Under the pieces are notes generated by a model. That model was not told the DNA's origin and ran no database searches. It saw only the letters and a program-made list of their open reading frames with translations. The translations under genes were made by a program, and so were the position numbers. From Bacteroidia bacterium (GTDB taxonomy: Bacteria; Bacteroidota; Bacteroidia; UKL13-3), in the NCBI GenBank assembly GCA_023151275.1, contig JAKLJI010000024.1:1-49448 (forward strand): DNA of 49,448 nt, in the 5' to 3' direction. Shown piece after piece: positions 1 to 49,448 of the stretch; position 1 is the first letter of the stretch, and the number at the start of each line of letters is the position of its first letter.

Positions 1-369
1 AAAGCTATACTGTTTCAGCTTCTCCTGCAGCGAAGTTGACCTGATTAAATCGGGATGAAAAAACAAGCCCCAGCCCATCTTATCAGGTCGCTCTTCTACT
101 TCCGTATCAATCTCTATGGTTTGATTAGGAGCAATACAAACCAAGTTTCCATCTTGAAAGTCGATCGTTTTTCTGCCATACTTCAGGGTATTCTTGCAGT
201 AATTCTTAAACATCACCGAATAAAAATCCGTGGATAGCTTGGAATGCTGTTCTACGTATTCTGTAACCTGACTAAAATCCAAACCTGTAACTAGAGGATG
301 CTGGCTATTGCCCAGATTAAACAGCTTGTGCAAGTCGCTAATGCTTTGCAGATGGATCAAGCTTTTCAT
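1..369 (-). CDS. AraC-family transcriptional regulator, N-terminal part (runs off the window)
   Basis: The reading frame starts at an ATG on the minus strand (bases 369-367) and stays open to the window edge, giving 123 residues without a stop. The visible part is the effector-binding or dimerisation half of a Bacteroidota AraC-type regulator. It has a cupin-like stretch and the sequence GWGLFFHPDLIR near residue 100, which recurs in this group of regulators. The C-terminal helix-turn-helix domain would lie outside the window, so DNA binding is inferred from family resemblance only. Its start overlaps the stop of the upstream membrane-protein gene as ATGA, so the two are probably translationally coupled. 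It is the third gene of a minus-strand cluster behind an SDR oxidoreductase, and such regulators often control their neighbours. Confidence 0.75.
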   Translation of the reverse strand, partial: MKSLIHLQSISDLHKLFNLGNSQHPLVTGLDFSQVTEYVEQHSKLSTDFYSVMFKNYCKNTLKYGRKTIDFQDGNLVCIAPNQTIEIDTEVEERPDKMGWGLFFHPDLIRSTSLQEKLKQYSF

Positions 370-863
370 AATCGATCGGTGAATTCCTTTAAGTATTCAA
401 GGTAAATATATCCTCGTCTTTCAGCAAAAAAATCCAAACACAATACAATGCCGGCCTGAATAAACAAACCTAAACCTATTCCCCGCCATAAGGTATCCTG
501 CATGGAACTATACATCAAGCCAATGCCCAAAATAATCAAAGCAATCTCCACATACCTGAATAATACAAAATTGCTCATCACTTTTGTCATTCTGGGAACT
601 TCATCCGAAGCTATTTTCCGGGGCTCGGTTTGAATAAATTTCTCTACCCGAAGAATGTCTTTGGGACTTCTGGTAACAATGGTATAACCCACAACAAATT
701 CAAGACAAGCAACAAGAGCAAAGGGAATAGCCACTCCTTTCCAAAAAGAAGTTTTAAGCACCACTACAAAATAAACCGCCATAACCAATGCAACAAGGCC
801 CATTCCGATGAACAAATAGCTTTCTGCTTTTTCTCCCGTAAAATACTTTATAACCGGATTCAT
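366..863 (-). CDS. Small integral membrane protein, about four helices
   Basis: 165 residues, not recognised as a named family. Hydrophobic segments lie at roughly residues 17-36, 44-63, 104-121 and 126-145, so it should be a four-helix inner-membrane protein with a short charged loop (about 65-100) between the helix pairs. The protein starts only 11 bases after the stop of the SDR gene, and its own TGA overlaps the ATG of the AraC-type regulator by four bases. That packing makes co-transcription of SDR, membrane protein and regulator very likely. No catalytic motif is visible. It could be an accessory to the SDR reaction or simply a conserved partner of the regulator; the sequence does not decide. 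Confidence 0.75.
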   Translation of the reverse strand: MNPVIKYFTGEKAESYLFIGMGLVALVMAVYFVVVLKTSFWKGVAIPFALVACLEFVVGYTIVTRSPKDILRVEKFIQTEPRKIASDEVPRMTKVMSNFVLFRYVEIALIILGIGLMYSSMQDTLWRGIGLGLFIQAGIVLCLDFFAERRGYIYLEYLKEFTDRL

Positions 864-874
864 ACGCTTGCAAA

Positions 875-1690
875 TTAAAGTCCAAACTGCGATTTAATTC
901 CAGCAATAAACTGTGCATCATCAACCTGCTGACGATTTGCAATTAGCAATCTGGCATCTTCTCCAGCCAAGTATCTCAATTGGTTTTTACCATCGGTTGC
1001 GGCCTCAACGATTACCTCTGCAACACTACTTGCAGGTGATGCATTCTGAGTCATTAAAGGCAAAGCTGTCATCAATGAGCCAACAATGGCCTGATATTCC
1101 ACCATGCTTTCATCGTTGCTAAAATCAAATGATCTTCCGGCAAAATCGGTTGCAATCATACCCGGCTCAACAAGTTTAACCTGGACACCAAACTGCTCTA
1201 CTTCGTAGTTTAGCGATTCTGAAATACCTTCAACAGCAAACTTGGTTCCATGGTACAATGCTCCCAAAGGAAAAGTAATCTTACCGCCAACCGAGGAAAT
1301 ATTGATGATTATGCCCGAACGATTTTGCCTAAAATGAGGCAGGATCGCTTTAGTTACATCCAACAGCCCAATAACATTGGTATTGAATTGCCTGAGAATT
1401 CTATCCCGACTAAACGATTCCAAAGGTCCGTATGCCCCATATCCTGCATTGTTAACCAAGACATCAATGCTTCCAAATTCTTGAATTCCGCTGTGAACGG
1501 CATCACGAATGGAATCTAAATCGAGCACATCAAGTTTTGTAACCAGAACATTATCCAATTGAGTTAACTCCTTTTCTTGCTCCGGACTTCTCATGGTAGC
1601 AATAACATTCCAGTCCTTGGCCTGAAATAACTTTGCGGTTTCCCTTCCAATACCACTGCTGGTACCTGTAATCAGAACTGTCTTCTTCAT
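875..1690 (-). CDS. Short-chain dehydrogenase/reductase (SDR) oxidoreductase
   Basis: A classical SDR of 271 residues when started at MKKTVLITG. An upstream in-frame ATG at 1714 would add eight residues of poor SDR character, so 1690 is preferred. Visible hallmarks are the Rossmann cofactor motif TGTSSGIG (residues 8-15), the NNAGYG motif, the catalytic serine in the ISSVGG strand and the YHGTK motif supplying the catalytic Tyr and Lys. The enzyme should use NAD(P)H to reduce or oxidise a carbonyl/alcohol. The substrate cannot be read from the sequence. It is the first gene of a three-gene minus-strand cluster with a small membrane protein and an AraC-type regulator. Confidence 0.9.
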   Translation of the reverse strand: MKKTVLITGTSSGIGRETAKLFQAKDWNVIATMRSPEQEKELTQLDNVLVTKLDVLDLDSIRDAVHSGIQEFGSIDVLVNNAGYGAYGPLESFSRDRILRQFNTNVIGLLDVTKAILPHFRQNRSGIIINISSVGGKITFPLGALYHGTKFAVEGISESLNYEVEQFGVQVKLVEPGMIATDFAGRSFDFSNDESMVEYQAIVGSLMTALPLMTQNASPASSVAEVIVEAATDGKNQLRYLAGEDARLLIANRQQVDDAQFIAGIKSQFGL

Positions 1691-1873
1691 CGTATTTAAT
1701 GTTGTACGCTGCAATAGTCCTTCTATTCTTGAGTTCTGTACTAAAACAAATTCAGGTTGTTTGTATTCTTTTTGAGGATTTCTCTTTTAGCTCCAGAATA
1801 AACAGGTAGCCCACCCAAATGGGCACAAGCAATCCATCAACAAACAAAACTCAAAACCATAAACCAATCAACC

Positions 1874-1896
1874 CGCAGCCGCAAATCCCAGCTGCG
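1874..1896 (-). terminator. Weak hairpin behind the polymerase operon
   Basis: A six-base inverted repeat CGCAGC/GCTGCG (1874-1879 and 1891-1896) lies about 30 bases downstream of the DnaE-type gene on the minus strand and is followed by T-rich sequence without a clean U-run. A second small hairpin (GCCCA/TGGGC) lies near 1809-1823. Either may act as a weak terminator. Nothing else is seen between the SDR start and the polymerase stop. Confidence 0.3.
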
Positions 1897-1926
1897 ACAG
1901 CATCAACAGGCGGAAGTCATAAACAA

Positions 1927-4917
1927 TCAATACCTCGGATCCGGTTTACGCGCCAGCTTACTGCAGCGGCTTACTTCAATGGTAAAGTACCCAAACTCTT
2001 CGGTAATCTTCCCCTCCAATAGATATACCCCTCTCCCTTCAAGTGGATACTGCTTTAATGAAGGAGGAAAATGCGTGCTATCAAAAAAGTTAAAGTCAGG
2101 ATCGTAGAATGTGCCAAAGCACATGTATTCCCCTTTTACGGTCTTTACAGATTTGGTACAAATTAATTCTCCCAGCATGCGTACTGTTTCTCCTTTGTGC
2201 CGCTTCATATCTGCTGCACGAATGCCGCCTCTGAAGCTGGTTTGCAGCAAATCAAATTCAGAACGGCTAAGAGCAAATCCCAGGAACTCTATTTCATCAT
2301 AAACATCTTCCAGCGGGTCATGTACCAATGCAGGGAGTGTATAATCAGTTATTTTATGCAAATGAACGGGCAGAAAAATATCGCTCAAGGCCGGCTGCTC
2401 ATGTACCCTCGCCCTTGCTCCAACATGCTCCTGATGCTGCCTGAACTGCAAATGGGCATCCCACATCAACTGCTTTTTGCCAAGTCCGGTAAAGCGAAGT
2501 GCGCCTATCTTCACCAGAATCATCAATTGCTCCAGGCCTATCGATACCCGGGCAAGCAAATCTTGCAAACTCAGGTAAGGCCCATGCTCCTCTCGCTCTG
2601 CAACCAGTTGATGAATAACTTCGTTCTCCAGATTTTGAACATGAATAAATCCAAGCCAGGCATCTTCTCCATCCAAATTGGTGAGGTACTCGCTGTGATT
2701 GATACAAGGCAGATGTACACGTGCTCCTGTTTTCATCAACTCGCGCACATACACCCAGGTTGAATAAAAGCCTCCAAAATTGTTAATCACGGCAACCATA
2801 AACTCCATGGGATAATACGTCTTGAGGAATAAACTCTGAAAACTCTCCACGGCAAATGAAGCAGAATGCGCTTTGCTGAACGAATAGCCGGCAAAGCTTT
2901 CTACCTGCCTCCATACTTCTTTGGCAATGGATTCCGGATATCCACGCTCGGCGCAGTTGGCAAAGAATTTATCTACGATACGCTGAAACTCGGCTTTAGA
3001 GCGGTACTTGCCACTCATGGCCCTGCGCAACACATCGGCATCTGCCAAATCCAATCCGGCGAAATGATGGCATACTTTCAATACATCTTCCTGAAAAACC
3101 ATCACCCCATAGGTTTCCTGCAACTGCTCTTTCATCACCGGATGGATGTACTCAAACTTATCGGGATGATGAAAGCGATAAATATATTCGCGCATCATAC
3201 CTGATTTAGCAACGCCGGGACGAATGATGGAACTGGCAGCAACCAGATGAATATAGTCGTCGCAACGCAGCTTGGTAAGCAAACCCCGCATACCCGGACT
3301 TTCAATGTAAAAGCAACCGATGCTATCACCTGTTTTCAACTGCTGCTTCACTTGCTTGTCTTGTTTAAAGGCTTTCACATCGTGCACATCAACCCGCACT
3401 CTTCTGTTTTGCCAGATAAGCTCTGCGGCATCTTTAATATGGCCAATACCGCGTTGCGAGAGAATATCAAACTTTTCAAAGCCAATTTCTTCGGCGGTGT
3501 ACATGTCCCACTGCACCGTTGGAAAGCCCTTGGGAGGCATATCCAAAGCGGAATAATCGTAGATAGGGCATTCCGATATCAGCACACCACCGGCATGAAT
3601 GGAGCGATGATTGGGAAAATCACGTATCTGTTCGCCCATGCTCAAAATGCGCGAAACCAGAGGATCGCTGCGATCTGCCTTATGCGGATAATCTGCCAGC
3701 AAGTCAATTTCTTTCTTGGGCAAGCCATATACTTTGCCAAATTCGCGTACTACCGAACTGCCCCGGAAGGTAGAGATGGTGCCCAGTAAGGCCGTATGGT
3801 CTTTGCCGTACCGTTTGAATATGTAATCCAGCACCTCATCTCGTTCCCTCCAGCTGTAATCAATATCAAAATCAGGTGGACTACTCCTGCGGGGGTTTAG
3901 AAAGCGCTCAAAGTATAGGTCCAGTTCAATGGGGTCTACATCTGTAATGCGCAGGCAATAGGCCACAACACTATTGGCCCCGCTGCCTCGCCCTACATGG
4001 TAAAATCCTTTCGACATGGAATAGCGGATAATATCCCATGTAATCAGAAAATACGAAGAGAATCCCAGCTTATCAATAATGTCCAACTCCTTACGCACAC
4101 GCGCCTTGGCAACCGCATTGCGTGTTCCGTAGCGGTAAGCCATGCCATCGTAAGCCAGCTTCTCCAACAGCAACTTATCGTCGTATGCCGAGCTGGAATA
4201 ATACTTTTTGTTCTTATGGGTTTTGAAGTCGAAATTAAACTCACAGCGTTCCATCATGGAACGGGTATTGTACAAGAGAAAAGGATGATAACGGCAGGCA
4301 TGAATAAGGTCGGCCTCGGAGAGCATATACTCGCCTGAATGCGCAAGCTGTGAGGGATGAAGCCTACTCAGCAATACATTCTGGTCAACAGCCCGCAAAT
4401 GCTGATGAAGCAGGTAACCCGCAGGATCGCCAAAGCAAACACTATGCTGCAAAACCAACTTGTTGCGGTAAGCCTCAAAACGATTTCCTGCAAGCTTGTT
4501 GAGTTCATGAAGGGCAATACCTATCAATTCATGCGCAGCAAGTTCATGTAAATTCCCTTCAAGCAAGCGCCTGAAGGGATAGATGATATACGTATGTTCA
4601 AGCTGAGCAATCTGCTTGGCATAGGAGATTTGCTCAAGCTGAAAACGGCTCAGCATGCGGTTGATTTCGCGAAGGCCACTGGCATTCTTGGCAAGGGCAC
4701 AAAACTCCAATCCTCCAGCATCCCGGAACTCAATCCCAACCAAGGGTCGAATGCCAGCCTCACGGCAGCTGCGAACAAACTCAAAAATACCTGTGCCGCA
4801 GTTGATATCGGTTAATCCCAAGGCACTATGACCTTCCTGTTGCGCGCGCTTCACCAAATCTTCAACAGAAAGCGTTCCGTAATGCAAGCTATAGTAAGAA
4901 TGTGCATTCCAAATCAT
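1927..4917 (-). CDS. dnaE: DnaE-type DNA polymerase III alpha subunit, probably the damage-inducible second copy
   Basis: 996 residues of a C-family polymerase, shorter than replicative DnaE (about 1160). The order is PHP domain (about 1-210), palm/thumb/fingers, helix-hairpin-helix region and a C-terminal OB fold (about 915-985). The catalytic aspartates are visible as PDFDIDYSW (D351, D353) and EKFDILSQRG (D484). The PHP domain reads GLTDINCGTG where active PHP sites have a histidine after the aspartate, so PHP metal chemistry is probably lost. Its ATG overlaps the stop of a Y-family polymerase gene by four bases (ATGA) and an SRAP gene lies divergently next to it. This context matches mutagenic translesion cassettes (DnaE2/ImuC with a Y-family partner), so an error-prone repair role is inferred, not replication. 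A separate replicative dnaE should exist elsewhere. Confidence 0.9.
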   Translation of the reverse strand: MIWNAHSYYSLHYGTLSVEDLVKRAQQEGHSALGLTDINCGTGIFEFVRSCREAGIRPLVGIEFRDAGGLEFCALAKNASGLREINRMLSRFQLEQISYAKQIAQLEHTYIIYPFRRLLEGNLHELAAHELIGIALHELNKLAGNRFEAYRNKLVLQHSVCFGDPAGYLLHQHLRAVDQNVLLSRLHPSQLAHSGEYMLSEADLIHACRYHPFLLYNTRSMMERCEFNFDFKTHKNKKYYSSSAYDDKLLLEKLAYDGMAYRYGTRNAVAKARVRKELDIIDKLGFSSYFLITWDIIRYSMSKGFYHVGRGSGANSVVAYCLRITDVDPIELDLYFERFLNPRRSSPPDFDIDYSWRERDEVLDYIFKRYGKDHTALLGTISTFRGSSVVREFGKVYGLPKKEIDLLADYPHKADRSDPLVSRILSMGEQIRDFPNHRSIHAGGVLISECPIYDYSALDMPPKGFPTVQWDMYTAEEIGFEKFDILSQRGIGHIKDAAELIWQNRRVRVDVHDVKAFKQDKQVKQQLKTGDSIGCFYIESPGMRGLLTKLRCDDYIHLVAASSIIRPGVAKSGMMREYIYRFHHPDKFEYIHPVMKEQLQETYGVMVFQEDVLKVCHHFAGLDLADADVLRRAMSGKYRSKAEFQRIVDKFFANCAERGYPESIAKEVWRQVESFAGYSFSKAHSASFAVESFQSLFLKTYYPMEFMVAVINNFGGFYSTWVYVRELMKTGARVHLPCINHSEYLTNLDGEDAWLGFIHVQNLENEVIHQLVAEREEHGPYLSLQDLLARVSIGLEQLMILVKIGALRFTGLGKKQLMWDAHLQFRQHQEHVGARARVHEQPALSDIFLPVHLHKITDYTLPALVHDPLEDVYDEIEFLGFALSRSEFDLLQTSFRGGIRAADMKRHKGETVRMLGELICTKSVKTVKGEYMCFGTFYDPDFNFFDSTHFPPSLKQYPLEGRGVYLLEGKITEEFGYFTIEVSRCSKLARKPDPRY

Positions 4918-6086
4918 AAGCGCCTCCTTCCTTTCTTACCATCAGGAAGAATAGCTCCCGCCCGGTACACGGCCTCTTTTCCATACCAGTTGCGAATACT
5001 ATCCATGGCCTGGTAAAGGTTCACCATCGAAAGGCTGTCTTCAAACAAATCAATCTGCTGCGAGCCATATACAAAATGGCTTAGCTTCACCCCAATTAAG
5101 CGAACCAGCAAGCGGCGGTTATACAAGGATTCAAACAAGTCGAGTGCGGTTTTAAGCAGCTTGTGGTCGTAAGAGGTATAAGGAATCCGGATTTGCTTAG
5201 TCTGGGTTTGAAAATCAGAATAGCGCAACTTAACCGTAACGCATCCACACAAGCGGTTCTGACTGCGCATTTCGAATGCGGTTTCCTGAACCATACGAAT
5301 GAGGGTGCTTTGGAGCAGCTTCATATCGGTCGTATCTGTCTCAAAGGTTTCTTCGGCACCAATCGATTTCCGCTCCGAGTAAGGCTGAACCGGACGCATA
5401 TCGATACCGTTGGCTTTTTCCCAAATATGCAGACCATTTTCTCCCATCACCTGCTGCATCAAACTTTGAGGCATAGCGCTGAGTGTACCAATGTACACAA
5501 TGCCCATATCGCGCAGGGTATGATAGGCCTTCTCCCCTATCCCAGGAATTTTACGGATAGAAAGCGGATTCAAAAAAGGCTTCACCATAGGCAGCTCCAC
5601 ATTTTTTTCGCCATTGGGCTTAGCCTCGCCTGTGGCTATTTTAGAAACGGTTTTGTTTACCGATAAACCGCATGAAATGGGCAAACCTGTTTCACGAATA
5701 ATGCGCGTCCGCAATTCGTGCAGCCATTTCTGAGTACCAAAAAAACGATCCATGCCGCTTAAATCCAGGTAATGCTCATCAATAGATGCCTTCTCAACTA
5801 CAGGCGCCTGCTCGCTAATAATCTCAGTAACCGTGGCAGAATACCTGCTGTATTGGTCAAAATCACCCCGGATAAATACCGCATTGGGACAAAGCCGCCG
5901 CGCCATTTTTATGGCCATGCCGGAGCTTACTCCAAATTTCCGGGTTTCGTAACTGCACGCAGAAACTACACCACGGTCGGACAAGCCACCAACTATGATG
6001 GGCTTACCTACAAGTGCCGTATTTTTGAGCCGTTCTACCGACACAAAAAATGTATCCAGGTCCATATGTGCAACAACACGATTCAT
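4914..6086 (-). CDS. dinB: Y-family DNA polymerase (DNA polymerase IV / DinB type)
   Basis: 390 residues. The palm carries HMDLDTFF near the start (D9 and D11; F14 as the likely steric gate against ribonucleotides) and SIDEHYLDLSG at 101-111 (D103, E104), so the metal site looks intact. These enzymes copy past damaged bases. The HhH region includes RKIPGIGEKA. A QQIDLF stretch at about 344-349 fits a beta-clamp binding motif, although 40 residues follow it. The catalytic residues argue for an active polymerase and not an ImuB-type inactive partner. The gene overlaps the downstream DnaE-type gene by four bases, so both are made from one message. It is divergent from the SRAP gene across a 109-base gap that presumably holds a shared damage-responsive control region. 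Confidence 0.92.
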   Translation of the reverse strand: MNRVVAHMDLDTFFVSVERLKNTALVGKPIIVGGLSDRGVVSACSYETRKFGVSSGMAIKMARRLCPNAVFIRGDFDQYSRYSATVTEIISEQAPVVEKASIDEHYLDLSGMDRFFGTQKWLHELRTRIIRETGLPISCGLSVNKTVSKIATGEAKPNGEKNVELPMVKPFLNPLSIRKIPGIGEKAYHTLRDMGIVYIGTLSAMPQSLMQQVMGENGLHIWEKANGIDMRPVQPYSERKSIGAEETFETDTTDMKLLQSTLIRMVQETAFEMRSQNRLCGCVTVKLRYSDFQTQTKQIRIPYTSYDHKLLKTALDLFESLYNRRLLVRLIGVKLSHFVYGSQQIDLFEDSLSMVNLYQAMDSIRNWYGKEAVYRAGAILPDGKKGRRRL

Positions 6087-6093
6087 TCAGATT

Positions 6094-6108
6094 GTTAATT
6101 ATTTTAAC
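6094..6108. promoter_or_regulatory. Inverted repeat in the dinB/SRAP divergent region (possible operator)
   Basis: GTTAATTATTTTAAC, five-base arms around a five-base AT centre, lies just upstream of the dinB start in the 109-base gap between two damage-related transcription units. Position and symmetry suggest a repressor site. The AT-rich background makes chance plausible. Confidence 0.3.
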
Positions 6109-6183
6109 ATTTAAGTGATAATAAAAATATCAAACAAAAGCTTATTCCGCAAGAAAAAAAGCAGGACAATTTGACAAAGCCCG

Positions 6184-6191
6184 TATTTTCG
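6184..6191 (+). promoter_or_regulatory. Possible -7 element for the SRAP gene (TATTTTCG)
   Basis: TATTTTCG is one base off the Bacteroidota -7 consensus TAnnTTTG and sits only four bases before the ATG. Transcription from it would give an almost or fully leaderless message. No TTTG is found at the usual 19-base spacing, so the call is tentative. Confidence 0.35.
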
Positions 6192-6195
6192 GGCC

Positions 6196-6921
6196 ATGTG
6201 CGGACGAGTAACCACCTTTTTTTCTTATGCCGATATCGAAGAAAGTTTCGATGCCGTAGCATCCATTGAAGAATTCATGGGCTTTGAGAGCGATTCGTAT
6301 GCAGAGAACTACAATGCAGGACCGGGAGCATTGCTGCCCATTGTACTGACAGAAGGCAATAAACGCCTGATACGCAAAGGCCTGTTTGGCTTATGTCCGC
6401 CCTGGGCCGCAAAACCCATGTACCTGTTTAATGCCCGTGCAGAGGGCGATTCAAACCCGGATAACGACCCAAACTGGCAGGGAGAACTGGGCATATTTAG
6501 CAAGCCTGCCTTTCGGAATGCCATTCAAAGCAGGCGATGCCTATTGCCCGTAAATGGATTTATTGAAGGTACCACCCGCGAAAAACTGGATAAGCCACAT
6601 TATGTTCAGCGCACCGACAAGCAGGTGTTTGCGTTGGGTGCAATCTGGGAACCCTATCAGGGCAAAGCCTCCTTTAGCATTATAACAACCGCTCCCAATG
6701 CCATGATGCAACAGATTCCACATCACCGCATGCCATTGATTATCGATAAAGAAGACTACGCAAGTTGGTTAAATCCGCAAAGCAGCAAAGCAGAAGTTGC
6801 AGCTCTTATCAAACCCTATCCTTCCGAAGAGTTGATGTTTCATCCCATTCATCCGGCAGTTAAAAACCCACGCAACAACTCAAAAGCTCTCTTGGAACCT
6901 TACCGGGATTTGTTTGGCTAA
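6196..6921 (+). CDS. SRAP-domain protein (YedK/HMCES family), abasic-site DNA crosslinker
   Basis: 241 residues starting MCGRVTTFF, so Cys2 becomes the N-terminal residue after Met removal, as required in this family. The other family residues are visible: NARAE (N79, E83), PVNGFIEGT with E124 in the position of the catalytic Glu, and the HHRMP motif with H176 for the catalytic His. SRAP proteins form a thiazolidine crosslink with abasic sites in single-stranded DNA and shield them from breakage. The gene is divergent from the DnaE/DinB pair, a recurrent association for damage-response cassettes. The name SOS response-associated peptidase is historical; the autoproteolysis only exposes Cys2. 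Confidence 0.93.
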   Translation: MCGRVTTFFSYADIEESFDAVASIEEFMGFESDSYAENYNAGPGALLPIVLTEGNKRLIRKGLFGLCPPWAAKPMYLFNARAEGDSNPDNDPNWQGELGIFSKPAFRNAIQSRRCLLPVNGFIEGTTREKLDKPHYVQRTDKQVFALGAIWEPYQGKASFSIITTAPNAMMQQIPHHRMPLIIDKEDYASWLNPQSSKAEVAALIKPYPSEELMFHPIHPAVKNPRNNSKALLEPYRDLFG

Positions 6922-7227
6922 GCACACACATGATCTGAATGCATCTTGCCATTCAAAAGCCTGCATTCTGCTCATCCTGGTTTCGTCTGTTTCTATGCGC
7001 TGCTTCAAACAACCTTAACTTGATTGTTGAGCAAAGCTTTGAGGATATCCTCAAAACCATTCGCCCAAACGGCACTAACCAATTCGATCAAACAACCAAA
7101 TTGCTTCGTGCATCTCCCCGTTCGTCTCGCCTTTTTCTTTTGCAAAAAATAAAACTCATCCTCAAAATCCCGCGCTTTTTGCAAGTATGTGGGTATTGAA
7201 AAATACACCGCTTAACTTGCTTCCCGT
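6922..7227. other. Intergenic stretch with an 18-base perfect palindrome
   Basis: About 305 bases between the SRAP gene and the next lipoprotein gene. Two short open frames (6939-7199 plus, 7005-7208 minus) have no recognisable product and lie antisense to each other, so I do not call them. The notable item is the perfect palindrome TTTGAGGATATCCTCAAA at 7038-7055. No T-run follows it, so it is not an obvious terminator. It could be an operator or a hairpin in a 3' UTR. Confidence 0.5.
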
Positions 7228-7896
7228 ATGAACACAACAAATCCCCTGAAGGTCCTTATACTGGGACTTATTTTACTCCAGGCCTGCGCCCCCACACGGG
7301 TGGTGAAGCCGCTCCAAAAGGGCGAACAGCAGGTATCCGTGCATCTGGGAGGTCCATTGCTTAAATTTGGTGGAGCTCCTATTCCAATGCCTTTAAGCAG
7401 TGTTGCCTATGCGCGTGGAATCAACGATAAAATAACAGCCTTTGGCAGCCTGCATACAACGGCTCTTCTTTTCGGTGTCATTCAAACCGATATCGGTATT
7501 TGCCGCGAACTGTACAGCCATCCTGCCGGCTTTGGCATTAGCGTAAACCCTGTGCTAAACATCGCCGTAGATACCTGGGAAGGAAATAAAAAACTCTGGC
7601 CCGAATTGTCGCTGAATGCCTATCAATCACTCTATCAAAAAAAGCTATTGCTTTACGCCGGAAGCTCAACCTGGTTTGAACTTGCATCCAAACGTGCTCA
7701 CGGAGAAACACAACCCAACAGAGCCTTGTTTCATGCTCAACTTGGACTTCAATACCAACGCAAAAAATTCAGTTATACGCTGGAAGGAAAATACCTGGGT
7801 ATGGGACTTCCAACTCAACCCAATGTGGTTGACTATATCGGATTACAAAACAAAGGTGCACTAGGCATTTACCTGGGCTTAACAAGGAGGTTCTAA
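7228..7896 (+). CDS. Lipoprotein, possible outer-membrane beta-barrel
   Basis: 222 residues. The N-terminus is a lipoprotein signal peptide with lipobox LQAC (Cys20). The mature part has alternating hydrophobic/polar strands rich in Gly, Tyr and Leu and ends in phenylalanine (GLTRRF), both typical of small outer-membrane beta-barrels. The family is not recognised. The stop codon is one base before the ATG of a lipoprotein hydrolase gene, so they form an operon. A role at the outer membrane together with that hydrolase is inferred from linkage only. Confidence 0.75.
   Translation: MNTTNPLKVLILGLILLQACAPTRVVKPLQKGEQQVSVHLGGPLLKFGGAPIPMPLSSVAYARGINDKITAFGSLHTTALLFGVIQTDIGICRELYSHPAGFGISVNPVLNIAVDTWEGNKKLWPELSLNAYQSLYQKKLLLYAGSSTWFELASKRAHGETQPNRALFHAQLGLQYQRKKFSYTLEGKYLGMGLPTQPNVVDYIGLQNKGALGIYLGLTRRF
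7884..7890 (+). promoter_or_regulatory. Strong Shine-Dalgarno sequence AAGGAGG
   Basis: AAGGAGG lies seven bases before the ATG at 7898, inside the end of the upstream gene. Such a full match is rare in this window, where most genes show weak or no ribosome binding sites. It fixes the start of the hydrolase gene. Confidence 0.8.
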
Positions 7897-7897
7897 T

Positions 7898-8797
7898 ATG
7901 AAAAAGATACATTTCCTCTATCTCGCATTCAGCCTTATTCTATCATCCTGCCTAAGGCTCGATTCAAACCTGTACAACCTCTCCGATAAAATCAGTGAAT
8001 ACAAACGCGATGGATTCACCGGGACCCAAGATTTCAGACTGGATGCCTCTTACGATATCCCCGATTCGCTGGTATTACCCCTCACCCTGAAATCGCACAG
8101 CGTAAAAGAAAACCGCGATTACTCCATTCGCGCATTCTTTATTGGCCACCGCGCACGCATTGCAACAGATACTGTTATTGTGTATTGCCATGGCAACAAA
8201 TGGCATATGGACTTTTACTGGCAACGCGCCAAACTGCTGGCCCATGTAGGCGGAAAGAATCGCTACGGAGTATTGTATATGGATTACCGCGGCTATGGCC
8301 TAAGTGAAGGAACCCCAAGCGAAGAAGGCTTGTACGAAGATGTTGATGCTTGCCTAAACTGGCTAAAACAAGAAGGATTAAACAATGAACGTTTAATCAT
8401 GTACGGGTTTAGTATGGGCACATCTGCCGCTACCGAACTAAGTTCAAAGCCGCGTAGCTTAACTCCACATAAACTTATTCTTGAGGCACCCTTTGCATCA
8501 GCTGCTGTTATGGCTGCCGATGGAGCCGGATTGGATATGCCATCCAGCTTTTTCACCAACCTGAAAATCGACAATGCCGAAGAAATTAAACAAGTTAAAC
8601 AACCTTTGCTATGGATGCATGGCGTAAACGATTTGTTCCTGGGAATTAAAACACATGGCGAAGTGGTGTTTAAAAACCATACCGGAAGCTACAAAGAAGC
8701 CCATCGCATAGATGGTGCCGACCATGGCGAAGTGCCTGCGACCTGGGGGTTCAGAAATTATACCGAAACACTTAGCACATTTATCACAAAACCCTAA
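7898..8797 (+). CDS. Alpha/beta-hydrolase lipoprotein
   Basis: 299 residues. The signal peptide ends in LSSC (Cys18), predicting a lipid-anchored periplasmic or outer-membrane enzyme. The hydrolase fold shows an oxyanion-side YCHGN stretch, the DYRGYGLSEG turn, the nucleophile elbow GFSMGT, then MHGVNDLF as the region of the catalytic Asp and DGADHGE for the catalytic His. It resembles the serine-aminopeptidase/BEM46-like lipase group. The natural ester or amide substrate is unknown. The start is supported by an AAGGAGG site seven bases upstream, and the gene directly follows the putative barrel lipoprotein. Confidence 0.88.
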   Translation: MKKIHFLYLAFSLILSSCLRLDSNLYNLSDKISEYKRDGFTGTQDFRLDASYDIPDSLVLPLTLKSHSVKENRDYSIRAFFIGHRARIATDTVIVYCHGNKWHMDFYWQRAKLLAHVGGKNRYGVLYMDYRGYGLSEGTPSEEGLYEDVDACLNWLKQEGLNNERLIMYGFSMGTSAATELSSKPRSLTPHKLILEAPFASAAVMAADGAGLDMPSSFFTNLKIDNAEEIKQVKQPLLWMHGVNDLFLGIKTHGEVVFKNHTGSYKEAHRIDGADHGEVPATWGFRNYTETLSTFITKP

Positions 8798-8850
8798 CAC
8801 GAATTCTTCAAAATTGAATTATATTGCCACAGCGATAGAAACTTCAACGT

Positions 8851-9213
8851 ATGAAAAATAACCCAATCCTGATTGTAGAAGACGATGCTATGAGTCTCGA
8901 AAGCCTGAAAAAAATCCTTGAAGGGCTTGGCTACAACAACCTTACCCATGTAAACAATGGCCTGGATGCCATCAATCAGATAAAGGAAAAACGCTTCGAC
9001 CTTGTGCTTATGGACATTGGTTTGGAAGGAAAACTGGATGGCATTGATACCAGCAGCCTAATTGGCGATCAAACCCGCGTGGTATTTACCTCCGGCAATC
9101 ACAAAGACAGCGAAACCTTCAAACGCATTGCCTCTGCCAAAAGCTTTGGTTTCATCAGCAAACCATTCACTCCCCAATTGGTAAAAGACGCTATCGATAA
9201 TGCACTCAACTAA
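8851..9213 (+). CDS. Single-domain response regulator (CheY-like receiver)
   Basis: 120 residues, exactly one receiver domain with no output domain. The acidic pocket D11/D12, the phospho-acceptor D55 (LVLMDIGLEG), the switch T80 (VVFTSGN) and K104 (FISKPF) are all present, so it should be phosphorylated normally. Single-domain receivers act as phosphotransfer intermediates or bind a target protein directly. No histidine kinase lies in the window, so the partner is elsewhere. A clear intrinsic terminator follows 16 bases after the stop, marking the end of the transcription unit. Confidence 0.93.
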   Translation: MKNNPILIVEDDAMSLESLKKILEGLGYNNLTHVNNGLDAINQIKEKRFDLVLMDIGLEGKLDGIDTSSLIGDQTRVVFTSGNHKDSETFKRIASAKSFGFISKPFTPQLVKDAIDNALN

Positions 9214-9229
9214 CTAAATCCATTCGCAT

Positions 9230-9266
9230 AAAAAGCCCGGTTCCATCAAGGTTCCGGGCTTTTTTT
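9230..9266 (+). terminator. Rho-independent terminator
   Basis: A-run, GCCCGG (9235-9240), a 13-base loop, CCGGGC (9254-9259) and seven Ts. It closes the response-regulator unit. The A- and T-runs would let it work on both strands. Confidence 0.9.
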
Positions 9267-9340
9267 ATGAACACATATCCGAGGGTATTTGGGCCTTGCA
9301 GCCTTTCAAAATCAGACGCCCTTTGATAACTTACGCTCCC

Positions 9341-9482
9341 GGCTGCCGGGGTATCCGTTTGTACTCCTCGCTCCGATGGCAGCCAGGCTGTAGTGGCGCA
9401 CGCGGGCTCGCTGCCGGTCGCCGCCTCCGCCACACATCCTGCCGCCCCGGCCCTGTGGGGTACCACTGCTCCCCCTAAGGCT
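9341..9482 (+). repeat. GC-rich structured dispersed repeat, copy A
   Basis: A GC-rich block in an otherwise AT-richer setting, homologous to three other blocks in the window. Shared landmarks in order are CCGGGG-ATCCG-TTGTACT, GGCTGTAG, the apical GGTCGCC (9416-9422) and GGTACC before CTCCCCCT. Pairing arms are GGCAG/CTGCC (9378-9382/9439-9443), GTGGCG/CGCCAC (9393-9398/9428-9433) and GCGG/CCGC (9402-9405/9421-9424). Open frames that cross it are low-complexity shadows. It sits between a terminator and the start of an AT-rich accessory stretch. Function unknown. Confidence 0.75.
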
Positions 9483-9599
9483 TGGGTGCTCTTTGAAAAA
9501 TATTCGTCTGGCATGAATCGGCCGCAAAAAATGAAGCCCTCTTGAAACGAATTCATTTACTCTCCTTCAGCTTCTCTTATCAATTGCTCTTCTAGTCAA

Positions 9600-9630
9600 T
9601 TTCAGAAAGTAAGCAAATAGCTTATCTTTA
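9600..9630 (+). promoter_or_regulatory. Candidate Bacteroidota promoter for the 9668 gene
   Basis: TTTC (9600-9603), 19 bases, then TATCTTTA (9623-9630). Spacing matches the TTTG-N19-TAnnTTTG rule; each element has one mismatch. The ATG lies 38 bases downstream. Confidence 0.5.
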
Positions 9631-9667
9631 TTCGCAAATCAAGGGTTAGCAACAATGACTTAACAAC

Positions 9668-9973
9668 ATGTTAAACACCAAAGAAAAGTCGAAAATGAGG
9701 ACAGATACTGAAACAAAAATTAATTTCATATACTCTTTCCTAACGGGAACTAGACGACAAAACTTAGGCCTAGTTGAAGCAAATGCAATGCTTGAAAATA
9801 CGAGACTACTTTCTGACAGCAAGAACACTCCTGGCCAACTACTTCGGAACTTATTAATCGACGGACAACTGCCTCATGCCTATCAATCTGGAGGTAATGG
9901 CTCATTCTGGACAATTCCCAATTCAAGTAAATCAACTCCTAAAATTGCTATCATTAATTCCATTTCAAAATAA
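9668..9973 (+). CDS. Small protein with a helix-turn-helix/excisionase-like C-terminus
   Basis: 101 residues, not assigned to a named family. The C-terminal half (TPGQLLRNLLIDGQLPHA, then a short WTIP strand) resembles the helix-turn-wing pattern of small excisionase-like DNA-binding domains, where a helix is followed by G-x-L/I-P-h-x and a W-x-I-P strand. That reading is an inference by eye. The N-terminal 40 residues look helical. It precedes the AlbA_2 regulator in the same direction with a 123-base gap, and base composition is AT-richer than the flanking housekeeping genes, suggesting an acquired pair. It could be a cognate DNA-binding partner or an unrelated orphan. Confidence 0.6.
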   Translation: MLNTKEKSKMRTDTETKINFIYSFLTGTRRQNLGLVEANAMLENTRLLSDSKNTPGQLLRNLLIDGQLPHAYQSGGNGSFWTIPNSSKSTPKIAIINSISK

Positions 9974-10096
9974 CTGAATATCAAATACAAGCTATTAAAA
10001 TAATTCAAGTTTCAATATCAAGAATTTCGAACCTTGTGCAACTTCTAAAGCATAATTAAAGGATTTGAATAGGAATTGCACCAAATTGCAGTAAGT

Positions 10097-11785
10097 ATGA
10101 TTGAGAATAATAGCGTTGAATACAAGGGTCTTAGTAAAATAATTGATGGCCATGGGAAGCTTAAAACTGAAGGAATCCGGGAACTAGCAGTTTCACGTGT
10201 TTCTTTTGCTAATGTTCAGGGGGGAACAATATTCATTGGTATTGAAGACGGCGAAAAAAGTCCACCTAATCAACAAAAAATTGACACCAAATTAATGAAC
10301 GAAACCATTACAAGGCTACGTTCGCTTTGCTTCAATGTGGGACTTATTTTAAATGAAAAAATTACGGATGAAAATGGAGGTGAATACTTCAGTTTTACGA
10401 TTCAGTCTACTTTAAAATCCCTAGCAACTACTGCTGATGGCAAAATATACATTAGGGTTGGCGACCAATCTCTGCCAGCACGAAGCGAAGATATTGTTAG
10501 GCTAGCTAGTGAAAAAGATGCCTTTCAATGGGAACTTCAATTAAGAAATATTGGTCTAACTGAAATACCTAAAAGCAATATTGAATGGTTTACAAAAGAA
10601 ATTAGGAATTCAGATAGGGTGAAAGAACAAGTAAAAGCACTTTCAGACCAAGAAATAATTGAGCATTATAATTTACTTTACCAAGGTAAACTTACAAACC
10701 TTGGCATCCTGTGGCTTGGTTCAAGCGCACAACGAAGTAAACTCGCCTACCCCATAACAGTTCAATATATTGTGTATGATGAGTTAGAAAAAAAAGTACG
10801 AAAAGAAAATTGGCACGATTACACAAAAAACCCAAAAGAGTTGCTGCTTGACATTGAAAAACAAGCAATCGAGCTAACCTACTTTGATGAATTTCCTCAA
10901 GGACTATTTAGAAATAAAATTCGGCATTATGATGAACGACTAATTCGTGAATTATTAATTAATGCAATTGCTCACAAAAGCTATACCATTTCAGGAGATA
11001 TTTTCATTAAGGTATTTAATGACAGACTAGAAATTACGAATCCAGGGGGATTGCCATTAGGCATTACCAGTAGTAATATCTTACATACGACACATAGACG
11101 GAATCCACACCTAATTCGAATTCTGCATGATTTAAAACTTATGGAAGGAGAAGGAACCGGGTACAATCTAATTTATGAAATTACAAGCCGAGATGCTAAA
11201 GCTTTTCCTGTCCCTTTATCGGATTACAATTCAACCTCAGTTACCCAACATTCAAAAATTCTAGACGAAGAGGCCATATTAATCCTCGATTTTATTTCCA
11301 AACATTACCAACTTACCCAAAAAGAATTTATTGTTTTAGGTATTATCTCCAGAAGTAAGAAAATTCTAGCCACTCAATTAACAAAAGAGTTACAGCTTAC
11401 TGATGAAGACAGGCTTCGGTCATACGTTAATCGACTATGTGAAATGTCAATCTTGATTACAAGAGGAATCAAAAAGGGGACAGAGTACTTAATTAATCCA
11501 AAACTAATTGCAAATGCTAAGATAAATATAAAGCCCTCACTTAAAACTATTGAGCAGCCACGGCTAAAGGCCCTTATTGAAGAAGTGTTGCGCTTCACTC
11601 CCAATCTAACAGTTAATGAAATTCAACTAAAATTAGGTGACATTACAATAGCAGATGTACGCAAAGCCGTTTATCAAATGGTAAAAACAGGCATTTTAGA
11701 ACATACAGGAGGCAAAACCTACCGTAAATACCAATTGGCAAAAAAAAATAGAAACGAAATAGAAATCAGAAATAAAACTATTTAA
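10097..11785 (+). CDS. AlbA_2 (Schlafen-like) domain and RecG-C/HATPase_c_4-like regulator
   Basis: 562 residues from the ATG at 10097; an upstream TTG adds seven residues and is less likely. The N-terminal domain (about 1-145: ENNSVEYKGL, GGTIFIGIEDG, KIYIRVGDQSLPA) is the AlbA_2/Schlafen DNA- or RNA-binding fold. The centre (about 265-360: IRELLINAIAHKSY, DRLEITNPGGLP, GEGTGYNLI) matches the divergent HATPase_c_4 module often annotated as RecG C-terminal-like. Winged-helix-like segments fill the C-terminus. Such proteins are usually called transcriptional regulators or ATP-dependent helicase-like proteins, and some occur in defence loci. There is no helicase motor here. AT-rich context and the small upstream partner suggest horizontal gain. 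Confidence 0.85.
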   Translation: MIENNSVEYKGLSKIIDGHGKLKTEGIRELAVSRVSFANVQGGTIFIGIEDGEKSPPNQQKIDTKLMNETITRLRSLCFNVGLILNEKITDENGGEYFSFTIQSTLKSLATTADGKIYIRVGDQSLPARSEDIVRLASEKDAFQWELQLRNIGLTEIPKSNIEWFTKEIRNSDRVKEQVKALSDQEIIEHYNLLYQGKLTNLGILWLGSSAQRSKLAYPITVQYIVYDELEKKVRKENWHDYTKNPKELLLDIEKQAIELTYFDEFPQGLFRNKIRHYDERLIRELLINAIAHKSYTISGDIFIKVFNDRLEITNPGGLPLGITSSNILHTTHRRNPHLIRILHDLKLMEGEGTGYNLIYEITSRDAKAFPVPLSDYNSTSVTQHSKILDEEAILILDFISKHYQLTQKEFIVLGIISRSKKILATQLTKELQLTDEDRLRSYVNRLCEMSILITRGIKKGTEYLINPKLIANAKINIKPSLKTIEQPRLKALIEEVLRFTPNLTVNEIQLKLGDITIADVRKAVYQMVKTGILEHTGGKTYRKYQLAKKNRNEIEIRNKTI

Positions 11786-11976
11786 AAAGCTGATTTTAGG
11801 CCATTTAAAACTATTCCTCTTTGAAATAGAAGCTATACAAGGCCAATATAGAAGGCTCCCAAAAGTCCATCCATGATATTTCCAAAAAAACCAGGCTTGA
11901 GCGTTGATATCCAAAAATAGCCCTCTATCTGGCAGTTTATGTGAAAGCAATTAAAGAAATTTAAACATGCATACGT

Positions 11977-12288
11977 ATGAAAAAATCAGAAGAACTCTTA
12001 CTCGAGATCCTAAAGCGCTTCAAAGCCAATGGTCTTGCACAAGTTAGTGGACTAAATGCATTTGGCTATGTTCGTGAAACACCTAAAAGTGTTTATGTAA
12101 CCCGAGAAAAGGGCAAAGACACTCTCATTTCTCATAAACGTTTGTTGATGGGAATTGAAGCCTATCAATCAAATCCCTCTTTATACGAACAAGGTCCAGC
12201 AGCTCTCCGCGAATTTGGCATAACCCATGTTACAAGTCCAATCTACGCCATGTTGCACCTGCTTTCAAAAAAGGAATTTACAAATTGA
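11977..12288 (+). CDS. Hypothetical protein, 103 residues
   Basis: No family recognised. The sequence is soluble, with a helical N-terminus (residues 1-18), a central basic region (RETPKSVYVTREKGK) and a C-terminal helix. No signal peptide or membrane segment is visible. It is followed within 25 bases by a strong bidirectional terminator shared with the convergent dehydrogenase gene, and 191 bases of non-coding sequence separate it from the AlbA_2 gene. The start is the first ATG in frame with good codon flow. It belongs to the AT-rich accessory stretch, and may be the last gene of the same acquired block. Confidence 0.6.
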   Translation: MKKSEELLLEILKRFKANGLAQVSGLNAFGYVRETPKSVYVTREKGKDTLISHKRLLMGIEAYQSNPSLYEQGPAALREFGITHVTSPIYAMLHLLSKKEFTN

Positions 12289-12306
12289 ACTTGTAAAACA
12301 TCTCAC

Positions 12307-12346
12307 AAAAAAGCCCCGAAGTTCTCTCAACTACGGGGCTTATTAT
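12307..12346. terminator. Bidirectional intrinsic terminator between convergent genes
   Basis: AAAAAA, GCCCCG (12313-12318), inner AGTT/AACT pairing, CGGGGC (12334-12339), then TTATTATT. It serves the 11977 gene on the plus strand and the E1 dehydrogenase on the minus strand. Confidence 0.88.
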
Positions 12347-12378
12347 TAAAATTTATTCAGGGCTAATAACCCTTACCT

Positions 12379-14397
12379 TTAGTAGGCAAGCAGCTCAGCC
12401 AAGTCCTGTTCAAAGCGCTTTTTAGGCAAGAAATTCTGCTCCAGTTCGGTATTGAAAGGTACGGGGCTATCCAAACTTCCGGTGCGCACAACAGGTGCGT
12501 CAAGCCAGGTAAAGCAGTAACGTGCAATATGTGCTGCAATCTCCGCTCCTATGCCTCCGGTTAGTGTATCTTCATGCAAAATCAACACCTTGCCTGTCTT
12601 TCTCACACTGGCCTCTACTGCTTCTTTATCCCAAGGCAATAAACTGCGCAGGTCAATAATATCCGCATCAATTCCTTCTCTCTCTACATGGTTTACTGCC
12701 CAATGCACGCCGGCTCCATAAGTAATTATACTTACTTCACTACCTTCTATCACCTTACGTGCCGGACCAATGGCCAAGCTATAATAGTCATCGTAAACAG
12801 GCTCCTCCAATTCAACTGCGCGGTACAACAACTTGTGCTCAAAATACATCACCGGATTAGGATCTTCAATGGCAGCAGTTAACAAGCCTTTAGCATCCGA
12901 AGGAGTTGATGGATACACAATCTTCAAGCCGGGTACATGAAAAAACCAGGCTTCATTGCTTTGCGAATGAAATGGACCTGCTCCGGCTCCGGCACCTGTT
13001 GGCATGCGCACCACCACATCGGCATTTTGCCCCCAGCGGTAATGGCTCTTGGCCAGATTATTCACTATCTGGTTAAATCCAACACTTACAAAATCGGCAA
13101 ACTGCATTTCAACCATGGCTTTCATACCCTTGATGGCAAGTCCATAACCTGCACCCAGAATCGCACTTTCACAAAGTGGCGTATTGCGCACACGACCCTT
13201 GCCAAACTCTTCTACAAAACCTTGAGTAATTTTAAAAACACCTCCATACTCGGCAATATCCTGGCCCATCAATACCAGGTTATCGTGTTTGCGCATAGCC
13301 TGACGAAGTCCATCGCTGATAGCATCTACAAAGCGCTTGGGAGTTTTTGCTTCCGAAGCGGGTGCAACCGTAACATGCTGCAAATCGCCATGGGAGGAAA
13401 CATAAGCCGACGCAAATGGCATATAAACATCAGCAAGCTCGGTTGCTGTATCCGGTACAATTTCCGGTTCGTTCAACACTTCCTCAACGCTTTGGTCAAT
13501 GTCCTCTTTGATTTGACGACGTATCTCGGCAATTTGCTCAGCATCCAGAATGCCAAACTCCTGCACATAGTGTTCAAAATTGCTTACCGGGTCTTTCTTC
13601 GACCAAATCTCGAAAAGCTCTTGCGGTACGTATTTGGTACCTGAAGCCTCCTCGTGTCCGCGCATACGGAAAGTCATGCATTCCAAAATTACCGGACGAG
13701 GCTTGTTGCGTATAGATTCGGCCAAGTTTTTTACCGTATCATACACCTCAAGAATATTGTTTCCATCTATCTTATAGGCTTCCATACCATAGCCTATTCC
13801 CTTATCCACAAAGCTCTTGAAGCGAAACTGTTCGTTGGACGGAGTTGACAGGCCATAGCCATTGTTCTCAATCAGAAAAATAACCGGTAATTGCCAAACA
13901 GCAGCTGTGTTTAGAGCCTCATGGAAATCGCCTTCCGAGGCACCACCATCACCACTAAAAACCACACTAAGTTTCTTTTCATTCTTCAGCAAAGACGCCA
14001 ACGATATGCCATCGGCAACGCCCAGCATGGCCCCTAAGTGAGAAATCATCCCTACAATATGGTACTCATTGGTGCCAAAATGGAAGGAACGTTCCCGTCC
14101 TTTGGAAAAGCCATTCATTTTGCCCTGCCATTGCGAAAACAGGCGCTTAAACGGAATACCTCTTCCGGTAAATACGCCTAAATTGCGGTGCAAGGGAAGA
14201 ATATATTCATCAGACTCTAAAGCCTTTACCACACCAATACTGATGGCTTCCTGGCCAATGCCTGAAAACCACTTACTCACTTTTCCCTGACGAAGTAAAA
14301 TGAGCATTTTTTCCTCAATCATGCGAGGTTTTACCAAAGCGGCATACAAATCAGCTATTTCCTGATTGGTATAATGTTTACGGTTGTATTGAATCAT
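12379..14397 (-). CDS. 2-oxoacid dehydrogenase E1, fused alpha and beta subunits (branched-chain type)
   Basis: 672 residues from MIQYNRKHY. A longer frame up to 14544 overlaps the divergent hydrolase and its first 49 residues look non-coding. The alpha part (about 1-335) holds the thiamine diphosphate motif GDGGASEGDF (149-158) with ENN at 177-179. The beta part (about 350-672) holds QDIAEYGG, RMPTGAGAGAG, the SQSNEAWFF region and the transketolase C-terminal domain. The enzyme decarboxylates a 2-oxo acid and transfers the acyl group to lipoyl-E2. Sequence style fits branched-chain 2-oxoacid dehydrogenase better than pyruvate dehydrogenase, but specificity is inferred. Fusion of E1 alpha and beta is common in Bacteroidota. 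E2 and E3 are not in this window. Confidence 0.92.
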   Translation of the reverse strand: MIQYNRKHYTNQEIADLYAALVKPRMIEEKMLILLRQGKVSKWFSGIGQEAISIGVVKALESDEYILPLHRNLGVFTGRGIPFKRLFSQWQGKMNGFSKGRERSFHFGTNEYHIVGMISHLGAMLGVADGISLASLLKNEKKLSVVFSGDGGASEGDFHEALNTAAVWQLPVIFLIENNGYGLSTPSNEQFRFKSFVDKGIGYGMEAYKIDGNNILEVYDTVKNLAESIRNKPRPVILECMTFRMRGHEEASGTKYVPQELFEIWSKKDPVSNFEHYVQEFGILDAEQIAEIRRQIKEDIDQSVEEVLNEPEIVPDTATELADVYMPFASAYVSSHGDLQHVTVAPASEAKTPKRFVDAISDGLRQAMRKHDNLVLMGQDIAEYGGVFKITQGFVEEFGKGRVRNTPLCESAILGAGYGLAIKGMKAMVEMQFADFVSVGFNQIVNNLAKSHYRWGQNADVVVRMPTGAGAGAGPFHSQSNEAWFFHVPGLKIVYPSTPSDAKGLLTAAIEDPNPVMYFEHKLLYRAVELEEPVYDDYYSLAIGPARKVIEGSEVSIITYGAGVHWAVNHVEREGIDADIIDLRSLLPWDKEAVEASVRKTGKVLILHEDTLTGGIGAEIAAHIARYCFTWLDAPVVRTGSLDSPVPFNTELEQNFLPKKRFEQDLAELLAY

Positions 14398-14497
14398 ACC
14401 CGGCAAAAGTAATGTTTCGCCCGGCAATTCCTTTTTAGTTTCATGTTCCCTTGTGGTATCGGCTAAAAATTCTAATTTTATGCATCTAAACAGCACC

Positions 14498-15187
14498 ATG
14501 AGCAAACCACATTTACTTTTTCTGCACGGCGCATTGGGCTCCAAACAGCAATTTCAAGAATTGACGACCAAGCTTTCCGATAGCTTTACCTGCCATGCCA
14601 TCAATCTTCCTGGTCATGGTGGAGAACTAATTCCGCCCGGTGGTTTGGGATTTGACGGATTTGCCTCGGCCATTCTGGCTTACCTCAACAAAGAAAACAT
14701 CACCAGTACCCACTTGATGGGTTTTAGCATGGGTGGATATGCGGCCTTGTATTTTGCACACAAGCATCCTGATCGGGTGAATAAAATCCTTACGCTCAAT
14801 GTGAAATTCAACTGGGATCCCATCAGCACTGCCAAAGAAACCGGCATGCTTGACCCGGATAAAATGATGGAAAAAATTCCCGGCTATGCCAATAACCTCA
14901 TCTTGCAACATGGCATGAACCTCTGGAAAAACCTACTTGCCGGAACTAGTGAAATGATGAAAAAATTGGCCGAAACCGTGGTTTTAAGCGAAGCTGAACT
15001 CGCTGAAATTAAACATCCTGTTCTATTAGGCATTGGCGACCGTGACAAAACCAGCAGCGTTGCCGAAACCCTCAAAGTGTTCTCCCTGTTGCCCGATGCA
15101 CGTCTTTGGGTATTACCGGATACGGCGCATCCCTTCGAGAAAATTCCTCTGAGCCGGCTTGAAACCGAAATCCGACTCTTTTTTTAA
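14498..15187 (+). CDS. Alpha/beta-fold hydrolase
   Basis: 229 residues from MSKPHLLFLHG. ATGs at 14453 and 14480 are in frame, but the former lies near the divergent gene and neither added stretch has fold character. HG at 10-11 marks the oxyanion strand, GFSMGG the nucleophile Ser, GDRDKTSS the acid and DTAHPFEK the His, so the catalytic triad is complete. No signal peptide, so cytoplasmic. It resembles the MenH/BioH-like small esterase group; the substrate is unknown. A possible -7 element TAATTTTA lies at about 14472-14479. The divergent E1 dehydrogenase starts 100 bases away. Confidence 0.88.
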   Translation: MSKPHLLFLHGALGSKQQFQELTTKLSDSFTCHAINLPGHGGELIPPGGLGFDGFASAILAYLNKENITSTHLMGFSMGGYAALYFAHKHPDRVNKILTLNVKFNWDPISTAKETGMLDPDKMMEKIPGYANNLILQHGMNLWKNLLAGTSEMMKKLAETVVLSEAELAEIKHPVLLGIGDRDKTSSVAETLKVFSLLPDARLWVLPDTAHPFEKIPLSRLETEIRLFF

Positions 15188-15224
15188 TTTTTGTTTCGGT
15201 ACGATTATTGAGAATTAGAACGCT

Positions 15225-15680
15225 ATGAAGTTTAGATTGATACTTGGACTTATTGCCTTCTTAAGCCTGAGCAGCTTTCAGGAAAAAGGTACACTGAAAT
15301 GGTACGAATGGAACGAAGCCTATCCATTGGCCCAAAAAACCGGGAAAATTTTATTGGTTGATGCCTATACCGATTGGTGCGGCTGGTGCAAAAAAATGGA
15401 TAGAGACACCTACTCAAACCCCGAAATTATCGCCCTGCTGAACAAAGATTTTATTGTGGTAAAGTTCAATCCGGAACTGGAAGGACGCGTTTACAAAATT
15501 GACTCCCTCAGCTTTGGTCCACGCGAATTTTATGCCCAATTGCACCGCGGAGAATCAACTGGTTTTCCAACCACTTACTTCATCAATCCGGGAAAAAGAA
15601 ATATTTTTATGGACCCCGGCTACCGCGACCCGGCCACATTTAAGCAGGTTCTTGAATACGTGCTTAAGGAGTACAAGTAG
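15225..15680 (+). CDS. Secreted thioredoxin-fold protein with CGWC motif
   Basis: 151 residues. A short hydrophobic N-terminus (LILGLIAFLSLSS) looks like a signal peptide, so export to the periplasm is likely. The thioredoxin fold follows with DAYTDWCGWCKKM, giving the redox pair C52/C55, and the cis-proline loop GFPTTYF. WCxWC with a following Lys-Lys resembles the DUF255/thioredoxin_7 group. It probably reduces or isomerises disulfides outside the cytoplasm, but no partner is visible. It begins 37 bases after the hydrolase and ends 37 bases before the PurF-like gene. Confidence 0.85.
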   Translation: MKFRLILGLIAFLSLSSFQEKGTLKWYEWNEAYPLAQKTGKILLVDAYTDWCGWCKKMDRDTYSNPEIIALLNKDFIVVKFNPELEGRVYKIDSLSFGPREFYAQLHRGESTGFPTTYFINPGKRNIFMDPGYRDPATFKQVLEYVLKEYK

Positions 15681-15689
15681 GCACTCGGA

Positions 15690-15697
15690 TAAATTTG
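15690..15697 (+). promoter_or_regulatory. Candidate -7 element TAAATTTG for the PurF-like gene
   Basis: Full match to TAnnTTTG, 20 bases before the ATG at 15718. No TTTG is found at -33, so it may be weak or need an activator. Confidence 0.4.
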
Positions 15698-15717
15698 CTT
15701 AATTTGCGGCGCATTTT

Positions 15718-17613
15718 ATGAGCGACTCAATAAAACACGAGTGCGGTATTGCAATGATCCGCCTCCTCAAACCCCTCAGCTACTTTCAGGAAAAATACGG
15801 CTCCTCACTTTACGGCTTGAAAAAGTTGTACCTGCTTATGGAAAAGCAGCACAACCGCGGACAAGACGGCGCTGGAATGGGTGTAATAAAACTCGACCCG
15901 GAACCGGGAGAAGCCTACATTTTCAGACAGCGGGCAAACGGAAGCGGCGCAATCGCAGAGATTTTTGAAAAAGTTTCCAATAAAATCAACAAATCGGGCT
16001 CAAAATCGGAATTGAATGATCCCGTTTTTGTGAAAAAACACTCCCCATTTATTGGAGAGGTTTACCTGGGGCACTTGCGCTACGGCACGCACGGCGGCAA
16101 TAGCAAAGACCTTTGTCATCCCTTTATCCGCGAAAACAATTGGATGAGCCGAAACCTGATGTTGGCCGGTAACTTCAACCTTACCAATGTGGATGAACTT
16201 TTTGAGTTGCTCATTGAACTAGGACAACATCCCAGAGAAAAAGCCGATACGGTGACCATGCTAGAAAAAATGGGCCATTTTCTGGATGAAGAAGTTCAAC
16301 GCAATTTTGCCATCTTTAAGGATCAGGGATACAATAACCAGGATATTACCCGATTAATCTCAGAAAATGTAAATGTAGAAACCATTCTGAAGCGCTCCTT
16401 AAGAGATGCTGATGGAGGTTATGTAATGGCTGGAATTATGGGGCATGGAGATGCCTTTGTGGTGCGCGACCCCAATGGAATCAGACCCTGCTTTTACTAC
16501 CAGAACGATGAAATATGCGTAGTAACCAGTGAAAAACCGGCAATTATGACCGGATTTAACATTGCTTACAAAGATGTTAAAGAACTTGGTCCGGGAAATG
16601 CACTCATCATTAACCGCAAAGGTGAAGTGAGCGAAACCAATATTATTCCTGCAGGCGAGAAAAAATCCTGTTCTTTTGAACGCATCTACTTCTCACGTGG
16701 CAACGACCGCGAAATTTACAAAGAGCGTAAACAGTTAGGTTACCTACTCGGCCAGCGCGTTATGGAAGCCGTTAACTACGATTTTAGAAATACGGTTTTC
16801 TCCTATATTCCCAATACAGCTGCCGTTGCCTTTTATGGAATGATTGATGGCATCAACGATTTACTCGACACTTGGAAAGTAAATGAAATCAAAAAACTGG
16901 GCAGCAATTTTGATCCGGAAAAACTAAAAGATATTCTTTCGGTTCGCCCCAGACGCGAACGTGTTGCCATTAAAGATGCCAAGCTTCGCACGTTTATTAC
17001 CGATGACGCTCATCGCGAAGATATGGTAGCTCACGTGTATGATGTAACGTATGGATTGATTAACAACCAAACAGACACATTGGTTGTAGTTGATGATTCG
17101 ATTGTACGTGGCACCACCCTGAAAACAAGTATTCTCCGGATTCTCGACAGACTTCATCCCAAGAAAATCATCATTGTATCCTCTTCCCCACAAATTCGCT
17201 ATCCCGATTGTTATGGTATCGACATGAGCCGGATGAAGGATTTTGTTGCCTTTCAAGCCATGGTTGCCTTATTAAAAGAAAAAGGATTGGAATACCGATT
17301 GCATGAGGTACTTGAGTTATGCAAGGCTCAGGAAAACCTGCCTAAGGAAGATATGGTCAATCATGTTCAGAGTCTGTACGCGCATTTTACAGACGATGAA
17401 ATCAGCCGCAAGATTGCTCAAATTGTAACTCCTGAAGATATTGCGGCGGAAGTTGATGTTATTTATCAAACCATTGAAGGTTTGCATCAAGCTTGTCCTA
17501 ACCATTTGGGCGATTGGTATTTCAGTGGCAATTACCCAACACCGGGTGGAAACAAGGTGGTAAACAAAGCCTTTATCAACTACATGGAAGGCAATAGCGG
17601 CCGGGCTTATTAA
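15718..17613 (+). CDS. purF: Amidophosphoribosyltransferase (PurF-like, long form)
   Basis: 631 residues, longer than usual PurF (about 470-510). The N-terminal Ntn glutamine amidotransferase domain starts at Cys9 (HECGIAM), which would need removal of an eight-residue propeptide, and has [10 protein letters not shown] at 45-54. The phosphoribosyltransferase domain has the PRPP loop [12 protein letters not shown] at about 457-468. The enzyme makes 5-phosphoribosylamine from PRPP and glutamine, the first step of purine synthesis. Extra sequence lies between the domains (about 360-430) and at the C-terminus. Bacteroidota genomes often carry this long paralogue beside a canonical purF, so it may be the second copy with a related role. 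lptB starts seven bases downstream. Confidence 0.88.
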
Positions 17614-17620
17614 TCAATAT

Positions 17621-18343
17621 ATGAAACTTCGCAGCGAGAACCTCATCAAACGGTACAAAAAAAGAACTGTAGTAAACCAAGTTTCCATTGAGGTGGAACA
17701 AGGCGAATGCGTGGGCTTACTTGGTCCCAACGGTGCAGGTAAAACTACCACCTTTTACATGACAGTTGGTTTGATAAAACCCGACGAAGGCGAGGTGTAT
17801 CTGGAGAATGAAAAGATTACCAATTTGCCCATGTACAAAAGGGCTCAAAAAGGATTAGGCTACCTGGCTCAGGAAGCATCTATTTTCAGAACACTTTCTG
17901 TTGAAGACAATATTCGTGCAGTACTTGAAATGACTCCCATGGCAAAAGCAGAACAAGAAGAAAAGCTTGAATCGCTGATGGAAGAGTTTGGCCTGAACCG
18001 AGTACGTAAAAGCATGGGAAATGTACTAAGCGGAGGAGAACGGAGACGAACCGAAATTGCCCGGGCACTTGCTGTAAACCCAAAGTTTATTTTGCTTGAT
18101 GAACCTTTTGCAGGAATTGACCCCATTGCCGTTGAAGATATTCAGCAGATAGTTGCAAAACTAAAGCACAAAAACATTGGTATTTTAATTACAGACCACA
18201 ACGTTCACGAAACCCTTTCGATTGTGGATAGAGCCTACCTGCTTTTTGAAGGTAAAATTTTGAAATCAGGAACAGCCCGAGAACTTGCCGAAGACGAGAT
18301 GGTACGAAAAGTGTACCTGGGTCAAAACTTTGTATTGCGTTGA
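17621..18343 (+). CDS. lptB: LPS export ABC transporter ATP-binding protein LptB
   Basis: 240 residues, full length for the family. Walker A GPNGAGKT is at 35-42, the ABC signature LSGGERRR at 136-143, Walker [14 protein letters not shown] at about 156-168 and the switch His in ITDHNVHE. It powers extraction of lipopolysaccharide from the inner membrane with LptFG and delivery to the LptC-A-D bridge. It follows the PurF-like gene by seven bases, so both are probably on one message, an arrangement without obvious functional logic. Confidence 0.95.
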
Positions 18344-18344
18344 T

Positions 18345-18368
18345 TCCGATTATTATTCGGAGCTTTTT
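18345..18368 (+). terminator. Weak intrinsic terminator after lptB
   Basis: TCCGA/TCGGA (18345-18349/18357-18361) followed by GCTTTTT. The stem is only five bases, so termination is probably partial. Confidence 0.4.
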
Positions 18369-18385
18369 GGTTTGAGATTCCTTCT

Positions 18386-18393
18386 TATATTTG
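18386..18393 (+). promoter_or_regulatory. Candidate -7 element TATATTTG for the small lipoprotein
   Basis: Exact TAnnTTTG match 15 bases before the ATG at 18409. A TTTG lies at 18366-18369, 16 bases upstream, shorter than the usual 19. Confidence 0.5.
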
Positions 18394-18408
18394 AGGGAAA
18401 GCTATTTT

Positions 18409-18612
18409 ATGAAAAAGACTTTAATTATTTCCGCATTCTTTGCAATATTTGCCTTTTCCAGCTGCGAATCTGACCCCAAACTTTCCGAACAGGAAGAAAA
18501 GGCAGTGAACGATTTGATGGAGGATCAACAGAAAAAACAAGACTCCCTAGAAAAAGTCTTGATGAAACAGATGGATTCACTTGGCGTTCCGGACCCAAAC
18601 GACTCCCTTTAA
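18409..18612 (+). CDS. Small lipoprotein, charged coiled-coil type
   Basis: 67 residues from MKKTLIISAFF, which gives a perfect lipoprotein signal ending FSSC (Cys19). A start at 18391 would place charged residues before the signal and overlap the -7 element. The mature 48 residues are highly charged (KLSEQEEKAVNDLMEDQQKK and beyond), predicted helical, ending in PDPNDSL. No family recognised. It has its own candidate promoter behind a weak terminator, so it may be expressed separately from lptB. Confidence 0.75.
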   Translation: MKKTLIISAFFAIFAFSSCESDPKLSEQEEKAVNDLMEDQQKKQDSLEKVLMKQMDSLGVPDPNDSL

Positions 18613-19146
18613 TATATACAATCCGCCACTTACTCAATTCACTTAAGAATTGTTGGAATTAACCGCAAATTTGAATCGTATCATTTTTTCGGCTTAACTA
18701 GTTAAACCCAATTTGATTTTTTAAAATTCAGACAGGGAACTAAAAACTCTTCGACAAGTTCAGTTTTGTCACTACGAAGTTTTTAACGAACGAAATTCCA
18801 TGATAACGAATTCAAGCCTTCGTGCCTGAATTACTTCAGTCTGACACAAACCCAATTTTCCCCGGGACTACTACTCGGTCCCGAGGGAAATGGATTTCTA
18901 AGGCATATCTCTTGTCAGCCTAAAAACATCAAAGCCATCCCAAAACCAAAATTTCCCGAAAACCTTGATTCTGCATTTGAACTTCGTTACGAGGTCCAAA
19001 AATCCAACTGAATTGGCTCTTCTTGAGTAAAGCATTATAAACTTTACAGTGCGCAAGAAAACCCAAGCTTACACCCAATTTCAAGGGAATTTTAGCCAGT
19101 AATTGATGGTCAAAAATTTCCGGAATAAAGAAAGTTTTTTTTGAAA
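18613..19146. other. Non-coding stretch with a strong hairpin and a dispersed repeat
   Basis: About 530 bases without a credible gene. A strong hairpin occupies 18857-18890: TTTCCC and CGGGAC pair with GTCCCG and GGGAAA, with one bulged A and a nine-base loop, and no U-run follows. Bases 18952-19130 are copy R1 of an AT-rich repeat also found near 46600. The 13-base word AAAATTTCCsGAA (one mismatch) occurs directly repeated at 18948-18960 and 19113-19125. The remainder (18740-18850) shows only short imperfect repeats. Confidence 0.6.
18952..19130 (+). repeat. AT-rich MITE-like repeat, copy R1 (degenerate)
   Basis: Alignable by eye with 46595-46772 over about 165 bases. Shared words in order include GCATTTGAACTTCGT, CCAAAA, GCAT-AT, CCCAATTTCA and TTCCGG. 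Its terminal inverted repeats are decayed compared with copy R2. Confidence 0.65.
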
Positions 19147-19908
19147 CTAGGCGTTCACCTGCTTCTCAGCCAGCAATTGACTGCGGGTAGCACACAAATC
19201 AAAAATCAACTCCGGATTCTGTTCGATTGCATTTCCAACCACAACCACATCTGCTCCTGCCAACCAGGCTTCCTTTGCTTGAGCACTTGTGCGTATTCCT
19301 CCTCCAATAAAAATTGGAGCACAAACGGCTTTACGAACCTCACGAATCATTTTCGGACTAATAGGCCGGTCGGCGCCGCTGCCCGAATCCATATAAATTA
19401 CGCGTAAACCCAGCATTTCTCCTGCCAGCGCAGTGGTTGATGCAATATTGGGTTTATCGTGCGGTATGGGCGTTGTATTGCTCATGTACATTACGCTGGT
19501 AATCTTACCGCCATCAACAATCATGTAACCCGTAGGAATCACTTCCACCCCAGATTTTTTCAACCCGGGTGCAGCTAAAACCTGTTTTCCAATTAACAAA
19601 TCCGGATTACGGCCCGATATCATACTCAAAAATAAAATGGCATCTGCTTCCGGATGAGTTTGCATGAGGTTTCCCGGAAACAAAACAACCGGAATACGGG
19701 TACGAGATTTAATATAGCTCACGCACTCTTCCCAAAAACCATTGGTGATTAAGCTTCCTCCAACAAGTATGAAGTCTGCACCAGCTTCATTGCAACGGTC
19801 TATCACCCGGTCAACAGACTGGGTTCCGTCCAGACTATCCGGGTCAATTAATACCGCCAGCTTTTTGGTGGTAGATTGGGTAAGCTGATTTAAAACTCCA
19901 CTCTTCAA
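19147..19908 (-). CDS. Geranylgeranylglyceryl/heptaprenylglyceryl phosphate synthase
   Basis: 253 residues, a TIM-barrel of the GGGPS/PcrB family. Visible motifs are LAVLIDPDSL (strand 1), ILVGGSL, VLFPGN, GYMIVDGG, YMDSGSGAD and the phosphate-binding IFIGGGIRT and VVGNAIE. The enzyme joins a polyprenyl diphosphate to sn-glycerol-1-phosphate with an ether bond. It is central to archaeal membranes, and homologues are also known in Bacillota (PcrB) and Bacteroidota. The chain length and the fate of the product here are unknown. The gene is monocistronic on the minus strand between two long non-coding stretches. No glycerol-1-phosphate dehydrogenase is seen in the window. Confidence 0.93.
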   Translation of the reverse strand: MKSGVLNQLTQSTTKKLAVLIDPDSLDGTQSVDRVIDRCNEAGADFILVGGSLITNGFWEECVSYIKSRTRIPVVLFPGNLMQTHPEADAILFLSMISGRNPDLLIGKQVLAAPGLKKSGVEVIPTGYMIVDGGKITSVMYMSNTTPIPHDKPNIASTTALAGEMLGLRVIYMDSGSGADRPISPKMIREVRKAVCAPIFIGGGIRTSAQAKEAWLAGADVVVVGNAIEQNPELIFDLCATRSQLLAEKQVNA

Positions 19909-20491
19909 TTCTTGGATTTTGGGTTGAACAAATAAACAATTTTTAAGCGATTTTTTTCAGGCCAATTGATAGAAATTCATTCAAGCTCCTGCTTTTGGTC
20001 TGTAACTCAGGCCCACCAGCTCAAGGAACAGCCAGAGTTTTTGGAAAACTGTCCGATATTCAAGACAATCAACTGAAAATGAAGCAATTGTTAAGTCCCT
20101 GAAATCCGCAAGTAGCAAGGGGTACAATGTGAATAACTTATGTTATGAACAGGGGGAAAGCTTAAAAAAACAATGGTTGGAAGGAATCAACAGGGGTAGG
20201 TGTTGAAAGTGAAGTTTGAATAAACCTCGTTTGTTTGGGACTTTTGATGAAAAACCCGGCAAAAAAAGCAGGAGTTTTTTTAGGAATTGTTCTTTAAAGT
20301 TTGACCGCGCAGCATTTCTTTCGTCAGCCGGAACTCCTTTTTACAGATTACCTGTCCTTAACACTTATCATCCTCTCGACGAAGAACACTAAGATAAGAT
20401 GTCTGGTTGTTCTGTGAATTGCTGCCCCCTAAACTTTGGAAAACAAGACCTATTCCACCAACAACCTTAAACGTAATCACTCATAAGTCCC
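19909..20491. other. Long 5' region of the ribonucleotide reductase gene
   Basis: About 580 bases without a gene. Spaced near-matches to a -7 element (TAAAGTTTG near 20296 and TAAACTTTG near 20429) are the only promoter-like words. ATAAC-TTAT-GTTAT near 20132 is a small inverted repeat. I looked for cobalamin-riboswitch features because the downstream enzyme uses B12 and saw none that I could support. NrdR boxes were also not evident. Confidence 0.5.
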
Positions 20492-23400
20492 ATGAGCCGC
20501 AGCAAAAAAAATGAACAGAAAGGCCTCCGCTTCGAGAGGCATTTCACCCGCGAAGGGGTTAGCGTATTCGACATGTTCGAGTACGACTACAGAACCTCAG
20601 TAATCAAAAACCCAAATGGCAGTGTGGTTTTTGAAATGAAAAATGTGGAAGTACCTAAATCCTGGAGCCAGGTAGCTACCGATGTGCTTGCCCAGAAGTA
20701 TTTCCGAAAAGCCGGAGTTCCACAACCCGATGGCAGTCTGGGTCGTGAAACCAGCTTGAAACAAGTAGCTCATCGTATGGCCCATTGTTGGAGACAATGG
20801 GGTGAAGATTACGGCTATTTTGATAGTTCCGCTGATGCTCAGGTTTTCTACGATGAGCTCGTTTATATGATTATGGGGCAATATGCAGCTCCAAACTCAC
20901 CTCAATGGTTCAATACCGGCCTTTACTCTTCGTACGGAATTACCGGTAAGCCACAAGGTCACTATTTTGTGAATCCAAAAACAGGAAAACTCGAACGTTC
21001 AACCTCAGCTTATGAGCGCCCACAACCGCATGCCTGTTTTATTCTTTCTGTTGATGATGATTTGGTAAACGAAGGTGGTATCATGGACCTTTGGGTTCGT
21101 GAAGCGCGTATCTTCAAATACGGTTCAGGGGTAGGAACAAACTTTTCGCGTATTCGCGGTGCTTCTGAAAAATTAAGTGGCGGTGGAAGTTCATCGGGAC
21201 TAATGAGCTTCTTAAAGATTGGGGACCGCGCTGCCGGTGCCATTAAATCAGGTGGAACCACACGCCGTGCTGCCAAAATGGTTTGTCTTGATTTAGACCA
21301 CCCTGAGATTGTTGAGTTCATTAATTGGAAAAAAGACGAAGAGAAAAAAGTAGCTGCGCTTATCGCAGCCGGATATCCAAGCGATTACGAAGGCGAAGCA
21401 TACGCTACTGTTTCGGGACAAAACTCAAACAACTCAGTTCGTATTCCACATAGCTTTTTCGAAGCTCTTGAAAAAGGAAGCGATTGGGAATTAAAAGCCC
21501 GCACAGATGGCCGCACCATGAAGACTATTCCGTCTTCCGAAATCTGGGATATGATTGCTGATGCCGCTTGGGCCTGTGCAGATCCGGGTGTGCAATACGA
21601 TACCACCATCAACGAATGGCATACCTGCCCAGAAGGTGGACGTATCAACGCTTCTAATCCTTGCTCAGAGTACATGTTCCTTGACAATACAGCATGTAAC
21701 CTGGCTTCATTAAACCTGATGAAGTATTTCAACCCTGAAACATTGGAATTTGATGTTAAAGGATTTGAGCACTCAACCCGAGTATGGACAACCGTTCTTG
21801 AGATTTCTGTGCTTATGGCGCAGTTCCCTTCTCAGGAAGTTGCTCAACTTTCATACGAATACCGCACCTTGGGACTAGGCTATGCGAACCTGGGCTCAAT
21901 GTTAATGGTTGCAGGCATTCCTTATGACTCGCCAAAAGCTTTCGCTTATGCCGGTGCAATCACCGCTATTTTAAATGGTGTTGCCTATCAGACATCTGCT
22001 GAAATGGCCAAATACTTAGGTGCATTTGCCCGCTACGAAGAAAACAAACAACACATGTTGCGTGTAATGCGCAACCACCGCTATGCAGCTTACAACGCTA
22101 CTGATGCGTATGAAGGATTGAGTGTAAAACCGGTTGGAATTGATCCAAAATACTGTCCGGATTACATGCTTCAAGCTGCAACAGCTTCTTGGGATAAAGC
22201 CCTGCAAATGGGTGAAGAATATGGATACCGCAACGCACAAGCCACAGTAATTGCTCCAACCGGAACCATTGGTTTGGTAATGGATTGCGATACAACCGGT
22301 ATTGAACCCGATTTCGCCTTGGTAAAATTCAAAAAACTTTCAGGCGGTGGATACTTCAAAATCATCAACCAAAGTGTTCCACAAGCATTGAAAAACCTGG
22401 GTTATTCAGCCGAAGAAATCAATGCGATTGAAAAATACGCCACAGGTCATGCTACCCTAAAAGGTGCTCCACATATCAACCCTGAAACACTTAAGTTCCG
22501 TGGGTTCAACGATGAGGAAATTGAAAAATTAGATAAAGCTGCGGCTGGTGCATTTGAAATTGGTTTCGCATTCAACGTGTGGACACTTGGAGAAGATTGC
22601 CTGAAACGCTTAGGATTCACTCCAGAAGAATACAATAACTATAATTTTAACCTCTTACGTAAACTTGGCTTTACCAAAAAAGAAATCGATGAGGCCAATG
22701 ACTATGTTTGTGGTACAATGACCGTTGAAGGTGCGCCGTTCTTGAAAGATGAGCACTTGCCTGTTTTTGATTGCGCCAACAAATGCGGAAATAAAGGCGT
22801 TCGTTACATTGCAGCTCAAGGTCATATTCGTATGATGGCATCAGCACAGCCATTCCTGAGTGGTGCCATTTCAAAAACAATCAACCTGCCAAACGAAGCC
22901 ACCGTTCAAGATATCAAAGATTGTTATTACTTGAGCTGGCAGTTGGGCTTGAAAGCCAATGCCCTTTACCGCGACGGTTGCAAACTTTCTCAGCCACTCA
23001 GCAACAAATCGGATGTGAAAGACGAAGAAGATGTGCAAGAAGTTGTTGAAAGCGTTCTTGGTCAGGATGCCCACAAACCTGTTGGAGAACTAAGTCCAGA
23101 ACAGGTGCTTGAAGCAGCACAAGCAATTTTAACTCGTACCCACGATACCACATTCAAACATAAACTTGCCGGCGTTGTTGCCCGTAAAACATTGCCTGGA
23201 AAACGTAGTGGCTTCACACAAAAAGCCAGCGTAGGCGGACAAACCATCTTTGTTCGCACAGGAGAATACGAAGATGGAACATTAGGAGAAATCTTTGTTG
23301 ACCTTCACAAAGAAGGAGCCACTTTACGTAGTTTGATGAACTGCTTCTCCATTGCAGTTTCACTCGGACTTCAGTACGGTGTGCCTTTGGAAGAGTATGT

Positions 23401-23872
23401 AGATAAATTCACGTTCACCCGTTTTGAACCGGCAGGTATGGTTCAAGGCCACGACAATATCAAGAGCGCTACTTCCATTATCGACTATATCTTCCGTATG
23501 CTGGGATTTGAATACCTGGGAAGAGAAGATTTTGTGCAAGTTCAACCCAATGATGCGCAGCGTTCGCACATGGCCATTAACATGCACAAAGCACAGCAAG
23601 AGCTTGCCAAAAATCCGGTTAACCAAGGTGTAACACCCATGCCAATCGGATTCTACAAGCCTGCAAATCCCGCGGTTGAAGTGGTAAGCCCCGTAGCTGT
23701 TCCTGTTGCCGCACCGGTAATTAGCGCAGAACCCGGCATGCCCGATCAAATAAGTGAAATGAACAAGCGCATGGGTGATTCACCTGCTTGTCCAACTTGT
23801 GGTCATATCACCATCCGTAGTGGTGCATGTTACAAATGCCTAAACTGCGGAACCCAAACCGGTTGTAGCTAA
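20492..23872 (+). CDS. nrdJ: Adenosylcobalamin-dependent ribonucleotide reductase (class II)
   Basis: 1126 residues. The ten-stranded reductase barrel is complete. C182 (PHACFILS) and C402 (TACNLASLN) fit the redox pair, and NPCSE (N389, C391, E393) supplies the thiyl-radical cysteine with its Asn and Glu helpers. PTGTIG (about 590) is the phosphate-binding region. The C-terminus carries a TSCPD-like region and a Cys-rich tail (CPTCG, CYKCLNCG, TGCS) typical of long class II enzymes, which probably binds zinc and may shuttle electrons. It makes deoxyribonucleotides independently of oxygen, using coenzyme B12. No N-terminal ATP cone is obvious. The gene stands alone, closed by a strong terminator. 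Confidence 0.96.
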   Translation: MSRSKKNEQKGLRFERHFTREGVSVFDMFEYDYRTSVIKNPNGSVVFEMKNVEVPKSWSQVATDVLAQKYFRKAGVPQPDGSLGRETSLKQVAHRMAHCWRQWGEDYGYFDSSADAQVFYDELVYMIMGQYAAPNSPQWFNTGLYSSYGITGKPQGHYFVNPKTGKLERSTSAYERPQPHACFILSVDDDLVNEGGIMDLWVREARIFKYGSGVGTNFSRIRGASEKLSGGGSSSGLMSFLKIGDRAAGAIKSGGTTRRAAKMVCLDLDHPEIVEFINWKKDEEKKVAALIAAGYPSDYEGEAYATVSGQNSNNSVRIPHSFFEALEKGSDWELKARTDGRTMKTIPSSEIWDMIADAAWACADPGVQYDTTINEWHTCPEGGRINASNPCSEYMFLDNTACNLASLNLMKYFNPETLEFDVKGFEHSTRVWTTVLEISVLMAQFPSQEVAQLSYEYRTLGLGYANLGSMLMVAGIPYDSPKAFAYAGAITAILNGVAYQTSAEMAKYLGAFARYEENKQHMLRVMRNHRYAAYNATDAYEGLSVKPVGIDPKYCPDYMLQAATASWDKALQMGEEYGYRNAQATVIAPTGTIGLVMDCDTTGIEPDFALVKFKKLSGGGYFKIINQSVPQALKNLGYSAEEINAIEKYATGHATLKGAPHINPETLKFRGFNDEEIEKLDKAAAGAFEIGFAFNVWTLGEDCLKRLGFTPEEYNNYNFNLLRKLGFTKKEIDEANDYVCGTMTVEGAPFLKDEHLPVFDCANKCGNKGVRYIAAQGHIRMMASAQPFLSGAISKTINLPNEATVQDIKDCYYLSWQLGLKANALYRDGCKLSQPLSNKSDVKDEEDVQEVVESVLGQDAHKPVGELSPEQVLEAAQAILTRTHDTTFKHKLAGVVARKTLPGKRSGFTQKASVGGQTIFVRTGEYEDGTLGEIFVDLHKEGATLRSLMNCFSIAVSLGLQYGVPLEEYVDKFTFTRFEPAGMVQGHDNIKSATSIIDYIFRMLGFEYLGREDFVQVQPNDAQRSHMAINMHKAQQELAKNPVNQGVTPMPIGFYKPANPAVEVVSPVAVPVAAPVISAEPGMPDQISEMNKRMGDSPACPTCGHITIRSGACYKCLNCGTQTGCS

Positions 23873-23897
23873 TCCCTGAAAACTCCCTATATCCCGT

Positions 23898-23933
23898 AAA
23901 AGAGGCTGGCTTAATTGCTCAGCCTCTTTTTTT
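23898..23933 (+). terminator. Rho-independent terminator of nrdJ
   Basis: AGAGGCTG (23901-23908) and CAGCCTCT (23920-23927) with an 11-base loop, preceded by As and followed by a seven-T run. Confidence 0.92.
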
Positions 23934-23956
23934 ATGGCTTGCAAACTCAATACCCT

Positions 23957-24057
23957 ATCTCTCTTCCCCACCTCCATTCTCTTCCTCTTTCTTCTCTTAC
24001 TCTTGCTCTTTCTTCTTCTTCTCCTCTTTCTCCTTTCTGTTTCTCTTTCTTCTTCTT
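23957..24057 (+). repeat. Long polypyrimidine tract
   Basis: About 100 bases composed almost only of C and T on the plus strand (roughly five purines), built of CTT, CTC and TTCTT units. It lies just past the nrdJ terminator and ends about 75 bases before the next gene. Such tracts can adopt triplex DNA, and as RNA would be unstructured. Confidence 0.8.
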
Positions 24058-24130
24058 AAGGTTCTTTAAGCTTAATGGCTTTACATAAGAAAAGCTTAAG
24101 CAAAGTCGTTAGCTAGCAAACCCTTCACCC

Positions 24131-24973
24131 ATGATTATCAGGATAATTTTCCTGCTATGTCTAGCCGACATCAGCAGCAAGGCTACTTTTGCGCTAACCC
24201 GAATAAGTCTGCAACAGGCCCTCCATCATCCGGGGATTTCTTTAAAACTTAAAGGACATTCTTCCTCCAGGCAACGGGCAGAACTGCTGGTTAAAAATGG
24301 AATGAACCATGAAATTGAACTGGTAGTGCACGCCGGACAATTGCTCCATACTTCACACCAGGATGCCCAAAACCTGGTTGTAACAAAAACCCAATTCTTT
24401 GCACTTAAACCCGGAGAACAACTACAAAAACCCCTGTGGGCCATGTGCATTGAATCGCACGATAGAGGTCCCGGGCCCAACGACCCTTTTAGGCCGGTTG
24501 GTATGGCAAGTGGCCCCCTGTTGGCCATGGCTCAAACCATCGATAAGAACCAATTGTACAACAATGCAGCGGCACAAGATGCCTTGTGGTGTCTATCCAA
24601 CAGCCATCCACTTAGTTCCATTTACCATCCCGATCCCAAAATAACAAGACTCTTGCAGGAACAGGTTGCAGTATTTCATGGAATCAGCCTGGATGAGTTA
24701 CTCAAAAAAGAAAGATTAAATCAACCCAAACACAACCGGGTATTTCATGCCATTTACAGGTTTGCACTTAAGCAAGATCAATCGGTTGAACTAAGGCTTT
24801 ACGACCCGCAAGGCAATCAGGTAGCACAGTTGATGCCTGAAACATGCCTCGCACCCGGCGTACATGAAATTCCGGTAGGCTATTACCGAAGCTATCCTGA
24901 AGAAGGCTATTATCAACTGGTATTGGTAACCAATAACCAGGTAATCGAACGCAAATTAATTCGCTTGAGGTAA
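24131..24973 (+). CDS. Secreted protein of unknown function with T9SS/FlgD-like C-terminal domain
   Basis: 280 residues. A hydrophobic N-terminus (IIRIIFLLCLADIS) suggests export. Residues about 35-115 look like an all-beta domain; PEQ-like loops are not recognised. The final 75 residues (VELRLYDPQGNQVAQL, GVHEIPVGYY, EEGYYQLVLV, ERKLIRLR) follow the FlgD-Ig/type IX secretion C-terminal pattern: a strand, a G-turn, a G-Y-Y strand and a basic end. This suggests cell-surface secretion through the type IX system, but the match is by pattern only and the terminal K-x-hydrophobic signature is imperfect. Function unknown. It converges with the SprT-like gene with a 10-base gap. Confidence 0.75.
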   Translation: MIIRIIFLLCLADISSKATFALTRISLQQALHHPGISLKLKGHSSSRQRAELLVKNGMNHEIELVVHAGQLLHTSHQDAQNLVVTKTQFFALKPGEQLQKPLWAMCIESHDRGPGPNDPFRPVGMASGPLLAMAQTIDKNQLYNNAAAQDALWCLSNSHPLSSIYHPDPKITRLLQEQVAVFHGISLDELLKKERLNQPKHNRVFHAIYRFALKQDQSVELRLYDPQGNQVAQLMPETCLAPGVHEIPVGYYRSYPEEGYYQLVLVTNNQVIERKLIRLR

Positions 24974-24983
24974 AGGTTTAGCG

Positions 24984-25649
24984 CTACCGCATTTCCTTCA
25001 CCTCTGCCATGAGGTGAACCCTGTATTTGTATTTGCCATCCAAACTTTCACAAAGTGCGTAGGTACGCAGTTTCTTTAGCCGCCGCATCCAAGATTCAGG
25101 ATGCTCTTTCAGCACAAACTCCACACCATCCAATAAATCGTTTACATGCAATTTATCCTGTTTGCGGCTATCGTATTTCTTGAGTACTTGCAGCAATTTT
25201 ACATCGGCCGACTGCGAATACTTGGGATTCATCATGTGCCTGGCCAATGCAGCACGCAGGTCGTATGGAAACACATCCGAATCCAGAAAAGGCTTCATGT
25301 TGATGCGAAACTCCTGCTTCCATTCCTCCCCATGTGGATCATGCGCATGCTTGTACTTAAGGTACGCTGTATGATGCGCCAACTCATGCACAAAGGTGAT
25401 TAAAAACTCAAATTGCGAAAGATTGTGATTAACAGAAATGCGATTTCCATGCCCGGAATGCGGACTGTAATCACCATACCTGCCCTTACGCTCCACCTCA
25501 ATATGCAGGTGTAGCTTGTAATACATAATTAGTTCCGTGCAGCGATCCAAGGCCGTATCAGGCACAAAACCCTTCAGGGCTTCGGCCAACTTACGCTTAT
25601 GTTGCAGCTGCGCCTCCGTCAGCTTTTCAAAAACAAAGGCAGCCGGCAT
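24984..25649 (-). CDS. SprT-like zinc metalloprotease domain protein
   Basis: 221 residues. The zinc-binding helix FVHELAHHTAY carries H88, E89 and H92, and HDPHGEEWK provides the third ligand H106, as in SprT/Spartan proteins. The C-terminal third is basic and could bind DNA. Family members cleave proteins, in Spartan those crosslinked to DNA, but bacterial SprT proteins are poorly characterised. It starts three bases after the TerC stop and is very likely co-transcribed with it. The end is 10 bases from the convergent 24131 gene. Confidence 0.85.
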   Translation of the reverse strand: MPAAFVFEKLTEAQLQHKRKLAEALKGFVPDTALDRCTELIMYYKLHLHIEVERKGRYGDYSPHSGHGNRISVNHNLSQFEFLITFVHELAHHTAYLKYKHAHDPHGEEWKQEFRINMKPFLDSDVFPYDLRAALARHMMNPKYSQSADVKLLQVLKKYDSRKQDKLHVNDLLDGVEFVLKEHPESWMRRLKKLRTYALCESLDGKYKYRVHLMAEVKEMR

Positions 25650-25652
25650 TGC

Positions 25653-26345
25653 TTATTTCTTGCCCTGTTTGAGCGATTTCATTTGAATTACATCCACCAG
25701 GAAAGCAAAAGCCATCGAGAAGTAGATGTATCCTTTCGGAATTTCAAAATGCAAGCCTTCAGCCATCAACGAAACACCAATCATCATCAAAAAACAAAGT
25801 GCCAGCACCTTAAATGATGGATGTTTACTGATAAAAGAAGCTATGGGCTTGGATGCAAAAAGCATAATTACAACCGTTACTACAACCGCAGTGTACATCA
25901 CCCACAATTCTTCAACCATACCAACTGCGGTAATAATGGAGTCGATGGAGAATACCAGATCCAACACCAACACTTCCAGCAAAAGCTGGCCAAAACTGGC
26001 CTTCTTGGGCTTGATATCAGGTGTGCCATGCTCTTCAGTTTGGTGATAAATTTCCTTGGTACTCTTGAAAAGCAGGAACAAGCCACCGCCAAGCAGAATT
26101 AAACTCTTTCCGGTAAAATCAATATCAAGCACGGTAAACAAGGTATGATCCAATTGAAGAATCCACGAGATTGCAGTTAACAGAATCAGTCGGATAACCA
26201 TGGCCAAGCCCATGCCCCAGTAGCGCAATTTGTCTTTTTGCTCAGCAGGCAATTTATCCGAAAGGATGGAAATAAAAATGATGTTGTCAATGCCCAGAAT
26301 GGTTTCCAGGGCAATAAGGGAGATTAAAGGAATGATGGCGTCCAT
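25653..26345 (-). CDS. TerC-family integral membrane protein
   Basis: 230 residues from MDAIIPLISL; the frame extends 31 residues upstream, but that part is not family-like and would cross a candidate -7 element. Seven hydrophobic segments with the family motifs ETILGIDNIIF in the first helix and VLDLVFSIDSI in a later one, both with acidic residues in the membrane that probably handle a divalent cation. TerC proteins are linked to tellurite resistance and metal (manganese) export. It is the first gene of a pair with the SprT-like protease. Confidence 0.9.
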   Translation of the reverse strand: MDAIIPLISLIALETILGIDNIIFISILSDKLPAEQKDKLRYWGMGLAMVIRLILLTAISWILQLDHTLFTVLDIDFTGKSLILLGGGLFLLFKSTKEIYHQTEEHGTPDIKPKKASFGQLLLEVLVLDLVFSIDSIITAVGMVEELWVMYTAVVVTVVIMLFASKPIASFISKHPSFKVLALCFLMMIGVSLMAEGLHFEIPKGYIYFSMAFAFLVDVIQMKSLKQGKK

Positions 26346-26365
26346 TCGATAAAATTGAATTTCAG

Positions 26366-26373
26366 CGAAAATA
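26366..26373 (-). promoter_or_regulatory. Possible -7 element TATTTTCG for the TerC gene
   Basis: One base from TAnnTTTG, 20 bases before the chosen ATG, and the same word as in front of the SRAP gene. No -33 partner seen. Confidence 0.35.
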
Positions 26374-26600
26374 CAAGTTAGCAAGCAGTAAATGCTGAGA
26401 GAAAATAAAAAACTGGGAAGAATGCTTTTCCCCATCAACGAATCAACGGAAGGCTAATAAACAATGGGAATTCGGACACGCCGATTGCGCTTCAAGGGAT
26501 TTTACCTGCAGCTTAGAATTTCAATGTGGGCGTTCCTGTTGGCATCAAAACACGTGTGAGCTTGCAACTTACGCAAGCCAACAGGCCGGGCTGTTGTTCC

Positions 26601-26700
26601 AAGCTTTGGGATGCCAGTGCAGCGGCTGTAGTGGCTTAGCCGGGCTTCTGAGGTCGCCGGCACGCGCACACAGCCGCAAGCCCTGCCACCCAAAGGCTTT
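26601..26700 (+). repeat. GC-rich structured dispersed repeat, copy C
   Basis: The most regular hairpin of the family. Outer stem CTTTGGG/CCCAAAG (26604-26610/26689-26695), middle stem GCGGCTGT/ACAGCCGC (26622-26629/26670-26677), inner GCCGG/CCGGC, apical GGTCGCC (26652-26658). It lacks the flanking TGTACT and GGTACC words of copies A, B and D. It lies in the roughly 500-base gap between the TerC and phosphatase genes. The rest of that gap shows nothing coding. Confidence 0.75.
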
Positions 26701-26942
26701 CCACGCCCATCCCTAACGCCGCTGCCAATGGCAGCGATGAGGGATCAAGAATTAAGCTAGTCACTAAATCTCCATCAAACCAATGAAGATGCTCATTGAA
26801 GTTACTCTACATCCCAATCCAGAGGTGAACAAAAATGGCTTCCCTATATTTGACTAAAATAGCATTAAACTGGAATTGCCATTAACCGCAGAAATTAATC
26901 GAGTTGAAAGCAATTTAATCACATATTAACCAACTTACCTCA

Positions 26943-27608
26943 ATGCCAAGAGTCTTTATCATAGGCGACATCCACGGTTGTTGTAAAACATTTACAAAAC
27001 TCCTGACAGATGTTATTGCTCTTCGGAAATCCGATAAAATTTATTGTCTTGGAGATTATATCGACCGGGGTCCAAACAGCAAAGGTGTTATTGATTTCAT
27101 TCTGCATCTCCGGAATTCGGGGTATTCCATACATACCTTGCGCGGTAACCACGAGCAACTCCTGTTAAATTCAGAATCCAATCCCCGCATCAAAGAGCTT
27201 TGGCTGAACAATGGCGGCGATAAAGCACTCCAAAGCTTTGGAGCCAAATCCATTCTGGACCTGGATAAAAAATACAGGAATTTTTTCAGACGAACCAAGC
27301 ATTTCATTCAAACCAAACACTTTATTTTGGCCCATGCCGGACTGAATTTTGCTGCCCCAAACCCCTTGACTGATAAGGAAGCAATGTTATGGATAAGAAA
27401 TTTCCCTGTTGATTTGAACTACTTAAATGGAAAAATCCTGATCCATGGGCACACTCCAAAATCCAGAGAGTTTATCCTTTCACAGCCCTTTCAAAGTCCG
27501 GTGAATCTGGATGGTGGCTGTGTTTACAAAGGACGAGAAGGTATGGGAAGTTTGTTTGCACTCAATTTTAACGAAAGAACATTTTTGGAAGTGGAGAACA
27601 TCGATTGA
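26943..27608 (+). CDS. Calcineurin-like Ser/Thr-type protein phosphatase
   Basis: 221 residues. All signature motifs of the PPP/ApaH-like fold are present in order: GDIHG (8-12), GDYIDRG (about 37-43), RGNHE (about 66-70), HAG and HGHT, giving a two-metal active site. Bacterial members such as PrpA/PrpB dephosphorylate proteins or hydrolyse diadenosine tetraphosphate; the substrate here is not defined. It is a single-gene unit, upstream of the hip operon but 300 bases away. Confidence 0.92.
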   Translation: MPRVFIIGDIHGCCKTFTKLLTDVIALRKSDKIYCLGDYIDRGPNSKGVIDFILHLRNSGYSIHTLRGNHEQLLLNSESNPRIKELWLNNGGDKALQSFGAKSILDLDKKYRNFFRRTKHFIQTKHFILAHAGLNFAAPNPLTDKEAMLWIRNFPVDLNYLNGKILIHGHTPKSREFILSQPFQSPVNLDGGCVYKGREGMGSLFALNFNERTFLEVENID

Positions 27609-27832
27609 TTGCCTGGTGATTCAAAAACTAATAGTCCGAGATATTAACACGGAAACAACATTGTAAACCCGAAGGAACACTTCCCTTCCTATGGATTTTA
27701 GGAATTGCAGCTTTTGGTAAAAACAACCAAGAACTAAACCTGAAACGGAAACAATACAGCCAGATCGGTTGCAAAACTCAGGGATTGTCCCGATGAAAAG
27801 CTTCACCTTAGCACAAAGCAACCCGACACAAG

Positions 27833-27848
27833 GTGCTTTTTAATGCAC
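27833..27848. promoter_or_regulatory. Putative HipB operator, distal site
   Basis: GTGCTTTTTAATGCAC, an imperfect palindrome. Read on the minus strand it matches the proximal site at 14 of 16 positions. It lies 30 bases upstream of the -7 element. Confidence 0.6.
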
Positions 27849-27877
27849 TTTATACTAACAAAATAGAACAAATCGAC

Positions 27878-27885
27878 TAACTTTG
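27878..27885 (+). promoter_or_regulatory. -7 element TAACTTTG of the hip operon
   Basis: Exact TAnnTTTG match 20 bases before the hipB ATG and between two copies of the putative operator. No TTTG at -33. Confidence 0.55.
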
Positions 27886-27894
27886 CATCATAAC

Positions 27895-27910
27895 ATGCAT
27901 TAAAATGCAC
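27895..27910. promoter_or_regulatory. Putative HipB operator, proximal site overlapping the hipB start codon
   Basis: ATGCATTAAAATGCAC contains TGCATT-AA-AATGCA, six-base arms with a two-base centre. The hipB ATG is inside the right arm. The distance to the distal site is 62 bases centre to centre, about six helical turns, so dimers could sit on the same DNA face. Confidence 0.6.
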
Positions 27911-28123
27911 TTTCATCAACTTATTAAAACCCTGAAAGAACGCAGAGAAGCCCTTCAAGTAACACAATATGATTTGGCAGAACTAGCGGGAGTTGGCCTC
28001 CGAACCTTGAAACAAGTGGAGAGCGGAAAAGGAAATCCAACGGTCATTACCCTCCAAAAAATTGCAGATGTTTTGGGAATGGAGCTTTGCCTGAAAGTAA
28101 AAGCAACTAAATCGGATATATGA
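27905..28123 (+). CDS. hipB: HipB-like XRE-family antitoxin/repressor
   Basis: 72 residues forming one helix-turn-helix of the XRE type (about 10-66: VTQYDLAELAGVGLRTLKQ, then GKGNPTVITL). It lacks the C-terminal tail of E. coli HipB. It is the first gene of a three-gene operon with a split HipA, the hipBST arrangement, and ends with ATGA overlapping hipS. Two similar palindromes flank its promoter, one over its own start codon, so autorepression is expected. Confidence 0.88.
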   Translation: MHFHQLIKTLKERREALQVTQYDLAELAGVGLRTLKQVESGKGNPTVITLQKIADVLGMELCLKVKATKSDI

Positions 28124-28443
28124 GGGCAGCAAAAGTTCTATTCAAGGAAGAAGAAGCAGGAGTTCTTACCCAGCTAAACGATGGTTCCTTTTTGTTCCGG
28201 TACAACCAAACCTGGCTTGCAAATTCAGATAAGCCCCCAATCAGTTTAAGCCTACCTAAGTCGGAAAGGGAATTCCAATCAAAGTACCTTTTCCCTTTTT
28301 TTTACAACTTGCTTCCGGAGGGCTCAAACCGGAAAGTTGCCTGCCAACTCAACCGCATCGATTTGGACGATGATTTTGGCTTGTTGATGTTGAGCGCCAA
28401 ATACGATTGCATTGGTGCAATAAAGATTATTAAAATCGGATAA
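28120..28443 (+). CDS. hipS: HipS-like small protein (HipA N-terminal subdomain 1)
   Basis: 107 residues matching only the N-terminal subdomain of HipA (couple_hipA): the run ISLSLPKSER, the FFYNLLPEGSNR motif (about 60-71) and the short beta-rich C-terminus. It carries no kinase residues. In the characterised E. coli O127 HipBST system the equivalent HipS is the antitoxin that blocks HipT, while HipB assists. The four-base overlap with hipB and the two-base gap to hipT point to strict co-expression. Confidence 0.85.
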   Translation: MRAAKVLFKEEEAGVLTQLNDGSFLFRYNQTWLANSDKPPISLSLPKSEREFQSKYLFPFFYNLLPEGSNRKVACQLNRIDLDDDFGLLMLSAKYDCIGAIKIIKIG

Positions 28444-28445
28444 GT

Positions 28446-29432
28446 ATGAAGTTGCCTCAATTTACGCATTGTCCCGGCACCTTGGCTGAGGGTTTTTCAT
28501 GCTTCAGCAGAACCGCATTAAACAGGGTTTTTCAGGGCAAAAAAGTCAGCCCGATTTTACCTTATGATTCACCCGATTTCATAATCGGAAACACAAGGGA
28601 ATTTGATGAAAACCGAAAGCATATTTCCATCTCCGGGGTACAAGAAAAATTCTCAGTTTTGCTGGAGAAAAATAAATTACGTCTAACCCAAAAAGGAGAG
28701 CAAGGAACTTATATTCTGAAACCTATTCCAAGTGCAGGAAAAAGAAGAAATCAGATGCCCACAAACGAGCATGTAACCATGCAACTCGCACGACAGGTAT
28801 ATGGCATTGAAACGGCAGAAAATGCGTTGCTTTTCTTTCAGGATGGTTCACCGGCCTATATCACCAAAAGGTTTGATGTAAAAGCTGATGGTACAAAATG
28901 GGCTCAAGATAACATGGCAAGCTTGGCCCAAAGAACGCCTCAATCTCATGGAGACCACTACAAGTACCTTGGCAATTACCAGGAACTTTTTGTTTTGCTT
29001 CAGCGGCATTTACCAAGCTATAAAACAGAAGCCCCTAAATTATTTAAACTGCTTCTGTTTAATTTTCTGTTCTCAAATGGGGACGCCCATCTCAAGAACT
29101 TCTCCATTCTTGAAACTTCTTTTGGGGATTATCGCTTGAGTCCTGCGTATGATTTACTCAATAGTCGCATCCACGTAGAAGATAACAAGTTTGCCTTGGA
29201 AGATGGACTATTGCCCAAAAATTTAAGTAAAGGAAAAATTGGAGTCCAATTTGCCAAGCTTGCAGAATTGGCCGGAATCAGCCCAAAAATATTCAAAGAC
29301 AGCATGACCTTAATGCTAACCAAATCGGAATCGGTAGAAAAATTGGTTGCAGCATCTTTCTTAGATTCAAGCACCAAAAGAAGCTATATCCAACTGTATC
29401 AGGGACGCTTGAAGGAATTGAAAAAGGGTTAA
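28446..29432 (+). CDS. hipT: HipT-like Ser/Thr kinase toxin
   Basis: 328 residues covering the HipA kinase core without its first subdomain. The Gly-rich loop reads HISISGVQEKF (S61 and S63), the SIS motif whose serines are autophosphorylated in HipT. K92 (YILKPIP) fits the ATP-binding Lys; N-G-D-A-H-L-K-N at 211-218 gives the catalytic D213, and SPAYDLL the metal-binding D236. All kinase residues are present, so it should be active. Known HipT phosphorylates tryptophanyl-tRNA synthetase and HipA glutamyl-tRNA synthetase; the target here is unknown. It is the last gene of the operon. Confidence 0.9.
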   Translation: MKLPQFTHCPGTLAEGFSCFSRTALNRVFQGKKVSPILPYDSPDFIIGNTREFDENRKHISISGVQEKFSVLLEKNKLRLTQKGEQGTYILKPIPSAGKRRNQMPTNEHVTMQLARQVYGIETAENALLFFQDGSPAYITKRFDVKADGTKWAQDNMASLAQRTPQSHGDHYKYLGNYQELFVLLQRHLPSYKTEAPKLFKLLLFNFLFSNGDAHLKNFSILETSFGDYRLSPAYDLLNSRIHVEDNKFALEDGLLPKNLSKGKIGVQFAKLAELAGISPKIFKDSMTLMLTKSESVEKLVAASFLDSSTKRSYIQLYQGRLKELKKG

Positions 29433-29810
29433 ACCCGATTCATCACGAAGCTATTGAAGCTTGATAAGCTCTTAACCTTGTGTTTTCAGCAGGAATGAAC
29501 AACTCTTCATGCATGCACCAGAAATTTTTCCAAGTAAATAGGGCTTGCTGTTAAATTCAGATCTGCATTAGATTCGAGGATAAGGCTGGCAGATAGTACT
29601 TTGGTACAGCTGTCCAGGCATATCCGAAGAAGATAATGCGGAGCTGGATTAGCGAATCAAAAAGAATGCCGCAAGGCCGAAGACTGTAAAATCTACAAAA
29701 ACCGTTTCAAAGCCTTGCAGAAGAATGTTCCATCCACGATTTAAATTCTTTTCAATCAGCAAATTGAGCGTTAATCAGCAAGCCCTACATATTTACTAAT
29801 TTGCGTTACC
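29433..29810. other. Gene-free stretch, possibly a transposase remnant
   Basis: About 380 bases with no intact gene. Around 29580-29680 one frame reads YFGTAVQAYPKKIMRSW between stops, which has transposase-like flavour but is too short to assign. This stretch leads into the decayed nucleotidyltransferase pair. Confidence 0.35.
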
Positions 29811-30205
29811 ATGAGTTCAATTGAAATAAGATGGCAACAAAGGTTGCAGAACTTTTCTAAAGCAATGGGCCATTTAAAATTGCGCTAACTATTGAACATT
29901 CCGATATGGTGCAAAAGGCCGGCATTATTCAACTGTTTGAAATGAGTTTTGAACTTGCCTGGAAATTGCTGAAAGATTACCTGGGGGAACAGGGGTTTCA
30001 GGATGTTAAATCACCAAGAGCAGCACTAAAAAAGGCCCTTGAAGTTGGCTTGATTCAACATGGACACGAATGGATGCACTTGTTGGAGGACAGAAACCTG
30101 ACAAATCAGATTTACGAGGAAGAAAAAGCAAATGAAATGATTCAATACTTCCCCATATTGAAGGAATTGCAACTCACCTTCCATCAAAAGCACCAGGAGA
30201 ACTGA
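29811..30205 (+). pseudogene. Frameshifted HI0074-type nucleotidyltransferase partner (HEPN-like helical bundle)
   Basis: From the ATG at 29811 the frame reads MSSIEIRWQQRLQNFSKAMG and stops at 29886-29888. The rest of the family sequence (ALTIEHSDMVQKAG, then FEMSFELAWKLLKDYL) continues in another reading frame to 30205. The two halves align end to end with the expected 130-residue family, so a one-base indel near 29870-29884 broke the gene. A 99-residue product from the ATG at 29906 is still possible but lacks the first helix. The intact protein pairs with a small MNT-type nucleotidyltransferase. Confidence 0.8.
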
Positions 30206-30206
30206 G

Positions 30207-30335
30207 TTGGTAATCAGACCCGGTGAGTTGGAGTTGATTTGCTTCATTCTTGAAAAGGAATTTGAGATTGAGCAAGCCCTTATTTTTGGCAGCAGGGCAA
30301 AAGGCAATTACCAACAAGTTGTGCCATCATTTTAA
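30207..30335 (+). pseudogene. Truncated MNT-type nucleotidyltransferase (HI0073-like)
   Basis: From a TTG two bases after the previous stop, 42 residues read like the start of a minimal nucleotidyltransferase, including ALIFGSRAKGNYQQ. The normal continuation with the catalytic G-S-D-x-D motif is missing: after residue 37 the sequence diverges and stops. With no catalytic aspartates the protein cannot work. Together with the frameshifted partner this is a dead module. Confidence 0.75.
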
Positions 30336-30496
30336 AACCCTTCCGCAGCCCCAAGCAACAGATTTTTAGGATAGGATAAGCGTATACTAAGACCGATAGA
30401 GCAAATTTTGCTAATCGCCAATTTAAGGTTAAACAGCCAAAACAAGCATTATTTTGCGTATTTTAACCAACTAAAAATTGAAAGCATTCTTATCAA

Positions 30497-30940
30497 ATGA
30501 ATCAAGATCCGGAACAAATAGCTAGAGATAACATTGACAAACAATTGATAGCTTGTGGTTGGGTTATTCAGGACAAAGACAAAATAAACCTGAATGCGGC
30601 TCTTGGTGTTGTTGTTCGCTACTATTTGACCCAGGACGGAAAAGAAACAGATTATGTTTTATTCATTGATAAGAAGCCAGTTGGCGTAATTGAAGCAAAG
30701 CGAGAAGAAGAAGGACACCGACTGACAACCGTTGAAGAACAATCAAACGAATACGCTAACAGCAAACTCAAATATCTGAATAACGACCCTTTGCCTTTCG
30801 TGTATGAAAGCACAGGTGATGTAACAAGATTCACAGACTTTCGTGACCCAAAGCCACGTTCAAGACCAGTTTTTACTTTTCACAGACCAGAAACTTTCAG
30901 GACTTGGCTGAAAACCGAAAAATCGCTTCGGGTAATTTAA
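30497..30940 (+). pseudogene. HsdR N-terminal fragment (type I restriction endonuclease), cut by a stop codon
   Basis: 147 residues matching the start of type I restriction subunit R: EQIARDNIDKQLIACGW, then the nuclease core TDYVLFIDKKPVGVIEAKRE with the D...E-x-K residues, and FHRPETFRTWL. A full HsdR has 800-1100 residues. The stop at 30938-30940 falls just before the linker to the helicase, and the same frame continues with degraded HsdR sequence to about 31070. No HsdM or HsdS is present. The fragment could be expressed as a nuclease-like domain, but loss of function is more likely. Confidence 0.82.
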
Positions 30941-31603
30941 TTGGATACTCCAGTTTTGCAAAGGTGGATTTTAGAGAATCCCAAATTAAGATCATCACAA
31001 AACTGGGAAGTTCTTAAGGAGAAGGCTTTAATTCAAATGGAAACGGGTTTTGATAAAACCTTTACTGAGTGTGTGAGGATACCACCCAAGGAGCGCCATA
31101 TTTGTTTGGGCATAAAAGATGGTACACAGAAGTTTGGACTTATTATTTTCTTGGAAGTTAAAAATAAAGTTGCTATTCTTAAATTAATACGACAAAATAG
31201 TCTTGAAACCCATCAATTTTCATTAATAAATGTAAATTTTATGCCACATGAAGGAAAACGCATTTTAAAGTACTTCGGAGAAACTTACGAAACATACGAA
31301 GTTGCCTTGCCAATTGAAATTAATTTGGGGCAAACGCCCACCATGATATTTGATTTTGAATTTCCAGGGTCTACAACCAAAGAAAAGGTAGAATTTACCT
31401 CATTAGGAAACAATAACAAGAAAGCCATCCTGCAACCCTATGGCATTGATTTTATGGTGGTAAATTCAAATTGCTTTCTGATGCAATTTCAAATGGTAGA
31501 AGAGCTCATAGACGATGATGCCGAAATGTTTATTGGGGTAGCAAAGTTTGATGCCACATTCCCTAGCCACTATCAAGGACAAGAATTAATTTATCACTTC
31601 TAA
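30941..31603 (+). CDS. Chimeric open frame: degraded HsdR helicase start joined to an unknown domain
   Basis: In the same frame as the HsdR fragment and directly after its stop. Residues about 28-43 (EKALIQMETGFDKTFTE) match the HsdR motif I region PRALIQMATGSGKTFTA closely, but the P-loop Gly-Lys context is destroyed. From about residue 44 the sequence no longer resembles a helicase and becomes an unrecognised, beta-rich 175-residue protein. An internal ATG at 31241 could start a 120-residue product. The junction near 31070 probably marks a deletion or recombination point. Neighbouring genes are equally AT-rich and unrecognised. Confidence 0.55.
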   Translation: MDTPVLQRWILENPKLRSSQNWEVLKEKALIQMETGFDKTFTECVRIPPKERHICLGIKDGTQKFGLIIFLEVKNKVAILKLIRQNSLETHQFSLINVNFMPHEGKRILKYFGETYETYEVALPIEINLGQTPTMIFDFEFPGSTTKEKVEFTSLGNNNKKAILQPYGIDFMVVNSNCFLMQFQMVEELIDDDAEMFIGVAKFDATFPSHYQGQELIYHF

Positions 31604-31613
31604 TTTTAATCAA

Positions 31614-31769
31614 ATGACATATAAATGGATGGTCTCATTTAACTTGCCAGGACAGGGAGCTAAACTGTTTAAAGAAACCATTGAAGCTACGCAATGGTCT
31701 TATGCTAAAGCCATGCTGGAAGCAAAATATCAAGGGATAGTTATTAAGAATTATACACCTGTGAGGTAG
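31614..31769 (+). CDS. Small hypothetical protein, 51 residues
   Basis: MTYKWMVSFNLPGQGAK at the start, then a helix with ATQWSYAKAMLEAKY and a short strand ending YTPVR. The strand-helix-strand pattern and good codon flow suggest a real small protein. It starts 10 bases after the preceding stop. No family recognised. Confidence 0.55.
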   Translation: MTYKWMVSFNLPGQGAKLFKETIEATQWSYAKAMLEAKYQGIVIKNYTPVR

Positions 31770-31812
31770 AGGAATAATATTTCAACTTTATAATAATTCA
31801 AATAACAAATTT

Positions 31813-32373
31813 ATGAATAACATAAAACATCAATTAGCAAATCAACCATTTTACACTCCTAACTGGGAGGTAAAGTATTTACTTTTAGGAACCTTTAATC
31901 CTGACGGAGGAGAATTAGTAAAGTACTATTACGGAAGGCCTAAAAATCAAACATGGAGAATTTTATCAGAACTATTTTCTGAGGATTTTGACCCAAAGAA
32001 GGATGATTTTTTAAACAAGCTAAAGTTACATAAAATAGCCTGCATGGATATGATACACCAGGTTAATTCACCCTCAAATAGATTAAATGAAATTTTAGGA
32101 AAGAGTTATAAGGATACTGCCATAATCAATAAGTTTGTAAATAGGACATATAGAACAGATTCTATTCTTCAAGTAATAGCTAATAATAACAACATACAAG
32201 TATTTTCAACATGGGGAAATGGTTTAAAACTAAAGGACTGGAAAAACGAGGTTAATAAAATTCAAGAAATTATACCACTTGTATCTCCAAGCTTGGCCGC
32301 CCGAGTACCTAAAGGCACCAACAAATACAACTATATGCTGAATGATTGGAAAATAAAATTTAATCTAGGATAA
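31813..32373 (+). CDS. Uracil-DNA-glycosylase-superfamily protein (deoxyinosine glycosylase-like)
   Basis: 186 residues. YLLLGTFNPDG near residues 22-32, followed by YYYGRPKNQTWRIL, matches the superfamily motif 1 and the Y-Y-G/A-H-P-R-N-x-F-W signature of the DNA-deoxyinosine glycosylase/Mug group. VSPSLAARVP near the C-terminus resembles the S/T-S-P-A motif 2 that holds the DNA minor groove. It should remove a damaged or modified base, although the substrate cannot be told and similar proteins of unknown activity exist in mobile regions. It lies between unrecognised genes in the accessory block, 14 bases before the next gene. Confidence 0.7.
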   Translation: MNNIKHQLANQPFYTPNWEVKYLLLGTFNPDGGELVKYYYGRPKNQTWRILSELFSEDFDPKKDDFLNKLKLHKIACMDMIHQVNSPSNRLNEILGKSYKDTAIINKFVNRTYRTDSILQVIANNNNIQVFSTWGNGLKLKDWKNEVNKIQEIIPLVSPSLAARVPKGTNKYNYMLNDWKIKFNLG

Positions 32374-32387
32374 TTTTTTATTTAAAT

Positions 32388-33386
32388 ATGAAACAAGGGC
32401 AACGCTGGCAAGGTAAAATCAGACTCAAACCCAAATTTAATGAGGAAGCCACCCATCTTTTACCAGATGGATGGTTAGACTTTGGAATTTACCATGAGCT
32501 GCATGAGAAGGTAGTTTTTGAGTCTTGGGGTCATCCCCATTTTGCCGAATTAACATTTGCCCTCAGGTCAGGTATTGGTGGTTTATCTGAGGTAAAATAT
32601 TTGTTTCATTATTCAACCAATACCACCAATAATGATCAAACTACCTTTGTTTTAGACTTCCAACACTTATGTCTCACCCCCAGCCATTGTATCTTTCTTT
32701 GTGAGGTATCAATGTTTTTTAGAAATGTGATTTGTTTAAAGGATGAGGATGAACTGTTAGATGCTTATAGCCTGAACCTCTTAATAGAATTTGAGACCCA
32801 AAACAAGCTCGAAAAGGTACTTAAAAGATTAGCTCAGGCGCATCAAATTCCTACTTGGCAATTAGGTAATTCTGAGACTTTGTTGGATTATCAAGAGGAT
32901 GAAATTGGTTGGATGCTAATGGGCAAAGCCAATTTAAAGTATTACAGCACCCTGCGATTTATCCAACGCAATGGTGAAGAACATAACACGATGTTTAGTA
33001 GTAAGGGCAAACGAAACTTCACTACCACGAGCAGATTATTCATACAAAGAGAGTTCTTTGATTATGTATTATACCTAGATCATCCTCAGAAAAATGAGTA
33101 TTACACCATTAGTATTGATGATCAAATAGATAGTTTCCAAACATTTTTATCTGATTTTAAAGGCAATGCCATACACCTTGAGCATACACTTTTAATTTCA
33201 GGAATGATTCTCATTTTTTGCCGAGTTAAAATTGGTCTAACTGATGATGAATTTGACTTTTACCACTGCTGCTTAAGTTTTAAATCATCAAACCTTAGCT
33301 TTCAAAAAATTTCTGAGCACTTTCTTATCAATCAACCTGATTACTGGAATCTACAAGAGGTTGAAATTGGCTATTTGGCGAAGTAG
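32388..33386 (+). CDS. Hypothetical protein, 332 residues
   Basis: No family recognised. The protein is soluble, without signal peptide or membrane segment. It is rich in aromatic and acidic residues, with Cys scattered and not in a metal-binding pattern. It starts 14 bases after the glycosylase-like gene, so co-transcription is likely. AT-rich codon use resembles the genes before it and differs from guaB. A GC-rich repeat on the opposite strand begins directly after its stop. Confidence 0.65.
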   Translation: MKQGQRWQGKIRLKPKFNEEATHLLPDGWLDFGIYHELHEKVVFESWGHPHFAELTFALRSGIGGLSEVKYLFHYSTNTTNNDQTTFVLDFQHLCLTPSHCIFLCEVSMFFRNVICLKDEDELLDAYSLNLLIEFETQNKLEKVLKRLAQAHQIPTWQLGNSETLLDYQEDEIGWMLMGKANLKYYSTLRFIQRNGEEHNTMFSSKGKRNFTTTSRLFIQREFFDYVLYLDHPQKNEYYTISIDDQIDSFQTFLSDFKGNAIHLEHTLLISGMILIFCRVKIGLTDDEFDFYHCCLSFKSSNLSFQKISEHFLINQPDYWNLQEVEIGYLAK

Positions 33387-33399
33387 TACACCTTACCTG

Positions 33400-33550
33400 G
33401 TTAGTTTCTGCCCCCCTCCGCCTGAGGGGCAGGAGACAGTACCCCACAGGATGGCGGATTAGCTTTGCGGCTGAAGGCAGGCGACCAAAGGAAGCCCTGG
33501 CAGCAGCCTGCAAAACTTATGCGCCAGCCGAGGAGTACAGGCGGATGACC
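33400..33550 (-). repeat. GC-rich structured dispersed repeat, copy D
   Basis: Read on the minus strand it follows copies A and B: ATCCGCCTGTACTCCTC, GGCTG, AGGGCTTCC, GGTCGCC (33480-33486), CCGC and GTGGGGTAC. Stem TTTGC-GGCTG/CAGCC-GCAAA (33464-33473 with 33504-33514, one bulge). It separates the accessory block from guaB. Confidence 0.75.
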
Positions 33551-33551
33551 C

Positions 33552-33608
33552 GGCTAAAAGGGCTGCACGAAATTGAGAAGTGGAACCAATCTTCCGGCCC
33601 TTTTAGCC
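33552..33608. repeat. 12-base perfect inverted repeat beside copy D
   Basis: GGCTAAAAGGGC (33552-33563) and GCCCTTTTAGCC (33597-33608) with a 33-base spacer. Long arms make it a possible element terminus or a second hairpin; no U-run follows directly. Confidence 0.7.
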
Positions 33609-33613
33609 AGGCC

Positions 33614-33651
33614 CAAAAAAAGCCGACAATCTTATGGAGATGCCGGCTTTT
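33614..33651 (-). terminator. Intrinsic terminator of guaB
   Basis: On the minus strand: AAAAGCCG, loop, CGGCTTTTTTT. Stem arms 33618-33625 and 33644-33651. It begins about 30 bases after the guaB stop. Confidence 0.85.
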
Positions 33652-33679
33652 GGTTTTAGTTAGAATGAATTCGTATGAA

Positions 33680-35155
33680 TTAACTGCGACTGTAATTAGG
33701 CGCTTCTTTGGTAATGGTGATATCGTGTGCGTGACTTTCTTTGGCTCCGGCCGGAGTTATTTTTACGAAGCGACCTTTCTCTTGCAATTCTTCAACGGTT
33801 GCTGAACCGCAGTATCCCATGCCGGCTCTTAGTCCACCAACAAACTGATAAACAACTTCTTTGAGATACCCTTTGTAAGGCACAATGCCCACAATGCCTT
33901 CGGGAACCAATTTTGCAATTTCGTCTTCGGCATCCTGGAAATAACGGTCTTTGCTTCCTTCTTTCATGGCTTCAATGGAGCCCATGCCGCGGTAAGATTT
34001 GAACTTACGTCCTTCGTAAATTACGGTCTCGCCCGGGCTTTCTTCAACACCTGCAAAGATAGAACCGCTCATAACCGTGCTTGCTCCTGCTGCGAGGGCT
34101 TTTACCACATCACCGCTGTAGCGAATTCCACCATCGGCAATAACGGGAACACCGCTGCCTTTGATGGCTTTTGCCGAATCGTAAACGGCAGTAAGCTGTG
34201 GAACACCGATGCCGGCAATGATTCGTGTGGTACAAATTGAACCGGGACCAACACCTACTTTAACGGCATCAACACCTACATCTACCAAGGCTTTGGCAGC
34301 ATCTCCGGTGGCTATGTTTCCTGCAACAATATCAATGTTTGTGAATTGCTTGCGGATGCGTGCAACTTCGTTCATTACACCACGGGAATGGCCATGTGCA
34401 GTATCAATGATTACCAAATCAACTCCGGCTTTCACCAATGCACTGATACGACTTTCAGTTTCTGCTGAAACACCAACAGCTGCGCCAACAATCAAACGAC
34501 CATGCTTGTCTTTGCAAGCCATGGGATGATCTTTTATTTTGAGAATATCCTTGTAGGTGATAAGGCCAATAAGTTTGCCCTCTTTATCAATAACAGGAAG
34601 CTTTTCGATTTTAAATTCCTGAAGAATGGTTTCAGCCTTTTGCAGGTCTGTGCCTTCGGGAGCAGTAATCAAACCTTCGCGAGTCATTACCTCACTTACC
34701 TGCTTGCTCATGTCCTTTTCAAAGCGTAAGTCGCGGTTGGTAAGTATTCCCACCAATTTGCCATTGTCGTTTACAATGGGAATTCCACCGATTTTGTTTT
34801 CACTCATCATGCGGGTAGCATCTTTGAGTGTGGCTGATTCGTGCAAGGTAAGCGGGTCGATGATCATTCCACTCTCGCTACGTTTTACGCGACGCACCTC
34901 ATCGGCTTGTCTGTCGATGCTCATGTTTTTGTGAAGGATTCCCACCCCACCTTGTTGCGCAAGCGCAATGGCCAAACGGGATTCGGTTACCGTATCCATA
35001 GCTGCGGAGAGCATCGGAATTTTGATACGTATATTTCGGGTAAGTTGGCTTGAAGTATTTACTTCACGGGGAAGCACTTCTGAGTAGGCTGGTAACAGAA
35101 GAACGTCGTCGTACGTAAGTCCTTCACCGTAAAATTTTTGGGAATCGTTAAACAT
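33680..35155 (-). CDS. guaB: Inosine-5'-monophosphate dehydrogenase
   Basis: 491 residues from MFNDSQKFY; a 58-residue upstream extension of the frame runs into the promoter and the MFS gene and is rejected. The TIM barrel carries the catalytic loop GPGSICTTR with C308, preceded by two CBS domains (about 95-210) that sense purine nucleotides. The flap and the C-terminal [13 protein letters not shown] and [11 protein letters not shown] regions are normal. It oxidises IMP to XMP, the committed step of GMP synthesis. The gene has a textbook Bacteroidota promoter and its own terminator. Confidence 0.97.
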
Positions 35156-35183
35156 GGCAAATAAGGAATGATTATTTGCCGGG

Positions 35184-35214
35184 CAAAGATAAGCGGATTT
35201 ATGCCATAACCAAA
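35184..35214 (-). promoter_or_regulatory. guaB promoter
   Basis: On the minus strand TTTG (35211-35214), exactly 19 bases, then TATCTTTG (35184-35191). Both match the Bacteroidota primary sigma consensus perfectly. The ATG is 28 bases downstream. Confidence 0.85.
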
Positions 35215-35241
35215 AAGGAGGCTTTATTCTTTCATTAAGCC

Positions 35242-36453
35242 CTAAAAAGAGCCTCCTCCAAAGCCTTTCAATTTCCGTGCAATGGCAATGGCAGCAAGGC
35301 TCATGAGGATTGAGAAATAGCCCACCCACTCGTAATGTAAAAGATGGCCACTTGCAGGGTCCTTCACCACAATCATGCCGGCAAGCAAGGAACCCAAACC
35401 TGCCATAAGTTGTTGAAGTGAACTGTTAATGCTCATAAAACTACCGCGGTAGGCGGGATTAACGGCGGCGGTAACCATGGCTTGCATGGGAATCATTCGG
35501 CCTGAGATTAGGACAAAGAATACGGCAGCCACCGAAAGTGCCAAGGCAATGTGAACGGGCGGCATATTGGTAATGGCGAAAACCGGAAGGGCACACAACA
35601 AGGCAAAAATGGAAAAGATGCGGTACTTCCCGTAACGATCGGCCATTTTGCCAATGTATTGGGAGGTAAATACTGTTGCCCCTCCTCCTACCAGGTAAAT
35701 GTATTGCAGCTGCGATTCGCTAAATCCCACATTGGCCACCATGCTTGGGCTGATGAATGGAATTATGCTAAAATGGCCCAACATCATCACCATGGAAAGA
35801 AAGATTGCCTTGCGTTGATTTCTATCGCTTAAAATGGATTTAATCGCATCCAAAATGCCATTCGACTTTGTAGTAACCTTGAGGTGCGCATTGATATTGG
35901 GAAGATACTTGTACACCATGAAAAGGATTGGCAAACTTACTAGGGCAAGGAAAAGAAAAGGAGCCTGCCAGCCCCAAGGCGTATGAGATGCCAAAAACAA
36001 ACCTAAAGGAACGCCCACAATGGAAGCAATGGAGAATGCCGACATCACAATTCCCATGGCATGTCCGCGGCGCTCAAATGGAATAACATCTCCCACAATC
36101 GACAATACAGATGCGCCGATAACTCCTCCAAAAATGCCGGTAAATACACGTGCTGCCATAAGCAGGTAATAATTGGGAGCAAGTCCACATAAGGCTGTGC
36201 CAACAATAAAACCGGTGTACATAACCAAAAGCGACTTCTTCCGGTCGAAGCGATCAATGATTAAAGAAGAAAGCATACCGGAAGCAAAAGCGCTAAAGGT
36301 ATAGCTGGAAACAACCATGCTGAATTCGGAGGGACCAATATGAAAAAGACGCATGAGTTGAGGCCCGAGAGGCATCATAATCATGAAATCGACGATGTTG
36401 CAGAAATTGATGGAAGCGAGTAAGTAGAGGAGTATTTTTTCCTTGGATTGCAT
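35242..36453 (-). CDS. MFS transporter (drug/metabolite efflux type)
   Basis: 403 residues from [10 protein letters not shown]; the longer frame adds 11 polar residues. Twelve hydrophobic segments, with the motif [10 protein letters not shown] after helix 2 (the MFS motif A region) and a related MADRYGKYR between the halves. It resembles DHA1-type drug exporters of the Bcr/AraJ style. The transported compound is unknown. It lies upstream of guaB on the same strand, but guaB has its own promoter, so they are probably independent. Confidence 0.9.
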
Positions 36454-36538
36454 GGGGCGGCAAACTTCGGGAATCCAATCGGGCAAAAAAATTAAAGTTT
36501 TCTGTGTGGTGATTATCGAAGCCGACAGGTAAAAAGAA

Positions 36539-39500
36539 TTAGTTAACCTTGTTCAGATACTCCCTTGCTTTATCGCGGAAATAGGGTTGCATTCCGGGCG
36601 GTAGGGTTTGCAACAACTCTGTTTCGCGTTGCTGCTTGCGGTTCATTTGTTCAAAATAGGCCGGTGATGGTTTTGGCCCTTGCTTTCCTTGTTGCGATTC
36701 GCGCTTTTGCTCTTGCTCTTGTTTCTTTTCTGCCTTCTCGTGTTCTAATAAGCGGGTTAGAATATCCTGCTGCCGCATAATGGTTTCCTGCGAAAGTCTT
36801 TTGTTGAAGAGTTCCTTCTCGGTTTGTTCCATCAATTTTTGAAGGTCGCCCAATTGCTTACCGCCACCCATTTGCTCTTTTTCAAGTGCATCCATTTCGG
36901 AGGCCATTTTCTGCAATTGCTGGCGGATTGCCATTTGTTGTGCCGCCATGCGCGCAAATTGTTCAGAGCTCATTTTTCCTTTCTCCCCTGAACCGTTTTT
37001 ATTCTGGCCTTCTTTGAGTTGTTTGTTTAACTCATCCTGCATCTGCTTAAGCTTGCTCATGCTTGGCTTTCCCTGGCCTTTTTTCGGACTTGGTTTTCCT
37101 TTGCCCTTTTTCCCCTTTTGCTGCTGTTGCTGATCTTGCATCTGTTTAAGCACATCACCTAACATCAAAGCCAGGTTATTCATTCGACTCATGGCATATT
37201 GCTGTTGTCCACGAATTTCGGGTTGGCTTCGTGTGCTAAACCCTTTCATGGCACGTTCCATGTGGTCGTTCATTTTGCTCACCTCGCGGTTTACAAAGGC
37301 TCTTATCTCGGGTGCATTTTTGCTTAGAGCAAGCAAGCTATCTTCCACCAAACGGGCATTCTCGCGGAGAATCTTCTGCTCCTGCCCCATTTTCACATAC
37401 TGAGGATTGTAGCCCGTAATGGTCTTGAAACGCTCCATCAAGTCTTCCTGGTCGTTTGAAAGTTGAAGCAAATTGTCGAGAATCTGGCGAAGGGCCTGCA
37501 CATTCATTTCAAGCTTCTCTTCTTCCTCCTTCTCCATTTTATCTTTCATCTGCTCGGCCATTTCCTCCATATCCTCAGCAGCATCTTCTTGTTTCTCGGC
37601 AGATTTTTTCTCGTTGCCTTTGTCCAATTCCTTGCCGGCATCGTCCATCTTTTTCTGGATTTCATTGGCCTTTTCTTCCAAACCTTTCAGGTCTTTCGGT
37701 TCTTCTAATTCTTTATTCTTCTCCAGCATGTCCTTCATGCCTTCTTTGGTTTCCTTGAACTCTTTGTTCAATTCATCCTGCTTTTGTTTCAGCTGCTCGG
37801 TGTTCTGCTTCTTATCGCGGGTTTGATTTGCCAGGTCTTGTTGTTTTTTGCTGAGGTCTTCCAATTGCTTAACACTTTCTTCCATGCGCTTTTCAACTTC
37901 CATTTCCTTGTACATCTCAAGCATACGGTCGAGTTCCTTTTCAACATCTTTGTTGTTAAGCTCCATCTTCTCCATCTCTTGCTGAATGCGGTCTTTGTTC
38001 TGCATCTTCATCATCTCATCCAGCTGCTTCATCATTTTCTTCATCTCCTCCGACATCACCTCATCCATCATCTTGCGGAGTTGTTCCTGCTTCTCAAGAA
38101 TTTTCTTGCTCTCCTCTTTAAACTCTTGCTCCATGCGACGGTTCTTGTCGAAGTCTTTCTTCAACTCCTCTATTTTCTTACTCAACTCTTTTTGGCGTTC
38201 AAGCAACTTCTCCATTTTGCGTTGTTCTTCCCAATTCAGTTTGGAATCGCTTTGAAGCTTACGCTGCAAGTCTTTGAGGTCTTTCTGAAGATTGCGAGCC
38301 TCTTTCAGGCTTTCCTCCATTTTTTCTTCGAGGGCCTTTGCGCCAGCAGCCGATTCCTCGCGGATTTCTTTTCTATCAGGAGCTTTCAACAAAAAGGTTT
38401 TGCTTCGGGTTGATTTTGAACCTTGAATTCCATCATTGTCCCATACCTCAAAATAGTACTCCAGCTGATCACCAGATTCAACTCCGGCTTCAAACAAATT
38501 GAAGGTATGGTTGAAATTACTCAGCTTGCCAGGCTGAAAAGGAATATCGATTCCATTCAAACCTCGCTTTACTTTTTCTTCCTGGTCTGATTTCAGGTAG
38601 CGCCAGAAGAATCGTAGTTTTTTGAGGCCATGGTCATCTTCAGCATTGCCTGAAAAATAGATGAGTTTTCTGCTCATGGAATCCTGTTGTTCTTGCACAT
38701 CCAATTGCGGATAGGCATCCGGAATTACCTGCACATCAAACTGAAGAGAATCTCCCAAGCTGCCGGAACTACCAATGCTTTTGAGGCGATATTGAATGGC
38801 ATTCAAAAAGCGCTTTTTGAAACTGAAATGGATATTGTCGGTTGCAGAAATTGTTTCTTTTCCTGTTGCCGATAGCAGGAGTAGTTTTTCCGTTTGAGCA
38901 GCTGTTATATCCCATTGAATTTGAGTTCCAGCAGGCACTTTCAGGTCTCCCGGATTATTCAGCACCTCGTCTTTCATGCCCAAATAATCAGGATAATTTA
39001 CCGCCACACTGATATTCATCAATTGAGGTTTGGCAGCTACGTTCAAGGTAAATGGACCAAATTCAAAACCGGAAGCATCCAGATTAAAATCTAGGGAATG
39101 TTGTAGGTTATTCCATTCGTAGGAAAATCCTCGTTGTGCATCTCCGGCCATTTTGTACTTCTGTCCTTCAAACAACAAGTACACTTCCGCGGGCACCTGT
39201 TTTCCTTCGGCACGAAGTTTCAATACAAAATTTCCAAACTGTTCGGCCTCCAGATTTTTGGATTCAAACAAAAGTCGGAAAGGCGCTTCGGGCTTGAACT
39301 CCTTGTTGTAATAAAGCACACGTCTTGCACCATCGCCAAGAATATCGGGAGAAAGGATGAGGATAAGCACCAGCAGAACAAGCGGAATTGCAACCCATTT
39401 TGCATACCTTAAATTGGCTTTAAATTTAATAGCAGCAGTAAAGGGTACGGGTTTAAGTTCCTGTGATTTTTGGGCAATGGCAGCGGCCAGCAATGTTCCT

Positions 39501-39865
39501 TCCGGCGCGTCCTGTTCCATCAATTGCAGGGTATTAAGGAGTTTATCGCTTACCTCCGGGAAATGGCTTCCAATTAAATAGGCTGCCTCTGCATAACTCA
39601 GGGTTTTGCGAATGCGGTATAAGCCACTTAAGGGAATGATAATGTAGTAAACTAAACCTGCAAGTGTTATTCCGAGTGAACCAAAAAAGAGTACAGTGCG
39701 AACCGTAGCAGTGTAACGGCCTATGTATTCCAATCCACTTACCAGCAACAGCAAAACCAGAAACAAGCCCAAGAAGAGTATGGCCCCTTTTAGCAGCTGA
39801 TTTTTGTAATACTTTCGAATGAAAGCATCCAGTTTCTGAAGAATTTCATTGTTCCGTTTACTCAC
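36539..39865 (-). CDS. Large membrane-anchored coiled-coil protein (DUF4175 family)
   Basis: 1108 residues. Three hydrophobic segments near the N-terminus (about 27-44, 57-78, 153-175) anchor it. A beta-rich extracytoplasmic region (about 180-510) is followed by about 450 residues of Lys/Glu/Met-rich coiled coil, then a Gln/Lys/Gly/Pro-rich linker (KGKKGKGKPSP) and a helical tail. This architecture matches the DUF4175 family of Bacteroidota. Function is not established. Many long open frames on the other strand are low-complexity shadows of the coiled coil. It starts 27 bases from the stop of adenine deaminase and may be in the same minus-strand unit. Confidence 0.88.
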   Translation of the reverse strand: MSKRNNEILQKLDAFIRKYYKNQLLKGAILFLGLFLVLLLLVSGLEYIGRYTATVRTVLFFGSLGITLAGLVYYIIIPLSGLYRIRKTLSYAEAAYLIGSHFPEVSDKLLNTLQLMEQDAPEGTLLAAAIAQKSQELKPVPFTAAIKFKANLRYAKWVAIPLVLLVLILILSPDILGDGARRVLYYNKEFKPEAPFRLLFESKNLEAEQFGNFVLKLRAEGKQVPAEVYLLFEGQKYKMAGDAQRGFSYEWNNLQHSLDFNLDASGFEFGPFTLNVAAKPQLMNISVAVNYPDYLGMKDEVLNNPGDLKVPAGTQIQWDITAAQTEKLLLLSATGKETISATDNIHFSFKKRFLNAIQYRLKSIGSSGSLGDSLQFDVQVIPDAYPQLDVQEQQDSMSRKLIYFSGNAEDDHGLKKLRFFWRYLKSDQEEKVKRGLNGIDIPFQPGKLSNFNHTFNLFEAGVESGDQLEYYFEVWDNDGIQGSKSTRSKTFLLKAPDRKEIREESAAGAKALEEKMEESLKEARNLQKDLKDLQRKLQSDSKLNWEEQRKMEKLLERQKELSKKIEELKKDFDKNRRMEQEFKEESKKILEKQEQLRKMMDEVMSEEMKKMMKQLDEMMKMQNKDRIQQEMEKMELNNKDVEKELDRMLEMYKEMEVEKRMEESVKQLEDLSKKQQDLANQTRDKKQNTEQLKQKQDELNKEFKETKEGMKDMLEKNKELEEPKDLKGLEEKANEIQKKMDDAGKELDKGNEKKSAEKQEDAAEDMEEMAEQMKDKMEKEEEEKLEMNVQALRQILDNLLQLSNDQEDLMERFKTITGYNPQYVKMGQEQKILRENARLVEDSLLALSKNAPEIRAFVNREVSKMNDHMERAMKGFSTRSQPEIRGQQQYAMSRMNNLALMLGDVLKQMQDQQQQQKGKKGKGKPSPKKGQGKPSMSKLKQMQDELNKQLKEGQNKNGSGEKGKMSSEQFARMAAQQMAIRQQLQKMASEMDALEKEQMGGGKQLGDLQKLMEQTEKELFNKRLSQETIMRQQDILTRLLEHEKAEKKQEQEQKRESQQGKQGPKPSPAYFEQMNRKQQRETELLQTLPPGMQPYFRDKAREYLNKVN

Positions 39866-39892
39866 GTCTGTACTTCCTGAAGTTCTGCGAAT

Positions 39893-41497
39893 TTATTGGT
39901 TTTGGTTTACGAATTCGAATCGTTTTCCGTCAAACAATCCCAAGTCGCTAAGCTTGAGGGAAGGAATAACCAACAAGGCCATAAATGAAAGCGTCATATA
40001 GGGTGCACGCAGGCTTGAACCCAATTGGGTTTTACTCAGCTTATCAAGTTGGGTATATTTCTCAGCCACTTCCCAGGCGTCGGCAGTGCTCATTAAGCCG
40101 GCCATATTGAGGGGAAGCACTTCGGTAATGCCATCATAACTAAGGCTCAAGCCTCCTTGGTTTTGAACCAATGCGTCTATGGCAGCTTGAATATCCATTG
40201 CTGATTTTCCAACCGCCAAAATATTGTGGCTATCGTGAGCAACCGTTGAAGCCATCGCTCCTTTCTGAATGCCCATTCCACGTATAAAAGCAAGTGCGGG
40301 TGGGGCCTCGTTGTAGCGATTCAATACCACCAGGGTTGCAATATCCGGATGAGCTAGCAATTCCTCTCGGGTAAGGGTTTCATCTAAGGTGATGAGTTCT
40401 CCATCAAGGCAGCCAATTACACGGTTGATAGGTTTGGCCTGAAGCTCAAAAGCTGCTGCCGGTGGCGCCTGTTTCAATCCAAATTGATTGATGGGAGTTT
40501 GCTCAACACGCGGTATTAAGCTTTGTCCATTGCGTGCCACACAAATCCCTTTTATCCAGGTTTCTTTTACTTTAAAATCATGCAGATCTTCAACCACTAT
40601 AAAATCTGCCGAATCTCCGATATTCAAAGCACCTGAAGGCAACTGATAGTGTTTTCTTGGGTTGATACAGGCTGCAGTTAGAACATCAAACAATTCATAG
40701 CCATCTTTAACGGCCCTTGCTACCAACTGATTGATATGCCCAAGTAGCAAGGAGTCGGGATGCTTATCATCACTGCAAAACATGATTTGATTAGGAAACT
40801 CACGCAGCAAAGGAATCAAAGCTTCAAAATTGCGTGCAGCACTCCCCTCCCGAATTAAAATATTCACGCCTAAATGGGCTTTCTCCCTCCCTTCTTCCAG
40901 GCTAAAGCATTCATGGTCGGTACTGATTCCGTGACTAAAATAGCTAACAGCATCATTGCCCATAAGGCCCGGAGCATGGCCATCAATGGGCTTTCCGGCT
41001 TCGCGAGCATGGGTAAGTTTGGCATGTACCTGCTCATCACCATACAGCACACCTGGATAATTCATCATTTCGGCCAGGTAATAAATATCCTTATTGGCCA
41101 ATAACTGCTCAATATCCTTATCGTTAAGTACCGCACCGGCCGTTTCAAAAGCTGTGGCAGGCACACAACTTGGAGCACCAAATGCAAAATAAAAAGGAAC
41201 TTTCTTCCCATTTTCAATCATGAGCTCAACACCTTCCAGGCCGCATACATTGGCAATTTCATGCGGGTCTGAAACGGTTGCAATGGTACCATGCAAGGTG
41301 GCCATCCGCGCAAATTCAGAAGGTATGAGCAAGGAGCTTTCAATATGCACATGAGCATCAATAAAACCGGGAAGCAAAAAAGATTCCTGCCATTGATCCA
41401 ACTCCTGAAAGGAATGAATTTTACCCGCTTCCACCCGCATGCTAACAGGAACAATCCTGCGCTTCTCCAGGTCAACCCAATTGGCTTTGATTTCCAT
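39893..41497 (-). CDS. ade: Adenine deaminase
   Basis: 534 residues. Amidohydrolase-fold motifs DAHVHIESS (about 48-56) and SDPHEIANV are characteristic for Ade, as are FCSDDKHPD in the middle and the C-terminal VAHDSHNI. The enzyme converts adenine to hypoxanthine and ammonia, feeding purine salvage towards IMP. The start codon overlaps the stop of cytidine deaminase by one base (TAATG), so the two deaminases are translationally coupled. Confidence 0.95.
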   Translation of the reverse strand: MEIKANWVDLEKRRIVPVSMRVEAGKIHSFQELDQWQESFLLPGFIDAHVHIESSLLIPSEFARMATLHGTIATVSDPHEIANVCGLEGVELMIENGKKVPFYFAFGAPSCVPATAFETAGAVLNDKDIEQLLANKDIYYLAEMMNYPGVLYGDEQVHAKLTHAREAGKPIDGHAPGLMGNDAVSYFSHGISTDHECFSLEEGREKAHLGVNILIREGSAARNFEALIPLLREFPNQIMFCSDDKHPDSLLLGHINQLVARAVKDGYELFDVLTAACINPRKHYQLPSGALNIGDSADFIVVEDLHDFKVKETWIKGICVARNGQSLIPRVEQTPINQFGLKQAPPAAAFELQAKPINRVIGCLDGELITLDETLTREELLAHPDIATLVVLNRYNEAPPALAFIRGMGIQKGAMASTVAHDSHNILAVGKSAMDIQAAIDALVQNQGGLSLSYDGITEVLPLNMAGLMSTADAWEVAEKYTQLDKLSKTQLGSSLRAPYMTLSFMALLVIPSLKLSDLGLFDGKRFEFVNQNQ

Positions 41498-41991
41498 TAG
41501 TTCTCGTTTTTCAAAGCCTCACCATCAAACTGAAAGGGCAGAAAAGTTTTGGTTCCTTCTGCTATCCATACGGGACCAGAATCGCCTTGCAGCACCATGT
41601 GCATGGGTTGTTGGTAGCGTTTTTCATATTCACTCAGACTTTGCAAACAGGCTCCACAACACAAAACAGGCTTGTCTAAAAGCAATCCTGGACTTTTAGC
41701 TGTTACTGCAATAGCCTCAACCGGTACACCCGGAAATCGCGCTCCGGCAGAGAAAATGGCCACTCGCTCGGCACATAAACCACTTGGATAAGCCATATTT
41801 TCCTGGTTGCTACCAATAATAAGTTCACCATTGGCAAGACGAACCGCAGCGGCAACATAAAATTGGGAGTAAGGAGCCCAAGCCCCGTCCAATGCGGCTT
41901 TTGCAGCTTCTAACAATTCGCGGTCGGAAGTACTAAGTTCACTGATACTTTTTGCTTCCTTCAATTCCACTTCACGTTTCACACTTTCCAT
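41497..41991 (-). CDS. cdd: Cytidine deaminase
   Basis: 164 residues. The zinc site is visible as GLCAERVAIF (Cys and the proton-shuttling Glu) and CCGACLQSLSE (two Cys). The N-terminus is about 25 residues longer than the minimal enzyme. An in-frame downstream start is not obvious, so the ATG at 41991 is kept. It deaminates cytidine and deoxycytidine to the uridines. First gene of the cdd-ade pair; the divergent dehydrogenase gene begins 147 bases away. Confidence 0.93.
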   Translation of the reverse strand: MESVKREVELKEAKSISELSTSDRELLEAAKAALDGAWAPYSQFYVAAAVRLANGELIIGSNQENMAYPSGLCAERVAIFSAGARFPGVPVEAIAVTAKSPGLLLDKPVLCCGACLQSLSEYEKRYQQPMHMVLQGDSGPVWIAEGTKTFLPFQFDGEALKNEN

Positions 41992-42138
41992 AGAACAGAC
42001 AAGTTAATAGTTGGCGGGAGAAATGCCAATATATTCGCCAGAAAGCAGGTTTGACGATTCCATAATCGGTAAAAATCAGGTTTAATCTCTTGCTCAGGTT
42101 GTACTTTGGCCTTAGCTTCGTCCCTCAAAGAACAACCC

Positions 42139-43458
42139 ATGAAATCGATTCTTGTTTTTGGAGCAGGCTTGTCTTCTTCTTACCTGTTTCGTTACCTGAT
42201 ACAATTTGCACCTAAAGAAAACTGGTCTATAACCATTGCCGATTCTTCACTTGAAGCAGCAAAAGCAAGAGCCGGAAAAAGCAAGCATGCGAATGCTATT
42301 GCCTGCGATATTCACAACAAAGAACAACGTGAACAATTGGTTTCTAAAGCAGACCTGGTTATTTCATTGCTACCACCCACACTTCATGTTGCTTTGGCAA
42401 AAGATTGTCTGCGTCTGGGAAAGAACATGATTACGGCTTCTTATGTAAGCGCAGAGATGCAGGCACTTGATAAAGCCGCACAAAAAGCCGGAGTACTTTT
42501 GTTGAACGAAATTGGATTAGATCCGGGCATCGACCACTTATCGGCCATGCAAATGATTCATAGAATTCAGGCCAAAGGCGGCGAAATTGTTTCATTTCGT
42601 TCGTATTGCGGTGGTCTGGTTGCTCCGGAGTACGACGACAATCCCTGGAACTATAAATTTACCTGGAACCCCAGAAATGTTGTTTTGGCAGGTCAGGCAA
42701 CAGCTACATACTTAGCAGATGGCCAATTAAAATTCATTCCACCCAACCGAATTTTTTCTCAAACCATTGAGGTAATGGTGCCCGGTTATGGAAAATTTGA
42801 AAGCTATGCCAACCGCGATTCTTTAGGCTACATTAAGCCGTATGGAATTGAATCGGCACAAACGGTATTGCGCGGAACCTTACGTAAAAAGAATTTTAGC
42901 AGCAACTGGAATAACCTGGTAAAACTGGGACTCACAGACGATACCTACAAAATTGCCGGTAGCGAAACCATGACCTACAGGCAGCTCATGTGTGCCTTGT
43001 TAACAGGTGCAAATGATCAAAACCTCGAAATGCAACTTTGCCATTTCCTCAATAAAGAGCAATCATCCAAAGAATTTCAGCGAATTAAATGGTTGGGCTT
43101 ACTTGAGCCTGTTGCAATTGGTATTCCAAACGCAAGCCCTGCACAAATTCTTCAACACCTTCTTCAACAAAAATGGAAGCTTAAAAAAGGTGAATTGGAT
43201 ATGATTGTAATGAAACATGAAATCACCTACAAATTGGGAAAGAAGAATTTCAAAGCCAATAGTTCGCTTGTGGTTAAAGGTGAAGATGAAGTATATACCG
43301 CTATGGCAAAAACCGTTGGATTGCCCATGGCCATTGCTGCTCGATTGATTTTGAAGGGTGAGATAAAAGACAAAGGTGTAAAGATTCCGCTTACTCCCAT
43401 GTATTATGAACCTATCCTGAAAGAACTTGCACGTTACGAAGTGCGCTTTTCAGAATAA
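42139..43458 (+). CDS. Saccharopine dehydrogenase-family protein
   Basis: 439 residues from MKSILVFGAGL; the upstream ATG at 42106 adds 11 residues before the Rossmann strand and is unlikely. VFGAGLSSSYL is the NAD(P)-binding turn. LNEIGLDPGIDHL and the SYCGGLVAPE stretch are hallmarks of saccharopine dehydrogenase (glutamate-forming)/lysine-ketoglutarate reductase-like enzymes. It probably acts in lysine or related amino-acid breakdown by oxidative cleavage of saccharopine. The LKR partner is not in the window. Single-gene unit converging with the methyltransferase gene. Confidence 0.9.
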   Translation: MKSILVFGAGLSSSYLFRYLIQFAPKENWSITIADSSLEAAKARAGKSKHANAIACDIHNKEQREQLVSKADLVISLLPPTLHVALAKDCLRLGKNMITASYVSAEMQALDKAAQKAGVLLLNEIGLDPGIDHLSAMQMIHRIQAKGGEIVSFRSYCGGLVAPEYDDNPWNYKFTWNPRNVVLAGQATATYLADGQLKFIPPNRIFSQTIEVMVPGYGKFESYANRDSLGYIKPYGIESAQTVLRGTLRKKNFSSNWNNLVKLGLTDDTYKIAGSETMTYRQLMCALLTGANDQNLEMQLCHFLNKEQSSKEFQRIKWLGLLEPVAIGIPNASPAQILQHLLQQKWKLKKGELDMIVMKHEITYKLGKKNFKANSSLVVKGEDEVYTAMAKTVGLPMAIAARLILKGEIKDKGVKIPLTPMYYEPILKELARYEVRFSE

Positions 43459-43504
43459 GGTTTTGGCCTAAAATTTTTCAAGCTTAGCAACCTATCCAAA
43501 AGCC

Positions 43505-44245
43505 TCAATCCAATTTGGATGCATCAACCTGCTTCCATAAGAGAAAGTCTTTGCTGATGCCATAAAATGCCGAAGTTGGCATTTGATTATCGGTGTATAA
43601 AATGAGTTGTTCTTTCCGACATACCCTGGCGATTTTACCCAAACACAAGAGCATTCGCTTTGGAGATGAATCTTTCATATGAAGAATTTCAACCTGGGTA
43701 TTAACATGTAACCCAACTTGCAGCGCCATCTCTTCAAGCACTTTTGCTTCCCGAACAGGTAGAACCAACCAGGCATTTCCATGCGGGTGCAACACGTGCG
43801 AAATGCCCCGAAGCAACTCATCAAATGGCAAGGTGCTGGTTTGTCGGGCCTGTTGGCGACTACCGGCATTCATTTGATAATGCGCCGAATCGGGATAATA
43901 AGGAGGATTGCAAACAATTAAATCAAAAGAGCCTGAACTTGATTGAAGATAATCTTGCAAGCTTTGTTGCAGGACCTGAATACGCGAATTCCAAGGCGAT
44001 TGTTGCACATTGAAAAAGGCTTCCTTTGCTGCCAGTGGTTCCGGCTCCAAAGCCACAATACCTGCCTCACTTTTCTGAGCAAGCATCAAGGCCAAAATAC
44101 CGGTTCCGGTGCCTATATCAAGAATGCATTCAGCACCAGAACAATCAATCCAACTGCCAAGCACTGTGCTATCAGTACCCACCTTCTGGGCCGAATCACG
44201 CTGCCTTAGGGCAAACTCCTTAAACCTGAAAACTGATTCTCTCAC
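43505..44245 (-). CDS. trmN6: tRNA1(Val) A37 N6-methyltransferase-like protein
   Basis: 246 residues. SAM-binding motif DIGTGTGIL (43-51), acidic end of strand 2 (LEPEP), and catalytic NPPYY (113-117), typical for N6-adenine methyltransferases. The leading FKEF-x-hydrophobic-RQ stretch and [12 protein letters not shown] fit YfiC/TrmN6, which methylates A37 of tRNA-Val1. Other substrates for close relatives cannot be excluded. Divergent from the YyaL gene with a 53-base gap. Confidence 0.88.
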
Positions 44246-44298
44246 CTGAAAAACAATTGCTCAAAGGTAATTGCTTTCTTTGTTTAAACATTTTATTC

Positions 44299-46299
44299 AT
44301 GGAAACATCGGTTCCCAAAGCCAATCGGCTAATACATGCCAGCAGTCCGTATCTCCTTCAACATGCTTATAACCCGGTTGATTGGTACGAATGGGGTGAA
44401 GAAGCACTTCAAAAAGCCCGCCGAGAGAATAAATTAATTCTGGTTAGCATTGGGTATTCGGCTTGCCATTGGTGCCATGTGATGGAGCACGAATGCTTTG
44501 AAAAGGAAGATACGGCAGCCATCATGAACAAGCATTTTGTTTGCATAAAAGTGGACCGTGAAGAGCGGCCAGATATTGACCAATTGTACATGGATGCTCT
44601 GCAATTACTCACTGGCAGAGGTGGCTGGCCTTTAAACATGTTTACACTACCCGATGGAAGACCCTTGCATGGAGGAACCTATTTCCCCAAAACCGAGTTC
44701 GAAACCACACTAAATGCCTTAACCAATTTGTGGGAAAACGAGCCGGAAAAAGCCATGGAATTTGCGACCAAACTGGCACGTGGGGTTAAAAGTATCGACC
44801 AATTTGAATACAGTGCCGACAGTGAAAAAGGCAATTTGCTCATCCGCGAAACCCTGGAAAAATGGCAGGAAAATTTCGACCTCAATTGGGGCGGATACAC
44901 CTGGGCGCCCAAGTTTATGATGCCCTCCAACTGGGACCTTTTTATGCAATATGGCCATTACTTCAACAACCAACGCTTTAAAGATGCCGTTGAAATCACC
45001 CTCGACCGTATGGCACTTTCTGGCACCTACGACCAGGTTGGAGGCGGATTTTGCCGATACAGTACAGATAGTTTTTGGAAGGTTCCACACTTTGAAAAAA
45101 TGCTGTACGACAACGCTCAGTTGCTTGGACTTTATGGCAAAGCCTGGTCGGCATACCGCAAACCCCTGTACGCACAGCTTGTAAACTCCATGGATGGTTT
45201 CCTTCAACGAGAACTCAAAGACCATTCAGGACTTTATTATTCAGCACTGGATGCAGATTCTGAAGGAGAAGAAGGCAAGTTCTACTGTTGGACAGAGCCC
45301 GAGCTTAAACAGCTTTGTGGAGCTCAATTCGACTTGGTGAAAGAAGTATATGCACTTGAAGAAAATGGCAATTGGGAACATGGCAAAAACATACTGCATT
45401 GCCCATACACGCTTCACGAATTACAAACCCGTTGCGGCATGAGCTTAAATGCCATTCAAGAGCAGCTTGATGCAGTGCATGCTCGCTTACTTGAAGCAAG
45501 AAATAAGCGGGTTCGCCCGGGACTCGACGACAAACTGCTTTGCAGCTGGAATGCCTTATTGGCCAAAGGGTATGCAGAGGCCGGCATGGCTATGAACAGA
45601 CCCGATTTAATTGACAAAGCGAGCAGTTTAGCAGATAAAATTCTTGAGGTATTTTTTGTAAATGAGGTGCTGTACCGGGTTGCCAAAGGCAATGAGGTGA
45701 AAATTGAAGGCTTTGCCGAAGACTTTGCCTGCCTTATTGATGCCTTGATACATGTGGCCGAAGCGAGCTACAGGGACGATCTGCTCCATAAGGCCCATAG
45801 CTTGATGCAACAGTGCATAAATCGGTTTTACGATACCAACAGGCAGCTTTTCACCTTTACTCCCATAGACCGACCGGAATTGTTAACCCGCAAATTGGAT
45901 GTGAATGATGATGTAATACCATCAGCGAATTCAATACTTGCCAGATGCCTTTTTAAACTGCACTATTATTTTGAAAATGAAAGTTATTTAGACAAGCTGG
46001 AAACCATGCAGGGATTGGTAGCAGGCAAATTTGCCAGGTATCCCGGAGGATTTGCCAACTGGATGCAGGTAATGCTATTGCAATCAGAAGGATTTGAACA
46101 GGTATTGGGCAGTGGTCCGGAAGCAGCCAAAGAGCTAGGCAAGCTACGCATGAACTATAAACCCAATAGGATTTGCTTTGAAGTGAAAGCAGGAAGTAGC
46201 ATTCCCCTGTTCAGTAGCAAGCCTGTTGGCACCGAAACCCGGTTTTGGATTTGTGAAGATAAAACCTGCGGATTGCCACTAGGCACACTTCTTAACTAG
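44299..46299 (+). CDS. YyaL/DUF255-type thioredoxin-domain protein (SSP411 family)
   Basis: 666 residues from [10 protein letters not shown]; 14 hydrophobic upstream residues from the frame at 44257 lie in the divergent promoter region. The N-terminal DUF255 domain has NPVDWYEWG and SACHWCHVM (C56/C59), VDREERPD and RGGWPLNMF. The remainder is an (alpha/alpha)6 glycosidase-like barrel with GGFCRYSTD and FEKMLYDNA. The family is widely conserved (human SPATA20) but its reaction is not known; it is often annotated as related to N-acylglucosamine epimerases. Confidence 0.93.
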
Positions 46300-46380
46300 C
46301 AGAATAGTCAATATTCAAGCTTCATTTTGGGCGCCCAGGGCCTATAAAGTTTGGTTTCCAATTGCACATGCATACAGGCC

Positions 46381-46520
46381 CTGCCGGGGCATCCGCTTGT
46401 ACTACCCTTTAGGGAAAATCCGCGGCTGTAAGGCTGCTGTCAGGGCTTCCTCCGGTCGCCTGCCCTCAGCCACATCCGCAGGCTTTCCCTAAAGTGCGGT
46501 ACCGCTTCTCCCCCTGGCGC
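46381..46520 (+). repeat. GC-rich structured dispersed repeat, copy B
   Basis: Same order of words as copy A: CTGCCGGGGCATCCG, TTGTACT, GCGGCTGTA, AGGGCTTCCTCC, GGTCGCC (46454-46460), GCGGTACCGC, CTCCCCCTGGCGC. Stems: AGGGAAA/TTTCCCT (46411-46417/46484-46490), GCGG/CCGC, GGCTG/CAGCC (46432-46436/46467-46471), AGGGC/GCCCT (46442-46446/46462-46466). Confidence 0.8.
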
Positions 46521-46594
46521 AACAGTTCCATAAACCATCAAACTCTTGGTGCTTAGTACTATTTATTTTAGCAAAGCAAAAATTTCCATTGCCC

Positions 46595-46772
46595 TTTAAC
46601 CCGGATTACGCATTTGAACTTCGTGATGAGGGCCAAAAGGCCAAAGAAATTGGCAGTTTCACGAGCAAGGCATAATGCACCGTTATGGTGAGTGAGGGAA
46701 ACTGAGTTTACGCCCAATTTCACAGGCATTTTGGGCTGTAATAGATGGGCAAATGCGTATTCCGGGTTTAAA
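46595..46772 (+). repeat. AT-rich MITE-like element, copy R2 with terminal inverted repeats
   Basis: About 178 bases bounded by near-perfect inverted repeats: 46595-46615 and 46751-46772, both carrying ACCCGGA and TACGCATTT, differing by one substitution and one indel. The interior aligns with R1 near 18952-19130. Minus-strand open frame 46568-46798 crosses it but has no recognisable product. No transposase is encoded inside. Confidence 0.75.
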
Positions 46773-46860
46773 TGGTTAACAATCGCCAACCAAAACACTA
46801 ACTGAGCAATGGAAACTATTCAGCCTTTATACAAACCGGGTGCAACAAATACCAGACTAA

Positions 46861-46900
46861 ATTTTAACCCGGAAAATGAATTTGTACTTCATTAATCGGG
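46861..46900 (+). repeat. Truncated left end of the R2-type element (copy R3)
   Basis: TTTTAACCCGGAAAATGAA followed by TTTGTACTTC and CGGGC repeats the first 39 bases of R2 with about ten differences, then diverges. The rest of 46773-47078 shows nothing coding. Confidence 0.6.
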
Positions 46901-47078
46901 CTTTTGTAAAACAAAAATAAACATACAGGTATTGCCGAAAATTTGTAAATTAGATTCTCTAAAGGCTTTTCAATGAAACAGTTTTACCAAAGCCTAATAC
47001 CTTTAATATCTATAAATACAAGGCTTTGGGCTTTGTGAAAACCAGTAAACAAAATTTTAAGCCCTCAGTACATAAAAT

Positions 47079-47342
47079 ATGAAACAACTATTCTTAATTT
47101 TTTCAATGGTGATAGTGCTTTTTTCTTGTAGGAAAAGCTATGAATGCAATAAGCAAGATGAAATAACTTATGAAAACATACCTGACAGTAATATTAGCCA
47201 GATTCCATATACAGGAAATGAGCTAATAAGTTTTGTAAATGAAACTGGCGATACTGCGGTGTTTAAATGCACCGGTTATAAAAACTATTATAGTACAGTA
47301 AAAAAATCTGAGGGGGGAAGGGGAAATGGCTGGCTTTTTTGA
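47079..47342 (+). CDS. Small lipoprotein, possibly truncated
   Basis: 87 residues. Signal peptide with lipobox LFSC (Cys17), then a polar domain with the pattern NETGDTAVFKCTGYKNYY. The sequence ends abruptly in GNGWLF, and non-coding sequence of the IS3 neighbourhood follows. The intact gene may have been longer and lost its end when the element arrived. No family recognised. Confidence 0.65.
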   Translation: MKQLFLIFSMVIVLFSCRKSYECNKQDEITYENIPDSNISQIPYTGNELISFVNETGDTAVFKCTGYKNYYSTVKKSEGGRGNGWLF

Positions 47343-47518
47343 CAAGTTGTAAATATAGTTTTTGGTTTTGAATTTTGCATTGTTGAATCGAAACGGAAGC
47401 GAGCTCTGCTGAGGAGCAACTCGCCAGTGATAGATTCCTCCGACAGAAAATTAAACGGTGGTGGATACTTTCTACCTCCGTTTTTTTTATTTTCTGGAGG
47501 AGTAATGCCTTCAAAAAC

Positions 47519-48334
47519 CTATGCAACATATGAGGAGGGAGTTTGATAATTTAGAGCCTGATGAGGCCTGATTTCATTGTATTCTTCAATGAATCCATTT
47601 GTTACCTCTTGAGCATCTTCAATGGTATTAAACACGTAAGCATCCAGTACATCTTCTCTATATGTTCTATTGAACCTTTCAACTATTGCATTCTCCTGCG
47701 GTTTTCCTTTTCTAATTCTACTCCATTCTATGTTGTTCTTAGTAAGCCAACACTGGAAAAGTTTGGAGCGAAATTCTGGACCGTTATCCGTTCGAATACG
47801 CTTTGGTGTTCCATGGCGTTCGATGAGGATATCCAAATATTCAATTACCCGTCTTGCAGGTAAGTTAATTGCAATTTCTATCCCCTTGCATTCACGGTTA
47901 AAGTGGTCAATCACATTCAAGGTTCGGATTCTTCGCCCGCTATTTAGTGAGTCTGACATGAAGTCTATAGCCCATTCTTCATTCTTGGCTAATGGGAGTT
48001 GAATAGGATTCTTAGGATTATCTTTGATTCTGCGTCTGAGCTTTTTACTCAACGAAAATCCCTCCCGCTCATAAACCCTGCGAATCTTGCTAACTCCTAG
48101 TTCCGGATAATCCTTTTGAACTTGTTTAATGACTTTGACCCTTCCTTTTCTAGTAGTGCCAATGGCCTTTTGAATAATCTCCTTTATCCGTTTATCCTTG
48201 ATTGGCATCTTATGCTTATAGTACTTGGTTTTCCTGGAGCACCCTAATAACCTGCACGCCCGAGCATGTGACACTTCCATATAACTTGATAAAACATATG
48301 AAAGGCACTGCTCCTTATCCCCGGGCGTTACCAC
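47519..48334 (-). CDS. IS3-family transposase OrfB (DDE integrase)
   Basis: 271 residues from the GTG at 48334. The HTH_21 region comes first (KGRVKVIKQVQKDYPELGVS), then the integrase core with D in AIDFMSDS, D in RTDNGPEF and E in AIVERFNR, the DDE triad, and the C-terminal FIEEYNEIRPHQAL that is typical of the family. It is read mainly as an OrfAB fusion after slippage on A-AAA-AAG at 48334-48340. The reading frame is undamaged. Confidence 0.93.
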   Translation of the reverse strand: MVTPGDKEQCLSYVLSSYMEVSHARACRLLGCSRKTKYYKHKMPIKDKRIKEIIQKAIGTTRKGRVKVIKQVQKDYPELGVSKIRRVYEREGFSLSKKLRRRIKDNPKNPIQLPLAKNEEWAIDFMSDSLNSGRRIRTLNVIDHFNRECKGIEIAINLPARRVIEYLDILIERHGTPKRIRTDNGPEFRSKLFQCWLTKNNIEWSRIRKGKPQENAIVERFNRTYREDVLDAYVFNTIEDAQEVTNGFIEEYNEIRPHQALNYQTPSSYVA

Positions 48335-48594
48335 TTTTTTGAGTTGATATCTTTAAGAATTTGATTGTCTAATGTTAGCTCGGCTACAGCTCGTTTAAGC
48401 CTAGAATTTTCTTCCTCAAGTTGTTTGAGACGCTTAAGTTCATCTAAAGTCATTCCTGAATACTTCTTCTTCCAATTTTGGAAGGTGGGTTCACTGATAC
48501 CATGTTTGCGGCAGATCTCTGCTACTTTTTGACCTTGTTCTTGTTCATTGAGGATCGCTAGTATCTGAGCCTCCGTGAATCTTGATTTTTTCAT
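48328..48594 (-). CDS. IS3-family OrfA (HTH protein)
   Basis: 88 residues: MKKSRFTEAQILAIL, HTH with ICRKHGISEPTFQNWKKKYSG, and a leucine-zipper tail LKQLEEENSRLKRAVAEL. It binds the element ends and, alone, usually represses transposition. It ends with DINSKKW and overlaps OrfB by seven bases. Confidence 0.93.
   Translation of the reverse strand: MKKSRFTEAQILAILNEQEQGQKVAEICRKHGISEPTFQNWKKKYSGMTLDELKRLKQLEEENSRLKRAVAELTLDNQILKDINSKKW
48334..48340 (-). promoter_or_regulatory. Programmed -1 frameshift site A6G
   Basis: The minus strand reads A-AAA-AAG in the OrfA frame at its last lysines. A -1 slip continues into OrfB as KKVVTPG. This is the usual IS3 slippery heptamer. Confidence 0.85.
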
Positions 48595-48632
48595 GATTTA
48601 ATTCGGTTTATTGTTAAAGATATAATTTTAAC

Positions 48633-48827
48633 ATGTCCGAAAAAAACAGCCCAGTTCCCAGTCAAATTCGCCAATTTGTTCGTATCAGGCGAACTGGCAA
48701 GGAAAAAATAAATAAAATTGAAACACAACTATCCGAAACTTTAGATAGAAAATACGGAAAAGAACTCAAACCTTTGAGGTATCTGACATCTCAAGAATAT
48801 GAGCCTTTTCCGCAGAAACAAAAATAA
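48633..48827 (+). CDS. Small hypothetical protein overlapping the IS4-type transposase start
   Basis: 64 residues, basic and charged (SQIRQFVRIRRTGKEKINK, ELKPLRYLT), helical. It overlaps the transposase start by 29 bases in another frame. It may be a small passenger or regulator of the IS4-type element, or the tail of an interrupted gene. No family recognised. Confidence 0.45.
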   Translation: MSEKNSPVPSQIRQFVRIRRTGKEKINKIETQLSETLDRKYGKELKPLRYLTSQEYEPFPQKQK

Positions 48828-49448
48828 TAATAAACCTGTAATTCGTCAGGTTATTGATTTAATTCCACGCTTTCTCATAAAAAAAGCAGTAAGTAAATAT
48901 CAAAGTGATAAGTATTGCCATAAATACAAGACATATGACCAATTAGTAGCCCTATTGTTCGGACAGCTTTGTAAATGCAGCACTTTAGAGGATATTTCGG
49001 TTGGTATTGGTGTTTCAGAAATATTTATTTCAGACCTTGGTTTAGAGCAAAGTCCTGCTAAATCAACTATGAGTGATGGTAACAAGAAACGTAACTGGCA
49101 AGTGTTCGAGCAGTTATTTAATGATTTACTCAAGTACTATGGAAACAGCCTAACCCAATACTCGAACCAAGTGGTAATTGAAGAGGTTAAATCACACACA
49201 ATCCTTATTCGTGACAGTAGCACGATTAGTCTGTGTCTAAGTATGTTCGATTGGGCAAAGTTCCGAACAGCTAAAGGCGGCATTAAAATACATACACAAT
49301 GGGATGAAGCAATGATGCTTCCGAACTTGGTTAATATTACAGAGGCTGCGGTTCATGATAGCAAAGGTTTTGAGCAGGTTGTCTTTGAAAAGGGGACGGT
49401 GATCATTGAAGACAAAGGGTATTGGGACTTTGGAGTAATCCGAGACAG
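48799..49448 (+). CDS. IS4-family transposase with DUF4372 N-terminus (partial, runs off the window)
   Basis: 216 residues without a stop to the window edge. MSLFRRNKNNN and FLIKKAVSKYQSDKYCHKY, then LVALLFGQLCKCSTLEDI form the DUF4372 domain of this Bacteroidota transposase group. The first catalytic Asp lies in IRDSSTISLC and the next block has GGIKIHTQWD; the Glu region would be outside. It begins about 200 bases from the IS3 orfA and points away from it, so two elements are neighbours here. Completeness cannot be judged. Confidence 0.88.
   Translation, partial: MSLFRRNKNNNKPVIRQVIDLIPRFLIKKAVSKYQSDKYCHKYKTYDQLVALLFGQLCKCSTLEDISVGIGVSEIFISDLGLEQSPAKSTMSDGNKKRNWQVFEQLFNDLLKYYGNSLTQYSNQVVIEEVKSHTILIRDSSTISLCLSMFDWAKFRTAKGGIKIHTQWDEAMMLPNLVNITEAAVHDSKGFEQVVFEKGTVIIEDKGYWDFGVIRD

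Follow-up and report, generated by a model that had tools for sequence, protein, structure and literature searches.

We conclude that the 167-bp element at positions 46600 to 46766 of the window (the whole stretch of DNA analysed, 49,448 nucleotides of a Bacteroidia contig) is quite probably a non-autonomous MITE, likely mobilised by an IS1380-type transposase at mostly TTNAA targets, with a compensatorily kept, strand-preferring hairpin that matters for propagation. It represents a new MITE family of a known kind, the unusual part being the conserved, strand-preferring fold of its body. The interior of a MITE is commonly regarded as what remains of a parent transposon; in this family it is the most informative region, with a predicted fold kept across at least 12 families, a preferred strand and no gene. 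The features of the window are as follows.

46595..46599, no strand: left target-site duplication TTTAA, a direct repeat with 46767..46771
46600..46766, + strand: MITE copy, 167 bp, whose + strand is homologous to the better-folding strand of its relatives
46600..46616, + strand: left terminal inverted repeat CCCGGATTACGCATTTG
46671..46687, + strand: apical hairpin, whose loop (46676-46682) hosts many variants common to several young copies
46705..46713, + strand: one-sided 3' bulge AGTTTACGC
46750..46766, - strand: right terminal inverted repeat, reading CCCGGAATACGCATTTG on the - strand
46767..46771, no strand: right target-site duplication TTTAA
18963..19123, + strand: old, degenerate full-length copy (covariance-model match of 67.9 bits, E 4e-13)
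46863..46902, + strand: probable truncated left end of another copy (29/40 matches; best of 40 shuffled windows 26)

The terminal inverted repeats match at 16 of 17 positions (46600-46616 against the reverse complement of 46750-46766), and the copy is palindromic over its length. A transposase gene inside the element is absent, the longest open frames of the window not covering it, which confirms the first-pass annotation of a MITE-like element lacking such a gene and sets its size at 167 bp. The same annotation had described inverted repeats of 21/22 bases with one indel; the repeats are real, but the indel is false, because the direct-repeat TTTAA target duplication had been read as part of the inverted repeat. 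Among 16 exact TTNAA duplications in the 233 kb examined, the central base is identical on both sides and not complementary, and the duplications span 5 bp; the outer five bases are therefore duplicated target rather than palindrome. Allowing up to two mismatches, the 17-mer end occurs 68 times in the genome versus once in the backward-sequence control. The element thus combines the features by which a MITE is recognised, namely terminal inverted repeats, a short body without a transposase gene, a target-site duplication and many dispersed copies.

Three copies had been counted at first, which is an undercount. The proposed search of the genome for further copies returned 73 covariance-model matches (E<=0.001), of which 23 were the opposite strands of others, leaving 50 places and, with two composites giving two places each, about 48 loci. 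A DNA similarity search of the genome gave 50 matches, including fragments and some opposite strands. Within the window, the degenerate full-length relative placed at 18952-19130 proved real, with 71.8% identity to the window copy over 156 bp. The truncated left end reported at 46861-46900 is probable, with its best placement at 46863-46902 instead; the full-length covariance model at E<=1 does not list it.

Scanning 233 kb for end pairs yielded 29 pairs, compared with none in the reversed-sequence control. Twenty were independent elements with identical flanking pentamers, one spanned two neighbours and eight had one pentamer mismatch; 16 of the 20 exact 5-bp duplications were TTNAA. When the 21 ungapped 167-bp copies were compared, 19 carried 2-9 differences from the consensus and the other two 30 and 31, and the family in this genome is therefore a young burst on top of old remains. 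Mean pairwise identity among the 19 young copies was 94.4% (range 90.4-99.4%). One of the young copies, nested at C15:48853-49019, interrupts an older copy within its end, with ATTAT duplicated around the insertion; once rejoined, the flanks of this site match the family end at 34/43 positions, against a maximum of 26 in 2000 shuffles. Two 332-bp composites, on contigs C1 and C8, are 93% identical and carry their own exact duplications (TTTAA and TTAAA), which indicates that the composite inserts as a unit. Size variants of 74, 158, 196 and 205 bp also have exact duplications. These observations, all from one genome, support a MITE family with recent activity, as had been proposed: about 48 loci, near-identical young copies, exact duplications and a nested insertion.

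At this locus no empty site was readable in 20 genomes of the same bacterial family, because the flanks are too diverged and only parts of the left-hand gene are conserved. No match was found by DNA similarity (E<=0.001) in 57 relative genomes, three of them of the same genus; the more sensitive covariance model gave one match in one of these 57, a genome of the same family (G014).

The first relatives were found by end pattern and blastn, without use of structure, and two of them, L121 and L181, share 72% and 71% identity with the window copy along their whole length. A scan with the 17-mer end gave at least 93 stretches, and 11 genomes were taken further; most of the scan stretches, among the matches listed, look like chance matches in unrelated bacteria. 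We then used a covariance model built from a 12-sequence alignment (nine own copies, L121, L181 and L168). Of 395 genomes sampled from the class, 21 gave matches, the present genome among them, corresponding to 13 of 196 genera and 12 families, and several carrier genomes had at least 5-7 matches each when the best 7 per genome were scored. In a sample of the phylum, 7 of 395 genomes matched, five in the class and two in another class, the latter weakly (E 9.6e-7 and 2.0e-5). Carriers include Lunatibacter salilacus, Cyclobacterium plantarum and one Prolixibacteraceae genome. Carriage by phages or plasmids was considered and dropped: the element had no plasmid match, the only phage signal was two hits of one phage at E 0.6, and two motifs had no exact match in viral contigs.

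Two further genomes deserve mention. The Calditrichota genome G058 (M_MetaBat.96; L038, L064, L072) has 520 end-pattern matches versus 3 in the control, and two weak covariance-model matches only, with 150 of 2085 candidates scored. Elements with such ends appear to have undergone a larger burst there, and L185, one of the IS1380-type loci discussed below, sits in this same genome. In Sunxiuqinia dokdonensis DH1 (L053, L075), exact element ends lie three bases short of the ends of contigs, which would fit an assembly broken by a longer repeated element that has such ends; this genome gave no PF13701 match.

To describe the fold of the element body, 30 of 42 best-strand matches were aligned with MAFFT and a structure was predicted from the same alignment with RNAalifold. 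The 12 left out were own copies beyond one (L004, L021, L029), near-duplicates of kept rows (L280, L241, L281, L283, L269, L284) and apparently truncated or divergent sequences (L249, L276, L242). Mean pairwise identity of the 30 rows was 60% (range 42-87%). One common hairpin accommodates them, with 93.1% of 1257 pair cells intact and two-sided changes at 38 of 42 pairs. The covariation score of 0.623 compares with 0.226 after shuffling (0/500 as high) and at most 0.108 when slid; it is to be read with the reservation that most rows were found with a structure-scoring model, that the structure was predicted on the same alignment and that related rows are non-independent. In the sequence-only alignment of 12 (the nine own copies, L121, L181 and L168), two-sided change was seen at 19 of 52 predicted pairs. 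Covariation that exceeds both the shuffled and the slid controls is what is expected of a structured-RNA family, and on these predictions compensatory changes have maintained an imperfect hairpin in the body across no fewer than 12 bacterial families.

Unpaired positions are as well preserved as paired ones: the mean frequency of the commonest letter was 0.724 in 79 unpaired versus 0.711 in 84 paired columns, and 34 unpaired and 39 paired columns reached 0.8. The one-sided, largely unpaired motifs TTCGT.ATGAG and CGTAATAGA recur in distant relatives, and a 3' bulge of 9-10 bases lies at the same place in L121, L181 and L172 as in the window copy. A known RNA family was rejected as the identity of the element, as no curated Rfam 15 model matched over it (23 loci at E<=1; the window at the gathering threshold). 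A sub-threshold match to Flavo-1 RNA in L259 (29.5 bits, gathering score 42; 1655-1795) abuts and slightly overlaps an element copy and is not the element.

The hairpin is predicted to be better formed on one strand. The strand of the best model match folded better in 41 of 42 elements; L260 was reversed by 1.3 kcal/mol, and in L029 the two strands hardly differed. Blastn by itself indicated the same strand for L121, L181 and L168. At the 42 pairs we counted 88 G-T against 21 A-C combinations. Since an A-C combination reads as G-T on the complementary strand, the two counts should be equal if the explanation were purely double-stranded. Because RNAalifold favours G-U, the prediction was repeated with G-U forbidden, which gave 43 G-T versus 17 A-C (rows 17 to 2), and 38 versus 16 (rows 16 to 2) when the structure was predicted from the opposite strand. 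Under the most hostile choice, with G-U allowed and the opposite strand used, the counts were 48 versus 30, with rows only 15 to 9. The family therefore shows the strand specificity of a structured RNA family, and together with the covariation this suggests that a folded single strand, possibly RNA, is under selection while the element spreads.

These counts also bear on whether the fold is a DNA-level by-product, in which template switching or conversion between the arms keeps the two halves of the palindrome alike and the hairpin has no single-stranded function. Such copying would yield compensatory changes without selection, the palindrome extends along the whole element, bacterial MITEs commonly have long stem-loops according to the excerpted text of PMC2229807, and the old copies described below do not keep the fold. 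Copying treats the strands alike, however, yet G-T exceeds A-C (88 to 21, and 43 to 17 without G-U), and arm copying would tend to erase the recurring one-sided motifs and the 3' bulge. We regard a by-product as improbable and favour selection on the folded strand.

To ask when the fold matters, we turned to the variants of the young copies, which share ancestry and are few, so that the following figures are indications only. Variants shared by at least two of the 19 young copies fell in paired positions in 9 of 22 cases, where about 15 were expected, and several of them crowd the apical loop. Private variants were found in paired positions in 21 of 32 cases (about 22 expected). All 19 young copies had a fold more stable than the median of equally mutated consensus sequences, while the two oldest ungapped copies ranked at 0.935 and 0.275, i.e., the fold was kept no better than under random mutation. 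This suggests constraint in the spreading lineages, with none visible after insertion. Together with the lack of a constant gene orientation and of a GC-skew orientation, the variant pattern leads us to infer that the folded strand matters for propagation rather than for a neighbouring host gene.

A fixed orientation to flanking genes was rejected both here (26 versus 25 in 42 resolved loci; 45 of 48 loci examined) and in other genomes (12 versus 21 at 36 loci). An open frame of at least 150 amino acids was overlapped by 6 of 45 rows in this genome and by 2 of 36 elsewhere. A replication-strand preference was likewise discarded, as the flanking GC skew, taken in element orientation, was positive in only 21 of 39 cases. 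Targeting of terminators found a weak excess and was not retained: 6 of 39 sites versus 4 of 86 controls lay within 10 bp of a terminator-like hairpin, and 14 of 39 versus 19 of 86 within 60 bp.

It is conceivable that the element instead serves its host, as an intergenic RNA element for mRNA stability or termination that spread as a MITE and was kept for its use, as proposed for ERIC and Correia. Mostly intergenic copies and a stable, strand-specific hairpin fit this, and RNase-processed MITE transcripts are known (passages of PMC2229807 and PMC10969869). With no constant orientation to flanking genes, private mutations hitting stems at the chance rate, stability lost in two old copies and terminator-like hairpins only weakly enriched where the element inserts, we consider a host-serving role very unlikely, and a role of the folded strand in propagation is preferred.

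The mechanism we propose has two parts. The enzyme that recognises the ends of about 19 bp is most likely a DDE transposase of the IS1380 family, provided from elsewhere, which would insert the element mostly at TTNAA and duplicate 5 bp; the IS1380 identity of this enzyme is deduced from the likeness of the ends. The body would form an imperfect hairpin, better on one strand and kept by compensatory change, and the folded strand would act in propagation, most likely as RNA. Alternatively, it may act as a single-stranded DNA hairpin during replication or transposition. More tentatively, and with less confidence than we would place in its opposite, one may envisage a family of mobile structured RNAs, in which the transposon is itself the gene of a noncoding RNA about 165 nt long, spread on IS1380-type ends across Bacteroidota and perhaps Calditrichota, its conserved strand-specific fold and unpaired motifs acting in its own propagation, e.g., by recruiting the transposase or a host factor. 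If the strand works as RNA or single-stranded DNA, the element would be a minimal transposon selectable for a folded nucleic acid. The many carriers, several of them without a detected transposase, are natural material for testing this, and the repeat family had no Rfam 15 model match in the searches made.

The element is likely mobilised in trans by a transposase of the IS1380 type, because its ends and its 5-bp duplication resemble those of IS1380-family insertion sequences. The consensus end of 30 relatives, about 19 bp, reads CCCGGATTATGCATTAGAA. Around PF13701 matches we collected 26 loci, some of them truncated, and examined the sequence on either side of the gene for a relaxed form of the end. 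L189 is an insertion sequence of 1399 bp end to end, with CCCAAATTACGCAGTTGAAT-type ends showing one difference and an exact 5-bp TTTAA duplication on both sides; it is the one IS having such ends for which an exact duplication was seen. The L190 end CCCAGATTACGCATTAGAA matches the consensus of the relatives at 17 of 19 positions; the pentamers flanking L190, TTTAT and ATAAA, do not form a target duplication. Element-like ends are also present, on at least one side, in L191, L195 and L185, and the form CCC(A/G)(A/G)ATTA(C/T)GCA..(A/T)G is common to L185, L189, L190, L191 and L195. The transposases of L189 and L190 matched NF033539 (NCBIfam IS1380) at 253.8 and 255.8 bits (cut-off 180). The ends of L194 are more distant from the element end form, and other IS1380-type elements have other ends: CCTAAAATCCGCA in L186 and L205, and CCC.AAAATAGCGATTGAC with TCTAT duplicated in L196. 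In the remaining PF13701 loci of the 26, no clear ends of this form were seen.

An autonomous element with the same ends, sought in this genome as the first-pass annotation had advised, was not found there, and neither was an IS1380 transposase: one sub-threshold fragment was recovered, whose best NCBIfam score was for IS4. This IS4-like fragment, at the right end of contig C22, was rejected as a partner, having no such ends nearby, and none of the six PF01609 matches in the genome is tied to element ends, which were checked at the C22 right end only. Among the 20 other carrier genomes only four had an IS1380 transposase, and some of the rest have 10-20 contigs; in the class, 37 of 295 genomes had a match (counting the IS4-like fragment of this genome) and 26 were over the cut-off. 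With 4/20 against 26/295, there is no clear association between carriage of the element and the presence of IS1380. The lack of a detected IS1380 transposase in 16 of 20 other carriers and in this genome would fit a mobiliser other than IS1380, with similar ends. We judge this rather unlikely, as the end form recurs at five IS1380-type loci (L189, L190, L191, L195, L185), in L189 together with an exact TTTAA duplication, and the partner may be lost or absent from fragmented assemblies. IS1380 remains the preferred candidate, its partner gene in this genome possibly lost or missing through assembly.

The covariance model found no hairpin inside IS1380 elements at 24 loci, so that by this test the interior is not IS1380-derived; the one full-length copy that this search returned, in L195, lies beyond the IS end, and L185 gave weak hits. 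Five loci (L185, L189, L190, L191 and L194) carry another short inverted repeat, for instance CTAATGCGTAGCAATAG, a few tens of bases inward from the IS1380 terminus and before the transposase begins; it is perhaps an operator or an extra transposase site.

Among known systems, IS1380 insertion sequences (NF033539/PF13701) resemble the element in end form, with the TTTAA duplication of L189, and differ in being about 1.4 kb long with a transposase, whereas the element has 167 bp and none. As far as the accessible text of PMC2229807 describes them, ERIC/IRU, Correia/NEMIS, RUP and YPAL share with it a length of 100-200 bp, terminal repeats, a target duplication, a mostly intergenic position and a long imperfect hairpin; by the same description they are set apart by other ends and targets, with TA-type termini in several. 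The 5-bp TTNAA target and a body fold conserved over at least 12 families of a class distinguish the present element from those MITEs. The available part of PMC9769881 describes MITECca01 of Cardinium, also of the Bacteroidota, as a MITE with palindromic ends and ISCca4 as parental IS, which, compared by description only, makes it a palindromic-ended MITE of the same phylum. Flavo-1 RNA (RF01705) is also a structured RNA motif of Bacteroidetes, according to the portion of PMC2864571 consulted, and has a different sequence and size (76 positions). PiggyBac, in the excerpts of PMC10813416, has CCC-type end motifs and a TTAA target as in the element, but is eukaryotic with a 4-bp duplication, unlike the 5 bp found here; that study takes IS1380 as outgroup. 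Among the open-licence papers listed on IS1380, MITEs and Bacteroidetes hairpins, titles and abstract openings contained no description of this element family.

The neighbourhood of the window copy holds other mobile sequences. A two-gene transposase with HTH_Tnp_1 (PF01527) and rve domains, which we take to be IS3-like, lies at 47519-48594 on the - strand, 0.75 kb from the MITE. A DDE transposase frame (PF01609) at 48799-49448 on the + strand runs off the contig end. PF01609 matches also occur at either end of C22 and where C5 begins, the one at the C22 right end scoring best as IS4, and because they sit at contig ends an IS4-type element probably breaks the assembly. Finally, a G+C-rich stretch with inverted parts TTTAGGGAAAATCCGCGG ... 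CCGCAGGCTTTCCCTAAAG at about 46376-46520 is possibly another repeat family; a similar GGGGTACCGCTTCCCC motif stands to the left of the copy in L014.
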